Source: Porphyromonas circumdentaria (lineage in GTDB: Bacteria > Bacteroidota > Bacteroidia > Bacteroidales > Porphyromonadaceae). Taken from it: a stretch of DNA of 64,000 nucleotides. The first letter of the stretch is position 1, and every line of letters begins with the position of its first letter. Where the stretch lies: NCBI RefSeq assembly GCF_900167105.1, contig NZ_FUXE01000012.1, forward strand, positions 1-64,000, given 5' to 3'. The notes beneath the pieces were generated by a model that was not told the origin of the DNA, did no database searches, and saw nothing but the letters and a program-made list of their open reading frames with translations. The position numbers and the translations under genes are program-made. Below are positions 1-64,000 of this stretch, in pieces.

Positions 1-789
1 ATGAATTGGAAGAAGCTCCAAGGGATAGCCTGTGAATTTATCCAAGCGATGAAATTGCAGGAGCATCAGGTGGTAGCCGTTACGCATAAGGATACCGACA
101 ATCTGCACATTCATATCATTGCCAATCGGATGAGTATGAACGGGGCGGTTTATGATACGACCTTTGTAAGTAACAAGGCAGCACGAGTGGCAGAAGAGCT
201 GAGTCGCAAACACGGTCTGACGATTGCCAATGAGATACGGGCAGAAAAACGCTATCAAAAGCCGAGAGCCAATCAGACACGGGAGGCGAGCAGGGAGAAA
301 CTGCGCACAATGGCTTATGGACTGTTGGGAAAGTATGCGAATGGCGGACTGAATGGCTACGCATCCTTTCGATATGATTTGAGACGACAAGGTGTAATCG
401 TGGAACAGATGACGAACAAGAAAGGTAGCATCTATGGACTGAAGTTTCATTTTGAGGGGCAGACTTTCAAGGCTTCGGAAATAGGACGAGAGTTTGGATA
501 TAACTCGCTGCTGAAACAATTCGGGCTGTCCTATGCTGCTCCCTATCACTCTTCTGTTCCAATTTATCAGACGAAAAGCCCTTTACAAGAAGAAAAGCGA
601 CAGCCAACACCAAGTCCTGAACCAAGCCTTGTTGAGAGCGTAGTGGATGTTGTTGCCGAAGGGATTGCATCGGGTGTTGGCGGTCTGTTGGACTTCCAAG
701 TCCACGGAGAAGATTATGCCGAGACCGCCTTCCAGCGGAGACTGCGCCACGAAGCCAACAAGAGAAAGAAACGAGGACGAAGGATGTAG
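1..789 (+). CDS. Relaxase/mobilization nuclease, 5' truncated by window edge
   Basis: Relaxase of a mobilizable or conjugative element; such proteins nick DNA at oriT and lead it into a recipient. The visible 262 residues contain the metal-binding three-histidine signature (H29, D31, D33, H36, H38 in the stretch THKDTDNLHIHI), typical of Bacteroides relaxases. The catalytic tyrosine region normally lies upstream and is not visible, so the ATG at base 1 is probably an internal methionine and the gene is partial. The C-terminal third is poorly conserved and ends in a basic tail. No partner Mob protein follows it, so this looks like the edge of an element. Family call is firm; completeness is unknown. 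Confidence 0.8.
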   Translation: MNWKKLQGIACEFIQAMKLQEHQVVAVTHKDTDNLHIHIIANRMSMNGAVYDTTFVSNKAARVAEELSRKHGLTIANEIRAEKRYQKPRANQTREASREKLRTMAYGLLGKYANGGLNGYASFRYDLRRQGVIVEQMTNKKGSIYGLKFHFEGQTFKASEIGREFGYNSLLKQFGLSYAAPYHSSVPIYQTKSPLQEEKRQPTPSPEPSLVESVVDVVAEGIASGVGGLLDFQVHGEDYAETAFQRRLRHEANKRKKRGRRM

Positions 790-1096
790 GAAACAGAATG
801 TTCGCCTTTCATCAATCTCACAAGACGCAAAACTCACAGCCGAAGAGTAAAAAGGAGATGATACGACTGGTCGCACCTCAAAAAAGAAAATCACGAAAGA
901 ATGCTCACTTTCGCTCGCAAATCTGTACCTTTGCAAGTGATAATAGTGAGCGTTCTTTGGTTATTCAAAACAATGTGCCTCAAAGCACTCCGCTCATTTC
1001 TAAATCGTTACCTATTCATCTATCTCCCAAAGATAACACTCTACTCCTCAGTAAGATAGTTCGCAAGCAAAAAATCGCATTGCAATCTTAATATAC

Positions 1097-1148
1097 ATAT
1101 ACGCAACTTAAATATATATATATTCAATCTACAAATATATATACGCAA
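1097..1148. repeat. AT-rich palindromic repeat array, 21-bp period
   Basis: Three successive units share ATATAcgCAA or ATATAttCAA, with the CAA-preceding C at 1104, 1125 and 1146, so the period is exactly 21 bp. Each unit is close to palindromic. Similar AT-rich arrays occur at 50446-50518 and 52591-52652. The function is unknown. Confidence 0.6.
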
Positions 1149-1428
1149 TTTGCGTATAAACTTTAAGTATAATGCTTATAAGGTTTACCCTTGTAGGTCA
1201 AGAGTTTTTCCTGCAATGCTTATAACTTTTAGCCGTAGGGGGCGAATAGATACCCCTATACCATCGTTTCATTTCCCTCTACGATTCTCTGCTTGAAGAG
1301 GAAGTCAAAACATTTTTAGCGATATGGATTGGGACAGCCAACAAAGAAATTGAGGTAAAAGAGAGGCAGTATAAGTAGTATTCTTCGAACTGTTATAATC
1401 AACAGAGCGTTACACGGGTAAAAAATTA

Positions 1429-1436
1429 TACTTTTG
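1429..1436 (+). promoter_or_regulatory. Bacteroidota -7 box upstream of tRNA-Arg
   Basis: TActTTTG matches the Bacteroidota -7 consensus TAnnTTTG exactly and lies 41 bp before the tRNA. There is no clear TTTG at the -33 position. It is the likely promoter of the tRNA. Confidence 0.45.
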
Positions 1437-1477
1437 TAGAGTATTTCCCTCTTAGAAAGCATGGGAAACTCTCATTA

Positions 1478-1551
1478 GGCTCGGTAGCTTAGCTGAATAG
1501 AGCGTCAGATTCCGGTTCTGAAGGTCGTGGGTTTGAATCCCACCCGAGTCA
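1478..1551 (+). tRNA. tRNA-Arg(CCG)
   Basis: This is a complete cloverleaf. The 7-bp acceptor stem GGCTCGG pairs with CCGAGTC (one G-T pair), followed by discriminator A at 1551. The anticodon stem TCAGA/TCTGA encloses the loop TTCCGGT, placing anticodon CCG at 1512-1514. The T-loop GTTTGAATCC is canonical. CCA is not encoded. The gene sits beside the end of a mobile element, although the element is on the 5' side, which is not the usual side for tRNA-targeting integrases. Confidence 0.93.
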
Positions 1552-1616
1552 CTTCTCTCGATAATGGTAAAGTGCAACCCGTAGTACGTAGATACGACAA
1601 CTTTTCAACAACCACT

Positions 1617-1790
1617 ATGAAAGGCATCATCTCCTATACCATAGCATCTCTTTTGCTACTGCTGCTCCTCCTAATCCCTACCTTCTGGAAAGTGTATGCG
1701 TGGCACACTGCCGTGGCAATCACAGTAGGATGTATCCTGTCCGATATAGTAGGACGAAGGATTATACGCCGTAGCAACAAGAAGAGATAG
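1617..1790 (+). CDS. Small membrane protein, 57 aa, unknown function
   Basis: An unrecognised 57-residue protein. Two hydrophobic helices are visible, roughly residues 4-22 (a run of leucines) and 27-45, ending in a basic tail rich in Arg and Lys, so the C-terminus is probably cytoplasmic. The open frame extends upstream to 1527 through the tRNA end. I chose the ATG at 1617 because the hydrophobic segment starts right after it and the upstream codons overlap the tRNA-Arg 3' end. It could be a chance ORF, but its composition is membrane-like. Confidence 0.45.
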   Translation: MKGIISYTIASLLLLLLLLIPTFWKVYAWHTAVAITVGCILSDIVGRRIIRRSNKKR

Positions 1791-1869
1791 CCACCTTTAC
1801 AACGAGACCGTTCGCTCTCGCCCCCACTCTACCCTATTCAAAGCGTTGTATCTGCCCTCAATAAGGAGA

Positions 1870-2784
1870 TCAGAGTCGCTTGCGTTTGCGCCAAACTTCC
1901 CAAGCATAGGCTATCTTGCCTGAGAGCGATATGATAAGCACAGAGCATATAATAAGCCCTATACCCAAAAGGTGCATAGGCGTTAGAGGCTCGTCGAAAA
2001 CCAATATCCCTATTACTACGGCAGTGAGGGGTTCGAGAGCACCCAAGACCGAACTAAGGGTAGAGCCACAGAGCTTTACAGCCTCTACGAGCATTATGTT
2101 TGCCACAACGGTGGATAGGATAGCCAAAAGTAGCATCCATCCCCAACCTTTTGCATCGGGTATTAGCTGTATTCCTCCCCAGAAATAGGCGATAATGAGG
2201 AAACCTATACCACAGAAAAGCAAGGCATAAAAGGAGAGCTTGATGTTGTTCATGTGCTGTAATACGCTCTTATTCACTATCACCATGTAGGAAGCATAGG
2301 CCAATCCCGTAATAGCTACGATAAGAAATCCGCCGAAAGGTATGGGCTCTGCACCGCTCCCTATACCCGTGATGAAGATAACGCCCACAAAAGCGAGTAT
2401 TATGGCTATCATCACAAGCAATGTCGGTCGCTGACCATAGAAGACAAAGAGCAATAGGATAACATAGATAGGATAGGTGAAATGGATAACCGTAGCAATA
2501 CCCGTAGGCATATAAAGGTAACCCAACTGCAAGCCCATAGCCGAGCAAATGTAGATAAGCCCGAGAGAGATGAGTAAAAAAGCTTCGTAGCGTGTAATCT
2601 TGAAATCTATCTTTTTGCTCCAAAGAATAAGCATTAAAAAGAAAGCCGCCAGAAGAAATCTATACGCGAGTATAGAGGGGGTAAGTATACCCATGGCCAT
2701 AAGAGGCAGGGTAAAGAGGGGTATAAAACCGAAAGATATAGAAGCAGAGGAAGCCATGGCTATACCTCTAATGTGTTGTCCCAT
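1870..2784 (-). CDS. EamA/DMT-family transporter
   Basis: Inner-membrane permease of the drug/metabolite transporter superfamily, 304 aa, about ten hydrophobic segments arranged as two EamA halves. The first half begins at the N-terminal ASISFGFIPLF segment and the second near residue 150. The C-terminal half has the typical LEPLTAVVIGILVFDEPL stretch, and the tail is basic. The substrate cannot be told from sequence; relatives export amino acids or metabolites. It is the last gene of the minus-strand run that begins with lptD, 30 bp after the preceding gene, so it is probably co-transcribed. Confidence 0.85.
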   Translation of the reverse strand: MGQHIRGIAMASSASISFGFIPLFTLPLMAMGILTPSILAYRFLLAAFFLMLILWSKKIDFKITRYEAFLLISLGLIYICSAMGLQLGYLYMPTGIATVIHFTYPIYVILLLFVFYGQRPTLLVMIAIILAFVGVIFITGIGSGAEPIPFGGFLIVAITGLAYASYMVIVNKSVLQHMNNIKLSFYALLFCGIGFLIIAYFWGGIQLIPDAKGWGWMLLLAILSTVVANIMLVEAVKLCGSTLSSVLGALEPLTAVVIGILVFDEPLTPMHLLGIGLIICSVLIISLSGKIAYAWEVWRKRKRL

Positions 2785-2814
2785 GGTAAAAGGTCTGTTT
2801 GGGTGCTTTTTTTC

Positions 2815-3975
2815 TTAATCTTTCAACACCATAAAACAGCTGATTGGTTTATGATCCGATATGCTTGCTTGCTGATCTATATGGCAGTTGTAGGATTCTA
2901 TTTGTTCCGAGTGTAGTATGTGATCTATCCGTACCCCAAAGCGTTTGAATCGGAAAGAGATACCCCAACCGCAGCCAGTGTGGGTGTAAGCATCTACCAG
3001 TTCAGAGGCTATGCGAGAGCGGGCATAGGAGATGGGTGTATCGTTAAAGTCGCCACAGACAATTACGTAGGGTGTTTTACTCTGTGCACAATCGATTGCT
3101 ATGGCATCGGCTTGGGCTGCTCTCCTCTTAAAAGCGGGTGTAAACTTGGCCTTAACTCTATCTTTCAGTCTGATAGGGTCTCCCTCTTTGGCAAGGGTCA
3201 TATATTCGTTGGCATCTTTGTTCGTAAGGTAGAAAGACTCCAAATGCAGGTTATACAACTGTACCTCTTTTCCTTTTACATCGAGCGTGTAAACTACTCC
3301 ACCGTTGAAACGTGAGTCGAGAGGCAAAAGTCGTGTATCTTTTACAGGAAACTTTGAGAGCAACATAAGGCTTGTACCCCTATCTTTCTGTGCAAAGCGC
3401 AGTATAACATAAGGGTACTCGGGGAGATATTTGGCAATATGTCGCATGGAAACATAAGGCGACTTCTTACCCGAAGTGTACGCCTCTTGCAGGCAAATAA
3501 TATCTGCCTTAGACTCTTTCAGGTAGCGCAACGTAGGGTTAGGCTCTTGCTCTGTATGCTTTATGAAGCCAAAACCATGACAGTTTAGAGAGAGTACCTT
3601 TATAGCTTCTTGCGGTACTTCGCTCTCTTTGCAGTGTAGGGGCATATAGGTTGTAATGCCTCCCCATGTAACGATTAGAAAAAAAAGATTGAAGAAGAAT
3701 CCCTTCCACTGACGTTTTATAAGCCTGTAAAGTAAGAAAAAGCAAATACCCAAGAGTAGAAAGGGAAATCCCATACCCAGAAAAGCAGGGAAAAAGAGCT
3801 GTTCGGGCGATAAAAACATCGAGAGCAAAGCAAGGAGATAAAGTGCCGAAATGAAGAGATTGAGCATCCACGATATCGAATGAAACAGGGTATAGAAGAA
3901 GTTCCATACGGGTGCTCTTTTCTTTCCTTTACGGCTATTTCCTCTACGCAATACACTCATCGGATTTTTATCCAT
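2815..3975 (-). CDS. Membrane-anchored endonuclease/exonuclease/phosphatase family protein
   Basis: 386 aa. Three hydrophobic segments in the first about 115 residues anchor the protein, followed by a complete EEP (DNase I-like) fold. Visible catalytic motifs are LSLNCHGFGF (Asn), CLQEAY (metal-binding Glu), CGDFNDTP (Asp/Asn) and the terminal SDHKPI (Asp/His). The family hydrolyses phosphodiester or phosphomonoester bonds in DNA, phosphoinositides or sphingolipids. The Bacteroidota members with N-terminal helices have no settled substrate. It lies 13 bp after a rhomboid gene in the same operon. A downstream ATG (residue 6) is a possible alternative start. Confidence 0.85.
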   Translation of the reverse strand: MDKNPMSVLRRGNSRKGKKRAPVWNFFYTLFHSISWMLNLFISALYLLALLSMFLSPEQLFFPAFLGMGFPFLLLGICFFLLYRLIKRQWKGFFFNLFFLIVTWGGITTYMPLHCKESEVPQEAIKVLSLNCHGFGFIKHTEQEPNPTLRYLKESKADIICLQEAYTSGKKSPYVSMRHIAKYLPEYPYVILRFAQKDRGTSLMLLSKFPVKDTRLLPLDSRFNGGVVYTLDVKGKEVQLYNLHLESFYLTNKDANEYMTLAKEGDPIRLKDRVKAKFTPAFKRRAAQADAIAIDCAQSKTPYVIVCGDFNDTPISYARSRIASELVDAYTHTGCGWGISFRFKRFGVRIDHILHSEQIESYNCHIDQQASISDHKPISCFMVLKD

Positions 3976-3988
3976 ACAAGTACTCTGT

Positions 3989-4891
3989 TTAGCGTTCTTC
4001 CTCTGTTTTTTGAAAAAGTACGTTGCGCTCCTCTTGGGTTAGTGCTGAGTAACCCGAGCGTTTAACCTTTTCCAAAACAGCCTCCATGGTAACTCCCTTT
4101 TTATCGTTTGAAGTCTCTTTTGGAGCAGATGCCTTATCTCTTTTTTTACGAACCGAAGATCTCTTTCCAGAGACGAAAAGAGGTTTTGAAAAGAGGTTAA
4201 CGAGCCAATCTATCGCCTTTCCTATCCCCTGGGTTATATCCACCCCCTTAGTTCGCAGCAATCCCCCAAAGAGCATCCCCGTGAGTATGCCGCCCAAATG
4301 CGCTATCGTACCGCCCAAATTCTCCTCACCATTGAGGAGGAGTATTATACATACGATTATGATAGATAGGTTTTTGTAACTGATAGAGCTTACTATAAAG
4401 AAAGGCCTGCGCTGACGAGGTGCATACATACCTATGGCACTTATCAAACTTAAGAGAGAGGCAGAGGCTCCATAGAGTGGCAGGTGCAATTTATAAATAC
4501 CTATCAGCTCCATCAATTCAAAAGTAAGAGGATAAAAAAGACCTCCTATTATCCCCGAAAGTACATATAGTCCTATCGTCTGTCGGTAACTGAAAAAACG
4601 AGCAAACTCTCTACCAAAAAAGTAGAGCAGTATCATATTGACCAAAAGATGCCCTACACTATTATGAAACCACATATAGGTGATAAGCGTCCACGGCCTT
4701 AGCAGTACCACCTGTAAACTACCGCTCAAAGAGAGGTAAGGATCGAGAAAGTAGCGGCTACCCCACCCTGCCAAAGCAAAAAGCCCCGAAACCAACCAAT
4801 ACAGCATAGAGAGCAAAAGGGATATTACCACCAGCTTTTGTACAGCCGTGGTAGTACGCCACCTGCCTATAAGTAGCCTTTTTCTAAACAT
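3989..4891 (-). CDS. Rhomboid-family intramembrane serine protease (second copy)
   Basis: 300 aa multi-pass protein. Catalytic dyad candidates are Ser143 in GASAS and His198 in AHLGG; the HN-x3-H-x3-N stretch of transmembrane segment 2 is visible at residues 76-85. The residue after the catalytic serine is Ala where most rhomboids have Gly (GxSG). Residues 225-300 form a charged cytoplasmic tail rich in Lys, Glu and Ser, absent from the neighbouring paralogue. Its start overlaps the end of the upstream rhomboid gene by 8 bp, so the two are translationally coupled. Known rhomboids cleave transmembrane substrates; the target here is unknown. Confidence 0.88.
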   Translation of the reverse strand: MFRKRLLIGRWRTTTAVQKLVVISLLLSMLYWLVSGLFALAGWGSRYFLDPYLSLSGSLQVVLLRPWTLITYMWFHNSVGHLLVNMILLYFFGREFARFFSYRQTIGLYVLSGIIGGLFYPLTFELMELIGIYKLHLPLYGASASLLSLISAIGMYAPRQRRPFFIVSSISYKNLSIIIVCIILLLNGEENLGGTIAHLGGILTGMLFGGLLRTKGVDITQGIGKAIDWLVNLFSKPLFVSGKRSSVRKKRDKASAPKETSNDKKGVTMEAVLEKVKRSGYSALTQEERNVLFQKTEEER

Positions 4892-5618
4892 AGGGTCTAT
4901 CTATATATCCTTTTTTACGCCAGAGAAGAATCAGAACAATACCCCCTATCATTCCTCCCAAGTGAGCAAAATGCGCAATACCATCATTTGTACCCGAGAT
5001 ACCGAGGAAGAGTTCTACCAATCCGTAAATAGCGACAAAATACTTTGCCTTGATCGGTATCGGTATAAACATCATATAGATAGAAGCGTTTGGGAAAAGC
5101 ATACCGAAAGCAAGCAATAACCCAAAAACCGAACCCGAAGCACCTATCGTAAGCACTCTATTGAGGAAAGAGGTAGCAAGCATCTGGCCTCCCTCTGAAA
5201 AAGTAACGATGGTTGCCCCCGATGCTACTATATCATGAAGCTCTGTGTACCAGAATATCTGCTGTGTAAGAGCTGCCGTAAGGGCACAAACGATATAGAA
5301 AGTGAGAAATCGGCTCCTACCCCAGAGGCGTTCTATGGCACCTCCGAACATGAAGAGAGAGAACATATTGAAGAAAAGGTGCGCTATGGAAGACTCATCA
5401 TGCAGGAAAGCATAGGTAACAAACTGCCACAGGCGAAACTGTTCTGCCTCGAAGTAATGAAGCCCAAACATATTGGCAAGATTAAAACCCAAGCGTCCGA
5501 AGACGAATTGTGCAAACCACACTAAAGCATTTATTATGATAAGGTTGAGCGTTACAGGAGGTAAAAACTGTTTCAAACGCTCATAGAAGTTTCTATTATC
5601 ATAGTTGTAATAATTCAT
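4884..5618 (-). CDS. Rhomboid-family intramembrane serine protease (first copy)
   Basis: 244 aa, six or seven membrane segments. It has the classical GASGS motif (Ser161) and the His in FAHLGG (His219), with the conserved HLFFNMFSLFMFG segment near residue 80. This copy has all expected catalytic residues. It follows lptD by 21 bp and overlaps the next rhomboid gene, giving a tandem pair. Rhomboid pairs are common in Bacteroidota near envelope genes; their substrates are not established. Confidence 0.9.
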   Translation of the reverse strand: MNYYNYDNRNFYERLKQFLPPVTLNLIIINALVWFAQFVFGRLGFNLANMFGLHYFEAEQFRLWQFVTYAFLHDESSIAHLFFNMFSLFMFGGAIERLWGRSRFLTFYIVCALTAALTQQIFWYTELHDIVASGATIVTFSEGGQMLATSFLNRVLTIGASGSVFGLLLAFGMLFPNASIYMMFIPIPIKAKYFVAIYGLVELFLGISGTNDGIAHFAHLGGMIGGIVLILLWRKKGYIDRPYV

Positions 5619-5639
5619 ACGCTTCTTCTCTTTTTATCG

Positions 5640-8600
5640 TTAATACCATGTATTTCTTGCGCCACCTGTATAGATACTCGTCTGTTGGTACTTCAAATCC
5701 TTCAACAAACTCGATTTTACACCTATAGTTACGCTGTATGATTTGTAATAACCTATCGGTATAATACTTGCAGTTAATTGCCAGCAATGGAGATCTCGGG
5801 TTACAGATATGGTCATATTGGTAACCTTTTTGAGATCGAAATTATAGTTGGCATCGAACATAAACGCCCAGTTTTTTGTCGGTTTTATATCACCTCTAAA
5901 GCTCAAGTTATGGGTTAATTTATAGCGATACTCCTTTTTATGAATGTCAAAGTTAGCATGATCGTAACCAAGATTCATACTGTAATTGAATGAAAAGTTC
6001 CAAGGAAAGTTCCATACCAGATAGCCATCATCATCTACTTCTTGGTCTCCAAAAGGCGAACTGCTTCCTCGCCGACCAAAGCTTCTACTACTCTTGTCGA
6101 CAGCTTCCTTAGAGGGTAATGCAGGTTGATTAGAATCGGGAGTATCGGTTTTATTGGACATATCTGAAGTAACCTCCTCCTCTTTATTCTTATTGAGTAG
6201 TTTATCAATGAAGGCTGCTATCTTCTTTCCCGTTTGATTATTAAATGTGTAACTGAAACCTGTACCCGTACCAATGAGGCGACCAAACCCTTTTCCATTG
6301 AAAATACGAAGTTTATCTACTCTTCTTGGTATAACCCTACCCGATTCGTCTATAGAATAATCGTAGAGATAGGTATCGAACGTACCATTAAGACGAAGTA
6401 CAAATTTCTCCGATAGACGAAGTGCCAAAGTAGCATTGATATTGGTCCATTTGAATGAATCGGCCATCATATTGTACCCGATATTCCAATCGAACTGGTC
6501 GATAAGGCTAATCTTTTTGAATCCTTCGCCCACAGTATCTCTGTTGTCCCTCAACTTCATTTCGAGGTTGTTGGCAAAGTTAAAGTTGATATACCCAGAT
6601 TTGTCTCTACCTGGTACCCCAAACATATTGCGTCTGAAAGGCGAATAAATCTCCTCTCTATCTACTCCGTTTTTGTCTTTATAGTGGAGCTTTTTATAGT
6701 ATCCGAGCGAGGGATCCCCGAAATCGGGTGTGTAGCTAAAAGAGACCGAGGGTGTAACACGGTGGCGTATCATCTGTACTTTATCGCCGAATATCTTCCA
6801 TGGCTTAAAGAAACCATATAGTGTAGTAGAGGTAGAGAGTGAAGCACTATAATCGTGTATATGGTAGAAACCAAATGTTGTGTCGGCATCTATCACACGC
6901 CCTGTTGCATCGTCCCACCTGCGCCCTATCTTTCTGGTGTACCAACGTGCATTGTAGTTGAACGAAGGGGTTACTTTGATATAATCAAAAAGGTCAAACG
7001 AAGCCGATACTGGTATCCTATGTTGCATACCGTTATTCCAATCCCTTATAAGATTCGATTGCAATATCTTGTCCTCTTTGGTTACTATGTTGTTACGGAA
7101 AGAGCCACTATAACTGAGCGAAATCTTCTCATACCAACGCTCTTTGCCTACTCTTTTCTTACGTTTGAACGGATATATGGTACTTAACGATACCGAGAGG
7201 TTGGGCAGAGATACCGACAGCGTAGAGTCGCTCGAACGCTGGTCTATATTCATAGCAGCGGTGATATTGAGCGGTATGCTATTGAAACGACGCGAATAAC
7301 TTATACTCGAACCCTTAGTATTCTGAGCTCTCACGTCGGGATTATACATCGTATTGATAGAGTTGTGGTTGTAACTACTCGTAGAGAAGTTGACACTTGC
7401 CGAGAAAGTACGCAATGGATCGACTTTGCGGTCCTGTGTATGCGACCAATTGATGCTGAAATCTTTTGAGTTGCTATAATCTCCTGGTATCTTCTTATCT
7501 CCTCTAACGGTAGAAACAAAGCTTACATTCACATTACCGCTATACTTGTAACGACGCACATAGTTAGAAGAAGCAGAAACTCCCCATGACCCCAACGTAT
7601 AAATATCTCCCACCACTTTGAGGTCTACATAGTCGTTAATAGCGTAGTAGAAACCTCCTCCTCTGAAGTAGAACCCGCGGTCTAATTCATCTCCATAGGA
7701 GGGAAGAATAATACCCGACGTACGTTTTTCATTGAAAGGAAAGAACCCAAAGGGTAGTCCTATGAGATAGAGCGGTACTCCCCCCATAACCATATAAGCG
7801 GGTCCCGTTACTATATTCTTCTCGGGTACCACTTTGGCTCGTGTAAGGCGAATATAAAAGTGCGGATCGTCATGGTTATCGCAAGTCGTATAACGCCCTC
7901 CTTTGACAAACATGGTATTATCGGGCATACGCATAGACTCTTCACTGGTAAGGAATCCCTCGCCCTGTTGTGTCAAAGCTCCCGTTATATACCCCTTTTC
8001 TGTACGGAAGTTATAGAGCATGGTCTTACTCTCAAACTTCTGATCTCCCTCTGAAAAAGTGGGGTAGGCCATAGGATGCCCCTCCTCATCCAACGTATAT
8101 TGAGCGTAAACCTGCGAGCTATCCGTATTGATGTACATGAAGTTAGATTCCAAATTCATTCTTTGGTAACTAACTTTAGAGGGACCAAAAAAGTAAACCT
8201 TGTTCTGTCCTAATAGTACCACAGAGTCCTGTGCCGAGAAATTTACAATATCCTCCAACACGATAGGTTCTTCGGTAGCAGTCTGTAGACTATCCTCTAC
8301 CACTTCTACTTCTTCGGTAGTAGATGCTATGGCTTCGGGAGCTACTTTCTCTTCTATAAGTTCGTTCGATGTCTGGGTAATGCTGTCTTGTTGGATAACA
8401 TCGGGTGTATCTGAGGGCGGTACAGAATCGGAAACTATAATTTCTCTCCTCTTTTCCTCCCCCGACTTTATAGATGTCATCTGTACACTATCGGTAACGC
8501 TCGTAGGCTGCTCCTCTCTCTTGTCCAAAGAGAGCGTATCGCCTGCTCTGTCGGTAACAAGGGTATCTACAACAGTTTCATAACTTGGCTCTGTAGAGGT

Positions 8601-8702
8601 ATGTAACGAAGTAGTCCGCGTTTTACACGAAACAGCAAAAAGGAGTAAAGCCATCCATAGAAAGAAGAGCTTCACACTACAAAATCTGCATCTACTATAC
8701 AT
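5640..8702 (-). CDS. lptD: LptD-like LPS-assembly outer-membrane protein
   Basis: 1020 aa outer-membrane beta-barrel that would place lipopolysaccharide in the outer leaflet. A hydrophobic signal segment (residues 12-25) ends in AVSCK, which resembles a lipobox. A Ser/Thr/Glu-rich linker follows to about residue 145, then an OstA-like domain (VVLLGQNKVYFFGPSKV onward) and a long barrel with alternating aromatic strands. The conserved TTCDNHDDPHFYI stretch and the terminal region ending ARNTWY are typical of Bacteroidota LptD-like proteins. It is the first gene of the minus-strand run and reads away from the candidate origin. The low-complexity linker is longer than in proteobacterial LptD. 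Confidence 0.85.
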   Translation of the reverse strand: MYSRCRFCSVKLFFLWMALLLFAVSCKTRTTSLHTSTEPSYETVVDTLVTDRAGDTLSLDKREEQPTSVTDSVQMTSIKSGEEKRREIIVSDSVPPSDTPDVIQQDSITQTSNELIEEKVAPEAIASTTEEVEVVEDSLQTATEEPIVLEDIVNFSAQDSVVLLGQNKVYFFGPSKVSYQRMNLESNFMYINTDSSQVYAQYTLDEEGHPMAYPTFSEGDQKFESKTMLYNFRTEKGYITGALTQQGEGFLTSEESMRMPDNTMFVKGGRYTTCDNHDDPHFYIRLTRAKVVPEKNIVTGPAYMVMGGVPLYLIGLPFGFFPFNEKRTSGIILPSYGDELDRGFYFRGGGFYYAINDYVDLKVVGDIYTLGSWGVSASSNYVRRYKYSGNVNVSFVSTVRGDKKIPGDYSNSKDFSINWSHTQDRKVDPLRTFSASVNFSTSSYNHNSINTMYNPDVRAQNTKGSSISYSRRFNSIPLNITAAMNIDQRSSDSTLSVSLPNLSVSLSTIYPFKRKKRVGKERWYEKISLSYSGSFRNNIVTKEDKILQSNLIRDWNNGMQHRIPVSASFDLFDYIKVTPSFNYNARWYTRKIGRRWDDATGRVIDADTTFGFYHIHDYSASLSTSTTLYGFFKPWKIFGDKVQMIRHRVTPSVSFSYTPDFGDPSLGYYKKLHYKDKNGVDREEIYSPFRRNMFGVPGRDKSGYINFNFANNLEMKLRDNRDTVGEGFKKISLIDQFDWNIGYNMMADSFKWTNINATLALRLSEKFVLRLNGTFDTYLYDYSIDESGRVIPRRVDKLRIFNGKGFGRLIGTGTGFSYTFNNQTGKKIAAFIDKLLNKNKEEEVTSDMSNKTDTPDSNQPALPSKEAVDKSSRSFGRRGSSSPFGDQEVDDDGYLVWNFPWNFSFNYSMNLGYDHANFDIHKKEYRYKLTHNLSFRGDIKPTKNWAFMFDANYNFDLKKVTNMTISVTRDLHCWQLTASIIPIGYYKSYSVTIGVKSSLLKDLKYQQTSIYTGGARNTWY

Positions 8703-8724
8703 CTAACCCCTATTACTCTGCGCA

Positions 8725-8732
8725 CAAAGTTA
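8725..8732 (-). promoter_or_regulatory. -7 box upstream of lptD
   Basis: On the minus strand TAacTTTG matches the Bacteroidota -7 consensus, 22 bp before the lptD start codon. No good TTTG is seen 19 bp further upstream. Confidence 0.45.
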
Positions 8733-8901
8733 GTGCTTTCTACGTGAAAAGTATTGCCTCTAAAGGGGTTATTAACAGGAGTAGTAAAAGAAGAGAGAGC
8801 AAGACCTATTGAGAGCTGGGGTATATATCTATCGTATTTCTCTCTATACCCTTTTACTACCCTCTCGAGAAGATATAAAAGTTCCCTATAATCTTTCCCA
8901 A

Positions 8902-8979
8902 AGTTTCCATAGGTCTAAACTCAAGTTAGGACCTATGCAAACTCGAGTTTGTATAGGTGGAAACTAAAGTTTGCACAGG
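8902..8979. repeat. Palindromic repeat array, 22-bp period (AAACTnnAGTTT class)
   Basis: AAACT occurs at 8917, 8939 and 8961, and AGTT(T) at 8902, 8924, 8946 and 8968, so units recur at exactly 22 bp. Each unit is a palindromic core AAACTnnAGTTT followed by a spacer such as GCACAGGAGC. Related arrays lie at 28623-28672 and 41829-41918. Confidence 0.65.
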
Positions 8980-9595
8980 AGCTATGAAAAAGCAGGTTAT
9001 TACTTTATCAACAATTCACCCCAAACACCTCTGTTTCTATGTAAGTATATAAGGAATATTCTTTATATCTCTTTCGTAGTAGTAGTAGGGACTGTTGATA
9101 TGTTGATAGTGTAGAAAGGATATAAAGAGTATAGATAGAGGGGTAAGTTCTCTCTACATAAAAAGTGTAGTAATCTACTACTTATCGTCCGTTTATCAAT
9201 ATCTTATTGACAGTTTAATTCTCTGATAAATAAGGATTTAATGAGGTTATAAACAGATAAACCTTGTGGATAGCCTCGGTTTTATTGAATACTCCCTTTC
9301 GTTAGCTTTACTATCTGTGTCTATAAGTAGTAGATTATTGGGAGAATAACTTAGGCTAACTTTTCTTGCATTGTACATAACTGGGCTGCTTGCGAAAAAG
9401 AAAAGGAATATCAAGAATAAGTTAGCTTTTCTTTTCAACTTGTTTACAACAGAGTTATCGTCCGTTTATCAACACTTATCTACAGATTCAAATACCGCAC
9501 TCCATTGTAGAGAGGTATAGGTGTAACGATACAAAGCAAAGAGGGCGCGAAAAGCCCTATTTTCTTTAGTATAAAGGGAGATAAGGATATTTAAC

Positions 9596-9603
9596 TATCT
9601 TTG
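9596..9603 (+). promoter_or_regulatory. -7 box upstream of the RlmL-like gene
   Basis: TAtcTTTG matches the -7 consensus, 19 bp before the ATG at 9623, predicting a very short leader. Confidence 0.5.
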
Positions 9604-9622
9604 TGGTATAGATGCTTAGAGT

Positions 9623-11131
9623 ATGGAAGTGGAAAAAAATATCTTGTCAGAGGCTACTGTTATAGCGGAAAAATCTACCGACGAACGCTTCTCTTTGGTT
9701 GCAAAGACTTTGGCGGGCTTGGAAGAGGTGTTGGCTCAAGAATTACGTCAATTAGGTGCGCGGGAAGTAGTAGTGGGTCGACGTATGGTGAGCTTTGAAG
9801 GCAATAAGGAACTTCTATATAGAGCTAATTTTTACCTTCGTACAGCACTCCGTATCTTAAAGCCCATTTACGAGTTTCAGTGTACGAATATAGAGCAACT
9901 CTATGAGGAATTGTCTCATTTCAACTGGATGCGTTACCTCCGTGTAGACCAAACTTTTTTGGTAGACCCTGTGGTATATTCCGATTTCTTTACCAATAGT
10001 CGTTATGTAAGTTACCGTGTAAAAGATGCGATTGCCGACTTCTTTAAGCAATACCATCCCGAGGGATTGCGTCCTTCGGTATCTACTACGGCTCCTCAGG
10101 TACGTTTCAACATACACATCTCTGGGCGTAATGTTACGCTTTCTATAGATAGTTCGGGCGAGAGCCTCCATAAAAGAGGTTATAAGGTACGTCAAACACC
10201 TGCCCCCATCAATGAAGTACTCGCTGCTGGTATACTGCTTAAAGCAGGTTGGAAAGGGGAGTGTGATCTCATTGATCCGATGTGTGGGTCGGGTACCTTT
10301 TTGATAGAGGCAGCTATGATAGCACGCAATATAGCACCTGCTACATGGAGAAAAAGTTTTGCTTTTGAGGAGTGGAAAGATTTTGACCCTATTCTCTGGC
10401 GTTCTATACGGGAAGATATTTCACAAGAGACCCCTTTTCAACACCACATATATGGTAGCGATATAGCTTCGGATGCCATTGCTGTTGCGCAAAGCAATAT
10501 CAAACATACGGGTTTAGGTGCCGATATTACTCTCGAAAGGATTGGTATGGAAGAGCGAGAGGGTCCAAAAAATCTCTCTTTAGTTGTTATCAATCCGCCC
10601 TATGGGGAGCGTCTCAATCGTTTCGATATGGAGCGTCTTTATGGCATGATCGGTACCCAATTAAAGCATAAGTACACAGGTTCTAAGGTCTGGGTCATAG
10701 CCCCTCGTAAATCTTTTTATAGTGCTATTGCTCTGCGTCACTCTACCAAAGAGATACTTTTCAATGGAGATATTGAGTGCGAATTAAGAAGCTACGACCT
10801 CTTTGCAGGTAAGCGAGAAGATTTTAAGAGAGAGGGTTCGAGAGAGAAGGAACCCTATTCGGCAAAAAAAGAGTTGCGGGGAGCTCGAGAAAAGAGTAGT
10901 TTTTCCGACTCAGAGAGACCGAAAGGAAACTTTGAAAAGAGCGATAAAAAGCGATCTTACTACCCAAAAGAGGCAGAAAAGGCTACCGAAGAAAAAGCCC
11001 CAACTCCGCGCCGTCGGGCGCGTATAGGCGAGAGAAAAGCATCGGAGGCTATGCCTCGCACTCGATTTGCACAGGATGAACGACGCCGTAAGGGTAGAGC
11101 TATCCAAGTATTTGATGAAAGTGATAATTAA
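9623..11131 (+). CDS. rlmL: THUMP-domain RlmL-type 23S rRNA guanine-N2 methyltransferase
   Basis: 502 aa. Residues about 25-180 form an N-terminal ferredoxin-like plus THUMP RNA-binding region; about 185-395 is a class I SAM methyltransferase with the SAM-binding DPMCGSGTF (218-226) and catalytic NPPY (324-327). This matches the N-terminal half of E. coli RlmKL and the stand-alone enzymes of Firmicutes and Bacteroidota that make m2G in 23S rRNA. The last about 100 residues are a low-complexity Lys/Arg/Glu tail, probably disordered and RNA-binding. First gene right of the candidate origin. Symbol is by homology; the exact target base is inferred. Confidence 0.85.
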   Translation: MEVEKNILSEATVIAEKSTDERFSLVAKTLAGLEEVLAQELRQLGAREVVVGRRMVSFEGNKELLYRANFYLRTALRILKPIYEFQCTNIEQLYEELSHFNWMRYLRVDQTFLVDPVVYSDFFTNSRYVSYRVKDAIADFFKQYHPEGLRPSVSTTAPQVRFNIHISGRNVTLSIDSSGESLHKRGYKVRQTPAPINEVLAAGILLKAGWKGECDLIDPMCGSGTFLIEAAMIARNIAPATWRKSFAFEEWKDFDPILWRSIREDISQETPFQHHIYGSDIASDAIAVAQSNIKHTGLGADITLERIGMEEREGPKNLSLVVINPPYGERLNRFDMERLYGMIGTQLKHKYTGSKVWVIAPRKSFYSAIALRHSTKEILFNGDIECELRSYDLFAGKREDFKREGSREKEPYSAKKELRGAREKSSFSDSERPKGNFEKSDKKRSYYPKEAEKATEEKAPTPRRRARIGERKASEAMPRTRFAQDERRRKGRAIQVFDESDN

Positions 11132-11163
11132 ACAGTACAATATATTTCAATCTGATTGATCCT

Positions 11164-13383
11164 ATGAAGAAAATTTTCCTACAAGCCTTGCTTGCGATAC
11201 CTTTCCTTTTTGGTGCCGTACAACTCCAACCCGAAGCAATGGCGCAAAGGAGCCCTGGACTCTATACCTTAGAGGATGTTACTATGGGTGGACGTACCTT
11301 TTTGGATAGATTTTACCCTCAATATAAAAATCGTCTGCAGTGGATAGGCGATAGAGCTATCTACGTAGAGGGTGAAAGTATCCTTTTAATAGAGGGCAAA
11401 AAGGGAACTAAAGAGCTCCTTACGTTAAAGGAAATACGTAGGATTATACCCCATGAAGAGGTTTTTGAGAAGAGTACTTTTTTCCCTATGTTTCGTCCTA
11501 TTAAGGGATATGATAACTGGATAGGGCTCTCCTCACCTACGGGATACTATATTGTAGATGTAAAAAGCAAAAGTTTGGTGCGCAGCTTCAACTTCTTGCC
11601 TGCCGAGGGAGTTGAGCCTTATACTCTACTGGAGTTAAGTCCCGATGCAACCCATGCACTGCTTCGCTCCTCCAAAGGAGAGTTACTCATTACTTCAGCT
11701 CTCAATTCCAGTACTACTCATCGTCCTTCCTTTGAGCTTGTTGCCTGCAATGAGAGCGATACAATTCTTTATGGAGAGGCAGTGCACCAACGAGAGTTTG
11801 GTATAGAAAAGGGTGTTTTTTGGAGCCCTGACGGTAGTAAACTCGCTTTCTACCGCATGGATCAATCTATGGTAGCTCCCTACCCTATCGTTACAATTAT
11901 GGAGAAGAAAGCACAGATTGCTCCACTTCGTTATCCCATGGCGGGCGATCCCAGCCATCATGTTACTCTCGGAATATATGACCTTGCTACCCGTAAGATT
12001 ACTTATATGAAGACAGGAGGCGACCCCGAGCACTACCTTACCAATATAGCTTGGGCACCCGACGCCAAATCTATCTTTATGGCAGAAATAAACCGAGCAC
12101 AAACACGCTCCGATGTAAATCAATACGATGTTGCGACTGGTAACCGCATCAAAAATATCTTTACCGAGGAGGATAGCAAGTATATCGAGCCTTCTCATCC
12201 GATGGTTTTCCTCCCTGGTAGCGATAAAGAGTTCATTTGGCTCTCTCGTGCCGATGGATTTAATCATATCTATTGCGGTAATATAACAAACGGAAAGCTC
12301 CGCCAGGTAACTTCGGGAGCTTGGGAAGTGCTCGCTTTCAAAGGTTTTGACAAAGAGGGGAAGACTCTTTTCTTTGAAGCAACAAAGGCAAGTCCACTGG
12401 AGACACGCCTTTACAGCGTACGATTAGATGGCTCTAAACTTACAGACTTGACCCCTGATAAGGGTGTACATCACACGCAGTTCAATGCGTCGTTTACTTC
12501 GTTTATCGATACCTATTCTTCTACTACCGTACCTCGTAACATTGTACTACGTAGTACTTCGGGCAAGGTTGTACACAGCATTCTTACAGCTCCCGACCCT
12601 ACAAAGGAGTATCGTATGCCCAAGATAGAGTTGGGCTCCATAACCAGTAAGGATGGTTCTACCGAGCTTTACTATCGACTTATCAAACCTTTAGACTTCG
12701 ATGCCAACAAGAAATACCCCGTTATCGTATATGTCTATGGAGGTCCTCACGCGCAGCTCGTGACCAACTCTTGGATGGGAGGTGCCAGAGGATGGGATAT
12801 TTACATGGCACAGAAAGGCTACATCGTCTTTACTTTAGATAATCGTGGCTCTGCAAACCGTGGGAGAGACTTTGAACAGGTTATACACCGTCAGGTCGGT
12901 ACCGTCGAGATGGAAGATCAGATGCAAGGGGTCGATTTTCTCTTGAGCCATAATTGGGTCGATCGTGATCGCATAGGTGTTTACGGATGGAGCTTCGGCG
13001 GATTTATGACAACGAACCTTATGCTTACCCATCCTGATGTATTCAAAGTAGGCGTAGCAGGAGGCCCTGTAATGGATTGGAGCCGCTATGAAATCATGTA
13101 CGGCGAACGCTATAACGACACTCCCAACGAAAATCCCGAGGGATATAAGGCGAATAACTTGACTTTACGTGCTAAAGACCTCAAAGGCCGATTGCTCCTT
13201 ATTCACGGAGCGGTAGACCCTGTAGTCGTTTGGCAGCATGCCCAAGCCTTTGTTGAGCAGGCTATCAAGGCACGTACCTACCCCGATTGTATGTATTATC
13301 CTACGCACGAACACAACGTAACAGGGCCAGATAGAGTACATCTCAATACGACGATTGCTCGTTATTTCGAAGATTTTCTGTAA
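11164..13383 (+). CDS. ptpA: S9 serine peptidase, prolyl tripeptidyl peptidase-like
   Basis: 739 aa secreted or periplasmic peptidase. A signal peptide (about 1-27, ending MAQR) is followed by a DPP-IV N-terminal beta-propeller and a C-terminal alpha/beta hydrolase. The catalytic triad is Ser610 (GWSFGGF), Asp685 (HGAVDPVV) and His717 (HEHNV); this spacing and the surrounding [17 protein letters not shown] stretch resemble P. gingivalis PtpA more than its DPP IV. PtpA removes Xaa-Xaa-Pro tripeptides, feeding an asaccharolytic peptide-based metabolism. A dipeptidyl peptidase IV activity cannot be excluded by sequence alone. It lies 32 bp after the methyltransferase. Confidence 0.82.
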
Positions 13384-13451
13384 AATGCCCTATTACACTT
13401 TCTATCGAGAACCCATTCCAAAACAATGAGGAATTAAAGTTTACCGAAATT

Positions 13452-14765
13452 ATGGAAGAAAAACGCACTTCAGGACGTCTTAACGTCTTACTATTAGGCT
13501 CTGGAGGAAGAGAGAGTGCAATGGCTTGGAAGGTAGCTTGCAGCCCACATCTCGAGCACTTATTCATAGCTCCAGGCAATGGAGGTACAGAGGAGTATGG
13601 AACCAATGTACCCGATTTGAATATAAAAGATTTCGATGCTGTAGCGCATTTCATAGCTCAGCATGGTATAGACCTCTTGTTGGTAGGTCCCGAAGATCCC
13701 TTGGTAGAGGGTATTGCCGACTATTTCGAGGAACGAAAGGAGTTATTTCCTTTCTTGCTTGTGGTAGGCCCCAATGCCGCAGGAGCACGCCTTGAGGGTA
13801 GTAAAGACTTTAGCAAAGCCTTCATGACTCGCTATAAAATCCCTACGGCACGCTATCAATCTTTTGGGGCAGACCAGAAGAGAGAGGCTCTTGCTTTCCT
13901 CGAAACACTACAACCCCCCTATGTGCTCAAGGCAGACGGTTTGGCAGCTGGTAAGGGTGTACTCATCGTACCCTCTTTGGAAGAGGCAGCTAACGCTTTT
14001 TCAGACTTGGCAGAGGGTACTTGGGGCAGTAAGGGGCAGCGTATCGTGATAGAGGAGTTTTTGCAAGGTATCGAGTGCTCTGTCTTTGTTGCTACCGACG
14101 GTAAGGATTACAAAATACTTCCCGTGGCCAAGGACTACAAGAGAGTAGGAGACGGAGATACAGGACCCAATACGGGAGGAATGGGTTCTGTGAGCCCAGT
14201 TCCCTTTGCCAACGAAGAGTTTATGCAGAAAGTGGCTCAGCGTATCATAGAGCCTACTCTCAAGGGATTGCAGAAGGAAGGTATCTTCTACAAGGGTTTC
14301 ATCTTCTTGGGGCTTATGAATGTAGAGGGCAATCCTTACGTCATAGAGTACAATTGTCGCATGGGAGACCCCGAAACAGAGGTAGTCATGCTCCGTATAG
14401 TGAGTGACTTTTTGCTCCTTCTTAAGGCTGTTGCCGAGGATTCTTTGGGGAATTATGTGCTCGAGGAAGACCCGAGAGCAGCTGCTTCTATTATGCTTGT
14501 TTCGAGAGGTTACCCAGGCAGTTACATAAAAGGGTACGAGATGACCCTTCCCGAGCCTACTTTCAATACGCAGTTGTTCCATGCAGGAACTACTTTTATG
14601 GATGGTAAGTTGGTTACTTCGGGCGGTAGAGTACTCGCTGTAAGTTCCTACGGAGAGCATCTCGAAGAGGCTCTCAATAGAAGTTACACCGTAGCACAAC
14701 AGGTACTTTTCGAGGGTAAAAACTACCGCCACGATATAGGCAAAGATCTTTTGAACGACAACTAA
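13452..14765 (+). CDS. purD: Phosphoribosylamine-glycine ligase (GARS)
   Basis: 437 aa, the usual length. It catalyses the ATP-dependent joining of glycine to phosphoribosylamine, step two of purine synthesis. The N-terminal GSGGRES motif, the ATP-grasp [11 protein letters not shown], the TGGMGSVSP segment and the metal-site [12 protein letters not shown] are all present. No other pur gene is near; a terminator follows. Confidence 0.95.
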
Positions 14766-14781
14766 TTGCTATAACCTTTAT

Positions 14782-14840
14782 CCCTATCCATCTCTAAGCC
14801 GAAAGATAGTTGCAGAAATGGATAGGGGTATTCTTTTTTT
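14782..14840 (+). terminator. Intrinsic terminator after purD
   Basis: The arms CCCTATCCAT (14782-14791) and ATGGATAGGG (14818-14827) form a 10-bp perfect stem, followed by a T-rich tract from 14831. It would separate purD from the next gene. Confidence 0.7.
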
Positions 14841-14867
14841 CCCCTTTCTTTTCTATCGTTTTATATC

Positions 14868-15857
14868 GTGAAAAGGCATTCGATATTCTCTAAGAAACGC
14901 CCCTACGACTACTCTCTTCTCTGGATTGTTTTGTTGTTTTTGGCTTTTTTGCTTTTTGTTCGCTCTGCTTACCCGCTGCCCGATGGAGAAGAAAGTTATT
15001 TCTTAGACCTTCATCGCTTTCTCCCGCCCTCTTTTGCGCCCATAGCGAGCTTTTTCCTCTTTATAATGGGAGTGATTGTTGTCCGTGTTACTTCCAATGT
15101 ATATGTACTCAACGATGAGAGTGAGCGAAGTAAGAGTACACTCCTTTCTCTCCTTTTACTCTTTCTTTTCCCCTGCTCTTTGGGCTCTAATCCTGCTTTT
15201 TCCGCTCTTCCTTTCTGGGGTATGGCACACCATACGCTCTATGCCTCTTATCGAGAGAAGAGTGCCCCTTTTGAGATAACCAACTGTGCCATTGCGCTCT
15301 CACTGGCAACGATTGTTTGGCCTCCTTCTATTCTTTTATTGCCTATCATGATCTTTAACATCATAGACTTACAGGCTTTCTCATGGCGCAATCTGTTGGC
15401 TTTTTTCTTTGGTTATATTGCTCCTCTTATCCTTTTGGCTCTTATTGCCGTAATGACAGGGTGGTCAGAGGATTTGCTACTGTCGCTCCAAGCCATGATG
15501 AGGCTCGAAATCATAGGATACAGTACTGTTTCTTGCGGTATCTCTCTGCTTATGGGTGGGGGAGTACTTGTATTGCTTTATCTTTGGGCTATAGGAGGGG
15601 CTATGATGCACCTTTCCAAAAAGAAAGTCAAAGTACTGCAACTCACCGCTACCCTCATGCGTACCCTATTTTTACTACTGGGGGGAGTGCTGTTCGTACA
15701 GCATCTGGAGGGATTTTTACTCCTGATGATTTTACCTACTGCTATGCTTCTCTCGGGAGTTATCCAACGAAAAAAGCCGTTCCAAATACTGTTAATTTTG
15801 CTCATGATTATACTGCTTGTGATTTGGGGCTCGGCTTACAACTTCTACTCCTTTTAA
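14868..15857 (+). CDS. Multi-pass membrane protein, unknown function
   Basis: 329 aa, nine or ten hydrophobic segments throughout, few charged residues. It starts with GTG; no upstream ATG fits. I do not recognise a family motif. A short periplasmic stretch after the first helix (residues 40-60) holds a Pro/Asp/Glu-rich loop. Similar uncharacterised membrane proteins sit near polA in other Bacteroidota. It is 25 bp upstream of polA and probably co-transcribed with it. Confidence 0.7.
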   Translation: MKRHSIFSKKRPYDYSLLWIVLLFLAFLLFVRSAYPLPDGEESYFLDLHRFLPPSFAPIASFFLFIMGVIVVRVTSNVYVLNDESERSKSTLLSLLLLFLFPCSLGSNPAFSALPFWGMAHHTLYASYREKSAPFEITNCAIALSLATIVWPPSILLLPIMIFNIIDLQAFSWRNLLAFFFGYIAPLILLALIAVMTGWSEDLLLSLQAMMRLEIIGYSTVSCGISLLMGGGVLVLLYLWAIGGAMMHLSKKKVKVLQLTATLMRTLFLLLGGVLFVQHLEGFLLLMILPTAMLLSGVIQRKKPFQILLILLMIILLVIWGSAYNFYSF

Positions 15858-15882
15858 TCGGTCTGTAAATAAACTATAACGT

Positions 15883-18699
15883 ATGTCTGCTCAACGTCTT
15901 TTTCTCCTCGATGCTTACGCACTTATATTCCGCTCTTACTATGCTTTTATCCGCTCGCCCCGTATCAACTCAAAAGGCATCAATACGAGTGCTCTTTTTG
16001 GTTTTACGCTGAGTTTGCTCGATATTATAGAGAAAGAAAACCCCGATCACTTGGCGGTTGTTTTCGATCCCTCGGGAGGTTCGTTCCGACATGAGGAGTA
16101 TCCCGATTACAAAGCACAGAGAGACGAGACGCCAGAGGGTATTATTTGGGCGGTTCCAGAGATAAAGAAACTGCTCGAAGCAATGGCCATTCCAACCCTT
16201 GAGGTACCACGTTACGAGGCGGACGATGTAATCGGAGCTCTTGCACATCGAGCAGAAAAGGAGGGATACGATGTATACATGGTTACGCCCGACAAGGATT
16301 ATGCACAGTTGGTTACGGATCAATGCCGTATATACCGACCATCCACTCATGGATATGAACTGTGGGGACCGCGCGAAGTGTGTGAGAAATTTGAGCTAAA
16401 CAATGCTCATCAGGTAATAGACTACTTAGGATTGGTAGGCGATACTGCCGACAATATACCTGGTTGTAAGGGGATAGGACCCAAAACGGCCTCCGAATTG
16501 CTCCGTTCGTATGGATCGATTGAGGAGATATACAACAACTTGGAGGCACTGAAAGCAGGTACACGTAAGAAGTTGGAAGAGCACAAAGAGGAGACTCTAC
16601 TCTCTCGCTATTTGGCTACGATTTGTACCGACATTCCTTTTGATTTTGCTATTGATTCGCTCGTTCGGAAGCAAGCGCATGTAGAACGAGTGCAAAAGCT
16701 TTTTGAAGAGTATGAGTTTCGTTCATTGGCTAAGCGTATAGACGTCTTGGCGCATAACCAAGGCAACGGAGAGGCTACTCTTTTTGATATAACGTCACAG
16801 AAGAGAACTGCCACCGAAAAGGAACAAGAGGAGGTTAAGAGTGAAGATATAGACCTCTTTGACCTTGGAATGGGAGATGAGGGTACGAATAAAAAACGTC
16901 TGGCAGATATTCCCCACCGCTATACGATTGTAACTACCGACGAAGAGCGTACAGCTCTTTGGCAACGCCTTGCAAGCGTTCCGCACTTTGCTTTCGACAC
17001 AGAGACCGATGGCTTAGATGCACTGACTTGTTCCATAGTGGGAGCATCGTTTGCTCCTGCAGAGGGAGAGGCTTATTTCCTCCCACTTCCCGAGGATGCA
17101 GCTACCGTTACCGAGTGGCTTAGTCCCCTTATCAAGCTCATGAAGGAGGATACTATCCTCAAGATTGCACAGAATGCAAAATTTGACCTTAAGGTACTTA
17201 GTCGTTACGGCATAGGGGAGGTTGTTTCACTTTTCGATACTCTTTTGGCGCATTATCTGATTGCTCCCGAGCGTCCGCATAACTTGGATTCGCTTGCCGA
17301 ACAGTACCTTACCTATACTCCTATCCACTACGAGGAGCTCTCGTCACAGAAGAAATTTGATCTTCGTAAGGATGTTTCTCTGGAGTTGCTTGCAGATTAT
17401 GCTTCGGAAGATGCCGACGTAGCACTCCGCCTCTACCCTATTTTACGGGAAGAGCTCATAAAGGGGGGGATGTATAGGCTCTTTGAAGAGGTGGAAATGC
17501 CCCTTCTGCAAGTACTCCAACGTATGGAAGAGCGAGGCGTACGCTTAGATACTGGACGTCTTTCTGAGGTAGCTAAAGGCTTGGAAGAGGAGATGCAAAA
17601 GCTCGAAGAGACGATATACCGCGAGGCGGGGCAATCCTTCAACATAAGCAGTCCCAAGCAGGTGGGGGAGATTCTTTTTGAGAAGATGAAGATAAGTAGC
17701 CGCCCCCGCAAGACGAAAGGCGGAGGGTATGCTACGGGCGAAGAGATTCTTTTGCAGTATGCCACAGAGCACCCCGTGGTACAGCATATATTGGATTACC
17801 GAGGGGTAAAGAAACTTATGAACACCTATATCGAGGCTTTGCCCACACTCCTCTACTCCGATGGCAAACTACACACTTCATTCAATCAGACGGTGGCTGC
17901 AACGGGTCGTCTATCAAGTAGTAATCCGAACTTGCAAAACATACCGATTCGCTCGGCTGTGGGGCAGGAGATACGCTCCGCTTTGGTACCCGATAGCGAC
18001 GAATATCTCTTCTTAAGTGCCGATTATTCACAGATAGAACTTCGCCTTTTGGCACATCTAAGTGAAGATGAGCACCTTATCGACGCTTTCTGTCGAGGGG
18101 AAGATATTCACCGTACCACGGCTGCCCGCATCTATAAGATACCCCTCGAGGAGGTAACACCTATACAGCGTTCGTTTGCTAAGACCGCTAACTTCGGTAT
18201 TATCTATGGTATTTCTGCTTTCGGATTAAGCCAGAGACTGCATATTCCCCCGAAAGAGGCACAGAGTTTGATTGATAGCTATTTTGCCTCGTACCCCTCT
18301 ATAAAGGCTTTTATAGATCGTTGTATCGAGGAGGCACGTCGTAAGGGATATGCCGAGACGATAATGGGGCGTCGCCGTTACTTGCCCGATATCAATAGTC
18401 GCACCGCTACGGTACGCTCATTTGCAGAGCGCAATGCGGTTAATGCACCGATACAGGGGACAGCTGCCGACTTGATAAAAATAGCGATGGTACGTATCGA
18501 TCGAGCCCTCAGAGAGAAGCAAATGAAAAGTCGTATGATACTCCAAGTGCACGATGAATTGAACTTCGACGCGCATCGCTCCGAAATAGAAGCTCTTACC
18601 GATTTGGTGCGTTACGAAATGGCACATGCGATAGAGGGATTACGGGTGCCGTTGGAGGTAGAAATCGGCACGGGAGCTAATTGGTTGGAAGCTCACTGA
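15883..18699 (+). CDS. polA: DNA polymerase I
   Basis: 938 aa, close to E. coli PolA. Domains in order: 5' nuclease (about 1-290, with the Asp-rich MVTPDKDYAQL and the GDTADNIPG helix-hairpin-helix), 3'-5' exonuclease (about 340-520, FDTETDG retains the DxE pair) and family A polymerase (about 560-938: DYSQIELRLLAHL, the O-helix TANFGIIYGISAFG, and QVHDELNFD). The exonuclease catalytic residues appear intact, so proofreading is likely. It fills gaps in replication and repair. The CRISPR array begins 148 bp after its stop. Confidence 0.97.
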   Translation: MSAQRLFLLDAYALIFRSYYAFIRSPRINSKGINTSALFGFTLSLLDIIEKENPDHLAVVFDPSGGSFRHEEYPDYKAQRDETPEGIIWAVPEIKKLLEAMAIPTLEVPRYEADDVIGALAHRAEKEGYDVYMVTPDKDYAQLVTDQCRIYRPSTHGYELWGPREVCEKFELNNAHQVIDYLGLVGDTADNIPGCKGIGPKTASELLRSYGSIEEIYNNLEALKAGTRKKLEEHKEETLLSRYLATICTDIPFDFAIDSLVRKQAHVERVQKLFEEYEFRSLAKRIDVLAHNQGNGEATLFDITSQKRTATEKEQEEVKSEDIDLFDLGMGDEGTNKKRLADIPHRYTIVTTDEERTALWQRLASVPHFAFDTETDGLDALTCSIVGASFAPAEGEAYFLPLPEDAATVTEWLSPLIKLMKEDTILKIAQNAKFDLKVLSRYGIGEVVSLFDTLLAHYLIAPERPHNLDSLAEQYLTYTPIHYEELSSQKKFDLRKDVSLELLADYASEDADVALRLYPILREELIKGGMYRLFEEVEMPLLQVLQRMEERGVRLDTGRLSEVAKGLEEEMQKLEETIYREAGQSFNISSPKQVGEILFEKMKISSRPRKTKGGGYATGEEILLQYATEHPVVQHILDYRGVKKLMNTYIEALPTLLYSDGKLHTSFNQTVAATGRLSSSNPNLQNIPIRSAVGQEIRSALVPDSDEYLFLSADYSQIELRLLAHLSEDEHLIDAFCRGEDIHRTTAARIYKIPLEEVTPIQRSFAKTANFGIIYGISAFGLSQRLHIPPKEAQSLIDSYFASYPSIKAFIDRCIEEARRKGYAETIMGRRRYLPDINSRTATVRSFAERNAVNAPIQGTAADLIKIAMVRIDRALREKQMKSRMILQVHDELNFDAHRSEIEALTDLVRYEMAHAIEGLRVPLEVEIGTGANWLEAH

Positions 18700-18847
18700 T
18701 AGCACCTTTTTCTTTTTATATTCTATCAAAAAAATAAAAGCCAAACCTAGGAGAGTTAAAGTGTTTTAGCTCTTCTAAATCGGCTCTGGTCAAGACTCAC
18801 AAGGACGGTTGTATAGGCTAACTGCTCCTCTCAAATGTTTCTTTCCA

Positions 18848-19149
18848 GTTTCAATTCACGCAACCCGAGCGGGTTGCGACATAGACCTAACAGACGAGCT
18901 AATACGAAAGTACAGGTTTCAATTCACGCAACCCGAGCGGGTTGCGACTGTAACGGGAAGAAAGTCTTTGAGCGAAAGCACTGGTTTCAATTCACGCAAC
19001 CCGAGCGGGTTGCGACATCTTGTTGTTGCGGATTACACTTGTACGAGTGAGTTTCAATTCACGCAACCCGAGCGGGTTGCGACTCAGAGCGATTAGCGCA
19101 TATTCAAGAGACCGAAGTTTCAATTCACGCAACCCGAGCGGGTTGCGAC
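18848..19149 (-). CRISPR. CRISPR array, five identical 33-bp repeats, four spacers
   Basis: Repeats at 18848-18880, 18916-18948, 18984-19016, 19051-19083 and 19117-19149 are identical. Spacers are 35, 35, 34 and 33 bp. Read on the minus strand, in the sense of the cas genes, the repeat starts GTCGCAACCCG, carries an inverted repeat (CAACCCG/CGGGTTG) and ends ATTGAAAC, as in type I-C and I-B systems. The leader should lie on the high-coordinate side, next to cas2, so the spacer at 19084-19116 is probably the newest. No spacer visibly matches anything else in this window. Confidence 0.97.
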
Positions 19150-19333
19150 AGTACACCCACAAATGTACACAATTTAGCCGAGTTAGAGAGGTTAAAATGC
19201 GAATCATTAAATATGTCAAAGAACGTATGCTTGTTTTTCTTGTCATATCAACTATAATGTGTTGATTTATAATGACTGCGACACCGCGGCTTTTTTCTGT
19301 GTACTTTGGGTTCGCAGAAGTTATATGAGGGAT
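19150..19333 (-). promoter_or_regulatory. Probable CRISPR leader
   Basis: This 184-bp AT-rich gap lies between the leader-proximal repeat and the cas2 stop codon. By position it should carry the promoter of the crRNA precursor reading on the minus strand. I do not see a strong TAnnTTTG box, so the promoter is not pinned down. Confidence 0.5.
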
Positions 19334-19624
19334 TTAAATGATTAATTCCCCCTCAATTTCAAATGATGTTGGTTTGCCATAACTTTCTATGTGGGCTTGA
19401 TAGTTTTTTCCCAGACGGTAAATCCTTAAGCTATCTACACTATCGTCCATAGTAGAGAGAAGTTGATGCTTGAGTAACACAAACTGTGCAGGATCTACGA
19501 GGCACTCAAATACGGAGTTCTGTACTCGTTGTCCGTAGTTTTGGCAGATTCGGGCTACTTGCCGAAGTCTTTTCTCTCCGAAAGAACTGGAGGTTGCCAC
19601 ATCGTATGTGATAAGGATATACAT
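19334..19624 (-). CDS. cas2: CRISPR-associated endonuclease Cas2
   Basis: 96 aa. The N-terminal MYILITYDVAT strand with the conserved Asp is typical of Cas2. With Cas1 it forms the integrase that adds new spacers. The ferredoxin-like fold is suggested by pattern and length. It is the last gene of the cas operon, 6 bp after cas1 and next to the leader. Confidence 0.95.
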   Translation of the reverse strand: MYILITYDVATSSSFGEKRLRQVARICQNYGQRVQNSVFECLVDPAQFVLLKHQLLSTMDDSVDSLRIYRLGKNYQAHIESYGKPTSFEIEGELII

Positions 19625-19630
19625 AGGTCG

Positions 19631-20659
19631 CTATTGTATAAGGAATATAGGGTAGTCATTGATATCTCCTCTAAGGTATCTGGATAAAAGCAAGGCCTGT
19701 ATATAAGGTAATAGCCCTAATGGCATTTTTTCTTTCAAAAAGGGGTGAGTTATCTCTTCTTTTTTACGCCTTTGCCAGAGAGTTAGTAGTTTCTTACGAG
19801 CATCTTCCTTGAGAATTATACCGTTTTCTCCCTGAGACAGAAAGTCTTTTGGGCTAATTTGCTTTTTATTAATTAGCGAAAGCACGAAGCGATCTACGAG
19901 GTATGCCCGAAGTTCTTCCATAAGATCAAGGCCAAGACTGGGACGTCCAGGTCTATCTACATGTAAAAAGCCAACAAAGGGGTCTAAACCAACGCTTTCG
20001 AGGGCAGATCGTACATCAAGGGAGAGAATTGTATAAAAGAAAGATAGAAGAGCATTAACCATATCTTTTGGAGGTCGCTTGTGTCTGCCTGTGAAAGGAA
20101 ATTCTGGATTTAGAATCAGATGTTCGAAAACCGAGAAGTATAGTTTTGCAGCATTTCCTTCTACCCCTAAGATGCTCTGCCGATCTCTTAGGCTTCCTAT
20201 TCTCTTTTGTTCGTACTTCAGTTGCAATATAACTTCCCTAATAGCCTCTGTGGTCGTATTTGTTAGAGGATGATCTCTCAGAAGTCTGGAGAGGACAGCT
20301 CTTTGGTTAGCAATTTTTCCAGCAATGAATATAGCTGCGATATGTGTCGAGGTCAGCTCGTCATCCGCTATGCGATATTGTGTGCGGCGAAGCAATACAT
20401 TTCCTTTTATACCACCTTCAAGACTACCGATATACCTGCCCGTGGGGGAGAGAAAAGATAGCTTGATGCCGTTCTGTACACAGAGGTACATAGCTCCAGG
20501 CGACGCCCCTGTACGAGAGAAAGAGAGAATGCTCTCAAGGTTGTGTATGGGTATGCGTAAGGCCTCTACATCATTGATGCGTATCACGAGGTTTTCACCG
20601 TCTTTACAGAGATAACCATCGGGAGAGAGAATATATAAGGTATTGAGAAGCTTTTTCAT
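19631..20659 (-). CDS. cas1: CRISPR-associated integrase Cas1 (type I-C)
   Basis: 342 aa, the usual length of Cas1 in I-C systems. An N-terminal beta domain (residues about 1-90) precedes the alpha-helical catalytic domain, which carries the conserved EGNAAKLYF segment (metal-binding Glu) and the H-V-DRPGRPSLGLDLMEE region (His and Asp/Glu ligands). It integrates spacers with Cas2. The start codon overlaps the end of cas4 by 4 bp (ATGA), giving tight coupling. Confidence 0.96.
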   Translation of the reverse strand: MKKLLNTLYILSPDGYLCKDGENLVIRINDVEALRIPIHNLESILSFSRTGASPGAMYLCVQNGIKLSFLSPTGRYIGSLEGGIKGNVLLRRTQYRIADDELTSTHIAAIFIAGKIANQRAVLSRLLRDHPLTNTTTEAIREVILQLKYEQKRIGSLRDRQSILGVEGNAAKLYFSVFEHLILNPEFPFTGRHKRPPKDMVNALLSFFYTILSLDVRSALESVGLDPFVGFLHVDRPGRPSLGLDLMEELRAYLVDRFVLSLINKKQISPKDFLSQGENGIILKEDARKKLLTLWQRRKKEEITHPFLKEKMPLGLLPYIQALLLSRYLRGDINDYPIFLIQ

Positions 20660-21327
20660 ACGTCAAATAGTTTTTTTCTTGATAGGTAATCGGAAGCCGA
20701 TTCAAACTGATTGACTCGGGGAAGACAGACCTCTACCAGAGAACAACTATTGCATTTCTTTGAATATACAGCAGGTATATAGGTCTTACGACGGAAGGCC
20801 TCATGCATGTCTTCGCAGATGTCGAATAGTTCCTTTCTCAATTCTGGAGATAAAACGACTTCCTCTCGGTGCCTTGACTCTCCATAGTATAGGTAGCCTT
20901 GGGGGATGTCAATACCATACAACTCTTCTAAGCAAATAGCTTGTGCACAGAGCTGTAATTTGTCTGCATTGTGTTTCTTGGGGCGACCACGCTTGTATTC
21001 AATAGGGGTAGCTTCCCACAAACCTGGATACTTTGGGTGAGTGAATGCAAGGCTACGAGTGTCAGATGCAGGGCGTAGCTCCACTGCATCTGACAAACCA
21101 TATACTCCTAAATTGTACGAGACGAGAGGTACTGAGCGAAGAATAATTGTATTGCCTCTACGCTCGTTAAGCTCTGGTTTATCCACTTTTTTGTGTAGCA
21201 AACTTCCTAAGGTAGTGAATTCATTTTCACTCCAAACCTGCTCTACGTGTATGAGAAACCATTGTCTGGGGCAAAACTTGAAGTGTTGTACCCCAGAGAG
21301 CATTAGCAACTCGTCTTCGGTGTACAT
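20656..21327 (-). CDS. cas4: CRISPR-associated exonuclease Cas4
   Basis: 223 aa RecB-like nuclease with an iron-sulfur cluster. The first Cys is in HFKFCPRQW near residue 18; the other three are in the C-terminal KKCNSCSLVEVC stretch. The nuclease core shows PIEYKRGRPKK (E-x-K). In type I-C systems Cas4 trims prespacers and fixes PAM selection and spacer orientation together with Cas1-Cas2. All key residues appear present. Confidence 0.95.
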   Translation of the reverse strand: MYTEDELLMLSGVQHFKFCPRQWFLIHVEQVWSENEFTTLGSLLHKKVDKPELNERRGNTIILRSVPLVSYNLGVYGLSDAVELRPASDTRSLAFTHPKYPGLWEATPIEYKRGRPKKHNADKLQLCAQAICLEELYGIDIPQGYLYYGESRHREEVVLSPELRKELFDICEDMHEAFRRKTYIPAVYSKKCNSCSLVEVCLPRVNQFESASDYLSRKKLFDV

Positions 21328-21340
21328 AAACTATATGTTT

Positions 21341-22279
21341 TTAGAACTTTTCGATTAATTCGACATTATTGGGGCAAGCACTTTTGTCTATTAAAATCTC
21401 GTAATCATCAAATGAGCGAGCTACTCCATCGGTTTTCTTTCTCTTAATTTGTATAAGGTCAAAGAGACGATGAGCAGGAGCATTGCCCAGTTTGCTCTCG
21501 TGCTTGAAGATGATAAGTTTGCGAGCAGACATAAGGCCTCGTGAGGCAGAGCGGTCTATCTCAAACATATTTTCGATAGCTTCCCATAGCAACTCCAAAT
21601 CGCCTTCGCTAAACCCAGTAGTTTCTGCGCAGTAGGGGGTTATGAATCCATGACAACGATAAAGAGCATAAGAGATGGTGTGCTTTGTACCCATAGCTTG
21701 GTTAGGTCCTTGTGCATTTTCATTTTCCTTGTTGGTATCATTTTCATTTTCCTTTTTTTCGGCATCTTTTTTATCCGTCTTAGCCATACGGGTAATGCTG
21801 TGCTCTTCTTCGTATATAGGGTCAATGCTTCTGGAGAAGGTAAGCTGTACAGCTCCACGTACTTGACCTGCTTTGGCCGAGTTCTCTCCTGTAGACATTA
21901 CTGCACCAAATGTGCGAACATCGTAGTAGTGTTTACACATAGCCTCTCTGTTAGCTTGTTCTTTCTCTTCTCCTTTGAGTTTCTTTCCCTCTGGTTGACT
22001 TTCTACTAATTTGGCGTTCTCTTTGAGGGTTTCGTTTAGCAAAGATCCTTGTCGGATGAATAATTGGTGGGTCTCCTTCAGTTCAGGTCGCTCCTGTGTT
22101 AAGAGCTCTATGTAGTTACGTATCTTTCTCTTAATGCAGACATCTGTCACGAGGCCGTGCCCTGTCTCTGAATCGGATCTGGGGGCATTAGCTCCGTCTG
22201 GGTCTCCATTAGGATTGCCGTCTACTACATCGAAAAGGAGTACAAACTCGTAGCGATTTTTAATAACTTCTTGATTCAT
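21341..22279 (-). CDS. cas7c: Type I-C Cascade backbone protein Cas7 (Csd2)
   Basis: 312 aa RAMP protein forming the helical backbone that coats the crRNA. The N-terminal FVLLFDVVDGNPNGDPD is the signature of Csd2/Csh2. A 30-residue insertion of Lys, Glu and Asn around residues 170-195 is low complexity and unusual in length. The residues SRGLMSARKL near the C-terminus match the family. It lies between cas8c and cas4. Confidence 0.94.
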   Translation of the reverse strand: MNQEVIKNRYEFVLLFDVVDGNPNGDPDGANAPRSDSETGHGLVTDVCIKRKIRNYIELLTQERPELKETHQLFIRQGSLLNETLKENAKLVESQPEGKKLKGEEKEQANREAMCKHYYDVRTFGAVMSTGENSAKAGQVRGAVQLTFSRSIDPIYEEEHSITRMAKTDKKDAEKKENENDTNKENENAQGPNQAMGTKHTISYALYRCHGFITPYCAETTGFSEGDLELLWEAIENMFEIDRSASRGLMSARKLIIFKHESKLGNAPAHRLFDLIQIKRKKTDGVARSFDDYEILIDKSACPNNVELIEKF

Positions 22280-22325
22280 AATGATATTGATATTTATTTA
22301 GCAATTATAGTTTTGATAATATGGG

Positions 22326-24170
22326 TTATTTAGATTTTTGGGGATTTTCCTCCTCCTTTTTTTTGTCGTTTTGGGGGTCTATAGGGGGAAGAGTACGTAG
22401 TTCTTTGCTCTGGTGGTAGTATCCGTTATCAAACATATTTTGCTGATCAAGGGTGAATCTTTGAGGGAATACCAGTTCTGAACCAGGGAAAAGGTTACGG
22501 ATTTCCTGATGTACTTTGGTGAGAAAGTAAGCCGTCTTTGGCTTATTTCGAGAGATTTTGCGGATGTGCTTTTGGTGAAGAACTGTCATCTTATGGAATA
22601 CAGTTCTGGGAACTACGCTGGCCTTGGAGTAGAATCGATCCTTAATAGAGGTATTTACATCCCCCAAGGCTTTTTCTTGTGTGTACTCGTAGAGTGCGAG
22701 TAGGCGACCTCCCAGGTAGCCTACATCAGTTTGATTTTTGTCTAGTCCTACTTGCATGACGATATTTCTTTTTTGAAAACGATTTTTTCTATTTATAAAT
22801 GCCTTAAGAATGGCAGCTCGCATCTCAGTTACATTCCTTTCCCTTCTATTTTTTCGTAAGCAGAGTTTTTGAACTAATGAGGGATAAGGCTTATTCTTGA
22901 CGATACTCTCAATGAGTTCTTCAAGAAGGTGAGTAGACATCTTATCTATTTTCTTACCCTTAGGCATGATGGAGTATATGATTTTATGCAGAGACTGAGG
23001 CTGAGGCATTGGATCTATCTTGCCATTCCACTTGATAATATGGAAGTCTTCCATGTGTGTTAGGATATTCTGGGTCATCTCTTGAACTGTACCCTCTGCC
23101 CAGAATTTGACGGCAATTCTACCCGAGTTAGGCATTAGTCCCAGCATAAAGAATCGTTCTTTTCCATAGTCGATTCCATTAAGGCTGTTTTTACCTCCCG
23201 CATACATTTTCATTGCTTTACGAAGATTCTCTACCCCTTTTTCTGGATCTTCTGAGGGTGTATCACTGTCATCTTTGGATTGCTTAGAAGTCTCTAACTC
23301 GAAGGCGAACTTTTGATAGTTACTTATAAACTCTCGATCTAATAGGCTACTCCAGAAGATATATACGGTATTACCGATTCGAAGAGAGGTGCCATTGTCC
23401 TTACGCAATAGTTCCTTAAGAGCTGTTCCGATAGCATCCGATGCTTCGAATGAAATGGGGGCGTTAAAACCTTGCTGTTTGCCATAGGAGTCGAAGCCCG
23501 AGGCTTTTTGGATTCCTATTAAGGGACCGCTGTCTTTTCCTAAAGCAATTTTTTCGTGAGTTGGGGCAATGGAGCTGTCTTGTTTTCCTGTTACGATGCA
23601 GGTCATGCGACCATGGGGTTCATGATTTTCCCTAATGCGAGGATCCATAACCTCTATTACTTCTGGTAGAGATGCTACCTCTATTCTATCTTTATCCTCT
23701 ATGACAAATGTGATACGTCCACCCTTAGAAGACTTAATTTCAGAGATTAGTTGATCCTCTCTTGCTTTTAGATATTCTTCTTTTTGATAAAATAGTTTGA
23801 CGGCTTTAATAGATACAGTATCGGGTAACTCCAATACCCTTTTATTGAAAGCATCGAATTGTGCAGGGTAGTTTTTCTTATCACTATCGTTATCGGTCTT
23901 AGGAATGCCCAAAAGGTAGCCACAGTGATCCCATAATGTCTGTGCTTCTACCTGGCTGGTGCGTGCATTGTCTTTCGGGATGAGATAGAGTTGGTTGTCC
24001 GTTTTTTCGATACGAACGAATGTGCCATCCGACTTAATGACCACAATATAGGGGATGGTTTTCCATTCCATGCCTGGAGGGGCTATTTTACGCCCTCCCT
24101 CCTCTTCGTCCAGCTGTTCTTGATAAGCAGCCAGCTTCCAGTAGTAGTTGTATAGAGCTTGTAGTATCAT
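22326..24170 (-). CDS. cas8c: Type I-C Cascade large subunit Cas8c (Csd1)
   Basis: 614 aa, within the usual range of Csd1. The large subunit recognises the PAM and opens target DNA; in I-C systems an internal translation start within cas8c can also supply the small subunit Cas11c. The start MILQALYNYYWKL and the internal GRIAVKFWAEGTV stretch are typical. No separate small-subunit gene is present, which fits internal translation. The C-terminus is a Lys/Glu-rich tail. Confidence 0.93.
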   Translation of the reverse strand: MILQALYNYYWKLAAYQEQLDEEEGGRKIAPPGMEWKTIPYIVVIKSDGTFVRIEKTDNQLYLIPKDNARTSQVEAQTLWDHCGYLLGIPKTDNDSDKKNYPAQFDAFNKRVLELPDTVSIKAVKLFYQKEEYLKAREDQLISEIKSSKGGRITFVIEDKDRIEVASLPEVIEVMDPRIRENHEPHGRMTCIVTGKQDSSIAPTHEKIALGKDSGPLIGIQKASGFDSYGKQQGFNAPISFEASDAIGTALKELLRKDNGTSLRIGNTVYIFWSSLLDREFISNYQKFAFELETSKQSKDDSDTPSEDPEKGVENLRKAMKMYAGGKNSLNGIDYGKERFFMLGLMPNSGRIAVKFWAEGTVQEMTQNILTHMEDFHIIKWNGKIDPMPQPQSLHKIIYSIMPKGKKIDKMSTHLLEELIESIVKNKPYPSLVQKLCLRKNRRERNVTEMRAAILKAFINRKNRFQKRNIVMQVGLDKNQTDVGYLGGRLLALYEYTQEKALGDVNTSIKDRFYSKASVVPRTVFHKMTVLHQKHIRKISRNKPKTAYFLTKVHQEIRNLFPGSELVFPQRFTLDQQNMFDNGYYHQSKELRTLPPIDPQNDKKKEEENPQKSK

Positions 24171-24174
24171 AGGT

Positions 24175-24882
24175 TTAGCGTAATATTTTTTCTTTATCCT
24201 CTTCTATGTGTGGTACAGTAATAACTCCATGCTCCATATAGGCATTGAAAAAAAGGGGATTGGGAGCTTTAGGATTGCTCTCAAAGTCTAAATCGAAGAG
24301 CATGTAGCCCAAACTTCTTGTATCATCGATACCTTCTTGGTACTCTGCATTGGGTTCGAACTCAAAAGAGCAGCTGAATTCTCTACACCCGAGATAGGGT
24401 TGTGTGAAGCATTGACCTCGAGAGGCACGCCTTTCAAATATATCGTGGTACTTCTCGGGTGTCTCGGCTTCGGGGTGCTTGCACTGCTTTTGCTGCTCTT
24501 TACTTCGACACTCTAATGGGATGAATTCCATTTCGGCGAAGATGCGATAGCATACATCTTTCAGAATGTACGCTGTACGTTGCGTGCGTTTGCTATTCAC
24601 ATCTATAGGACCGCTTTTGAGGTTCATAACACTCGAAACTTCATTGCGCCGTACCGATGTTTTTCGGATAGGATTGTGTACCTCGATGCGACGGATATGC
24701 CACTTTATGGCGGGTTTCCAGAATATGGCTTGGAAGATGTTCCTTGCTGCTGATGGAGTGATGACTTCGTAGCTAACGCGCTCTACCTTCATCTCTGGCC
24801 GAGTAAAGCATGCAAAGTCGCCTCTTAGGCGAATGCAAAATTCTTTCTTATCTTTCATAGGAGTCAAATGATGTTTGCTCAT
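24175..24882 (-). CDS. cas5c: Type I-C Cas5 (Cas5d), crRNA-processing endoribonuclease
   Basis: 235 aa. The I-C system lacks Cas6, and Cas5 of this type cuts the crRNA precursor and caps the 5' handle. The starting FCIRLRGDFACFTRPEMKVERVSYEVITPSAAR is the family signature (shown here by position, residues 15-47). It contains a Lys/Glu/Cys insertion around residues 120-150. Four bp separate it from both cas3 and cas8c. Confidence 0.94.
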   Translation of the reverse strand: MSKHHLTPMKDKKEFCIRLRGDFACFTRPEMKVERVSYEVITPSAARNIFQAIFWKPAIKWHIRRIEVHNPIRKTSVRRNEVSSVMNLKSGPIDVNSKRTQRTAYILKDVCYRIFAEMEFIPLECRSKEQQKQCKHPEAETPEKYHDIFERRASRGQCFTQPYLGCREFSCSFEFEPNAEYQEGIDDTRSLGYMLFDLDFESNPKAPNPLFFNAYMEHGVITVPHIEEDKEKILR

Positions 24883-24885
24883 AAA

Positions 24886-27213
24886 TTATACTAATTGCGG
24901 TTCCTCTAAATAGTAGTTGGTCATAGTTACGCCCAGTTCGTCGCTATAGCTTCTTTTATCGGTAAGTATCAATATGGGATTCTTTTCTTCTCCAAAGAAG
25001 TGTACGATAGATATACTTCCCTGCTTGAAAAGCTCTTCCAAATCTTTTTTTCTAAGTCCTACACGTAGCCTCTGAAGGCTTCGTAGCTCATCTCGCTCGA
25101 GCCAATGGTGGTTCATAATCTTATTAATAATCTTTTCTCCCGCCTCTGTATAGGGTACAAATAGATCGAAATTACCCTCATTATCTATAAGCCTAAAAGC
25201 TTTCTGTGCACTCTCGAAGTTGAGTTTTATATCCTGAGTTACCTTGATATTCCAGAGGTGCTGTAGCATATTTCCTTTGTCAAAATCCTTGTGTCTACCA
25301 TAGAGTTTCCGATAGTATTCTTTACTAATCTCAGGGTCGTGTAGGTCTACATTTTGCCCTGCGAGTACTTCTTCTGTAGCATACTGGCTTTTTGATAAAG
25401 CGGGAAATGAGGTATTGACATCCGTTAGCTTAAAGATGTAGACATTACCCTTGGAAGAAAGCCTACCCTCTCGATTACACCGCCCAGCAGCCTGAATAAT
25501 CGAGTCTAAGCCACTGTAAGCTCTATAAACAATGGGAAAGTCTAAATCTACGCCTGCCTCTATGAGTTGAGTACTGATGACAATTGTAGGCAGTTTTGAG
25601 GATACACGGTGTCTGATTTGCGCTATCTGCTTGCCAAGATGTTCTGAGCACATCATGCGTGATAGGTGTATAAGCCCATCGCCAGACGTGCCACGTATAT
25701 CTCTGAGTGCTTCGTAGAGGAGACATGCTTCCTTTCTACTATTTACAATGCATAGAGCGGAAGAATACTGGGATAGCTCCAAAGCAAGCTCTTTGATGCT
25801 GTAGTTTTTTATATCGAGATGGTATTTTACTCTTTCGAAATGGGCAAATAAGGTGGCATCGTAGGGGACAACCTCCTCTATCGGAGTTTTGATATTATAG
25901 AGCCCTGCTGTTCTGTTTAGTGATTTGATAGACTCATCAAATACTGGTTGGGTGGCGGTACACAGTAGTGTTTGCGTTCCACAACATCTGGAGAGGCTTT
26001 CGATACTTCTGAGCATCGGGCTGAGTTGCTCGGTAGGGAAAGCTTGACACTCATCAAATAGTAGCACGGAGTTGGCTATGGAGTGTACTTTTCTACATTT
26101 TGAGGGTCTATTGGCAAATAGGGACTCGAAGAACTGCACATTCGTTGTTACGATAATCGGTACATCCTGCCAGTTGTCGGCGAGGAGCTTGAGCCGGCTA
26201 CTTTCCCCCTCTTGAGAAGAGCTTGACTGCTCTGTTTCTATCCTTTTAGTATCTATATCTGAGTGATGCTCTAAAATGGCATCTGCACCGAATATATTGC
26301 GTAGTATTTGACATGTTTGTGTAATGATGCTGGTAAAAGGAAGCACAACGATGATTCGCTCCAGGTGGTGGCGTTCAGCAGTCTCCAGAGCCCAAGCCAT
26401 TGAGGAGAGTGTTTTGCCCCCACCCGTTGGCAGAAATAGCGAGTAAATGCCCTTGGGAGCCGTTTCTCCGTGTCTTTTGCACTGAGATAGGAATAGACTT
26501 CTCGCTCGATTGATTTCTGAGTCGGCAACGAACTGCTCGGTGTGTGCATATAGTTTCTCTCGCAGGCTACACCATATTTGATTTTGATATAGAGTTTGGA
26601 ATCTTTCCCTTTGTTGGGCTATGTTGGGAGCCATGAATAACTCTGTGTCTCTAGCATCGGCATCCACCAGACATGAGAAGATCATCCGGATAAGCATTTG
26701 TATGTCACTACGCCCTTCTTTTGATTTGAGTAGCTCTTTAAGTCCTGTCTCTAATTGCAGAGACCATGTAGGTGCCTCGTGGAAGAGTTGTTTTTGAGCT
26801 GTCGATTTCTCATATATAAGCTTCTCGTTATCTGACTCTATCCTGCTTGAGAGGTCGCTATAATCGTATAGACCGCGATGGTGCGAGGCTATACAGAAAG
26901 AGGCTATTCTGCCCAATCGTTGAGGTAAGAGCTTATTGGCATAAAGAGCCCCAGAGGCACTATGAGGGGTTGAGAGCGGTGTGCCCTCTATTAGGCCTCT
27001 GCTTCTTAATAGGTAGTTCTGCCAGTCTGGATTGTATTTGCCGAGGTCGTGTATCGCCCCGAGAAGCTCGCCGAAAGAATGCCACTCTTCTCCTAAGGCA
27101 TTAGTCAAGAAGTTGCTGCATAGCTTTGCAACACCTTCTTGGTGCTCACTCATGCTCTGTACCCTTGCGTCATCGCTTATGTGAGCTATGGCAGTTGCTG
27201 TATAGGTGTTCAT
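24886..27213 (-). CDS. cas3: CRISPR-associated nuclease-helicase Cas3
   Basis: 775 aa from the ATG at 27213; the frame opens at a TTG nine bases earlier, but the ATG is the better start. The N-terminal HD nuclease has AIHDLGKYNPDWQ near residue 55-70. The SF2 helicase follows with Walker A PTGGGKTLSSMAWALE, the DECQ box (LLFDECQAFP) and motif VI QAAGRCNREGR. It is recruited by Cascade to unwind and degrade target DNA. All catalytic motifs are present, so the system is predicted active. It is the first gene of the cas operon. Confidence 0.95.
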   Translation of the reverse strand: MNTYTATAIAHISDDARVQSMSEHQEGVAKLCSNFLTNALGEEWHSFGELLGAIHDLGKYNPDWQNYLLRSRGLIEGTPLSTPHSASGALYANKLLPQRLGRIASFCIASHHRGLYDYSDLSSRIESDNEKLIYEKSTAQKQLFHEAPTWSLQLETGLKELLKSKEGRSDIQMLIRMIFSCLVDADARDTELFMAPNIAQQRERFQTLYQNQIWCSLREKLYAHTEQFVADSEINRARSLFLSQCKRHGETAPKGIYSLFLPTGGGKTLSSMAWALETAERHHLERIIVVLPFTSIITQTCQILRNIFGADAILEHHSDIDTKRIETEQSSSSQEGESSRLKLLADNWQDVPIIVTTNVQFFESLFANRPSKCRKVHSIANSVLLFDECQAFPTEQLSPMLRSIESLSRCCGTQTLLCTATQPVFDESIKSLNRTAGLYNIKTPIEEVVPYDATLFAHFERVKYHLDIKNYSIKELALELSQYSSALCIVNSRKEACLLYEALRDIRGTSGDGLIHLSRMMCSEHLGKQIAQIRHRVSSKLPTIVISTQLIEAGVDLDFPIVYRAYSGLDSIIQAAGRCNREGRLSSKGNVYIFKLTDVNTSFPALSKSQYATEEVLAGQNVDLHDPEISKEYYRKLYGRHKDFDKGNMLQHLWNIKVTQDIKLNFESAQKAFRLIDNEGNFDLFVPYTEAGEKIINKIMNHHWLERDELRSLQRLRVGLRKKDLEELFKQGSISIVHFFGEEKNPILILTDKRSYSDELGVTMTNYYLEEPQLV

Positions 27214-27387
27214 ATTATCCAATGAAATATCCTTGCAAATCGATGCTCCGATTTAATTCTGTTTTAATATCAATCTTTTGTGCAAAAGAAATACTTCATG
27301 TTATATATAGCAATATCTTCAAGTAATTTTTTTGTGTTATGTACTATAGCATTATTATTTTATAGGATAGAAATGTCAGATTAGTAT

Positions 27388-27396
27388 TACTTTTGC
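27388..27396 (+). promoter_or_regulatory. -7 box of a putative small RNA gene
   Basis: TActTTTGC is a perfect -7 element. Transcription would begin near 27401. No convincing TTTG is seen at the -33 position. Confidence 0.5.
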
Positions 27397-27400
27397 GATA

Positions 27401-27581
27401 GTATCTTCCTGGTTTAGGAAGCCTTGGGTGAGTTAAAAATCTTGGAGGCTACCCTCTTGGAAGAGGCTAATCTGATTTGTAGCCTTTCTGGGCTACGTGA
27501 GTTGAAATATGTTTTATATGAGGGTTAAGTAGATTCTCTTTGGGCTGTATTCGAACGTTTGACGTGGATACAGCCCTTTTT
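27401..27581 (+). ncRNA. Putative structured small RNA, about 180 nt
   Basis: A transcript from the -7 box at 27388 to a strong terminator at 27576 would be about 180 nt and contains no sensible open frame. Visible structures are hairpin CTTCC/GGAAG near 27405-27421, hairpin CTCTT/AAGAG near 27452-27465, and a GTAGCC/GGCTAC hairpin near 27480-27496 whose arm could also pair with an earlier GGCTAC near 27446. The 5' GTATC can pair with GATAC near the 3' end. Length and stand-alone organisation resemble 6S RNA, but I cannot confirm the family. Confidence 0.45.
27542..27581 (+). terminator. Intrinsic terminator of the putative small RNA
   Basis: The arms GGGCTGTAT (27542-27550) and ATACAGCCC (27568-27576) form a 9-bp perfect stem followed by five Ts at 27577-27581. 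No upstream protein gene on the plus strand needs it, which is the main support for a small RNA gene. Confidence 0.75.
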
Positions 27582-27750
27582 CTTCTTGAGAAAAGGCTGG
27601 AGCAAGCTATATAGTTAGTGTGGGAGGTCGCCAAAAAGAAATCCCTCACATCGATTGTCGGTGTAGGGGATTGTTGTAAGATAAGTAGGCTTCCGTGCTT
27701 ACTTTTCGGCAGAGCGTTGCCGTGTTTCAAAAGGTATAACCCTTTCATTT

Positions 27751-27802
27751 GTTTACACGGAGGGTTTTGTAAGTTTGCACGGACCCTTTTGGTCAAAAGG
27801 GT
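27751..27802. repeat. Short repeat array, 22-bp period (GTTTGCACGG class)
   Basis: GTTTACACGG at 27751 and GTTTGCACGG at 27773 are 22 bp apart; the second unit runs into the palindrome ACCCTTTTGGTCAAAAGGGT at 27783-27802. The shared GTTTGCAC core and the same period link it to the AAACTnnAGTTT arrays. Confidence 0.5.
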
Positions 27803-27939
27803 TAATGGTTTTTCTCGAAAGGGTTAGTCCTTTCTTCGGACACCTTCTGTGGGCTGTTGAGAAGGGAGTGAAGGAGTCCTTTTTACTGCCCCTTGCTCCC
27901 CTCGATACCCTTTTTGAAAACTTCCGTAAGGCTCGCTAT

Positions 27940-28413
27940 TTAGGGGTGGGCAGGTATGCGCACTGCCACCATCATAGCCGTGGCAGTTTTCTTATCGCCC
28001 ACCCACATCTCCATTTTCATAATGACTTTGCGAGCTCCTACTTCGGTAGGCGTGGCTATAATCCTAAGCTCTTGTTGCATGGGAGTGGGAGTCAAGTAAT
28101 CGACCTCCAAGTGGGCAGTAACGAAGCGGTCGATATTCTCTGCCGTAACTTCTATACCATGATGCACCATGTAAAAACCTGCCGCCGAACCCGTACCGTG
28201 GCAATCGAAAAACATAGCAATGGCTCCGCCGTAGAGGTTATGAGGCACTCCTCCTGTATAGTAGTCGGGCGGTGTAATGCGACACTCGGCTTCTGTGCCA
28301 CTATCAGTTAGATAACTTTTTATATGTAGCCCCGTGGGGTGTACCTGTCCGCAACCAAAGCAGTGACTATACTCGGGAGCGTAAAGCTCTTGTAGGGAGG
28401 TAGGGTATTTCAT
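27940..28413 (-). CDS. PaaI-family hotdog thioesterase
   Basis: 157 aa single-domain hotdog protein. The N-terminal CFGCGQVHPTGLHI and the central YGGAIAMFFDCHGTGSAA stretch are typical of the PaaI/4HBT family, which hydrolyses acyl-CoA thioesters. The usual GG-x-x-x-x-x-x-D pattern on the central helix is visible. Substrate is unknown. It is alone between two gaps. Confidence 0.85.
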   Translation of the reverse strand: MKYPTSLQELYAPEYSHCFGCGQVHPTGLHIKSYLTDSGTEAECRITPPDYYTGGVPHNLYGGAIAMFFDCHGTGSAAGFYMVHHGIEVTAENIDRFVTAHLEVDYLTPTPMQQELRIIATPTEVGARKVIMKMEMWVGDKKTATAMMVAVRIPAHP

Positions 28414-28988
28414 CGTTATGCGTGGATTAAGTTTTCTTATTGCGCCGACAAAGATACCCTATTTGGAAAGAGAGACCAACAGCCACCCCTCTACCTATTA
28501 CCATTCGTCTTTTTAAGAATGGACAAGAGGCTTTTTTATGGTATGACTATGCTCGCGCTGTTATGGGTAGACGATTACACAAAAAAGCCCATATATCTTT
28601 TGAAAAGTTTTCTCCTATGATAACTTTAGTTTGCACAGGTAGAAACTCGAGTTTGTACAGGAGGAAATTTTTGTTACGTGCTATGCAAAGAAAAGATATA
28701 ACTTTGCCTCTACCTGTTTTAACTATTTAATGTATAAGATTTAATAAATAGTTATTTGAAGTACAAGGATAGCTTTTGATGCTCTACTTGATGGAATGAT
28801 GATAGGAATTTCGGCATTAGGAGCGGGACGAATAGTTACGGCAGTTATTGTTGTATTTACTATCGGAAAGACTATTGTAAGGTTATGCGATTGATAGTCT
28901 TCGAAATAAATGAAGAATATCTTGATTGTGTGAGAATGGCACACAGAGATTATGGTGACCAGAAGTAAAGGATTCATTTCAAACACAA
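28414..28988. other. Gap with repeat array and possible promoter
   Basis: It holds the repeat array at 28623-28672 and a perfect -7 box TAacTTTGC at 28699-28707. A short open frame of 32 codons at 28796-28894 (hydrophobic, MMIGISALGAG onward) could encode a small membrane peptide, but I cannot support it. Confidence 0.4.
28623..28672. repeat. Palindromic repeat array, 22-bp period (AAACTnnAGTTT class)
   Basis: AGTTT occurs at 28628 and 28650, and AAACT/AAATT at 28643 and 28665, all at 22-bp spacing. The unit includes GCACAGGTAG or GTACAGGAGG, matching the arrays at 8902-8979 and 41829-41918. Confidence 0.6.
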
Positions 28989-29297
28989 ATGAAAGAGAAG
29001 GGGTATAATGTAGGTTTTATAGCGACGACTGTAGCTTTTTTAAGCCTTTCGTTGCTGTTCTTCTTACCTATTATTGTAAGAAATCATTGGGTCACATCTA
29101 TCGTAGCGTTTATTTTAGGCTCGGCGAGTTTTCTAATTTTAGTGACTACTATCGGTCGTACTCTAATAAAAAAACGACCTATAACGCGCAAATTGATTTA
29201 TATCTTCATAATCTCTGTCTTTGCCCAAATAGTCTCTGTGGGGCTTTTTGCAAATGTGGTTATAGACTTCTTGGTACGAGGTTATAATCCAATCTAA
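28989..29297 (+). CDS. Small membrane protein, 102 aa, unknown function
   Basis: Unrecognised. Three hydrophobic segments are visible at about residues 7-28, 35-53 and 67-93, separated by short basic loops. No family motif is recognised. Its nearest promoter-like box is about 280 bp upstream. The next plus-strand frame, also membrane-like, begins about 100 bp later, so the two may form a small operon ending at the terminator near 29694. Confidence 0.55.
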   Translation: MKEKGYNVGFIATTVAFLSLSLLFFLPIIVRNHWVTSIVAFILGSASFLILVTTIGRTLIKKRPITRKLIYIFIISVFAQIVSVGLFANVVIDFLVRGYNPI

Positions 29298-29392
29298 ATA
29301 CCCTAACTTTTCGAACGAGCGATAGAAAGCAGTTTATGAACTGAAAGAATCACAATAGTAGCTATGGAACAGAAAGAAAAGAGAATGGATGT

Positions 29393-29665
29393 ATGGAGCT
29401 TAGTTATTATAGCTCTAGCAGCTGTTGGGAGAGCTTCCTCCGATTTGTAATTTCTGACCCTAAGATACTCTTCGTGCTTGCTATGGTAGTGATGGTAGTA
29501 CTCCTTTTCTGCTTGGCAGGCTATGCAGGGGCAGCCTTTAAGAGTAGGAAGAATAGCACTGCCAAAGAGCGTTGCATATCTGCACTGCTTGCGGCGATAC
29601 TCCTCTTTTCGGGTTGTATATTCATACAACTCTTTTTTCCAACCTGTATGAATGGATGCGCCTGA
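29393..29665 (+). CDS. Small membrane protein, possibly frameshifted
   Basis: 90 aa with two hydrophobic segments (about 24-48 and 61-82). An overlapping frame starting at 29364 encodes MEQKEKRMDVWSLVIIALAA and stops at 29450; it has a charged head and a hydrophobic helix, a better natural start than 29393. A single frameshift near 29440 would join it to this frame and give a three-helix protein. It is therefore either an interrupted gene or a short independent ORF. Confidence 0.4.
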   Translation: MELSYYSSSSCWESFLRFVISDPKILFVLAMVVMVVLLFCLAGYAGAAFKSRKNSTAKERCISALLAAILLFSGCIFIQLFFPTCMNGCA

Positions 29666-29693
29666 CGCTTAGTTCAGACTCCTCCGAAATAGC

Positions 29694-29730
29694 AAAGCAA
29701 TGATTGCCTTAGGGTGGTCATTGCTTTTTT
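29694..29730 (+). terminator. Intrinsic terminator
   Basis: The arms AAAGCAATGA (29694-29703) and TCATTGCTTT (29718-29727) form a 10-bp stem running into a T tract. It ends the small membrane protein region before ychF. Confidence 0.75.
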
Positions 29731-29778
29731 TGTACACTTTTGAGCCTCCTTTCTTTTCGGTAATATCTGCAAAAAGGC

Positions 29779-29786
29779 TATTTTTG
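29779..29786 (+). promoter_or_regulatory. -7 box upstream of ychF
   Basis: TAttTTTG matches the consensus. A weak -33 (TTTC at 29755-29758) lies 20 bp upstream. It is 39 bp before the ATG. Confidence 0.5.
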
Positions 29787-29825
29787 TCCTGATAAACTGA
29801 TAGAAATAAAGATAGTTACACAATA

Positions 29826-30929
29826 ATGTCGTTACAATGCGGTATCGTTGGTTTGCCCAATGTAGGTAAATCGACCCTCTTCAATTGCTTATCCAATGCA
29901 AAGGCACAGTCTGCCAATTTCCCTTTTTGTACCATAGAGCCCAACGTGGGGGTTATTACAGTACCCGATGAGCGTCTCAATAAGTTGGCAGAGATCGATA
30001 AGCCTAAGCGCCTTATCCCTGCTACGGTGGAGATTGTAGATATAGCGGGTTTGGTCAAGGGCGCCAGTAAGGGCGAGGGCTTGGGCAATAAGTTTCTCGG
30101 CAATATACGAGAGACCGATGCCATACTGCACGTACTGCGTTGCTTTGACGATGATAACATCACGCACGTAGATGGCTCGGTAGACCCCATTCGAGATAAG
30201 GAAATCATCGACACCGAACTACAACTCAAAGATTTGGAAACGGTAGAGAGTCGTCTTGCTAAGCTCGAAAAGCAGGCTAAGACGGGCGGAGACAAGCAGG
30301 CTGCCCTTGTGGTAGGCGTTTTGCAGCGCTACAAAGAGGCACTCGAAAAGGGACTCAACGCACGTACCGTGCAGTTTGATAAGAAAGAGGAGCAGGAAGC
30401 GGCGCGCGAGCTTTATTTGCTTACTGCCAAACCCGTGCTTTATGTATGCAATGTAGACGAAGCCTCTGCCACTAAAGGCAATGCCTATGTAGAGCGCGTG
30501 CGCGAAGCTATTGCCAGCGAGGGGGCAGGTTTGCTCATCGTGGCAGCGAAGATAGAGAGTGAAATAGCCGAGCTGGAGACCTACGAAGAGCGTCAGATGT
30601 TCCTCGAAGAGATAGGTTTGGAAGAGTCGGGAGTAAGCCGTCTTATCCGTGCCGCCTATGCGTTGCTCAACTTGCAAACCTACTTCACTTCGGGAGCCGA
30701 TGAAACAAGAGCGTGGACCTTTATCAAGGGAAGCAAAGCTCCTCAGTGTGCGGGCATCATCCATACCGATTTTGAGAAAGGATTTATCCGTGCCGAGGTT
30801 ATTAAGTATGAAGATTACGTCGCTCTGGGCAGTGAGGCTGCTGTAAAAGAGGCGGGTAAAATGAATGTAGAGGGTAAGGAGTACGTGGTGCAAGATGGAG
30901 ACATTATGCACTTCCGCTTCAATGTATAA
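29826..30929 (+). CDS. ychF: Redox-regulated ATPase YchF
   Basis: 367 aa, near the 363 of E. coli. An Obg-family P-loop protein that prefers ATP, binds ribosomes and affects oxidative stress responses. Visible: G1 GLPNVGKSTLFN, the TIEPNVG switch region, G3 DIAGLVKGASKGEGLGNKF, a central coiled-coil insertion and a C-terminal TGS-like domain (from about residue 275). NVDE replaces the usual NKxD, as in other ATP-specific YchF proteins. Confidence 0.96.
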   Translation: MSLQCGIVGLPNVGKSTLFNCLSNAKAQSANFPFCTIEPNVGVITVPDERLNKLAEIDKPKRLIPATVEIVDIAGLVKGASKGEGLGNKFLGNIRETDAILHVLRCFDDDNITHVDGSVDPIRDKEIIDTELQLKDLETVESRLAKLEKQAKTGGDKQAALVVGVLQRYKEALEKGLNARTVQFDKKEEQEAARELYLLTAKPVLYVCNVDEASATKGNAYVERVREAIASEGAGLLIVAAKIESEIAELETYEERQMFLEEIGLEESGVSRLIRAAYALLNLQTYFTSGADETRAWTFIKGSKAPQCAGIIHTDFEKGFIRAEVIKYEDYVALGSEAAVKEAGKMNVEGKEYVVQDGDIMHFRFNV

Positions 30930-31026
30930 TTGCCGTACCCTACCCTAAGTAAGGGCTGTAAAGAGGGGTAACGCGTAGGGCTCCTCTTGTCAATAAAAAT
31001 TGATTAGTGCAAAATAGGTGTGTCCT

Positions 31027-32211
31027 ATGAAACATAAGTGGATTAAGATAGTATCGTTCTCGCTCCTCCTTCTATTGATAGGAGAGTTTGCCTCGCCATC
31101 ACTACTTTTTGCTCAACGAAAGGGCAAGAATAAGTTTACGGTAGTTATCGACCCAGGACATGGGGGGAAAGATGCTGGAGCGGTAGCACACGGAGGTAGA
31201 GAGAAAGACATCAACCTTGCCGTGGGATTACGTGTGGGAGAGATGATCTCCAAGCGATTTCCTAATGTAAAGGTGCTTTATACCCGTACAACCGATGTTT
31301 TTATCGGTTTGCAGCAGCGTGCCAACTTTGCCAATAAGAACAAGGCCGATCTTTTTATGAGTATTCATACCAATTCGGCCAAGTCTTCCGCTTCGGGCGT
31401 AGAGACCTACGTACTCGGTTTGTGGCGTAACGAAGACAACTTACGTGTGGCGATGAAGGAGAATGAATCTATCCTTCTGGAGGAAAACTACGAGCGCACC
31501 TATAAGGGATTCGACCCCTCTTCGAGCGAGAGCTATATCATGTTTGAGCTTTTGCAGAATAAGCACCTCGACCAGAGTATAGAGATTGCCAAAGCGGTAC
31601 AGGACCAATTGGGGGCTACCTCACTCATCAATCGAGGCGTTCGTCAGGCTGGTTTTTTGGTTATCCGAGAGACAGCTATGCCGAGTATCCTTATCGAGTT
31701 GGGTTTTATCTCCAATAGAAACGAGGCGGCCTTTTTGCTTAGTCAGCGGGGGCAACAGACCCTTGCTAACGCTATTGTAGAGGGGTTTGGCAACTACTAT
31801 AAAGCCTACAACAAAAGTTTTGGGGTTACGACGGTCGAGAATACCTCCACTCCAGAGCCAGAGCCCGAGATAAGGGAGGAGGAATCTCTGCAGGAGCCTA
31901 CCGTTGAGACCGAGGTAGAGCTTGCTGAGCAACCCGAGAAAGCCCCCGTAGTAGAGGAGCCTGCTAAATCGAAGGGCGAGACTTATGCCATACAGATCAT
32001 GGCTTTGAAGAAGAAAGTGTCTACCAAAAATCGAGACTTTAAGGGCGAAAAGGTGCGTTGTGAGCGTAATGGTAGAAACTATTGCTACATGGTAGACATC
32101 TCGGGCAACCGTAAGATGGCAGAGAAACAGCTCAAGAAATACAAGAAGAAATTCCCTGGAGCTTATATTGTAATCTATAAGAACGGGGTACGACAGGGTA
32201 CTATTTACTGA
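31027..32211 (+). CDS. N-acetylmuramoyl-L-alanine amidase with C-terminal SPOR domain
   Basis: 394 aa from the ATG at 31027; an in-frame GTG nine bases earlier is less likely. A signal peptide (about 1-30) is followed by an Amidase_3 zinc domain: VVIDPGHGGKDAGA (first His), the Glu of GREKDINLAVG, MSIHTNSA (His) and IELGFISNRNEA (catalytic Glu). A Glu/Pro-rich linker (about 265-320) leads to a SPOR-like domain (about 322-394) that binds denuded septal glycan. It probably splits peptidoglycan at division. The next gene, mlaD-like, follows after 49 bp. Confidence 0.92.
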   Translation: MKHKWIKIVSFSLLLLLIGEFASPSLLFAQRKGKNKFTVVIDPGHGGKDAGAVAHGGREKDINLAVGLRVGEMISKRFPNVKVLYTRTTDVFIGLQQRANFANKNKADLFMSIHTNSAKSSASGVETYVLGLWRNEDNLRVAMKENESILLEENYERTYKGFDPSSSESYIMFELLQNKHLDQSIEIAKAVQDQLGATSLINRGVRQAGFLVIRETAMPSILIELGFISNRNEAAFLLSQRGQQTLANAIVEGFGNYYKAYNKSFGVTTVENTSTPEPEPEIREEESLQEPTVETEVELAEQPEKAPVVEEPAKSKGETYAIQIMALKKKVSTKNRDFKGEKVRCERNGRNYCYMVDISGNRKMAEKQLKKYKKKFPGAYIVIYKNGVRQGTIY

Positions 32212-32260
32212 TAGTAGCGGATAAAACAAGAGAATACACACCACAAAAACATACTGAACG

Positions 32261-33163
32261 ATGAAGAAAACAACTAAAATAACGCTGGTAGGATTTTGGG
32301 TACTACTGGCCTCCTTAATCCTTTACCTGGGCGTGAATTACTTAAAGGGCCTCTCTGTTTTCAGTAGAGAGAAGTACTACTATGCTCGTTTTAAAGATGT
32401 TTCGGGGATTGTTGTAGCCTCTCCCGTTCTTATCAACGGGTATAAAGTGGGTACGGTACAGGGGTTGGAGTTTGATATGGAGCATGATGCTACCACTTTG
32501 GTAAAAGTAAATATCGACAAGTCTATACGCCTTCCCAAGGGAACATCTGCCACAGCACGCCTTTCTCTCTTCGGGGGAGCTCAATTGGATTTGCAGTTGG
32601 GTTCTTCTACCGAGATATTGGAGCAGGGAGGATATTTAGAAACCGTCCCCCCCGACAATGACCCGATGTCTGTGGTAACGAATAATATATTGCCCGCTGT
32701 GGTGCAGATGTTGCCTAAGATAGACTCTACACTTTCTGCTATCAATGCGATTGCCAACGACCCTGCGATTCTTGCTACTCTTAAGGAGGCTCATGCTACT
32801 GTACAGCGTGCCAATACGGCGATGCAAGGTATAGAGGGTGTTGTTGCCAAGGTAGATGGTTATATGAAAGGAGATGTGGCGAATATACTCCGAGCAGCAG
32901 ACTCTTCTGCAGTACGTCTTGAGCGTTTTACTCGTCAGCTGGATGAAATCGAACTCAAAACATTGGTGCAAAACTTAGAGACCTCCAGCGAAGAGTTGCG
33001 TAAGATAACTCAGCAAATCAACTCCACTGATGGTACTATTGGCAAGTTGGTACACAACAATGAGCTCTATGACGAAGCCAATAGACTTTTACAAACGATA
33101 GAAACCTTGGTAGAGGATATTAAAGCTAATCCGAAGAAATATCTCAAAATAAGTGTCTTCTAA
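32261..33163 (+). CDS. MlaD-family (MCE domain) lipid-transport protein
   Basis: 300 aa. A single N-terminal helix (residues 7-26) anchors a periplasmic MCE domain at about 38-118 with the SPVLINGYKVGTV stretch, followed by a helical C-terminal region rich in Asn, Thr and Ala that could form a coiled coil. MCE proteins carry phospholipids between membranes with an MlaE/MlaF ABC transporter, which is not encoded in the window. The downstream lipoprotein gene starts 3 bp after the stop and is probably co-translated. Confidence 0.9.
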   Translation: MKKTTKITLVGFWVLLASLILYLGVNYLKGLSVFSREKYYYARFKDVSGIVVASPVLINGYKVGTVQGLEFDMEHDATTLVKVNIDKSIRLPKGTSATARLSLFGGAQLDLQLGSSTEILEQGGYLETVPPDNDPMSVVTNNILPAVVQMLPKIDSTLSAINAIANDPAILATLKEAHATVQRANTAMQGIEGVVAKVDGYMKGDVANILRAADSSAVRLERFTRQLDEIELKTLVQNLETSSEELRKITQQINSTDGTIGKLVHNNELYDEANRLLQTIETLVEDIKANPKKYLKISVF

Positions 33164-33165
33164 CG

Positions 33166-34023
33166 ATGAAAAGAGAGATAGCTTTTGGGGTGGGTGTTGC
33201 CCTCCTTATGACCTTAGGACTGGGAGGATGCTCCTCCGATAAGAAAGAACGTAAGCAAGCATTAGGGCAGTTGCAGAGTTATGTGGTGGAGGGGGCTTTT
33301 GAACAAGCAATACCTCTTGCCGACTCTATCGATAGTGTGTGGGCATCTGACCTTGCTTTGCGAGAGGAGGCACTTGCTTGGCGTCGTAAGGCTTTGTCGC
33401 AGAAGTACACCTTTCTCTTAGACTCCATAGAGCAGGCTCTCGAAGGGCTTCAGGTGCGTTTAGATAGCCTCGAAGAAAAGATGGTTTTTATACCCGAGAG
33501 CGAAACCCAAGAGGCTAAGTATTGTGCGCAGAATCATAGGCAGGTTCCAACGCAGATGGGTAACTATCTCTACGCTTCGGCACATCCAAAGGGCTTTTTG
33601 AGCCTTACACATTATTATATAGGTAGCAGACCTTTGAAATATGATGCTATCGGACTGACCTCTTCGCAAGAGATTGCCGTGCGCTCAAGAGTTTTCGACA
33701 CAGGAGATGACCATAACCACACCTTTACGGCTGGTGGGAGGCATCATGCTACATTACAGTTGCCCCCGAATGATAGTTATGCTTTGGGGCTTTATGTATA
33801 TATGTGCTATCAAGATAGTGTACCGCTAAGGGTGGAGCTACACCATGAGGGAAAAGTAGTTACTCGCTATACTCTGAGCCGTGCGGATCAGAAGCCCTTG
33901 GCGGAGACTTTCCTCTTTGCCCAATGGGTACAGCAGAGAGAAAGTCTCAAAGCACGCTATACACGTTATCAAAAGGCATTAGGACAATTAACTGAAAAAG
34001 CCCCCCTTGCGCCTCGAAGCTAA
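33166..34023 (+). CDS. Lipoprotein of unknown function
   Basis: 285 aa. A signal peptide ends in LGLGGCSS, a good lipobox with Cys22. Residues 30-110 are helical and charged; residues about 118-265 are beta-rich with a His-rich patch (DDHNHTFTAGGRHH). No family is recognised. The 2-bp gap after the MlaD-like gene suggests a common function, perhaps envelope lipid transport; this is inference. Confidence 0.75.
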   Translation: MKREIAFGVGVALLMTLGLGGCSSDKKERKQALGQLQSYVVEGAFEQAIPLADSIDSVWASDLALREEALAWRRKALSQKYTFLLDSIEQALEGLQVRLDSLEEKMVFIPESETQEAKYCAQNHRQVPTQMGNYLYASAHPKGFLSLTHYYIGSRPLKYDAIGLTSSQEIAVRSRVFDTGDDHNHTFTAGGRHHATLQLPPNDSYALGLYVYMCYQDSVPLRVELHHEGKVVTRYTLSRADQKPLAETFLFAQWVQQRESLKARYTRYQKALGQLTEKAPLAPRS

Positions 34024-34110
34024 ATCATTGCTACTGCTATGCCAATGTTTATGATTATATAATGAAATAAATATTCTAACTCGAAGCTAAATCATTGCTA
34101 CCGCTATGCC
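34013..34110 (+). repeat. 31-bp direct repeat across a gene boundary
   Basis: CTCGAAGCTAAATCATTGCT and the next 11 bases occur at 34013-34043 and 34080-34110 with one mismatch. The unit covers the lipoprotein stop codon and the ATG of the next gene; the first copy holds a decoy ATG that stops after seven codons. Confidence 0.75.
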
Positions 34111-34780
34111 CTATGCTTACTTTTGGACAGGACAGATTATCTACGATGTTGCTTATCTGTTACTCCTCTTAGGGTTGCTCTTTTTGGGATTTGCTTCCTA
34201 TCGCATTCCTCGTCTCTATCCACGTCTTTTCGAGGCGGCTGCGTTCTATAAAGAGAGTGTTTTCTTTGAAGAGATCAAAAGGTATATATCCCCTACTTTT
34301 TTTCTCATTTTGGGGCGTTTGCAGTTCTCCCTTTCTCTGTCGCTTATCGCCTATTTTTATTTAGATTCCATAGGTAGGTTCGTTGGTATAGCTCTTGAGC
34401 AAACGCTGTTGATACTCTCCCTACTTTTCGTTGGTATCTATCTCTTTTTTGTTGTGCATAGGTTGCTTTACCGTGCATTAGGGTATGTTTACCTCTCTCT
34501 CTCGGTTTACGATTTGTGGAGAGATGGGTATAATCTTTTGGAGTGGTTATGGTCTTTTCCGCTCTACTTGGCCATACTTATGATGACCCAGCCGATGGGA
34601 TTTCAGGCGGGATTATGGGTAGCGGGTATCACCTTTCTTCTTTGGAGACTTTTTGTCATACGACGTACCCTGAGTGTACTAAAAGAGACAAATATTACGT
34701 ATCTACAACTTTCTTTGTACCTTTGCACCCACGAAGTAGCACCCTTTGCCTTTTGGGTATGGATTGCTATACGGGGGTAG
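34106..34780 (+). CDS. DUF4271 membrane protein
   Basis: 224 aa, about six hydrophobic segments. It resembles the Bacteroidota DUF4271 family, which very often precedes the uroporphyrinogen-III synthase gene, as it does here. The function is unknown. The ATG at 34106 lies in the second copy of a 31-bp direct repeat. A TAccTTTGC box inside its 3' end (34718-34726) may drive the next gene. Confidence 0.75.
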   Translation: MPYAYFWTGQIIYDVAYLLLLLGLLFLGFASYRIPRLYPRLFEAAAFYKESVFFEEIKRYISPTFFLILGRLQFSLSLSLIAYFYLDSIGRFVGIALEQTLLILSLLFVGIYLFFVVHRLLYRALGYVYLSLSVYDLWRDGYNLLEWLWSFPLYLAILMMTQPMGFQAGLWVAGITFLLWRLFVIRRTLSVLKETNITYLQLSLYLCTHEVAPFAFWVWIAIRG

Positions 34781-34805
34781 TATTAATTTTGTATTAATAG
34801 AAAAT

Positions 34806-35564
34806 ATGACCGCACCGACCAAGAAGATACTTATATCGCAACCAGAGCCTACCTCTGGCCGATCTCCTTACTACTCTATTGCCGAAAAGTATGGATATTC
34901 TTTAGAATTTCGTCAACTCATCAAGGTGGTTACCGTAGAACCTGCAGAGTTTCGTCGCCAAAGAGTAGATATTCTTGCCCATACAGCTGTAATCCTTTCA
35001 TCCAAATCGGCTATTGATAATTTCTTCACACTCACGAAAGAGTTGCGCCTTACAATACCCGAATCCATGAAATATTTCTGTCCGAGTGAGTCGATTGCTC
35101 TCTATTTGCAGAAGTATATTGTGTATCGCAAGCGCAAAGTCTTCTTTGGAGAGAACGGTCAGCTTACGGACTTGCTGGCAACTATAGCTAAGCATCCTAA
35201 GGAAACGTACTTTCTGCCCGTTTCTGAAAACCCAGAGAATGCACTCTTCGATATGCTCAATGAGAAGAAAATCACATTTAATCACGCTATAATGTATAGA
35301 ACCGTAACGCGTGGATTGGATGAGGAACCAATGGCTTTTGACCATGATATTATTCTTTTTTTTAGTCCCTATGGGATTAAGGCCTTGAAGGAGCTCTGTC
35401 CCGACTTTGAGCAAGGAGATAAAGTGATAGGAGCTTTCAGCACTTCTGCCGCAGAGGCTGTGGAGCAAGCTGGCTTACGACTGGATTTTGCAGCACCAGT
35501 ACCAGGTGTACCCTCTATGCCTGCCGCACTTGACCTCTATCTCTCTCAGCATGCAGAGAAGTAG
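34806..35564 (+). CDS. hemD: Uroporphyrinogen-III synthase
   Basis: 252 aa. It closes and inverts ring D of hydroxymethylbilane in tetrapyrrole synthesis. The sequence is weakly conserved, as usual for the family, but the ILISQPEPTSGRSPYY start, the HTAVILSSKSAIDNFF stretch and the C-terminal FSPYGIKALKELCPDF with FSTSAAEAVEQAG fit. I chose the ATG at 34806; the frame is open upstream but reads into DUF4271. Its end overlaps rnpA by 14 bp. Confidence 0.85.
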   Translation: MTAPTKKILISQPEPTSGRSPYYSIAEKYGYSLEFRQLIKVVTVEPAEFRRQRVDILAHTAVILSSKSAIDNFFTLTKELRLTIPESMKYFCPSESIALYLQKYIVYRKRKVFFGENGQLTDLLATIAKHPKETYFLPVSENPENALFDMLNEKKITFNHAIMYRTVTRGLDEEPMAFDHDIILFFSPYGIKALKELCPDFEQGDKVIGAFSTSAAEAVEQAGLRLDFAAPVPGVPSMPAALDLYLSQHAEK

Positions 35565-35991
35565 GCTTCAGAAATCAGAACGAATATATTTACGAGATAC
35601 GCTCCGTAGGCTCTTTGCTTGCGGGGCTACTTTTGTGGCTTATCCATTTAGGGTGGTCTATATGATGGTAGAAGAGCCTATGAAAGAGGCTCCACTTGCC
35701 ATCTTGATTAGTGTGCCGAAAAAACGTTTTAAGCATGCAACAGATCGTAATCGGGTTAAGAGGTTAGTACGGGAGAGTTTCCGTCTGCAAAAAGCTCCCC
35801 TACGAGAAAAGTTGGAGGCTCGGCATACTACGCTCTGTTTTGCAGTTTTGATGATTTCTGATGAAATACCTTCTTATGCCTCGGTCTATAAGGCTATGGA
35901 GAAGATACTTCGGAGGCTTGAGCGTGAAGTGGCTAAGCAAGGCGAAGTAAGTAATGGAGGCGAAGAGCCTACCCTTTTGTCGGTTGAGTAA
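35551..35991 (+). CDS. rnpA: Ribonuclease P protein component
   Basis: 146 aa basic protein that assists the RNase P RNA in 5' processing of tRNA. The conserved RNR region is present as [18 protein letters not shown] near residues 65-82, with the upstream [10 protein letters not shown] strand. The frame is open from 35488, but the ATG at 35551 gives the usual N-terminus. It overlaps hemD and precedes yidD, the normal rnpA-yidD order. rpmH and dnaA are not present here. Confidence 0.93.
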
Positions 35992-36008
35992 GTCCTTTTC
36001 TTTCTATT

Positions 36009-36272
36009 ATGAATAAGCAACGCTCTTTGGGACAGAAAATATACTACCAGCTTCATCGTCTGCTTATACTTTTTCTTTCGCTCCCTATTCACTTTTATCG
36101 AGGGGCTATATCGCCACTCTTTCCTCCTTCGTGTCGTTTTACGCCTACCTGTTCGCAGTATGCTCTGGAAGCACTTCGCAAACATGGTGCTATCAAGGGG
36201 ACGAGGCTTGCCATTCGGCGCATCTTTCGTTGTCATCCATGGGGAGGGGGAGGCTATGACCCTGTACCCTAA
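36009..36272 (+). CDS. yidD: Membrane protein insertion efficiency factor YidD
   Basis: 87 aa. It has the conserved [20 protein letters not shown] segment with the paired cysteines and the ending [12 protein letters not shown] typical of YidD. It assists YidC in inserting membrane proteins. It follows rnpA by 17 bp, the usual arrangement. Confidence 0.95.
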
Positions 36273-36293
36273 GAGTTCTATCCCCCTACTAAG

Positions 36294-37040
36294 ATGACGC
36301 CTTACATTGATTTTCACACACATTCGGAGCCTTTGATTACGCCCGAAGTGGTGGCGATACGGAGCGTTGACCTTTCAACCGAAGGGAATTGGCTTGAGCG
36401 GGAAGAGGCTTTTGCATTTGCAAGAGGTAGGGCGAGTAGGGGGGTGAAGGAGCAATATCTCCCTGCAAAGACTCCTATTTCCTTAGGCTTACATCCATGG
36501 TATATAGAGAAGGCAACTTTATCTGCTCAACTTAAGCAATTACAACACTATGCCCAACTGCCACAGGTCGTAGCGATAGGCGAGTGCGGAGTAGATCGTT
36601 ACAGTAGAGTAGATATATCTCTGCAAAAGGAGAGCTTCATGGAGCAGTGCCGTTTGGCGTACGAGAATAGTCTTCCCTGTGTACTGCATGTGGTAAAAGC
36701 ATGGGAAGAACTTTTTGCTTGCATAAAGCAGTTGGAAAAGCAACGACCGACCTTTGTTGTGCATGGATTCAGAGGAAAGAACGATTTGGCGCAAAGTCTT
36801 ATTTCAAAAGGTTTTTACCTCTCTTTAGGAGTGCACTATTCAGTGTCGTCTTTACACACAGCTTGGCAAGCGGAGCGACTATTCCTCGAAACCGATGAGG
36901 CCGATTTTTCTATCTTTTCGCTCTATCAAAAAGTGGCTCTGGATCTGCAACTACCCATCGCGACGGTACGAGAAAATATTTTTCATCGTACGCTCAATCT
37001 GCTCCCCATTGCCCCTCTACTTTCTTTGGATACCTTGTAA
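36294..37040 (+). CDS. TatD-family metal-dependent hydrolase
   Basis: 248 aa TIM-barrel hydrolase, a predicted metal-dependent DNase. Visible are the N-terminal DFHTHSEP (two His ligands), LGLHPWY, the Glu of IGECGVDRYS, LHVVKAW, VVHGFRGK and LETDEADF (Asp ligand). This is the short Bacteroidota subfamily; substrate is not established. It ends the plus-strand run starting with ychF, and a weak hairpin follows at 37042-37081. Confidence 0.85.
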   Translation: MTPYIDFHTHSEPLITPEVVAIRSVDLSTEGNWLEREEAFAFARGRASRGVKEQYLPAKTPISLGLHPWYIEKATLSAQLKQLQHYAQLPQVVAIGECGVDRYSRVDISLQKESFMEQCRLAYENSLPCVLHVVKAWEELFACIKQLEKQRPTFVVHGFRGKNDLAQSLISKGFYLSLGVHYSVSSLHTAWQAERLFLETDEADFSIFSLYQKVALDLQLPIATVRENIFHRTLNLLPIAPLLSLDTL

Positions 37041-37140
37041 AAACGGGAAGGCAAAGATGCAAAAAGATCTCCCTTCCCGTTACCATTTAGATAGAAAAAC
37101 TTATTTCATAGAACCCCTATAGGGTTCTGCCCCATTCGGA

Positions 37141-38127
37141 TTACATATGATATTCGTCGGGGTCGTTTTCTTGATGATTAGGGATATTCGAAGCCTCGTT
37201 GTACATAGTTTTTACCTGCTCGGGTGTAAGGTTAAATTCCTTAGCGATGTCTGAAATGAAGTTGTTAAAGGAAGCCTCATCTTTAGGACGCTTCGTAACG
37301 ATGCGCACGGGTACTTTGAACGAACAGATTGTTAGTGCAGAGAAAGATTGTTCCCAAGCAAAGGCACTACGGAATTGGTTACCCATTTTCTTTTTGTTTG
37401 GGGTAGCAAAGCGTACGAGGTGATACACGAGGTCGAAGGCAACGTGTTCTTCTCGAACACCGATGAAGTTCTCTGCTTTTTTGGTATCAGGATTGTGGAA
37501 ATAGCCTTTGAACCCGATGTTCTTTTCCGAAAGTTCTACCTCTTCTTCATCTTCTTCATGTCTAAGTGATGCTACACTACCGCTGTGATGGTGGTGATGC
37601 CCTTCGTGGGGTTCGTACATAAGATGTTCAGGATTAGTATCGCGATATATAAAACCGCTCATAACCTGCTCTAAAGACTTGTTAATAGATGCACCCTGTA
37701 CAGTCTCTCCAGGGGTGTATTGGCGCATATTCTCTGCCGTGAGGAAGAATTGGCATACGTCTTCTACTCCATTCGTAGTATAGTAAGGGTTTACGCGCTT
37801 GTTGTCTTTGTCTAAAAAGGTTATTTCGGAAGACCAAACCATATGAGCCATTAGGCGAAGGGGTGTATTTCCCTTAAGTGCATAGGTCTTACCGTCGGAT
37901 TGCAGTTCGAGCGTAAGCTGTGCCTTATTCTTGAGAGGAAATGCGATATTGGTATAGGTCGGATTGCCATGGAAGTTGCTACCATGGAGGTGTCCGCCAC
38001 GTACCAAAATCTCAACTTTTTGAGGCATTATTCCCTCGGGTTTTGTCTGTACGGGTTCCTTTTTACAGGAAGAAAAAGCAAGAGCTACGGTGGTAGCTAA
38101 TGAAAGGATAAAGATACTTTTCTTCAT
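37141..38127 (-). CDS. Histidine-rich lipoprotein of a probable metal-uptake operon
   Basis: 328 aa. A signal peptide ends at a lipobox-like FSSC (Cys21). Histidines cluster in GGHLHGSNFHG (46-53) and in a run of five (177-181) flanked by further His, and residues 188-200 are Glu/Asp rich. The region around residues 100-135 (EITFLDKDNKRVNPYY, VCQFFLT) is matched in the neighbouring lipoprotein, so the two are paralogues. No named family is recognised. Next to a TonB-dependent receptor, it is a candidate surface or periplasmic metal-binding partner; zinc is a guess. Confidence 0.7.
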   Translation of the reverse strand: MKKSIFILSLATTVALAFSSCKKEPVQTKPEGIMPQKVEILVRGGHLHGSNFHGNPTYTNIAFPLKNKAQLTLELQSDGKTYALKGNTPLRLMAHMVWSSEITFLDKDNKRVNPYYTTNGVEDVCQFFLTAENMRQYTPGETVQGASINKSLEQVMSGFIYRDTNPEHLMYEPHEGHHHHHSGSVASLRHEEDEEEVELSEKNIGFKGYFHNPDTKKAENFIGVREEHVAFDLVYHLVRFATPNKKKMGNQFRSAFAWEQSFSALTICSFKVPVRIVTKRPKDEASFNNFISDIAKEFNLTPEQVKTMYNEASNIPNHQENDPDEYHM

Positions 38128-38159
38128 AATTGAGTATAATTTTGAGTGTAAATAATAGA

Positions 38160-38852
38160 TTACTGTTTTACAGTTATGGGTATTTGGAGGTCGATGTCCG
38201 TTACCCCGAGTAGATGCTTGGCAGGTTCGTCAAAAGGATAGTAGTTGCCCTCTTTGTTTTTCTTTGTGGCAGGGGGCACTACATGCACCAGTTGGGTGCG
38301 AAGGTAAAAGTCTGGATAGGTAACATCGTCTATTAAGCGAAGAGCTCCCTCAAATCCGATGGGCTGTTTCTCTCCGTCGGAGGGTTTGGGGTCCATATAC
38401 TTGTAGATGACTTGTGTTGCTATCGGTGTAGGGTAGGGCTTAGAAGTATCTTCGCGACGAGTAGAGAGAAAGAAGAATTGGTGCATAGAAGCCTGCTCGT
38501 CCGTCAGATACTGTGCATTGATCTTTACGCCTGCTTTGTTGTAGAAGTTAATATCTACTTTGTACCATTCCCCTTTGGCAAGCTCTACAGCTCCCGACTT
38601 AATAACCGAACCCTTCTTGGAGTCTTTCGTTTCCTTGTAACTAAGGGGTGTCTTGCCCGAGGCGTTAAAGCGGTCGGCATAGACTGCCGTAGTGTCTTGT
38701 ACCGTACCGGGAGTAAAGAGTATTTCTACACTCCAAGGCATTTCATGCTCTTTTTCTTCGACTTGGTTTTTTACTTCAGGTGCTCTGCATGAGAAGAGAC
38801 TCACGAGCAATACCGCTGCGAAAAGTATTTGTATAAAATGATAACGTTGCAT
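38160..38852 (-). CDS. Lipoprotein, paralogue of the His-rich neighbour
   Basis: 230 aa. A lipobox LVSLFSC (Cys22) follows the signal peptide. It shares with the downstream gene the pattern MPWSVEILF, YKVDINFYNKAGVKINAQY and MHQFFFLS, and lacks the His run. Function unknown. It lies between the TonB-dependent receptor (25 bp) and the His-rich lipoprotein (32 bp) and is probably co-transcribed with both. Confidence 0.7.
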   Translation of the reverse strand: MQRYHFIQILFAAVLLVSLFSCRAPEVKNQVEEKEHEMPWSVEILFTPGTVQDTTAVYADRFNASGKTPLSYKETKDSKKGSVIKSGAVELAKGEWYKVDINFYNKAGVKINAQYLTDEQASMHQFFFLSTRREDTSKPYPTPIATQVIYKYMDPKPSDGEKQPIGFEGALRLIDDVTYPDFYLRTQLVHVVPPATKKNKEGNYYPFDEPAKHLLGVTDIDLQIPITVKQ

Positions 38853-38877
38853 AGTCTATCTAAATGAATGGTGCGTA

Positions 38878-41238
38878 TTAAAGGGTATAACTTAGAGAGA
38901 GCTGTATGTCTCGCCCTTTTTCGTGAGCGTAGTAGCGAAACCGATTGGTGTACTCCTTATAGAGATGGTTGAAAATATTCTCGCCCTTTAGTCGTATCTC
39001 GAAAAGTCCACGCCCCCAATGCAAGGAGGTGCCTATCGAGAGGCCGAAAAGGTGATAGGCGGGGGGCGTTTGGGGTATGAAGTCTATTTCGGGATCAAAT
39101 CTCTTTTGTTGTGTTACGTAGAGATGCTCCAGCGAGAGGGATAGCTGTTTTATCTGTTTTATCGGCAGGGTAGGGCTCCACTCGATACGCTGAGAGTAGC
39201 GATCGGAGGGAATGTAGGGGAAAAATCCCTTTGTCTCTCGGTTGATAGCTCGTATCCATTGCCCCTCTAAGCGATAGCTCAAAGCCTCTAAAGGTTGCAG
39301 CAAGAGGCTTACATCGCCCCCGTAGAAAAGTGCGTTGGCCTGTCGGTAGCGGAATACAGGAAATACTCCTGCGAGTAGTTCCTTTACTTCTGGTCCTCCC
39401 GTAGCAGGGTCTATTTGGGGAGCATCGTAGATATAGTTTTTAATCCACTGGGTGAAAAAAGTGGTAGTAAGCGAGAGGAGGCGGGAGCTGTAGCTGAGCT
39501 CATTGTTCCACTTCCATGCAGCCTCGGGGGCAAGGTGTGCATCGCCTATCTCGTAAGAGGCAGCTCCGTGATGCAATCCTTTGCTGTATAGTTCGTTTAC
39601 ATCGGGAGCTCTCCATGCCAATCCCAAGTTGCTGCTGAAGGAGGTATTGTCGCCGATACGACGCATAGCCGAGAGCGAGAAAGAGGGGCTCTTGAAATGC
39701 GTCTCTCCACCGTAGAACATGCCTAAGTCGTCATACCCTTTGGCTTCGAGATACTTATAGTCATAACGGACACCTGCCTCCAATTCGTAGCTTTTCTGTA
39801 CATATTTGGCAATCCCATACCCTCCCCAAGAGAAAGCTCCGAAGTTGGGGATAAGGGGGATGGAGCCCGTATCGTTGCGATTGGCATTTTGTTGAAAGAT
39901 GAGCGAAGTGCCTGCTATAAAACGTAGAGGGACGTGTTTGTCCGACTCCCAGCTCAGGTGTCCCGAGTGGGTGGTAAGGAAAAGACCCATAGAGGGTGCG
40001 TAGCGAAAGCGTCCAGGACGGTTCTCATATTCGTCGCGTACATTGCTCTGTACGTCGTATTGCATACGCAGTACCCCTCCTATACCCATAGAGTAGAGCC
40101 CAGAGAGACGCCCTATTATGTGCAATACTTCCTGTTTGGGATTGTGTATAGCATAGCTTGCAGGGGCAACATTTACAGGTCTGCCCGCTTCAAAACGCGC
40201 CAAAAGATCGTCAAGAGTACCGATGTGTGCTCCGTAGAATACGCCCAAACGAGCATGGTACAGACTGGCAAAGGCGTCGGCTTCGAACCTTTTACGCTTT
40301 ATACCCATGGCGAGCGTTGCTCCCATCTCTCGTACGCCCGTGTTATTGAGTACATATGCTGCCGTACGATAGTCGCCTGCATAGAGCGATGAAGCTTGTA
40401 GTCTCCATTTGACCCCCTCTATGGTTTTGAAGGTTCCGTAGGTGTCGGCATTTACGCCCCAGCTGCGAGCGTTAGAAGCTCCTTTTAACTGCAATTTTCC
40501 ACCCCATTTATCCTCCTCGGGTAGTGTGGCGGTATTCATTAGTATGACGCCCCCAATCGCTCCTGCCCCGTAGCGAATAGATTCTGCCCCCTTGATAACC
40601 TCCATATCAGTTACCGAGGAGGCATCTACCTCGGGAGCATGGTCGGCTCCCCACTGCTGCCCCTCTTGGCGCACGCCGTTGTTGATGAGCAGTATTCTAC
40701 TGCTGTGCATACCTTGTATTACGGGCTTCATGATGGTAGCACCGCTGCTGATACTACTCATGCCTGGTATTTGCTGTAAAATCTGTGCGAGGTTTTTGCC
40801 TACATTTTCTTTGAGTTGTGCTTGGCTCATTCGTACGGAGACGGTGGTGCGCTCACGTTTTCGCTTGTCGGTAGTAACGACGACCTCTTCTAACTCTATA
40901 TTTTTCAGATAAAGCGTCAGAGGGCGAGAGGTGGCTTCTTCGTAGGCAAGTATTCTCTGCTCTTCTTGATACCCCACCGCGTGTACGATAAGATGCGCTT
41001 TGCGCCCAGAGGGCCATGCAATGCGCGCTATACCCTGCTGATTGGTTATTGAGTGGTTTTCCTCCAGTCGTACCACGACCCCAGGTATCGGTTCTTGGCT
41101 CTCTGCCTCGAGGATGCGTACCTCTAACTCTTGTCCTCCTCTGTTTTGTGCGGAGAGCATACCGAGTGGCAAGAGGAACAGCAGGAGTAAAAGTAGAGAA
41201 CAACCCTGTTTGGAAGAGGTATAGCGTATATTTCTCAT
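38878..41238 (-). CDS. TonB-dependent outer-membrane receptor (probable metal transport)
   Basis: 786 aa. A signal peptide ending at LSAQN precedes a carboxypeptidase-like regulatory domain (about 36-115), then a plug (about 125-235) and a 22-strand-type barrel ending in LSLSYTL with a C-terminal hydrophobic residue. The plug has IQGMHSSRILLINNGVRQ followed by EGQQWGADHAPEVD, a stretch seen in Bacteroidota receptors related to ZnuD and other metal receptors. It lacks the long SusC/RagA architecture and no SusD partner is present. The two neighbouring lipoproteins strengthen a metal role; the ligand is inferred. Confidence 0.88.
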   Translation of the reverse strand: MRNIRYTSSKQGCSLLLLLLFLLPLGMLSAQNRGGQELEVRILEAESQEPIPGVVVRLEENHSITNQQGIARIAWPSGRKAHLIVHAVGYQEEQRILAYEEATSRPLTLYLKNIELEEVVVTTDKRKRERTTVSVRMSQAQLKENVGKNLAQILQQIPGMSSISSGATIMKPVIQGMHSSRILLINNGVRQEGQQWGADHAPEVDASSVTDMEVIKGAESIRYGAGAIGGVILMNTATLPEEDKWGGKLQLKGASNARSWGVNADTYGTFKTIEGVKWRLQASSLYAGDYRTAAYVLNNTGVREMGATLAMGIKRKRFEADAFASLYHARLGVFYGAHIGTLDDLLARFEAGRPVNVAPASYAIHNPKQEVLHIIGRLSGLYSMGIGGVLRMQYDVQSNVRDEYENRPGRFRYAPSMGLFLTTHSGHLSWESDKHVPLRFIAGTSLIFQQNANRNDTGSIPLIPNFGAFSWGGYGIAKYVQKSYELEAGVRYDYKYLEAKGYDDLGMFYGGETHFKSPSFSLSAMRRIGDNTSFSSNLGLAWRAPDVNELYSKGLHHGAASYEIGDAHLAPEAAWKWNNELSYSSRLLSLTTTFFTQWIKNYIYDAPQIDPATGGPEVKELLAGVFPVFRYRQANALFYGGDVSLLLQPLEALSYRLEGQWIRAINRETKGFFPYIPSDRYSQRIEWSPTLPIKQIKQLSLSLEHLYVTQQKRFDPEIDFIPQTPPAYHLFGLSIGTSLHWGRGLFEIRLKGENIFNHLYKEYTNRFRYYAHEKGRDIQLSLSYTL

Positions 41239-41373
41239 TGTAAGGTTTAGGAGGTGGGAGGAGGCGATAGACTGTATAATTTGTTTTGAACAGAAACTTA
41301 TCTCAATATCTCTATATTATTTCGGTTTATTTTCTGGTCGATTTTTAATATATCATTTCTATTTGAACTAAAA

Positions 41374-41405
41374 CAAAGATAGGGACTTATTGGACTATTT
41401 CCAAA
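41374..41405 (-). promoter_or_regulatory. Promoter of the TonB receptor operon
   Basis: On the minus strand a -33 TTTG (41405-41402) and a -7 TAtcTTTG (41381-41374) are 20 bp apart, a near-perfect Bacteroidota promoter. Transcription would start near 41367, leaving a leader of about 130 nt before the receptor ATG. No metal-regulator operator is recognised. Confidence 0.65.
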
Positions 41406-41828
41406 TGATAACACTAAGTGATATTTTAAAAATCTCTCTATATCCCTTTGCTGTAAAGGGATTTTCCTCCCTTAAAGAAGAGCGTTTACAGACCTTTTTT
41501 CTCTTTGTAACGGGTGTTTTTCGATAAACGAAATTCGATATTTATCCTTTTTGCACGGGTTGATTAGGGTAGGAAAGAGGAGTTTCTTTCGAGAGGGCTT
41601 GAACGAGAATTGTAATGACTGTGCCCCTATCGCGTAGTGGATAGCTCGCTACATCGTTAGGAATATGTGAGGTTGCCTCCCCCTCTCTCTGTAAATCCTC
41701 TTTGTTTTACGTATTAAGTTGAAAAGAGCGGGGCATCGTGAGAGGTTTACCGTAGAGGTCTGAAAGGCTGCTCTTTAGTGCTGTGATACAGTTGCTTATA
41801 GGTTTTGGACTAAAAGCCTTTATGAGAG

Positions 41829-41918
41829 TTTTAGTTTGCATAGGAGGAAACTAAAGTTAGCACCTGAGATAATGCAAGTTTGCACATATATAAACTTGAG
41901 TTTCCTCCTGTGCAAACT
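41829..41918. repeat. Palindromic repeat array, 22-bp period (AAACTnnAGTTT class)
   Basis: AGTT(T) occurs at 41833, 41855, 41877 and 41899, and AAACT at 41848, 41892 and 41914, all in register at 22 bp. It is the longest array of this class in the window, with about five units, some reading GCATAGGAGG and one reading the complementary CCTCCTGTGC. Confidence 0.65.
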
Positions 41919-42427
41919 TTGGAAGTCTTTATACCATAATATCTCACCTACTCTGCTTTTTTTTCAAAGGTCTCCTTTTGGGTGCTATTTTGATAAAGAA
42001 CTTTTGAGAGTTGTCTGTACAGGAAGAGACCCTGGTCTCTTCTTCAATATATGTTATTTATTTTGCAATACTCTTTCTTTTAAATAAAGTATTATATTTG
42101 CACGGCGGGGGTTGGTATGTTTTGTAACAATTAAGCTTTCTATTTTTGAGAAAAGTTGAGTTGTAACGATATTTGTAGATGCCCTCCTAACGAGACCCAT
42201 AAACATATGGAGAGAGAAGGTGCGGTATATTGCTTAGAGTGAAGCTGTCTCTTTGCCATAAGGAGTAACCCTTTCTGTGGATAGAGTAACTTTTACGATA
42301 GGTTAAAATTACCTCATTGCATTCTGCGACTTTTTCTAATAAAAAAGTTGAGAGTTCTTAGTTCAAGCGAGAGCAAAGATGGAATAATATATAGTACTAC
42401 CGATACAATACATTTTATTTTAAGGAA

Positions 42428-44317
42428 ATGAAAATAATAACCAACAAGTTCTATGGTCTTTTCCTCATTCTTGCAGTGGCACTTTTTACGGGGTGTAAGC
42501 CTCCTAAAGAAGTGGTTATAGAGGAGCAAGTAGCACTGCAGCTTACAGTAGACAAACGTGTGATAAGAGCCGACGGGCTCGATACACTACAGATGAGTGT
42601 AACCAACAATGGTATTTCTGTACAAGAGGAGTGTACATTCCACGTAGTGGCACCTGAGACAATTCTAAAAGATGGCCGTTTTTTTACCTCTAAGGTGGGA
42701 GAATATGAGCTTTACGCTCTTTATAAAGGCAAATACAAGTCTGAAGTAATACGTGTAGAGGCTGTAGCTCTCTCTTTGATACTGAACGCATCTTCCGAGA
42801 AAATCGTAGCAGATGGCGAGCAAGAAGTTACACTCAACGTCTCTTGGGAGGGCAAGGATATTACTTCTGAGTGTGCACTCTATTTGTTGCAAGGTGAGGA
42901 GAAAACGCTACTCGATAGCCCTCGATTCAAAACAGAGAAAGCAGGGAAGTATCAGTTTCAAGCGACCTTTAGAGGATATACCTCCAACATTTTCGAGGTA
43001 GAAGCTCTGCCTCTCACTCTTATACTTAAGGGGAGTAAGAATGAGATAAAGGCCGATGGCATCGAGGAAGTAAAGTTTAACGTAACTACAGATGGTAAAG
43101 ATATCTCCTCTTTGTGTCAAATCTTTTTGTTAAAAGGAGAGCAGGAAACATTGGTAGAGAATGGCGTTTTCAAAACCAATCAACATGGCAAGTATAAGTT
43201 CCAAGCTATTTATAAGAGTTACCGCTCCAATGTATTCGAGGTCAATGTTACCGAAATTATCCCTGAAAAACCTATCGAACTCACGGCAACTACAAGAGAA
43301 ATTCCTGCCGATGGTAAGACCGAAGCGCATTTCTCTGTAACGCAGGGCGGGGAAGATGTAACCTCAAAGTGCAAGATTTATTGGTGGGGTGGCGCGGTAC
43401 AAGAACCCGTCTTGCTCTTGGGCACCTCGTTTAAGACGAAACGTGCAGGCGAGTACAATTTTAAGGCCACGATGGGCGAGCTTGTCTCTGCCGAGATCGT
43501 AGTAAGAGCCATAGAGAGTGATCTCCCCTCTGAGGCGGGTGTGCTTTTTGTGCATGGAGTAACCAAAGATAAGGGGTGGTATGATGTCAATAAAAAGAAA
43601 GATGGTAGAGGTCCCGATGGCCTTCTCTGTTGGGCAGCCGCTTGTGCCAACGGATTACAATGGTGGCAAGAAAACTATGCCGCAGCTGGGCTTTCTCTTC
43701 CCAACGGGGTGCCTTCAGGAGTAGGTGAGAAATGGGAATTGAAGATTTTTGAAGAGTTTATGGCCAACTGGACTAATAGAGGAGCTCACCCCGATATGGG
43801 TTTTGCATGGTATTTTTCAGGAGAAAATAGAGCCAGTAATTGTAGTGTTTGCTCTCAACCCAAACCCAACTCTGGTGCCTATCTAAAATCTATTTACGAC
43901 CAACTGGATAATACGTGGAAAGATGGCTATACTCGTTCTGTACGAGGCTACTCGACTTGGGGTGATAACGGCGACAAGAATGAAGACCCTCTTAAGATAT
44001 TTTCTCGACACATAATAAGAGCTCTAAAAGAAGGGATTGTGGTGTTAGATATTAATCCTGGCTTTTCTACTGCTCATGCGATTACCTTATGGGGGTGTGA
44101 ATATGGGGCGGATGGACTTATTCGATACCTGTATATTACAGATTCGGATGATTTGATTCATACACCCTTAGTACCTCGTAGGCCAGTGCTCCACAAATTT
44201 GAAGTCGCAAAAGCCTCTAACGGGAAAAGAATTGTAGGAATAAAAGGAACCACTTATAAACCTTTTGTTGAAATACAAAACTACTATACTTTGCGAGCTT
44301 TTCCTATCACCAAATGA
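42428..44317 (+). CDS. Surface lipoprotein with Ig-like repeats and IdeS/Mac-type (C66) cysteine peptidase
   Basis: 629 aa. A signal peptide ends at FTGCKPP (lipobox, Cys23). Four Ig-like repeats of about 82 aa follow, each opening with a RADG/VADG/KADG/PADG motif (residues about 36-365). Residues about 375-629 match the IdeS/Mac immunoglobulin-degrading family: GWYDVNKKKDG, catalytic Cys401 in LLCWAAACANGLQWW, His550 in AHAITLWG and Asp572/Asp574 in YITDSDD. The Cys-His-Asp-Asp spacing from His on (22 and 24) equals that of streptococcal IdeS. Known members cleave IgG in the hinge. The Ig specificity here is inferred. It is 28 bp upstream of the next gene and probably shares its operon. Confidence 0.85.
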   Translation: MKIITNKFYGLFLILAVALFTGCKPPKEVVIEEQVALQLTVDKRVIRADGLDTLQMSVTNNGISVQEECTFHVVAPETILKDGRFFTSKVGEYELYALYKGKYKSEVIRVEAVALSLILNASSEKIVADGEQEVTLNVSWEGKDITSECALYLLQGEEKTLLDSPRFKTEKAGKYQFQATFRGYTSNIFEVEALPLTLILKGSKNEIKADGIEEVKFNVTTDGKDISSLCQIFLLKGEQETLVENGVFKTNQHGKYKFQAIYKSYRSNVFEVNVTEIIPEKPIELTATTREIPADGKTEAHFSVTQGGEDVTSKCKIYWWGGAVQEPVLLLGTSFKTKRAGEYNFKATMGELVSAEIVVRAIESDLPSEAGVLFVHGVTKDKGWYDVNKKKDGRGPDGLLCWAAACANGLQWWQENYAAAGLSLPNGVPSGVGEKWELKIFEEFMANWTNRGAHPDMGFAWYFSGENRASNCSVCSQPKPNSGAYLKSIYDQLDNTWKDGYTRSVRGYSTWGDNGDKNEDPLKIFSRHIIRALKEGIVVLDINPGFSTAHAITLWGCEYGADGLIRYLYITDSDDLIHTPLVPRRPVLHKFEVAKASNGKRIVGIKGTTYKPFVEIQNYYTLRAFPITK

Positions 44318-44345
44318 GTAAGAAAAAAGAATTAAATAAGTGACT

Positions 44346-46529
44346 ATGAAACGATTATTATCTACTTTAGTTGTTTTTGTGGGTCTTTTTGTCTTTTCCA
44401 TGACAAGTGCAAGTGCCCAACATGCATCGATTCCTCCCTTTAGTGGGGGTAATGGAACCGAAGCTACTCCCTATCTATTGTCTACTGCAGACGATATTAT
44501 TGCACTCTCTAAACTTGTAGAAGAGAGTCAAAACGATTGTACTGGGCTTTTCTTTAAGATGACGCAGGACATCGACATGACAGGGAAAACCATGAAACCT
44601 ATTGGTAACAACCATAATTCTAGTTATACCCCTCATTACTTCTGTGGTACTTTCGATGGAGGAGACTATACCATCAACAATTTGGTTATCGAAGCAAAGA
44701 CAAAAAGAGCGGTAGGCTTATTCGGTATGGTCAAGAATGCAACCATCAAAAATCTCACAATAGAGAATAGTACCTTGAAAGGTCAGGGAATTACAGGTGG
44801 TTTATGTGCTGTTATGGCCAACTCTGTTATTTCTAACTGTCATATAGGCAAAAAAGTTTATGTGGAAAGTATTTCAGACCCCAATACTGGAGGAGTGATT
44901 GGTGCAATTCTTGCGGGAGATAAGAATGTTATTGAAGATTGTACTCATGCAGGGCATGTAAGAGGTGCACACTCTACGACAGGAGGAATACTTGGATTGG
45001 ACAATGCTAAGGGAAGTGTTGTTAGAAGATGTTTTAACATAGGTGTTGTCGAAGATTGGATGGGTATTGTTGGTGGTATCGTTGGAGAGACTAAATATGG
45101 GCATTTGTCCATAGAAGATTGTGGTAATACAGGGACGGTTCATGCGGGTAAAAACGGAGCTTCTTACCATGCCGCAGGTATGTTGGCAAATATAGATGGT
45201 ACCGCTGTAGCAAAGAGACCTGTTATAAAAAATTGCTACAATGCGGGAGAAGTGGCTTCTAATGTAGATGATGCTCCCCCTCACCCTATGACTTGTGCAA
45301 TGCAATCTACTACTACCGAAAACTGTTACTATGATCCTGTAAGCTCTAAGACAGCTGTGGACGATGTTACCAGCGTATCTGCCGAGGAAATGGCTAAGCC
45401 TGCTTTTGTAGATCAACTCAATCAAAATCGCCCCAACGGACCATGGAGGATTATTGAAAACGTAAATAAAGGGCTGCCTGTACCTACGAAAATGAAACCC
45501 TCTTCGGAAGAGCCAACTCCCATATCTTCTGAGTTTAAGCCTCTTTTCGATAGAGTTACAATACCAGTATCTCAAGACTATGCGATGTTTATAAAGGAGT
45601 ACTCTGCCGAGGCATACAATCACATAAAGGCAAATCGTATTGTCATAAAATTGGAGTCTCTTACTCCAGATGTTATTAAATCTTCGGGCGATAAGTATCG
45701 TGCCATTAAACCAGGTGAGGGAACTGTAAAGGTGCGTATTGCGGGTGCTGTGAAAGGTTCTTTGGATCAATTCGATGAGAATAATGTATTCGGTGAAACA
45801 ACTTTCACCGTAGAGGCTGTTCCTTTTGAAGAGTACCGAACCACTTTCCCTGCCGTACCTACCATCTGGAGGCATGGAGCAGAAGAGGTAAAAGAGTTTG
45901 CTCAAAATACTTGTAAGTTGACTCTCTTTACTGAGCAGTACAACAAGCTTATCAGAGTGCCCGAAAGCATGAAGCCTCATAACGATATTTTCTTGACAGG
46001 ACTTTCAGACTTCCCTCTCATTAATACTCGTTATACAGAAGATACAGGGGCTTTCATTCAAGCAACAGTATTCACCTCTACTTTCCTCTTTATCGATAAC
46101 ACAGCCCCCCTTCGAAAAATACTCGAAAAGGCAGGTTATGAATATAGAGGATATAGTAGTGTTACAGGTACAGAAACCTATCGCCACGAAGAGTCTAAAA
46201 CATCTGTATTCTTACAGTTTGTAGCACTTCAAGGCGTACGTTACGGTGGTATCTCATTCATGTACGATGAAAAAGGAGAATATGTACCCGATTCCAACGA
46301 GGCTATTGAGGCTTTCAAGGGCGAAATCTTGTTGGCAGACCATGGTAGTTCGTTCGATGTAACCGTTCCCGAGGGATGTTTAGGCGAAAATGTACAGATT
46401 TTTGACTTGGCGGGTAAGCTCATCGCTTCTCAGGTAGCTAATGATACAACCTTACATTTCGACGCTGTTCAAGAGAAAACATTTATCGTACGCGTTAAGG
46501 GATGTCTCGCTTTGAAGGTTATTCTTTAA
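44346..46529 (+). CDS. T9SS-exported GLUG-repeat beta-helix surface protein
   Basis: 727 aa from the ATG at 44346 (an in-frame GTG lies 6 bases earlier). A signal peptide ends at ASAQH. Residues about 30-370 consist of GLUG-like turns (GTFDGGDYTINNLVIE, AVGLFGMVKNATIKNLTIEN, TGGILG, VGGIVGE), a right-handed beta-helix as in adhesins and polysaccharide-binding proteins. The region 385-660 is unrecognised. The C-terminus (VQIFDLAGKLIAS ... FIVRVKGCLALKVIL) is a T9SS sorting domain, so the protein should be exported by the type IX system and attached to the surface. Its role with the upstream peptidase is unknown. Confidence 0.8.
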   Translation: MKRLLSTLVVFVGLFVFSMTSASAQHASIPPFSGGNGTEATPYLLSTADDIIALSKLVEESQNDCTGLFFKMTQDIDMTGKTMKPIGNNHNSSYTPHYFCGTFDGGDYTINNLVIEAKTKRAVGLFGMVKNATIKNLTIENSTLKGQGITGGLCAVMANSVISNCHIGKKVYVESISDPNTGGVIGAILAGDKNVIEDCTHAGHVRGAHSTTGGILGLDNAKGSVVRRCFNIGVVEDWMGIVGGIVGETKYGHLSIEDCGNTGTVHAGKNGASYHAAGMLANIDGTAVAKRPVIKNCYNAGEVASNVDDAPPHPMTCAMQSTTTENCYYDPVSSKTAVDDVTSVSAEEMAKPAFVDQLNQNRPNGPWRIIENVNKGLPVPTKMKPSSEEPTPISSEFKPLFDRVTIPVSQDYAMFIKEYSAEAYNHIKANRIVIKLESLTPDVIKSSGDKYRAIKPGEGTVKVRIAGAVKGSLDQFDENNVFGETTFTVEAVPFEEYRTTFPAVPTIWRHGAEEVKEFAQNTCKLTLFTEQYNKLIRVPESMKPHNDIFLTGLSDFPLINTRYTEDTGAFIQATVFTSTFLFIDNTAPLRKILEKAGYEYRGYSSVTGTETYRHEESKTSVFLQFVALQGVRYGGISFMYDEKGEYVPDSNEAIEAFKGEILLADHGSSFDVTVPEGCLGENVQIFDLAGKLIASQVANDTTLHFDAVQEKTFIVRVKGCLALKVIL

Positions 46530-46578
46530 CTTGAAATGACCCAATAAATACTTCTCCTCATAAGAGAAGTGTAGTAGT

Positions 46579-46615
46579 AAGGCTCGCAGGTTTTTCCTGT
46601 GGGCCTTATCTTTTT
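46579..46615 (+). terminator. Intrinsic terminator after the GLUG protein gene
   Basis: AAGGCTCGCAGG and CCTGTGGGCCTT form a 12-bp stem (two G-T pairs) around a T5 loop, followed by a T-rich tract from 46611. Confidence 0.7.
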
Positions 46616-46664
46616 GAAGCAAAGAGAGTGCAAAGAGCTCTTTCTCCATAGAGTTCTCTCTCTA

Positions 46665-46695
46665 TTTCCTAAGGCGCGAACTTTTGTTACCTTTG
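46665..46695 (+). promoter_or_regulatory. Promoter of trpS
   Basis: -33 TTTC (46665-46668, one mismatch) and -7 TAccTTTG (46688-46695) are 19 bp apart, 30 bp before the trpS ATG. Confidence 0.6.
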
Positions 46696-46725
46696 TCCAT
46701 ACGATTAAGAATAAAAAGTAATTAA

Positions 46726-47718
46726 ATGGAACGTGTAGTTAGTGGTATACGCCCTACGGGCAATTTACACTTGGGTAACTACTTCGGGGCAGTCCGAGGT
46801 TTTATAGAGATGCAGCATAAGTATGATAGTTTCTTCTTTATTGCAGACTGGCACTCTCTTACCACCCACCCACGTCCCGAAGATATTATACGTAGCACAC
46901 ACACGATACTTGCCGAGTATCTTGCCTGCGGATTAGATCCAGAGGTTGCTACCATTTATAGACAGAGCGATGTGCCTGAGGTGTTGGAGCTCTATCTCTA
47001 CCTTAATATGAATGCTTATCTCGGCGAGTTAGAGCGTACTACATCTTTCAAAGAGAAGGCGCGCAAACAACCCGACAATGTTAATGCTGGGCTTCTCACC
47101 TACCCTACACTCATGGCGGCAGATATTTTACTGCATCGCGCTGTGCGTGTACCCGTAGGCAAAGATCAAGAGCAGAATATGGAGATGGCGCGCAAGTTTG
47201 CCCGTCGTTTTAATACAATCTATCAAACAGAGTATTTTGCCGAACCTCAATCGTGGGCATTGGGGGATAAGTCCATTAAAATACCAGGACTGGACGGTTC
47301 GGGGAAAATGGGTAAAAGTGAGGGAAATGCAATCTATTTGATTGATGACGAGAAGACTTTGACCAAAAAGGTTATGCGTGCCGTTACGGATAGTGGTCCC
47401 ACAACGCCCAATAGCGATATGCCCGAGGCTATTCAGAACCTGTTCACATTGTTGCAAATAGCTTCTTCACAAGAGGTTTACGACCACTTTTTAGCGGCTT
47501 ACAACGATTGCTCTATCCGTTATGGAGACCTGAAAAAACAGTTAGCAGCGGACTTGGTAGCCTTTTGTGCTCCTATCCGTGAGCGCATCATAGAGATACA
47601 AAAAGATCAAGCTTATCTCGATAAAGTCGCTGCACAGGGAGCCGAGCGAGCAAGAGAAAGTGCCCGAAAGACCATCAGTGAAGTGCGTCGAATCATCGGC
47701 TTCAAACCTCTATACTAA
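46726..47718 (+). CDS. trpS: Tryptophanyl-tRNA synthetase
   Basis: 330 aa class I synthetase, the usual bacterial length. The HIGH-type motif appears as TGNLHLGNYFGA and the KMSKS-type motif as GKMGKSEGN. The ADILLHRA and PVGKDQEQN segments of the tryptophan pocket are present. It stands after its own promoter and is followed by a DUF3127 gene after 29 bp. Confidence 0.97.
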   Translation: MERVVSGIRPTGNLHLGNYFGAVRGFIEMQHKYDSFFFIADWHSLTTHPRPEDIIRSTHTILAEYLACGLDPEVATIYRQSDVPEVLELYLYLNMNAYLGELERTTSFKEKARKQPDNVNAGLLTYPTLMAADILLHRAVRVPVGKDQEQNMEMARKFARRFNTIYQTEYFAEPQSWALGDKSIKIPGLDGSGKMGKSEGNAIYLIDDEKTLTKKVMRAVTDSGPTTPNSDMPEAIQNLFTLLQIASSQEVYDHFLAAYNDCSIRYGDLKKQLAADLVAFCAPIRERIIEIQKDQAYLDKVAAQGAERARESARKTISEVRRIIGFKPLY

Positions 47719-47747
47719 ACGAAACATTTATTGTACAATAATTATAT

Positions 47748-48158
47748 ATGGAAATTCAAGGAAGAATCATCTTTGTCGCTCCCGAGGTAGGGGGGACAAG
47801 CAAAGCGGGGAATCAGTGGCGCAAACAGGAGTATGTATTGGAGACATTGGGACAATATCCCAAGAAGATTTGCTTTTCTCTTTGGGGAGATCGTATCGAT
47901 CAATTCAACATTCAAGAGGGTGAAGATTTGACCGTACAGATAGATCTCGAGAGCCGTGAGTTTAACGGCAGATGGTATACCGAAGTACGTGCATGGAATG
48001 TAACTCGAGGCTTTAACTCTATGGAGCAACCTCAAGTAGCTTCTGTGAATAATGATTACCTCAATCCTAATATAGGAGCTCCTTCGTTCTCTGCGGCTTC
48101 TCAAACTGTAGCAACCGAGTTTCCCGCCTCTGCAGAGGGAGACGATTTGCCTTTCTAA
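47748..48158 (+). CDS. DUF3127 domain protein
   Basis: 136 aa. The first about 95 residues match the Bacteroidota DUF3127 family (EIQGRIIFVAPEV, WRKQEYVLET, VQIDLESREFNGRWYTEVRAW), an OB-fold-like small protein sometimes resembling single-strand DNA binding proteins. The tail is acidic and ends DDLPF, reminiscent of the acidic C-terminal tip of SSB that binds partner proteins. The molecular role is unknown; an SSB-like role is inference. Confidence 0.8.
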   Translation: MEIQGRIIFVAPEVGGTSKAGNQWRKQEYVLETLGQYPKKICFSLWGDRIDQFNIQEGEDLTVQIDLESREFNGRWYTEVRAWNVTRGFNSMEQPQVASVNNDYLNPNIGAPSFSAASQTVATEFPASAEGDDLPF

Positions 48159-48188
48159 CAAGAGCAGATAACGCAAGTACCGCTGTAG

Positions 48189-48665
48189 ATGCAAATACGT
48201 TTATTGGTGGTAGGCCCTTCGCAAGAGCGCAATCTTGAGGCTCTGATACAGGTATACATCGATCGCATAAGGCACTATTTGCCTTTTACGATAGAGGTTA
48301 TCCCCGACGTAACCCCTGTGGCACTGCGCAAAGATCCCGAGCGACTCAAAGTTCTCGAGGGAGAGCAGATACTAAAACGTATAAAGGCTGGAGAGGAAGT
48401 ATTACTCTTAGACGAGCGAGGCAAGGAGCCTACCAGTCGAGAGTTGGCTGCACTCCTGCAAAAGCGAATGTTGTCGGGTATAAAACGTTGGACGTGGGTC
48501 ATAGGAGGGGCTTATGGTTTCTCAGAAGCTGTATATGTACGGGTGCCGTCGCGCATATCGCTTAGCAAGTTAACCCTCACTCACACTATGGTGCGTCTAC
48601 TTGCTACGGAGCAGCTCTATAGAGCTCTGACGATACTTAATAATGAGCCTTATCACCACGATTAA
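48189..48665 (+). CDS. rlmH: 23S rRNA (pseudouridine-1915-N3)-methyltransferase RlmH
   Basis: 158 aa SPOUT methyltransferase modifying helix 69 of 23S rRNA. The LLLDERGKEPTSRELA stretch and the trefoil-knot region (WVIGGAYGFS, then SLSKLTLTHTMVRLLATEQLYRA) are conserved, ending in NNEPYHHD as expected. It follows the DUF3127 gene by 30 bp. Confidence 0.96.
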   Translation: MQIRLLVVGPSQERNLEALIQVYIDRIRHYLPFTIEVIPDVTPVALRKDPERLKVLEGEQILKRIKAGEEVLLLDERGKEPTSRELAALLQKRMLSGIKRWTWVIGGAYGFSEAVYVRVPSRISLSKLTLTHTMVRLLATEQLYRALTILNNEPYHHD

Positions 48666-48723
48666 CGTATTTTGTACAGATAGTTCCTTTATTGTAAGAG
48701 GATAAAAAGAAGCTTTTTATAGT

Positions 48724-49053
48724 ATGAATTATTTGGAAGAGGCAGATGTAGCCATCACTATTTGCGATAGAGAGGGTAAGATCTTAGAGATGAATCAGCA
48801 ATCCAAAGAGGTGAATCAGAAGCCTGGAGAAGATCTCATCGGTAAAAACATTTTAGACTGCCATCCCGAGCCTGCACGTTCTCTTTTGGTACACCTGATG
48901 GAGCACGAAGAGAAGCATGTTTACACCATAGAGAAGAAGGGCAAGAAGAAGCTCATCTATCAAATCCCTTGGTACAAAGATGGGGTCTACATGGGCTTTG
49001 CCGAGCTTTCTATGGTGATACCTTTCGAAATGGATCACAAAGTACGTAGCTAA
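48724..49053 (+). CDS. Small PAS-domain protein
   Basis: 109 aa, a single PAS-like domain: VAITICDREGKILEMNQQS, then the IGKNILDCHP turn and YQIPWYKDGVYMGFAELSM. It resembles the PAS part of DUF438-type Bacteroidota proteins. It has no output domain, so it probably senses or binds a ligand and works through a partner. The 30-residue C-terminus has no obvious membrane segment. Confidence 0.75.
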   Translation: MNYLEEADVAITICDREGKILEMNQQSKEVNQKPGEDLIGKNILDCHPEPARSLLVHLMEHEEKHVYTIEKKGKKKLIYQIPWYKDGVYMGFAELSMVIPFEMDHKVRS

Positions 49054-49065
49054 GTTTTGTAAGCA

Positions 49066-49314
49066 ATGAGACGAGAGCCACAGGATAAAAAAGCAGCCCT
49101 CCGACGTATTCGCTGGAGCGTCGTAGCTTTGGAGCTATGGGTACTGCTCGTAGTACTCTATGTCTTTATAATTAAGAAGATGCCCTTTACCCTCGAGAGA
49201 GGTATTCAGCTCGGCATCTCTTTTCTTTTACCTCTGCTACTTTATTTCGTATATCGATGGCAATGGCGCATACGCTCCCGCTCTTCGGCTCCAGAGGATA
49301 GCGACCAACAGTAA
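49066..49314 (+). CDS. Small membrane protein, 82 aa, unknown function
   Basis: Two hydrophobic helices at about residues 18-38 and 48-65, with a basic start and a Arg/Ser-rich tail. I recognise no family. It starts 12 bp after the PAS protein gene, so the two are probably co-transcribed with manA. Confidence 0.6.
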   Translation: MRREPQDKKAALRRIRWSVVALELWVLLVVLYVFIIKKMPFTLERGIQLGISFLLPLLLYFVYRWQWRIRSRSSAPEDSDQQ

Positions 49315-49339
49315 TTGCTCTATACGCTACAATTCGTTT

Positions 49340-50305
49340 ATGCCCTCGACACCACTGTATCCCTTAAGTTTTACACCGATATTCCGCCCTGTTCTCTGGG
49401 GGGGGACACGGCTTATGCGCTATAAGGGGTATGCAGATACTTCGGAGAAGATAGGGGAGTGTTGGGAAATATCACCTATCGAGGAGCATCTTTCCGTCGT
49501 GGATAAGGGGAGCTTGCAGGGCAAAACACTAAAGGAACTGATGCAAGCCTATGGGAGGGACATCTTGGGAACAAAGCACTTCGCTCGCTACGGAGAGCGA
49601 TTCCCTCTGCTGATTAAGCTGATCAATGCAGAGCAAGACCTTTCCGTACAGGTACATCCCGATAAAGTTTCTCCCAAGAGCGAGATGTGGTATATATTGG
49701 AAACATCGGGAGATGCCCGTATATCGGCGGGCTTTCGACAGGGGGTAACAAGCGAAAAATACCTTTCGGCCGTTCAGGAGCACTGCGTGCCCCAATTACT
49801 GCACTACGATGCTATCGAGGCGGGCAATCTTTTCTACATTCCAGCAGGACGTATCCACACAATTGGAGCAGGCTCTTTCCTCTTAGAAGTACAGCAACCC
49901 TCCGACACTACCTATCGTATTTTTGACTATCAAAGGCGCGATCAAGAGGGACACCTGCGCCCATTACATTTAGAGCAGGCACTTGAGGTGCTTGACTTTA
50001 CCGCCTTTCCGCCCTACAAGGAGCGTTATACCGAGAGGAAGAATAGGCTCAACAGATTACTATCTACGCCTTACTTTCTCTTCTCGACGCTACATATCGA
50101 TAAGCCCTATATGTTTACTGCATCCGAAGCGGAGGGGTGTGCTGTTTTTTTTGTTGCTCATGGGGCGGTGGAAATAGAGGATCGATGGGGACAAAAAGTG
50201 CTTGTAGAGCAAGGTCACAGTGTGCTTATACCTTCAGTGCTTATCCCCCTGACTTTAACGCCCAGTGCTGCCAGTAAAATACTGGTTGTTACCCTGCCCG
50301 AGTAA
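49340..50305 (+). CDS. manA: Type I mannose-6-phosphate isomerase
   Basis: 321 aa zinc enzyme interconverting mannose-6-phosphate and fructose-6-phosphate. Visible are the cupin zinc-site LSVQVHPDK, the active-site EMWYILE and PAGRIHTIGAG. The GECWEISPIEEHLSVV stretch is typical of the short Firmicutes/Bacteroidota type. It supplies mannose for glycans and LPS. It lies 25 bp after the small membrane protein. Confidence 0.95.
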   Translation: MPSTPLYPLSFTPIFRPVLWGGTRLMRYKGYADTSEKIGECWEISPIEEHLSVVDKGSLQGKTLKELMQAYGRDILGTKHFARYGERFPLLIKLINAEQDLSVQVHPDKVSPKSEMWYILETSGDARISAGFRQGVTSEKYLSAVQEHCVPQLLHYDAIEAGNLFYIPAGRIHTIGAGSFLLEVQQPSDTTYRIFDYQRRDQEGHLRPLHLEQALEVLDFTAFPPYKERYTERKNRLNRLLSTPYFLFSTLHIDKPYMFTASEAEGCAVFFVAHGAVEIEDRWGQKVLVEQGHSVLIPSVLIPLTLTPSAASKILVVTLPE

Positions 50306-50445
50306 GACTTCTTTTTCTTTTCTTCTTTCTCTTTGTTTCGAGAGATAAGATACAAATTCTACATTTTTTAGTGAAACCTCAAGGGAGAGGCTTATTTCCG
50401 CCTTTGTGCTGTCTAATAGCAGGGCTTATGGGGTTTCATATTAGA

Positions 50446-50518
50446 ATATACGAATAGAACATGCTCTATATACGTAGGGAAATCTTTGTATATACGCAGA
50501 AACAACTTCGTATATGCG
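50446..50518. repeat. AT-rich palindromic repeat array, 22-bp period (ATATACG class)
   Basis: ATATACG occurs at 50446, 50468 and 50490, and ATATGCG at 50512, exactly 22 bp apart. Related AT-rich arrays with 21-bp period lie at 1097-1148 and 52591-52652. Confidence 0.6.
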
Positions 50519-50636
50519 GAATTATGATTAAGCCCTCCTAAAAATCGACTTTTACATATACAAAGCCTCACATTATCCTATCATACAGTGAGCTTCCTAC
50601 GGTTTATGAGAAATCTTCCCTTTAAAAAAGTAAAAC

Positions 50637-50667
50637 TTTGATATTTAACTGAAAATATGTAGATTTG
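50637..50667 (+). promoter_or_regulatory. Consensus Bacteroidota promoter
   Basis: -33 TTTG (50637-50640) and -7 TAgaTTTG (50660-50667) with 19 bp between them match the consensus exactly. Transcription would start near 50673, about 77 nt before the chosen ATG at 50750. Confidence 0.75.
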
Positions 50668-50749
50668 CAAAAGGGAGTCGCTCTTGTGTTCTTTATTTTC
50701 TGGTAATATGGTTTTAATAACAAACAATAATGAGACAAATCAAATCAAA

Positions 50750-52171
50750 ATGAAAAATCAAGCACTAAGGAACATGTCCGTGGCGATAGCTACGCTGTTC
50801 ATTGTAATGTTTGCGATGCCTTTTATGGCAAAAGCACAGACCGAATACAACCTCAAGATAGCAGGGGTTCAAGTAACGTCAGAGAATTGCAACGACCTAT
50901 CTGTCATAGATGGAGTGAGCGGAACGGTAGAGTATGATCCAGACACTAAGACCCTCACGCTGGAGGATGCAACGATTGAAATAGAAGATGACAGAATATG
51001 CATCAAATCACAAGAAGAAAATCTTACAATTGTAGTCAAAGGAACATGTAATCTTTCTACTGTAAAAGCTGCTCTTTCTTTAAGAGAAAATACAACTATT
51101 ACGGGCGGAGGAAGGCTTTCCGTGGCATCAGCCGATAACTGTGGAATTTTCCTGATTAGAACTCCTCTTACTATTGATGGCTGTCGTGTAGAAGCCAAAG
51201 GCGAATGGGGCATAGCGGGAAAGGATGGAGAGAACGGGGAGCATCTTACCATCAAGAATGCAACGGTAACCGCAGAAGGTATATCGGGCTCCATCTGCGA
51301 CTTGGCATCGCTTACGCTCGAGGGCTGTAAAATCACCGAACCAGCAGGGGCGGCGTTTAACAAAGGTGCGCATGCCGTATGTGATGCCGATGGCAATATC
51401 ATCAAAAGTAAGATTGTCATAAAGCCCACAGTTAAATACGACCTCAAGATAGCAGGGGTTCAAGTAACGTCAGAGAATTGCAACGACCTCTCCGTTATTG
51501 ATGGCGTTAGCGGAACAGTCGAGTATAATCCAGACACTAATACCCTCACGCTGGAGGATGCAACGATTGAGGTAGGAGATGATAAAAACTGCATTTGGGT
51601 GAAAAAAGAACTTACCATCGTAGTCAAAGGAACATGCAAACTCTCGTCCACCACTTGGTCTACGGTTAATCTTTGGAGGAATACAACTATTTCGGGAGAT
51701 GGAGAGCTTTATGCAGAATCAAGAGGAACTAATTCGTTCAACTTGGATGAAGGGGCCACTCTTACCATTGATCGTTGTCGCGTGGATGCTAAGGGGGTGA
51801 AAGGCTTTTCGGGATTCTATCAGTCGAGCAATGCTAAACTTGTTATTAAAAATGCAACGGTAACCGCAGAAGGTACGGAGGGCTCCATCTGCGACTTGGC
51901 ATCGTTTACGCTCGAGGGGTGTAAAATCACCGAACCAGCAGGGGCGGCATTTAACGAAAGTGAGCATGCCGTATGTGATGCCGATGGTAATGTCATCAAA
52001 AGTAAGATTGTCATAAAGCCTGGCGACCCAGATGCTATTGAGCGCATTAGCCAGGAAGAGCCTGCTTATCGTGGCATATACAACCTACTTGGTATTAAAC
52101 TCAATATCCCGTTTGAGCAACTGCCTTCTGGGGTCTACATTGTAGATGGCGTGAAAGTGTTTAAGAAGTAA
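50750..52171 (+). CDS. Secreted protein with a tandem 197-aa duplication and C-terminal sorting-like tail
   Basis: 473 aa from the ATG at 50750, chosen because a normal signal peptide follows (ending AKAQT); the frame is open upstream to 50684. Two repeats of 197 residues follow (about 34-230 and 231-427), each opening with YNLKIAGVQVTSENCNDLSV or a near match and each rich in beta-strand turns of carbohydrate-binding or adhesin type. The end (YNLLGIKLNIP ... LPSGVYIVDGVKVFKK) resembles a T9SS sorting tail of the short type. Repeats are nearly identical in DNA at their starts, so the duplication is recent. Function unknown, probably surface. Confidence 0.75.
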   Translation: MKNQALRNMSVAIATLFIVMFAMPFMAKAQTEYNLKIAGVQVTSENCNDLSVIDGVSGTVEYDPDTKTLTLEDATIEIEDDRICIKSQEENLTIVVKGTCNLSTVKAALSLRENTTITGGGRLSVASADNCGIFLIRTPLTIDGCRVEAKGEWGIAGKDGENGEHLTIKNATVTAEGISGSICDLASLTLEGCKITEPAGAAFNKGAHAVCDADGNIIKSKIVIKPTVKYDLKIAGVQVTSENCNDLSVIDGVSGTVEYNPDTNTLTLEDATIEVGDDKNCIWVKKELTIVVKGTCKLSSTTWSTVNLWRNTTISGDGELYAESRGTNSFNLDEGATLTIDRCRVDAKGVKGFSGFYQSSNAKLVIKNATVTAEGTEGSICDLASFTLEGCKITEPAGAAFNESEHAVCDADGNVIKSKIVIKPGDPDAIERISQEEPAYRGIYNLLGIKLNIPFEQLPSGVYIVDGVKVFKK

Positions 52172-52192
52172 GTAAAATCCTAAAGAGAAAAA

Positions 52193-52236
52193 AGAGGGCT
52201 GTGGCAAAACTGAATTCGCCACAGCCCTCTTTTTTT
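52193..52236. terminator. Strong hairpin terminator, possibly bidirectional
   Basis: AGAGGGCTGTGGC (52193-52205) pairs perfectly with GCCACAGCCCTCT (52218-52230), followed by a T run to 52236. On the other strand the A-rich 5' flank could end tRNA-Leu transcription too. Confidence 0.85.
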
Positions 52237-52237
52237 G

Positions 52238-52321
52238 TGCCCAGAGCCGGGATCGAACCGGCACGAGTGTTACCTCATTGGTGTTTGAGACCAACGCGTC
52301 TACCAATTCCGCCATCTGGGC
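52238..52321 (-). tRNA. tRNA-Leu(CAA)
   Basis: Class II tRNA of 84 nt without CCA. Read on the minus strand, acceptor arms GCCCAGA and TCTGGGC pair perfectly, followed by discriminator A. The anticodon stem TTGGT/ACCAA encloses CTCAAAC, giving CAA. A variable arm (GAGGTAACACTC) and T-loop GTTCGATCC are present. tRNA-Leu(CAA) genes are known targets of NBU-type elements in Bacteroides; no element is inserted here. Confidence 0.94.
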
Positions 52322-52590
52322 TAAACGCTCTGCGAAAGTACTACATTAGTTTGAAATACACAATAAGAGGGAGAAAAAGATTAATAAAATAGTAGGTCTT
52401 AAAATACTCTATTCTCCTCTTTTATAATTATATAGAACTCGTTTTTCTGACTTCTTCGCGCGTACTCTTTGTGGGGCTTCGGTAGGGGAGGCTCTCCATT
52501 CTTAAGAAAAACTTCCTTTCTTTTTGATGAAAAGTACGGAAAGAGAGGAGGTAAAAGTACTTTCCTTTTGAAGTGTTTTCTATTTGCAGA

Positions 52591-52652
52591 TTGAATATAC
52601 ATATACGTAGGTTGAATATATGTATATTCAAGTTGAAAATATATATATTCAG
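52591..52652. repeat. AT-rich palindromic repeat array, 21-bp period (TTGAATATA class)
   Basis: TTGAATATA starts at 52591 and 52612 and TTGAAAATA at 52633, exactly 21 bp apart. The units are near-palindromic (TTGAATATA ... TATATTCAA). Confidence 0.6.
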
Positions 52653-52886
52653 ATTAAGAATAGAGTATTGCTCCTATTGAGGCAAGTTTATAGTAAGCAG
52701 GAAACTATTTATAGAGCCTTTGTAAATATTTTTATACTACGGGTAGATGGTTTTAGAGCTACTCTATACTTTCTCAGCCATCATACGGCAAGCAATTTTG
52801 GTAGGCTACCATGACCGCATTGGCTAAACGGTACGCAATGCTTTCTTATAGTTCTAAAAAAGAGTGAGTTTCTCTCTTTGCTTCCC

Positions 52887-52917
52887 TTGCATATCCTTGA
52901 CAGTATCATTACCTTTG
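52887..52917 (+). promoter_or_regulatory. Promoter of the ftsL-ftsI-murE-mraY cluster
   Basis: -7 TAccTTTG at 52910-52917 with a partial -33 (TTG at 52887-52889), 45 bp before the ATG of the ftsL-like gene. Confidence 0.5.
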
Positions 52918-52961
52918 TGTAGTTTTTCAATAGGGTATATCTAAAGTGTAAAATCTCTCTT

Positions 52962-53624
52962 ATGGAAGAAGAATACAGAAAAGACCTTTCCATAGGCAAT
53001 GAGGGCGAAAACTCCTCTTTGTCGGGGGATTTTATGCCCAATGGATGCGATAATGAAGCAGAGAGCGCACCTCGAAAAGAGCAGGAGCGCACCTCGCTAT
53101 CGGCAAGGGGTACGCACGATAGCGACCCCCTCTTGCCCCGAGAAGAGAAGCAAGAACTCCAGGCATTGCCTCTGCGCCAACCAACTTCGTCCCGTGCGGA
53201 GGGGCGTAATGGGTATCGCACTCAGACCGCTGCGGGTGCTGCGCATAAAAGGGGGGATGCCAAAGCTCCAAAGAGTTCGTTACGAGCATCTATCTTCAAA
53301 ATTCTTTCGGGGGCATTTCTTAGCAAAAACCCTTGGACTATTGCTATATTCTTGGTCGTTGCCATATGGAGCACGATAGGGATATGGCAATCGTATCGCC
53401 TCAACCATCTTATCTCCCGCATAGATACTTTAGAAACTTCGTTGGAGAATACATACCGCAAGCAACAGGAGCTTACCTACAGATTGCACTCTGCCATTCG
53501 TCCCGACGAGGTGGAGCTGCGCCTGCAAGCTATCGGCTCTACCATTGCCCCCTCGAAAGAACCCTTCTTTGTGCTGTACGTAAACGAGCCTGAGGGGCTA
53601 TACGATGAGGAAAGCGACTATTAA
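52962..53624 (+). CDS. ftsL: FtsL-like cell division protein
   Basis: 220 aa. A single transmembrane helix at about residues 124-143 is followed by a short periplasmic coiled coil (SRIDTLETSLENTYRKQQEL), the layout of FtsL. It binds FtsB/FtsQ and activates the FtsWI synthase at the septum. Its N-terminal cytoplasmic part of about 120 residues is much longer than in E. coli FtsL (about 35), charged and probably disordered. It is 12 bp upstream of ftsI, which is the best evidence for the name. Confidence 0.8.
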   Translation: MEEEYRKDLSIGNEGENSSLSGDFMPNGCDNEAESAPRKEQERTSLSARGTHDSDPLLPREEKQELQALPLRQPTSSRAEGRNGYRTQTAAGAAHKRGDAKAPKSSLRASIFKILSGAFLSKNPWTIAIFLVVAIWSTIGIWQSYRLNHLISRIDTLETSLENTYRKQQELTYRLHSAIRPDEVELRLQAIGSTIAPSKEPFFVLYVNEPEGLYDEESDY

Positions 53625-53636
53625 ACTACGGCTCCT

Positions 53637-55976
53637 ATGAATGCACAGAAAGACAAATTGCCTCACACTGTAAAAGAACGGATAGAGCAGAGTAAACGAG
53701 TTCACAAGGGCATCGTGCTTCGATTTTATTTGATTGCATGGGTTTTTGTGCTTGTTGCGGTAGTTGTCTGGGGGCGTCTCTATTGGATTGCAGGCGTTGA
53801 GGGTGCCGAGTGGCGTGAGATAGAGCGCAACCACCGTCCCGCAAAAGATGTCGTAGAGTACCCTAAAAGAGGCAGTATCTATGCCGCTACGGGAGAGTTA
53901 CTGAGGGTCTCTGTACCCTTCTTTCGTATGCGTTTCGATTTCCGTGCAGAGGGGTATACCACCCTGTGCGATACCAATCGAAGAAAAGAGCGGCAGGTCT
54001 TAGATACTTTGACGCAGATTTCGTATCGCGCTATCCCTCGTTTGCACACCTTGGATAAGTCCAGAACCAAGGAGACACTTATCCAACGTTGGTTAGAATA
54101 CTCCAATAAGGGAAAAAGAGGAGCTGACCTATATGGTTGCAATATTACTTTTGAAGAGTATAAAGCTCTGATCGGAGACTCTCTTATGTGGGTTTATGAG
54201 AGAAAAAGGGGAAGTGATACGCTCAAAAGAACGAAAAAGCGTACACCCTACTACATGGCACTAAACTCCGATAAAATATCCACTCGAAGAGCTCCTAACG
54301 GAGATATGGCAAAGTCGGCTCTCGGCTCCGTTTTAGGGAGAACTCAAGATAGCATAACGGTAGCGATTGGGGGAATTGAAGAGTACTACAACAAGTATCT
54401 TGCTGGCTCTTTCGGTATCAGAGAGGAGAAATTCCGCACCAATCGCTCTACAACGATTCAAAAAAATCCTCCCATTCATGGATCCGATGTCTACACCACT
54501 ATCGACTGGAAGCTGCAAGATGTAGCCGAGAAGGCTCTTGTGGAGCAGATCGACCACTACCAAGCCTATCGTGGTTCGGTTGCTGTTATGGAGGTAAACA
54601 CGGGGCGCATCGTGGCGATATCCAACAAGGAGAGAAACCTCAAGACCAACAAAATAGAAGAGAGCGGTAACCATATCTTTATAGACCTTATGGAGCCAGG
54701 CAGTACTCTCAAAACGGCAAGCATGGTTATCGCTCTTAATGACGGTATCATCGACCCTAAAGCATCGATTGATATCGGCAACACACGTGTGTGGCATTAT
54801 CGAGGGAGGCCTATTCAAGACCATAATGTGGGCGTGCTTACCTACGAAGAGGTGCTGGCCAGATCGAGTAACATCGGTACTGCCAAGATGATAGTAGCTG
54901 GTTATGAGCATCGTCAAGCCGATTATGTCAATAAGTTGAAAGCACTCTGCTTTGGAGATTCGCTCAAGAGTGATATCCCCCGTCCCTCTTTCCCTACGAT
55001 TCACTCCCCCGAGAAGAAGTATTGGGATAAATTAACCCTCTCTCGCATGTCCTACGGATATGCCATGCAGATACCCCCTATTTACATCCTCACGTTCTAC
55101 AATGCCATAGCCAATGGGGGGCATATAATGCGTCCCTATCTGGTAGATAAAATTGTCAATAACCGTGGAGAGGTCGTTTTGGAAAACAAGCCTACCGTCT
55201 TGCGCTCAGATATTGCTACCCCCCATACCATAGATGCCGTGCGTACTATGCTACGTATGGTGGTAACGGATGGTACGGCGAAAAGTTTGCGCACTCCACT
55301 TGTGGCTATCAGCGGAAAAACGGGTACGGCACGCTATACAGACCGAGGTCGGGGGTACATCAATAATGAGCACGTGGTGAGTTTTTGCGGTTATTTCCCC
55401 TCAGAGAACCCACGGTATACAGTCTATGCCAATATCGTACGCCCTCAAAACCCCAAGGGTCGCCCTGCGGCAGCCCTTATGGCAGGGACCATTGTAAAGG
55501 CTGTGGCGATAGCAGATGCCAAGCGACAGAAACAAATAAACTTCGAGGAAGTAAGACCCGATGCGGTACCCTCTGCGATGCCGCACCTATTGTCGGGCAG
55601 GAGAACTTCCTTGCAACGTTTCTCTCAACAGACGGGTATCGCTCTGTACACGGCAGAGGAAGCCTTGCCAACACCTTATGTAACGGTACAAACATCGAAA
55701 GATAGAAAGATGGCTATCACATCCGTTACGCCACGACGTCGAGAGATTATGCCCTCTGTGATAGGGATGTCGGCTTCCGATGCTTACTACCTACTGTTGA
55801 ACCACGGCTTGACGGTATACTTGAAGGGTCGAGGCGAGGTCGTGGAGCAGTCTAAACCCAGCGGTAGCAAAATCTTAAAGGGCGAGCAGGTACTGCTCTA
55901 TTTGAAGCCTAAGCACCTCCCTGCCCCAACCGCTATTCAATCAGATACTTCTACGCCTCCTAAACAACATGAGTGA
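53637..55976 (+). CDS. ftsI: Septal penicillin-binding protein (transpeptidase) FtsI
   Basis: 779 aa. A short cytoplasmic start and one helix (about 25-50) precede the PBP dimerization domain and the transpeptidase domain. Catalytic motifs are S356-T-L-K359, S410-S-N412 and K561-T-G-T-A. A C-terminal PASTA domain (about 700-770, MPSVIGMSASDAYYLL) follows. It crosslinks septal peptidoglycan. It overlaps murE by 8 bp. Confidence 0.95.
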   Translation: MNAQKDKLPHTVKERIEQSKRVHKGIVLRFYLIAWVFVLVAVVVWGRLYWIAGVEGAEWREIERNHRPAKDVVEYPKRGSIYAATGELLRVSVPFFRMRFDFRAEGYTTLCDTNRRKERQVLDTLTQISYRAIPRLHTLDKSRTKETLIQRWLEYSNKGKRGADLYGCNITFEEYKALIGDSLMWVYERKRGSDTLKRTKKRTPYYMALNSDKISTRRAPNGDMAKSALGSVLGRTQDSITVAIGGIEEYYNKYLAGSFGIREEKFRTNRSTTIQKNPPIHGSDVYTTIDWKLQDVAEKALVEQIDHYQAYRGSVAVMEVNTGRIVAISNKERNLKTNKIEESGNHIFIDLMEPGSTLKTASMVIALNDGIIDPKASIDIGNTRVWHYRGRPIQDHNVGVLTYEEVLARSSNIGTAKMIVAGYEHRQADYVNKLKALCFGDSLKSDIPRPSFPTIHSPEKKYWDKLTLSRMSYGYAMQIPPIYILTFYNAIANGGHIMRPYLVDKIVNNRGEVVLENKPTVLRSDIATPHTIDAVRTMLRMVVTDGTAKSLRTPLVAISGKTGTARYTDRGRGYINNEHVVSFCGYFPSENPRYTVYANIVRPQNPKGRPAAALMAGTIVKAVAIADAKRQKQINFEEVRPDAVPSAMPHLLSGRRTSLQRFSQQTGIALYTAEEALPTPYVTVQTSKDRKMAITSVTPRRREIMPSVIGMSASDAYYLLLNHGLTVYLKGRGEVVEQSKPSGSKILKGEQVLLYLKPKHLPAPTAIQSDTSTPPKQHE

Positions 55977-57504
55977 TCGTTATACACCCTCTTCTATCGA
56001 ACTTCTAACGCTGCAAGAAATTGTAGAGGGATTGAAGCCTTGGATTATCCATCTCGAAAATCAGGGAATCGAGAGTATCTCCTTTTGCAACATTGCCTCC
56101 GATTCTCGCAAGGTAGTCAAGGGGGGTATTTTCGTCGCTATCCCAGGGGTTGCCGTCGATGGGTGGAGCTTTATCCCCAAGGTGGTAGAGGCTGGCGCAA
56201 GCCTTGTAATCGGTGAACACATTCCGAGCGAAGAGGAGCGACGCCTATTCGAGGCGCACACAACGCTCTATCTTCAGGTCTCTTCTGCTCCCGCGGCGTT
56301 GGCTGCTTTGGTAGAGCTTTATTGGGGGCACCCCTCGCGTCAACTGCAATTGATAGGCGTTACGGGTACCAATGGCAAGACCACTACCGCTACTTTACTT
56401 TATCGTCTCTTCTCGCAACTGGGGTACAAAACGGGGCTTATCGGCACGGTGGAAAACCGAGTGGGCGATGAGGTCATTCCTGCGACCCACACTACGCCCG
56501 ATCCTATCGCCTTAGGAGCGTTGTTGCACCAAATGTGCGTAGCAGGCTGTACCTACGTTTTTATGGAGGTCTCTTCGCACGCCGTAGTGCAGAAGCGTAT
56601 CGGCTCTCTTCTGTTCCGTGGGGGTATTTTTACCAATCTAACGAGAGATCACCTCGACTATCACGGTACGATGCTCGAATATATCCGTGCCAAAAAGGGA
56701 TTCTTCGACAGTTTACCCCAAGAGGCCTTTGCCCTTATCAATGCAGATGATAAGAACGGTGCCACAATGGTACAGAATTGCGCTGCCCAAGTCTATACCT
56801 ATTCGCTGAATCGACCCGCAGACTTTTCTATAAAAGTGATAGAGAGAGACCTCAACGGTACCGCTTTGCTCCTCGATGGAAAAGAGGTCTGGAGCCGATT
56901 GGTGGGCAACTTCAATGCCTACAATATGGGGGTTGTTTATGCGGCAACCCGTCTACTTCTCCCCAACCTCCCCGTAGAGGAACTTCTTAAAGCACTCAGC
57001 ACGCTCCAAGCAGCGGAGGGACGCTTTGAAGTGGTCTATTCGGGAGCCTGCACCGCTATTGTCGATTATGCCCATACGCCCGATGCTTTGATTAAAGTAT
57101 TGGATACAATTCGCCCCTTACTCTTGCAGGGAGCACGCCTTATAACGGTAGTCGGGGCTGGAGGCAACAGAGACAAAGGCAAAAGACCGATTATGGCACA
57201 GGAGGCTTTCCGCCGTAGCGATTTGCTGCTTCTTACCAGCGATAACCCACGTAACGAAGACCCCGAAGTAATTATACAAGAGATGCTTGAGGGGCTTACT
57301 CCAGCAGAACAAATACGCACGCTCGTTAATAAAGATAGGCGAGAAGCGATACGTACCGCCTGCCGTCTGGCACAAAAGGGCGATGTAATAGTCGTGGCAG
57401 GCAAAGGACACGAAACCTATCAAGAGATAGCAGGCGTGCGCCACCATTTTGATGACCGAGAAGAGCTGCGCACAGCTCTCTCGCTACTAAACAATCCTTC
57501 TTAA
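55969..57504 (+). CDS. murE: UDP-MurNAc-tripeptide synthetase MurE (meso-diaminopimelate adding)
   Basis: 511 aa Mur ligase. The ATP site GVTGTNGKTTTATLL, the DNPRNEDP motif (DNPR indicates meso-diaminopimelate rather than Lys as substrate) and GKGHETYQ near the C-terminus are present. It adds the third residue of the peptidoglycan stem peptide. Its start overlaps the end of ftsI and its end is 15 bp before mraY. Confidence 0.96.
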   Translation: MSDRYTPSSIELLTLQEIVEGLKPWIIHLENQGIESISFCNIASDSRKVVKGGIFVAIPGVAVDGWSFIPKVVEAGASLVIGEHIPSEEERRLFEAHTTLYLQVSSAPAALAALVELYWGHPSRQLQLIGVTGTNGKTTTATLLYRLFSQLGYKTGLIGTVENRVGDEVIPATHTTPDPIALGALLHQMCVAGCTYVFMEVSSHAVVQKRIGSLLFRGGIFTNLTRDHLDYHGTMLEYIRAKKGFFDSLPQEAFALINADDKNGATMVQNCAAQVYTYSLNRPADFSIKVIERDLNGTALLLDGKEVWSRLVGNFNAYNMGVVYAATRLLLPNLPVEELLKALSTLQAAEGRFEVVYSGACTAIVDYAHTPDALIKVLDTIRPLLLQGARLITVVGAGGNRDKGKRPIMAQEAFRRSDLLLLTSDNPRNEDPEVIIQEMLEGLTPAEQIRTLVNKDRREAIRTACRLAQKGDVIVVAGKGHETYQEIAGVRHHFDDREELRTALSLLNNPS

Positions 57505-57519
57505 TCTCAATTTTATATC

Positions 57520-58779
57520 ATGCTATACTATCTAAGTGATTTACTTACCCAATGGCAAATACCAGGTAGCCGACTTTTTTACTACGTTTCGTTCAGAGCC
57601 ACGATGGCCTTTATATTGGCCCTCGTTTTAGCTACATGGGTGGGAAGTAGTATTATAAACTATCTGCGCAAACATCAAATAGGAGAGGTGGTACGAGATT
57701 TGGGCTTAGAGGGCGAATCCTCCAAGAAAGATACACCCACCATGGGGGGGATTATCATTATCCTTGCAATTCTTATCCCTACCATACTATGGGCGCGCCT
57801 TGATAATATCTATGTAATCCTGATGATCATTACTACCTTGCTGATGGCTATGCTCGGCTTTTTGGACGATTACATCAAGGTATTTCGCAACAACAAAGAT
57901 GGTTTGAAGGGCAAGTATAAGATCTTGGTACAGGTTATCTTGGGTCTCATTATCGGCACGGTACTTTATCTGAGCCCCGAGGCTACTATTCGTGAGAATA
58001 GAGAAGTGCGTAACGATGGCACCATCGAGCAGGTATTTTTTGAAGCCGAGCAGGTAAAAAGTACCAAAACGACAATTCCTTTTTTCAAAAACAATAACTT
58101 CGATTATGCCGATATACTGCCCGTACCTGATGAATATAAGCAGATAGCAGGGTGGTTGCTTTTCATTGTAATAACCATTTTGATTATTACTTATTTGAGT
58201 AACTGTGTGAATCTGACAGACGGATTAGATGGGCTTGCAGCAGGTTCCTCGGCACCCGTTGGGCTTGTTCTACTCATTTTGGCCTATGTTTCCAGCCATA
58301 TACAGATGGCCTCTTATCTGAATATCATGTATATACCTGGTGCCGAAGAGCTTGTTATATTTGCAGCTGCCTTTGTGGGGGCAACTATCGGATTTCTTTG
58401 GTTCAATAGTTATCCTGCGCAAGTATTCATGGGAGATACGGGTAGCCTTGCTCTCGGGGGGATCATAGCCGCCTTTGCCATTATCATACGTAAGGAATTT
58501 TTACTCCCTATCATGGGCGGACTCTTCATTGTCGAGGGGCTCTCTACCATGATTCAAGTAGGATATTACAAATATACTCGCAAGCGTTACGGAGAGCCTC
58601 GACGGATATTCCGCATGGCACCACTGCATCATCACTTCCAAAAGGGCGAGGCCGACCAGATAAAATCTATCATTCAACGCCCTCATAAGAAGATTGCCGA
58701 GAATAAGATTGTAGTGCGTTTTTGGCTCATAGCTATCATTTTGGCTGCTCTTTCCGTAGCTACACTTAAGATGAGATAA
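57520..58779 (+). CDS. mraY: Phospho-MurNAc-pentapeptide transferase MraY
   Basis: 419 aa, ten or so membrane helices, longer than the usual 360 because of an insertion around residues 150-200. Motifs TPTMGG, FLDDYIK, NLTDGLDGLAAG, FMGDTGSLALGG and PLHHHFQKG are intact. It makes lipid I. murD, normally next, is absent; the next gene encodes a PASTA protein. Confidence 0.96.
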   Translation: MLYYLSDLLTQWQIPGSRLFYYVSFRATMAFILALVLATWVGSSIINYLRKHQIGEVVRDLGLEGESSKKDTPTMGGIIIILAILIPTILWARLDNIYVILMIITTLLMAMLGFLDDYIKVFRNNKDGLKGKYKILVQVILGLIIGTVLYLSPEATIRENREVRNDGTIEQVFFEAEQVKSTKTTIPFFKNNNFDYADILPVPDEYKQIAGWLLFIVITILIITYLSNCVNLTDGLDGLAAGSSAPVGLVLLILAYVSSHIQMASYLNIMYIPGAEELVIFAAAFVGATIGFLWFNSYPAQVFMGDTGSLALGGIIAAFAIIIRKEFLLPIMGGLFIVEGLSTMIQVGYYKYTRKRYGEPRRIFRMAPLHHHFQKGEADQIKSIIQRPHKKIAENKIVVRFWLIAIILAALSVATLKMR

Positions 58780-58831
58780 TGCCTTTCTTCTTAAAAATGT
58801 TTGCTTACAAATCGAATAAAACTATTTTTCT

Positions 58832-59476
58832 ATGAAGTTTTTACGACGTAATTCCCTCATTGGCAACATTGTATTAATGATTGTGATTAGTATCGCCATC
58901 ATTATGGCTCTACTCTTTTGGGTGGGGCATTATACGAGGCATGGCGATAGCGTTATAGTACCCCCTCTGCGCGGTCTTAGTTTTCAGGAGGCGGAAAAGG
59001 TGCTCAAAGACCAAGGGTTGCGGGGTGAGATTGTAGACTCTAACTATTTCGAAGGGTTGGCTCCAGGCAGTGTGTACGAGAGCTTGCCCGAAGAGGGGGC
59101 TAAGGTGAAACCAGGGCGCATCATATTCCTAACAGTCAATGCTTTCTCCCCCAAGTTAGTGCAGCTTCCCTCCAATTTAGAGGGGATGTCTATGCGTCAA
59201 GCAAAGGCTACCTTAGAGGGGTTGGGATTTCGAGTAGTGCAGATACGTCAGGTGCCAGGTGAATTTAACGGTCTTACTGCTGGTGTAGAGGATAGTTATG
59301 GCAGAACCATTGCCCCAGGAACAAAGCTACAAGCCAAATCTTCTCTCGTTCTTTTGGTTACGGGGCATACTCCTTTTGTAGAAGATGAATTGACCCAATC
59401 TATTGAAGACAGCATTCGAGCTCAATCTCCCGTACTGGAAGAGGAGAGTGAGAAAGAGGATGAAAACTGGTGGTAA
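58832..59476 (+). CDS. PASTA-domain membrane protein
   Basis: 214 aa. One N-terminal helix (about 10-30) and two PASTA repeats (about 42-105, VPPLRGLSFQEAEKVL, and 115-180, LPSNLEGMSMRQAKATL), then an acidic Glu-rich tail. PASTA domains bind muropeptides or peptidoglycan. In Bacteroidota such a gene commonly sits next to rluD and ddl. It is 12 bp upstream of the RluD gene. Confidence 0.88.
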   Translation: MKFLRRNSLIGNIVLMIVISIAIIMALLFWVGHYTRHGDSVIVPPLRGLSFQEAEKVLKDQGLRGEIVDSNYFEGLAPGSVYESLPEEGAKVKPGRIIFLTVNAFSPKLVQLPSNLEGMSMRQAKATLEGLGFRVVQIRQVPGEFNGLTAGVEDSYGRTIAPGTKLQAKSSLVLLVTGHTPFVEDELTQSIEDSIRAQSPVLEEESEKEDENWW

Positions 59477-59488
59477 TCTGAATCTGCT

Positions 59489-60571
59489 ATGAGAGAGGAT
59501 TATACAGAAGAAATCTGGGATGAGGAGGAGGGTTTTGATTTGTCGCCCCTTCCCGAGGAAGAGGCGGGTGCCAATCTCTATGAACACTTTCGTATAGTCG
59601 TAGACCAAGGGCAGACCCCTATCCGAGTAGATAAGTTTTTGGGCGATCGTTTGGAACATAGCTCCCGCAACCGCATTCAGCAAGCGGCCGAGGCGGGGCA
59701 TCTTTTTGCAGGAGATACTCCTATAAAGAGCAGTTACCGTGTACGTCCAGGTGATATAATAACCCTCCGCTTAGAGCGTCCTCCCTTTGAGAAAGGGATT
59801 CTACCCGAGGATATTCCCTTAGATATTGTCTATGAAGATGACGACCTGCTCGTGGTCAATAAGCCAGCAGGTATGGTGGTGCATCCAGGTAATGGCAATT
59901 ATACGGGTACATTGGTCAATGCTTTAGCATTTTATCTTAAGGATAATCCAACTTACGACCCGAATGATCCTGCGGTAGGGTTAGCACATCGAATCGATAA
60001 AGATACGAGTGGTTTGCTCGTGGTAGCCAAACGCCCCGATGCCAAGACAGCCTTGGGAAAACAGTTTTTCGAGAAAACTTCTGAACGTACCTACTATGCT
60101 TTGGTGTGGGGTTCTTTTCCAGAAAAAGAGGGTAGGATAGAGGGAAATATAGGAAGAGACCCGAGAGATCGTACTCGTATGCTTGTTTTTCCACCCGATA
60201 GCGGGGAGGGTAAGCCCGCCGTTACCCATTATAAAGTGCTTGAAACCTTTGCTTTCGTTTCTTTGATAGAGTGCCGGTTAGAGACAGGGCGCACGCACCA
60301 AATACGGGCGCATATGAAATCGATTAATCACCCTCTCTTTTCTGATGAAAAGTATGGTGGACATGAGATCTTGCGAGGTCGCCCTACTTCGGCTTATCTA
60401 TCCTTTGCTCGGCGCATGCTGCAACTATGCCCTCGACAGGCGTTGCATGCTCGTACACTGGGATTTGTACATCCTACGACGAAAGAGATGATACGCTTCG
60501 AGGTATCTCTACCCGAGGATATGCAGCTTCTTATAGAGGAGTGGCGAAAGTATGCTCTATCCATTCTCTAA
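59489..60571 (+). CDS. RluD-family 23S rRNA pseudouridine synthase
   Basis: 360 aa. An acidic N-terminal extension precedes an S4 domain (about 45-105, RVDKFLGDRL), then the synthase domain with the catalytic Asp in HRIDKDTSGLLVV and the RTHQIRAHM motif. RluD makes pseudouridines in helix 69 of 23S rRNA, the same helix that RlmH acts on. The exact member (RluD versus RluC or RluA) is not certain, so no symbol is given. Confidence 0.9.
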   Translation: MREDYTEEIWDEEEGFDLSPLPEEEAGANLYEHFRIVVDQGQTPIRVDKFLGDRLEHSSRNRIQQAAEAGHLFAGDTPIKSSYRVRPGDIITLRLERPPFEKGILPEDIPLDIVYEDDDLLVVNKPAGMVVHPGNGNYTGTLVNALAFYLKDNPTYDPNDPAVGLAHRIDKDTSGLLVVAKRPDAKTALGKQFFEKTSERTYYALVWGSFPEKEGRIEGNIGRDPRDRTRMLVFPPDSGEGKPAVTHYKVLETFAFVSLIECRLETGRTHQIRAHMKSINHPLFSDEKYGGHEILRGRPTSAYLSFARRMLQLCPRQALHARTLGFVHPTTKEMIRFEVSLPEDMQLLIEEWRKYALSIL

Positions 60572-61049
60572 AGGCACCCTATACAGGGCATGAGCCTCCC
60601 GATACAGGAGTCTTTTTAGGAAGTGTTGTAACGCAGGTTGTTACACGTTTGAACTTTATCCGAGACAATCTATGGTTTAGGAAACCACTATTCTGTACTT
60701 GTTATCACACATCCGAACTTTATCTGAGACCCATCTCTAATTTGACTTCTTCTGGGGGCTTTAGAGAGTGCTGACATATACCCAAAAGGCGAACGAGTAG
60801 GGAGGTAGAGTTGTAGATTTTGGCGCAAAGAGCTGTCGAGCTGCTTTCACAATACCTTTTTTCTATTACGCAAACTTTTTCGACTTCTTTGAACCCAGTT
60901 TAAAAGGAAAGCATAAAAAGAAAACTCCGACAAGCCTTACAAAAGGCTTGTCGGAGTCATTTTTTACAAGAGAGTGTGTAACAACTAATCTACACCAATT
61001 AACTTTTTTGAACTGTAGACCACATCATATCCTCTCTATCTTGTTTTGT
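60572..61049. other. Gap between convergent genes
   Basis: 478 bp. Besides the terminator at 60924-60966 I see only an imperfect direct repeat GAACTTTATCcGAGAC (60650-60665 and about 60716-60731). No gene is supportable. Confidence 0.4.
60924..60966. terminator. Bidirectional intrinsic terminator
   Basis: ACTCCGACAAGCCTT (60924-60938) pairs perfectly with AAGGCTTGTCGGAGT (60943-60957) around a 4-nt loop. T tracts follow on the plus strand and, read in reverse, on the minus strand, so it serves both the RluD run and the T9SS protein gene. Confidence 0.88.
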
Positions 61050-63251
61050 TTAAAGAACAACCTTGAAAGCTTCATTTCCAACAGAAACTACATAAGCACC
61101 TGTTGCCAAACCTTCTACTACGATTGATTGCTCTCCAGAAACGTTGTTATAAACAGTTTCTCCAGCTACTCCAAATACCGTAACCTGAGCACCTAAAGGA
61201 TTTTCGATACGCAAAACACCATTAGATACGTAAGCAGTAGCCTCAACCAAACCGTGAACAGCCTCTGCACCTACGGTATTTTGAACCTGTTCATAGGCAG
61301 AGTATTCACTTGTCTTAATTTTAGTGCTAGAGTACTGATCTTGAGGAGCCTTACCACGAACGGCTACTACACGAGCGTAAAGAGGCGCAGCCACTTTGTT
61401 AGCAGGGGCATTAACTCGTATTTCATGACTTGTTTCGGGAACAAACTGCTTCAAGTAGCAAGGATCACGGAATACTTCATCCTTTTTATAATTCTGAGTA
61501 ATCTTCAAGTTATCAATATAAAGGTTACCAGGACCCTTTACAGCAAAGATACCTAACTTAGAACGCTTAGCTCCCTTTGTGAATTCAATCTCATAAGTAG
61601 TCCATCTAGGAGTAACTTTTTCTGGATATATAAGCTCTACCTGCTTGAAGTCATTCAACTCTTCGTCATAGGTAAAGAGAGCAAGAGCAGCCTCTGTTTG
61701 AATCGTAGCAATCACATTAGCATTTTGATCCTTAATCTCTTCGAGAACTCCCCAAAGGTCTACCTTAACCTTGAATTTACCTTCATCCTTAGAAAGGTCT
61801 AACTCTTCAGACTGAAGGCTTACGTTCTTACCTCCGTTATAGTAGTGCCATCCGTCAATACAAACGACTCCTTGATAAGGGGCATAAGTAAAGCCCAACC
61901 ATCCTGCTTGCACTGTTTCAAGAACGCGTCCAAGCCCCTGAAACGTCTCAGCATGAGGGTCTGGATTCTCTGGAGTCCATTGAGGGATATTGCCGTTTAT
62001 GTCTCTCAAATTAGAGAAGTCTTCGTTGGTAATAACAAACTCTCCATCTTTCTCTGCAGTACGGTCATAGTAAGCCCAAACGTTGTAAACATCTGCAGCG
62101 GGCACTTTGTCCCAAGTGGCAGTAAATACTCCGTTAACAGCAGGACCTTGGATAGACTTCAACACAGGTGCTTCTAAATCATAGATCTCTGCATCGGGAG
62201 AGGTGATAGACTTGTGCTCGCCCTTAACAGCAGTTAGGTTGTAGAAGTACACCCCGCCAGAAGTAAGTCCAGAAAGAGTATAAGAAGTTGTATTACCACC
62301 CTCTATTTTCTGATTAACAACAACATCTTCACGCTTGGTGGGGACAGGAGCACCTGGAGCAGGGGCTGGCTCTCCTGTTGGTACCATATGGTACACGTTC
62401 AAAAGGTAAGAATCCGCTCCAGCGACTTCTTTCCAACGGAGATTTACAGATGTACCCTTATAGTTGTTGTAGTTCTTAAGCTCAGGCATTGTCACGTGAG
62501 CGTCAACTTGAACTACCTCAATATCGTCAATCAAGACACCGTAATCATCATTTTGAGCCATCTTTACGATATTAACAAGGGTTGTTTTCCCTGCATCTTG
62601 GAAGAGAATCTCATAAGTTTTCCACGTAGTAGGGATATCCGTAATATGTATAGAGTTACCAAATCTCCAAGTTGGAGACATATTGAAAGTCTCTGCAGCT
62701 TCTACGAGCAGTTCTGCCATTTCTCCTTGCCCCAAAGCACGAGAAGCCTTAGCTCTAAAGCGCACAAAGAAGTTCGCTTGTCGTTTAGAGACATCTATCA
62801 AAGGAGTGTTAATCTTAGCCTGTTTGTCTGCCATATAGAGAGCTCCTCCTGCGGGGTAGACATTCCCCGCCCCCCATGTTTTCTGATGAGTGTACTGCTC
62901 CTTAACATTAAACCACACGGGATACTCAGAAATAGGAGTTTCATCTCCAGACACATATATCAAGGTATTTGTGTCAGGATTTGCTTCTGTTCCCGTAGTT
63001 AACTTGGAGAAGTCTTCTTTTAGAATAGAAACTTCTGTTCCATAGGAAGCAATGGTTGTACCCTCGGGAAGGAGCATATTAGCACGTCCTGTAGAAGGCA
63101 CGAAGCTTTGCATTCCTCTACCCTGCACATTCCCTTTCACAGCATCTTGAGGAGTAGGGAACGCATATTGAGCGTTCGCTTTTTCCAAAGATACCGATGT
63201 AGCAAGCGTAACACCTGCTACCAAAGTAGCAATAGTAATTAATCTTTTCAT
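61050..63251 (-). CDS. T9SS-exported cell-surface protein with FnIII and jelly-roll modules
   Basis: 733 aa from the ATG at 63251 (a TTG 6 bases earlier opens the frame). Signal peptide to about residue 29 (ANAQY). Jelly-roll modules of the cleaved-adhesin type lie at about 75-250 and 405-605, both with an EDFSxL start and an IDDIxV or IDNLKI end; FnIII-like domains (about 265-400) lie between. A C-terminal sorting domain (VTVFGVAGETVY ... AYVVSVGNEAFKVVL) predicts export by the type IX system. This resembles gingipain/Kgp adhesin regions and other Porphyromonas surface proteins, but it has no peptidase domain; a binding role is inferred. Confidence 0.8.
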   Translation of the reverse strand: MKRLITIATLVAGVTLATSVSLEKANAQYAFPTPQDAVKGNVQGRGMQSFVPSTGRANMLLPEGTTIASYGTEVSILKEDFSKLTTGTEANPDTNTLIYVSGDETPISEYPVWFNVKEQYTHQKTWGAGNVYPAGGALYMADKQAKINTPLIDVSKRQANFFVRFRAKASRALGQGEMAELLVEAAETFNMSPTWRFGNSIHITDIPTTWKTYEILFQDAGKTTLVNIVKMAQNDDYGVLIDDIEVVQVDAHVTMPELKNYNNYKGTSVNLRWKEVAGADSYLLNVYHMVPTGEPAPAPGAPVPTKREDVVVNQKIEGGNTTSYTLSGLTSGGVYFYNLTAVKGEHKSITSPDAEIYDLEAPVLKSIQGPAVNGVFTATWDKVPAADVYNVWAYYDRTAEKDGEFVITNEDFSNLRDINGNIPQWTPENPDPHAETFQGLGRVLETVQAGWLGFTYAPYQGVVCIDGWHYYNGGKNVSLQSEELDLSKDEGKFKVKVDLWGVLEEIKDQNANVIATIQTEAALALFTYDEELNDFKQVELIYPEKVTPRWTTYEIEFTKGAKRSKLGIFAVKGPGNLYIDNLKITQNYKKDEVFRDPCYLKQFVPETSHEIRVNAPANKVAAPLYARVVAVRGKAPQDQYSSTKIKTSEYSAYEQVQNTVGAEAVHGLVEATAYVSNGVLRIENPLGAQVTVFGVAGETVYNNVSGEQSIVVEGLATGAYVVSVGNEAFKVVL

Positions 63252-63780
63252 CGTCAAAATAAATAATCGTTATGTCAAATATCTAATTCTAAATCTATTC
63301 AAAGACGGGGAAGAGAAAACTTCTCTCCAAACAACAGAAGTACTATAGTATATACACCCTCTACTGAATGCCCCACAGAACCTGTCACATTTGGGGCAAC
63401 ACTCAGTCTAAAGTAACCACAAAAGGGCATTTTAATACTTTAAAATGATTCTTTGCGCTAAGTTAGAGAGTTTATTGCAAACAAACAAATATCGCCTCAT
63501 GAAGCTAATCTCATTGATTATCGCACTCCTGCTGAATATAAGGACATGTTCTTCATCGGAAAAGAGTTCTCATATTTTTCAAAACACTTTTTCTTTTATT
63601 ACTCTTTATTATTTACCTTTGTAAAGATGGCTGCTGTAGACTCGTAGTTTTGTAAAACTCAATCCTTATGTCAAACATCTATATTCAGAATTATATATTA
63701 CGAGAAAGCTATTTTCACTCGTTCTCAACCCATCAAAAAGACATAATATTTATTGTAAACACTTTAGTATAAAAAGCAAG
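63252..63780. other. Divergent intergenic region of two secreted-protein genes
   Basis: 529 bp between divergently transcribed genes. It contains a -7 box TAccTTTG (63614-63621) for the plus-strand gene. ATGTCAAAtATCTA and ATGTCAAAcATCTA occur at about 63272 and 63668. Nothing else is recognised. Confidence 0.45.
63614..63621 (+). promoter_or_regulatory. -7 box upstream of the last gene
   Basis: TAccTTTG matches the consensus; the -33 element is not clear. The predicted leader is about 155 nt. Confidence 0.45.
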
Positions 63781-64000
63781 ATGAAAAAAAGAATTTTACT
63801 TTGTTTGTCTTTGTTAGGCATCTCAGTGGGTCTTCTATCTGCGCAGGTGGAAAGAACTATGCCCCAGCAAGGTACCTACCCAGCATTGACAGAACAGAAT
63901 GGAACAACTACACAAGGCGATCCCGACATAAACTTTGTATGGGATAATTTGAGTAGTGCGAAAAAAGGGGTAAGGCTTTTTGGATCTACTATCGAAGATA
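63781..64000 (+). CDS. Secreted protein, 3' cut by window edge
   Basis: The first 73 residues are visible. A signal peptide (MKKRILLCLSLLGISVGLL, then SAQV) suggests export. The rest, rich in Thr, Gln and Asp, resembles the start of a surface or T9SS protein, but no domain is in view. The open frame continues past the window. Confidence 0.6.
   Translation, partial: MKKRILLCLSLLGISVGLLSAQVERTMPQQGTYPALTEQNGTTTQGDPDINFVWDNLSSAKKGVRLFGSTIED

Follow-up and report, generated by a model that had tools for sequence, protein, structure and literature searches.

Gene layout and neighborhood

The window, i.e., the whole stretch of 64,000 nucleotides of Porphyromonas circumdentaria DNA analyzed here, belongs to a genome of 2.03 Mb in 35 contigs and carries an open reading frame (42428..44317, ATG start; forward strand, as all features below unless stated otherwise) that encodes a putative lipoprotein of 629 aa with four Ig-like repeats and a Mac-1 peptidase domain. 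The sequence and a regular-expression scan point to a lipoprotein signal peptide (residues 1-22) with the lipobox FTGC, ending at Cys23, the residue expected to be lipidated (together 42428..42496); the lipobox Phe at position -3 was also found by regular expression in relatives of the protein (FVAC in L052, FTGC in L084, and FTAC in L062). Repeat alignment delimits the Ig-like repeats to residues 34-113 (42527..42766), 114-194 (42767..43009), 195-275 (43010..43252), and 281-364 (43268..43519), the first, third, and fourth being 32, 49, and 38% identical to the second. The Pfam family Big_1 matches residues 200-259, within repeat 3, with 24.8 bits, i.e., below its cut-off of 34.9, and a comparison of the repeats with PDB gave a single match, of no use at E 0.45. 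With a GC content of 0.435, against 0.443 for the window, the peptidase gene bears no compositional trace of recent transfer.

Separate from the peptidase gene, a second gene (44346..46529) follows, whose product has a signal-peptide-like start; its ATG, chosen over a GTG at 44340, lies 28 bases past the peptidase stop codon. Behind it we located a terminator-like hairpin of 14 pairs followed by TTTTT (46577..46609), a pattern match of which the region holds 7, against 4.8 expected from shuffled sequences. Given the 28-base gap and the position of the hairpin after the downstream gene, the two genes are probably co-transcribed. The downstream product scored 18.4 bits against the M26 N-terminal region, below the cut-off of 27.7, and 13 of the 26 genomes of the genus, its own included, encode relatives of it. 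The two halves of this protein match a pair of separate, neighboring genes at another position in its own genome (G000:C13, L144), and likewise in three other genomes of the genus (G006, G021, and G025).

Six neighbor proteins were compared with loci L027-L137, of which L108-L137 comprise approximately 1.5 kb on each side of the match, and no match was obtained other than that of the downstream product in L061. This locus, from a Muribaculaceae MAG, contains two weak matches (28 and 27%), approximately 2-6 kb from its Mac gene. To the right of the gene pair, trpS and rlmH are found together in all ten genus relatives compared. Similarity to these relatives ends just upstream of trpS, from 46682 leftwards. 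The nine window genes upstream of trpS (31018-46529), the Mac gene among them, had no match in the ten relatives at E 1e-8; the region from L152, which extends only some 1 kb upstream from trpS, is too short for its left side to be judged. No Mac match was found in G006, the closest relative by trpS (93%). Hence, the neighborhood gives no hint of the substrate. A TonB-dependent receptor is encoded on the reverse strand at 38878-41238, its nearest family being the heme/hemoglobin receptors (TIGR01785, 129 bits, under the cut-off of 316.85).

Family assignment and catalytic residues

A preliminary description of this DNA had recognized a Mac/IdeS (C66-type) domain in the C-terminal part of the protein. 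Our searches support the assignment of the protein to the Mac-1 family (PF09028), which is equated with MEROPS C66 in PMC10318531, and place the putative cysteine peptidase domain at residues 368-624 (43529..44299) by Pfam, a family HMM match, and PDB profile matches. Pfam Mac-1 matched the reading frame with 42.7 bits (E 4.7e-11; cut-off 20.3). When the window protein alone was compared with PDB by phmmer, IdeS/Mac-1 of Streptococcus pyogenes (2au1) was the best match (E 3.5e-8), followed by 9hb2/9hb1, with T-Mac C0362 (9mdo) matching weakly (E 0.097). Profiles that include the window domain reached IdeS at E 2.4e-27 (nine sequences, 2au1) and E 2e-18 (clade 2, described below). The peptidases matched in these profile searches were IdeS, IdeC, and T-Mac alone; non-peptidases also appeared with the clade-2 profile, at E 0.036 and worse. 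We also looked for a better match to an unrelated cysteine peptidase family, and found no other peptidase family in the Pfam scan of the reading frame up to E 1, nothing relevant in the NCBIfam scan, and none in the PDB searches.

The motifs LLCWAA, HAITLWG, and ITDSDD of the window protein correspond to LLCGAA, HVINLWG, and VTDSDS of IdeS, and the His-to-Asp distance is 22 in both proteins. The placement of Cys401, His550, Asp572, and Asp574 in IdeS-like local motifs with the same His-Asp spacing, as given in the preliminary description, is confirmed, and Lys389 can be added to it. By alignment, the catalytic set of the window protein is complete: Lys389 (43592..43594) is the counterpart of IdeS Lys84, Cys401 (43628..43630) of the nucleophile Cys94, His550 (44075..44077) of His262, and Asp572-Ser-Asp574 (44141..44149) of Asp284 and Asp286. 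According to the account of IdeC in PMC12418751, Asp284 completes the triad and Lys84 forms the oxyanion hole, being held by Asp286 and Tyr255. The equivalent of IdeS Tyr255, found by counting seven positions back from His550 in a loop whose register is unsure, is position 543, which is Asn and not Tyr.

Conservation was assessed in 111 reading frames, yielding 112 aligned segments with four genes counted twice: the Cys401 column holds Cys in all 108 covering segments and the His550 column His in all 109, while among the 109 segments covering each acid the Asp572 column holds Asp (103), Glu (5), or Ser (1), and the Asp574 column Asp (70), Asn (34), Ala (3), Ser (1), or Pro (1). The acid pair of the window protein is the combination seen in IdeS. 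In one well-supported sub-branch (L035, L038, L114, and L128), the oxyanion Lys is replaced by Gln and the second acid by Ala or Ser, with Cys and His kept; catalysis in these proteins may differ from the usual one.

Relatives, phylogeny, and domain architecture

PF09028 was detected in 6 of 26 genomes of the genus, 7 of 38 of the family, 10 of 393 sampled from the order, and 3 of 395 sampled from the phylum, where the groups overlap and the genome of the window is part of every count, and in 27 of 245 sampled genomes from the family of a Treponema. No relative was returned when named genome contigs were scanned with the window protein as the single query. The same contigs scanned with a four-sequence alignment gave 113 matching stretches, 64 of which encode a relative, in 63 loci; the patterns used in the contig scan ([ED][SKD]GWYDV[ND] and [YW]ITDSDD[LYM]) bias it to the window's own motif and make it uninformative on the frequency of clade 1. 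By named organism (NCBI rank), 44 of the 63 loci belong to Bacteroidota, 17 to Verrucomicrobiota, and one each to Spirochaetota and Myxococcota; a gut site is named in 47 of the 63 titles, the animals named being ruminants. One of the loci (L103) lies in a MAG whose title gives Deltaproteobacteria and names no host. Two loci are from Porphyromonas, i.e., L089 (Porphyromonas sp. COT-239 OH1446) and L045 (uncultured Porphyromonas), the latter encoding the closest relative of the window protein, with 52% identity in the domain. A protein of the same layout from Alistipes (L066) is 35% identical over residues 2-602, and clade-1 sequences (L027-L029 and kin) aligned with the window domain show 20-26% identity. 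Among the matches listed from the open-licence literature, we recognized no Mac/IdeS enzyme of Porphyromonas or Alistipes. Thirteen of the 63 loci (e.g., L052, L054, L056, L088, and L103) contain two or three Mac-matching open stretches, broken and separate genes being pooled in this count, which suggests local duplication. In L074 (an Opitutales MAG) and L091 (a Treponema MAG), a stop lies inside the matching frame, indicating broken genes or assembly errors.

A tree of 99 rows, built after 8 rows had been removed as short or truncated and 4 as duplicates, splits the family into two clades at 100/99. Clade 1 (37 rows) comprises Treponema-family and Bacteroidales proteins together with three from Porphyromonas (L027-L029), and its second acid is Asn, Ala, or Ser. 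It includes L122, which we take as the T-Mac representative and which matches the published numbers for TDE0362 (length 647, cysteines, His561, Glu583, and Asn585). Clade 2 (62 rows), mainly Bacteroidota and Verrucomicrobiota, contains the window protein, its sister L045, the other contig-scan loci that were long enough, and L039, L130, and L134; L130 and L134 come from the Treponema-family search, and the second acid is Asp in all but L134. In this tree, the window protein shares a separate branch of the Mac family with numerous other proteins, and hhalign joins the Mac domains of the two clades with a probability of 99.9% (E 9.8e-33). We found no characterized clade-2 enzyme among the matches listed from the open-licence literature. 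Within the genus Porphyromonas, three genomes carry a clade-1 Mac protein (L027, L028, and L029, which have lipobox-like signals too) and three a clade-2 protein, that of the window included.

The position of IdeS was addressed in a tree from which 8 odd or long rows were omitted and to which an IdeS fragment was added. IdeS fell in clade 1 at 100/99, on a long end branch (2.35), and its highest identity in the tree set was 35%, to L029 from Porphyromonas (clade 1); its placement with clade 2 was left unrejected by the AU test (p 0.264). The clade-2 profile scored IdeS (2au1, 70.2 bits) above T-Mac (9mdo, 46.7 bits); with the clade-1 profile, T-Mac reached 119.8 and 2au1 109.7 bits, both above the clade-2 scores, the two profiles differing in make-up. 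Given the long end branch of IdeS, the outcome of the AU test, and the split profile scores, the TDSD motif alone is not proof of nearest kinship to IdeS.

Streptococcal IdeS-type enzymes are secreted and are not known to have Ig repeats or a lipid anchor, and the preliminary description had presented the stalked lipoprotein architecture as a departure from them. The lipobox, the four Ig-like repeats, and the Mac domain are indeed seen in the window protein, but the arrangement is not new: Treponema denticola TDE0362 (dentipain/T-Mac) is described as combining a lipoprotein signal with Ig-like domains and a C-terminal Mac domain (PMC11833123), and a similar build is seen in many relatives from Bacteroidota. 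TDE0362 had earlier been named dentipain, an IdeS homologue (PMC3747143), and homologues of it are mentioned in the Cytophaga-Fusobacterium-Bacteroides group (PMC11833123). We surveyed the N-termini of 62 clade-2-type proteins that are probably complete (58 from the contig scan, three from the whole-genome search, and the window protein; five fragments were dropped). At least 33 of them have a lipobox and at least 28 both a lipobox and an extension of at least 150 residues ahead of the domain, these being lower bounds since the regular expression misses some lipoboxes; an extension of that length is found in 36. In 16 of the 17 Verrucomicrobiota members, just 21-52 residues precede the domain, and the sequence of the 17th (L074) is fragmentary. 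A lipoprotein-Ig-Mac layout is thus a family theme, already published for TDE0362.

Clade-2 lipoproteins from Alistipes and further Bacteroidales of the gut (e.g., L066) and from Porphyromonas (L045) share the catalytic set, the lipobox, and an N-terminal extension with the window protein, whereas the length of the extension varies, with 158 residues before the domain in L045 and 367 in the window protein. Dentipain/T-Mac is of similar build and length (647 aa against 629) but, with L122 as its representative, belongs to the other clade and has Glu/Asn where the window protein has Asp/Asp. Moreover, its Ig-like part has no detectable relation to the window repeats (hhalign probability of 0.2% between small alignments of 8 and 5 sequences); hence, binding to a neutrophil receptor, as published for this part of T-Mac, is not transferable to the window protein.

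Putative surface exposure and candidate substrates

That the protein is held on the cell surface by a stalk, as had been proposed, agrees with the lipobox and the repeats and is less clear from the residues that follow the lipidation site. The export signals of Bacteroidetes surface lipoproteins are reported to be acidic residues near the lipidated Cys, namely K-(D/E)2, Q-A-(D/E)2, SDDDD, and SDDFE, and none is defined for Porphyromonas in the portion of that article considered here (PMC5080379). The mature N-terminus CKPPKEV has a single acidic residue between +2 and +6 and matches none of the signals described in that portion. Relatives fit them better (CGKKEEV in L045, CSDKEEL in L047, CESKEEP in L066, and CEGEEYV in L084), and the closest of these, L045, carries the minimal K-(D/E)2 signal. 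Surface exposure of the window protein is plausible on these grounds.

We postulate, with a probability of roughly 0.7, that the gene encodes an active, outer-membrane-tethered cysteine peptidase that acts on an extracellular protein of the host. The protein would be exported by Sec and lipidated at Cys23 to become an outer-membrane lipoprotein, in which the four Ig-like repeats would serve as the stalk of a C-terminal, papain-like Mac/IdeS peptidase. Cys401 would attack the peptide bond; His550 and Asp572 would complete the triad, and the oxyanion hole would be formed by Lys389, kept in place by Asp574. The narrow site would favor small P1 and P1' residues within an accessible segment of a host protein in its folded state, as described for IdeS/IdeC. 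The substrate would most likely be an extracellular immune protein of the host, an immunoglobulin or else a component of complement. This reading is consistent with the Pfam and PDB matches, the invariant Cys and His columns, the full-length alignment with L066, the presence of four repeats between the lipobox and the domain, and the targets reported for characterized homologues, which are IgG, IgM, or complement: IdeC cuts IgG (PMC12418751), IdeSsuis cuts IgM (PMC6177247), and T-Mac cuts C3, C3b, C4, and factor H, leaving human IgG and IgA uncut (PMC11833123). Against it stand the lack of a match of the mature N-terminus to the export signals, the identity of only 20-26% to the aligned clade-1 sequences, and the gut titles of 47 of the 63 relatives, the gut being a site where immune evasion is not the sole possible role. 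Moreover, production of T-Mac inside yeast or HEK293T cells is toxic to them (PMC11833123), and hence not all targets of T-Mac need be immune proteins.

An immunoglobulin substrate had been derived from family membership in the preliminary description, and this part of it is not established: the same motifs are no proof, as TDE0362 spares human IgG and IgA and cuts complement, and the tree places the window protein in the other clade. By analogy with the characterized enzymes, antibody is one candidate, and complement appears about as plausible. A tethered immunoglobulin protease proper, cutting the hinge of IgG, IgA, or IgM like IdeS, IdeC, and IdeSsuis, is a possibility that we regard as doubtful. 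The window protein shares with IdeS (S. pyogenes) and IdeC (S. canis) the Mac-1 domain, the Lys/Cys/His/Asp/Asp set, and the His-Asp spacing, and the DSD acid pair and local motifs are exactly as in IdeS; the single-sequence search and the clade-2 profile both rank IdeS above T-Mac, and the AU test is compatible with IdeS in the window's clade. Counting back seven residues from the His, however, leads to no Tyr, unlike in IdeS and IdeC, in a loop whose register is unsure. The IdeS tree favors the other clade (100/99), 2au1 scores higher with the clade-1 profile than with that of the window's clade (with the stated difference in make-up), and a homologue of the same layout spares human IgG and IgA (PMC11833123).

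A complement protease like T-Mac/dentipain, which would cut C3, C3b, or C4 near the cell, we consider somewhat unlikely. The order of lipoprotein signal, Ig-like part, and Mac domain is that of T-Mac, for which cleavage of complement proteins is reported (PMC11833123), and membership in the Mac family points the same way; on the other side are the position of the T-Mac-like L122 in the other clade, its Glu/Asn in place of Asp/Asp, and the 0.2% hhalign probability, obtained with small alignments, between the N-terminal part of its group and the window repeats.

A peptidase for nutrition or competition, which would trim dietary, mucus, or bacterial proteins instead of immune ones, is an unlikely reading, although the animal gut sites in the titles of 47 of the 63 named relatives, the two or three Mac-matching stretches in 13 of the 63 loci, and the Deltaproteobacteria MAG title without a host (L103) would fit it; the characterized members considered here act on host immune proteins (PMC11833123, PMC12418751, and PMC6177247). 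That the protein is an inactive enzyme retained for binding is highly improbable, as five of five catalytic-site residues are kept.

Returning to the tethered peptidase acting on host proteins, we tentatively extend it, with low confidence, to clade 2 as a large second IdeS/Mac branch in Bacteroidota and Verrucomicrobiota of the animal gut and mouth, in which commensals would cut mucosal host defence proteins (e.g., secretory antibodies) at the cell from a lipid-anchored Ig stalk, the substrates being of another class than those of IdeS and T-Mac. IdeS is used as a drug and as a laboratory tool, and IdeS-family enzymes for other antibody classes or species would therefore be useful. Moreover, the two clades raise testable questions, i.e., whether antibody cleavage is a streptococcal speciality and what the gut-commensal branch targets. 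A paper of 2013 lists dentipain as an IgG-specific protease (PMC3747143), which shows how easily a family name carries a substrate along. As a further observation on names, PDB calls the molecule of 9hb1/9hb2 an 'IgM protease', and PMC12418751 ties both entries to IdeC, the IgG protease of S. canis.
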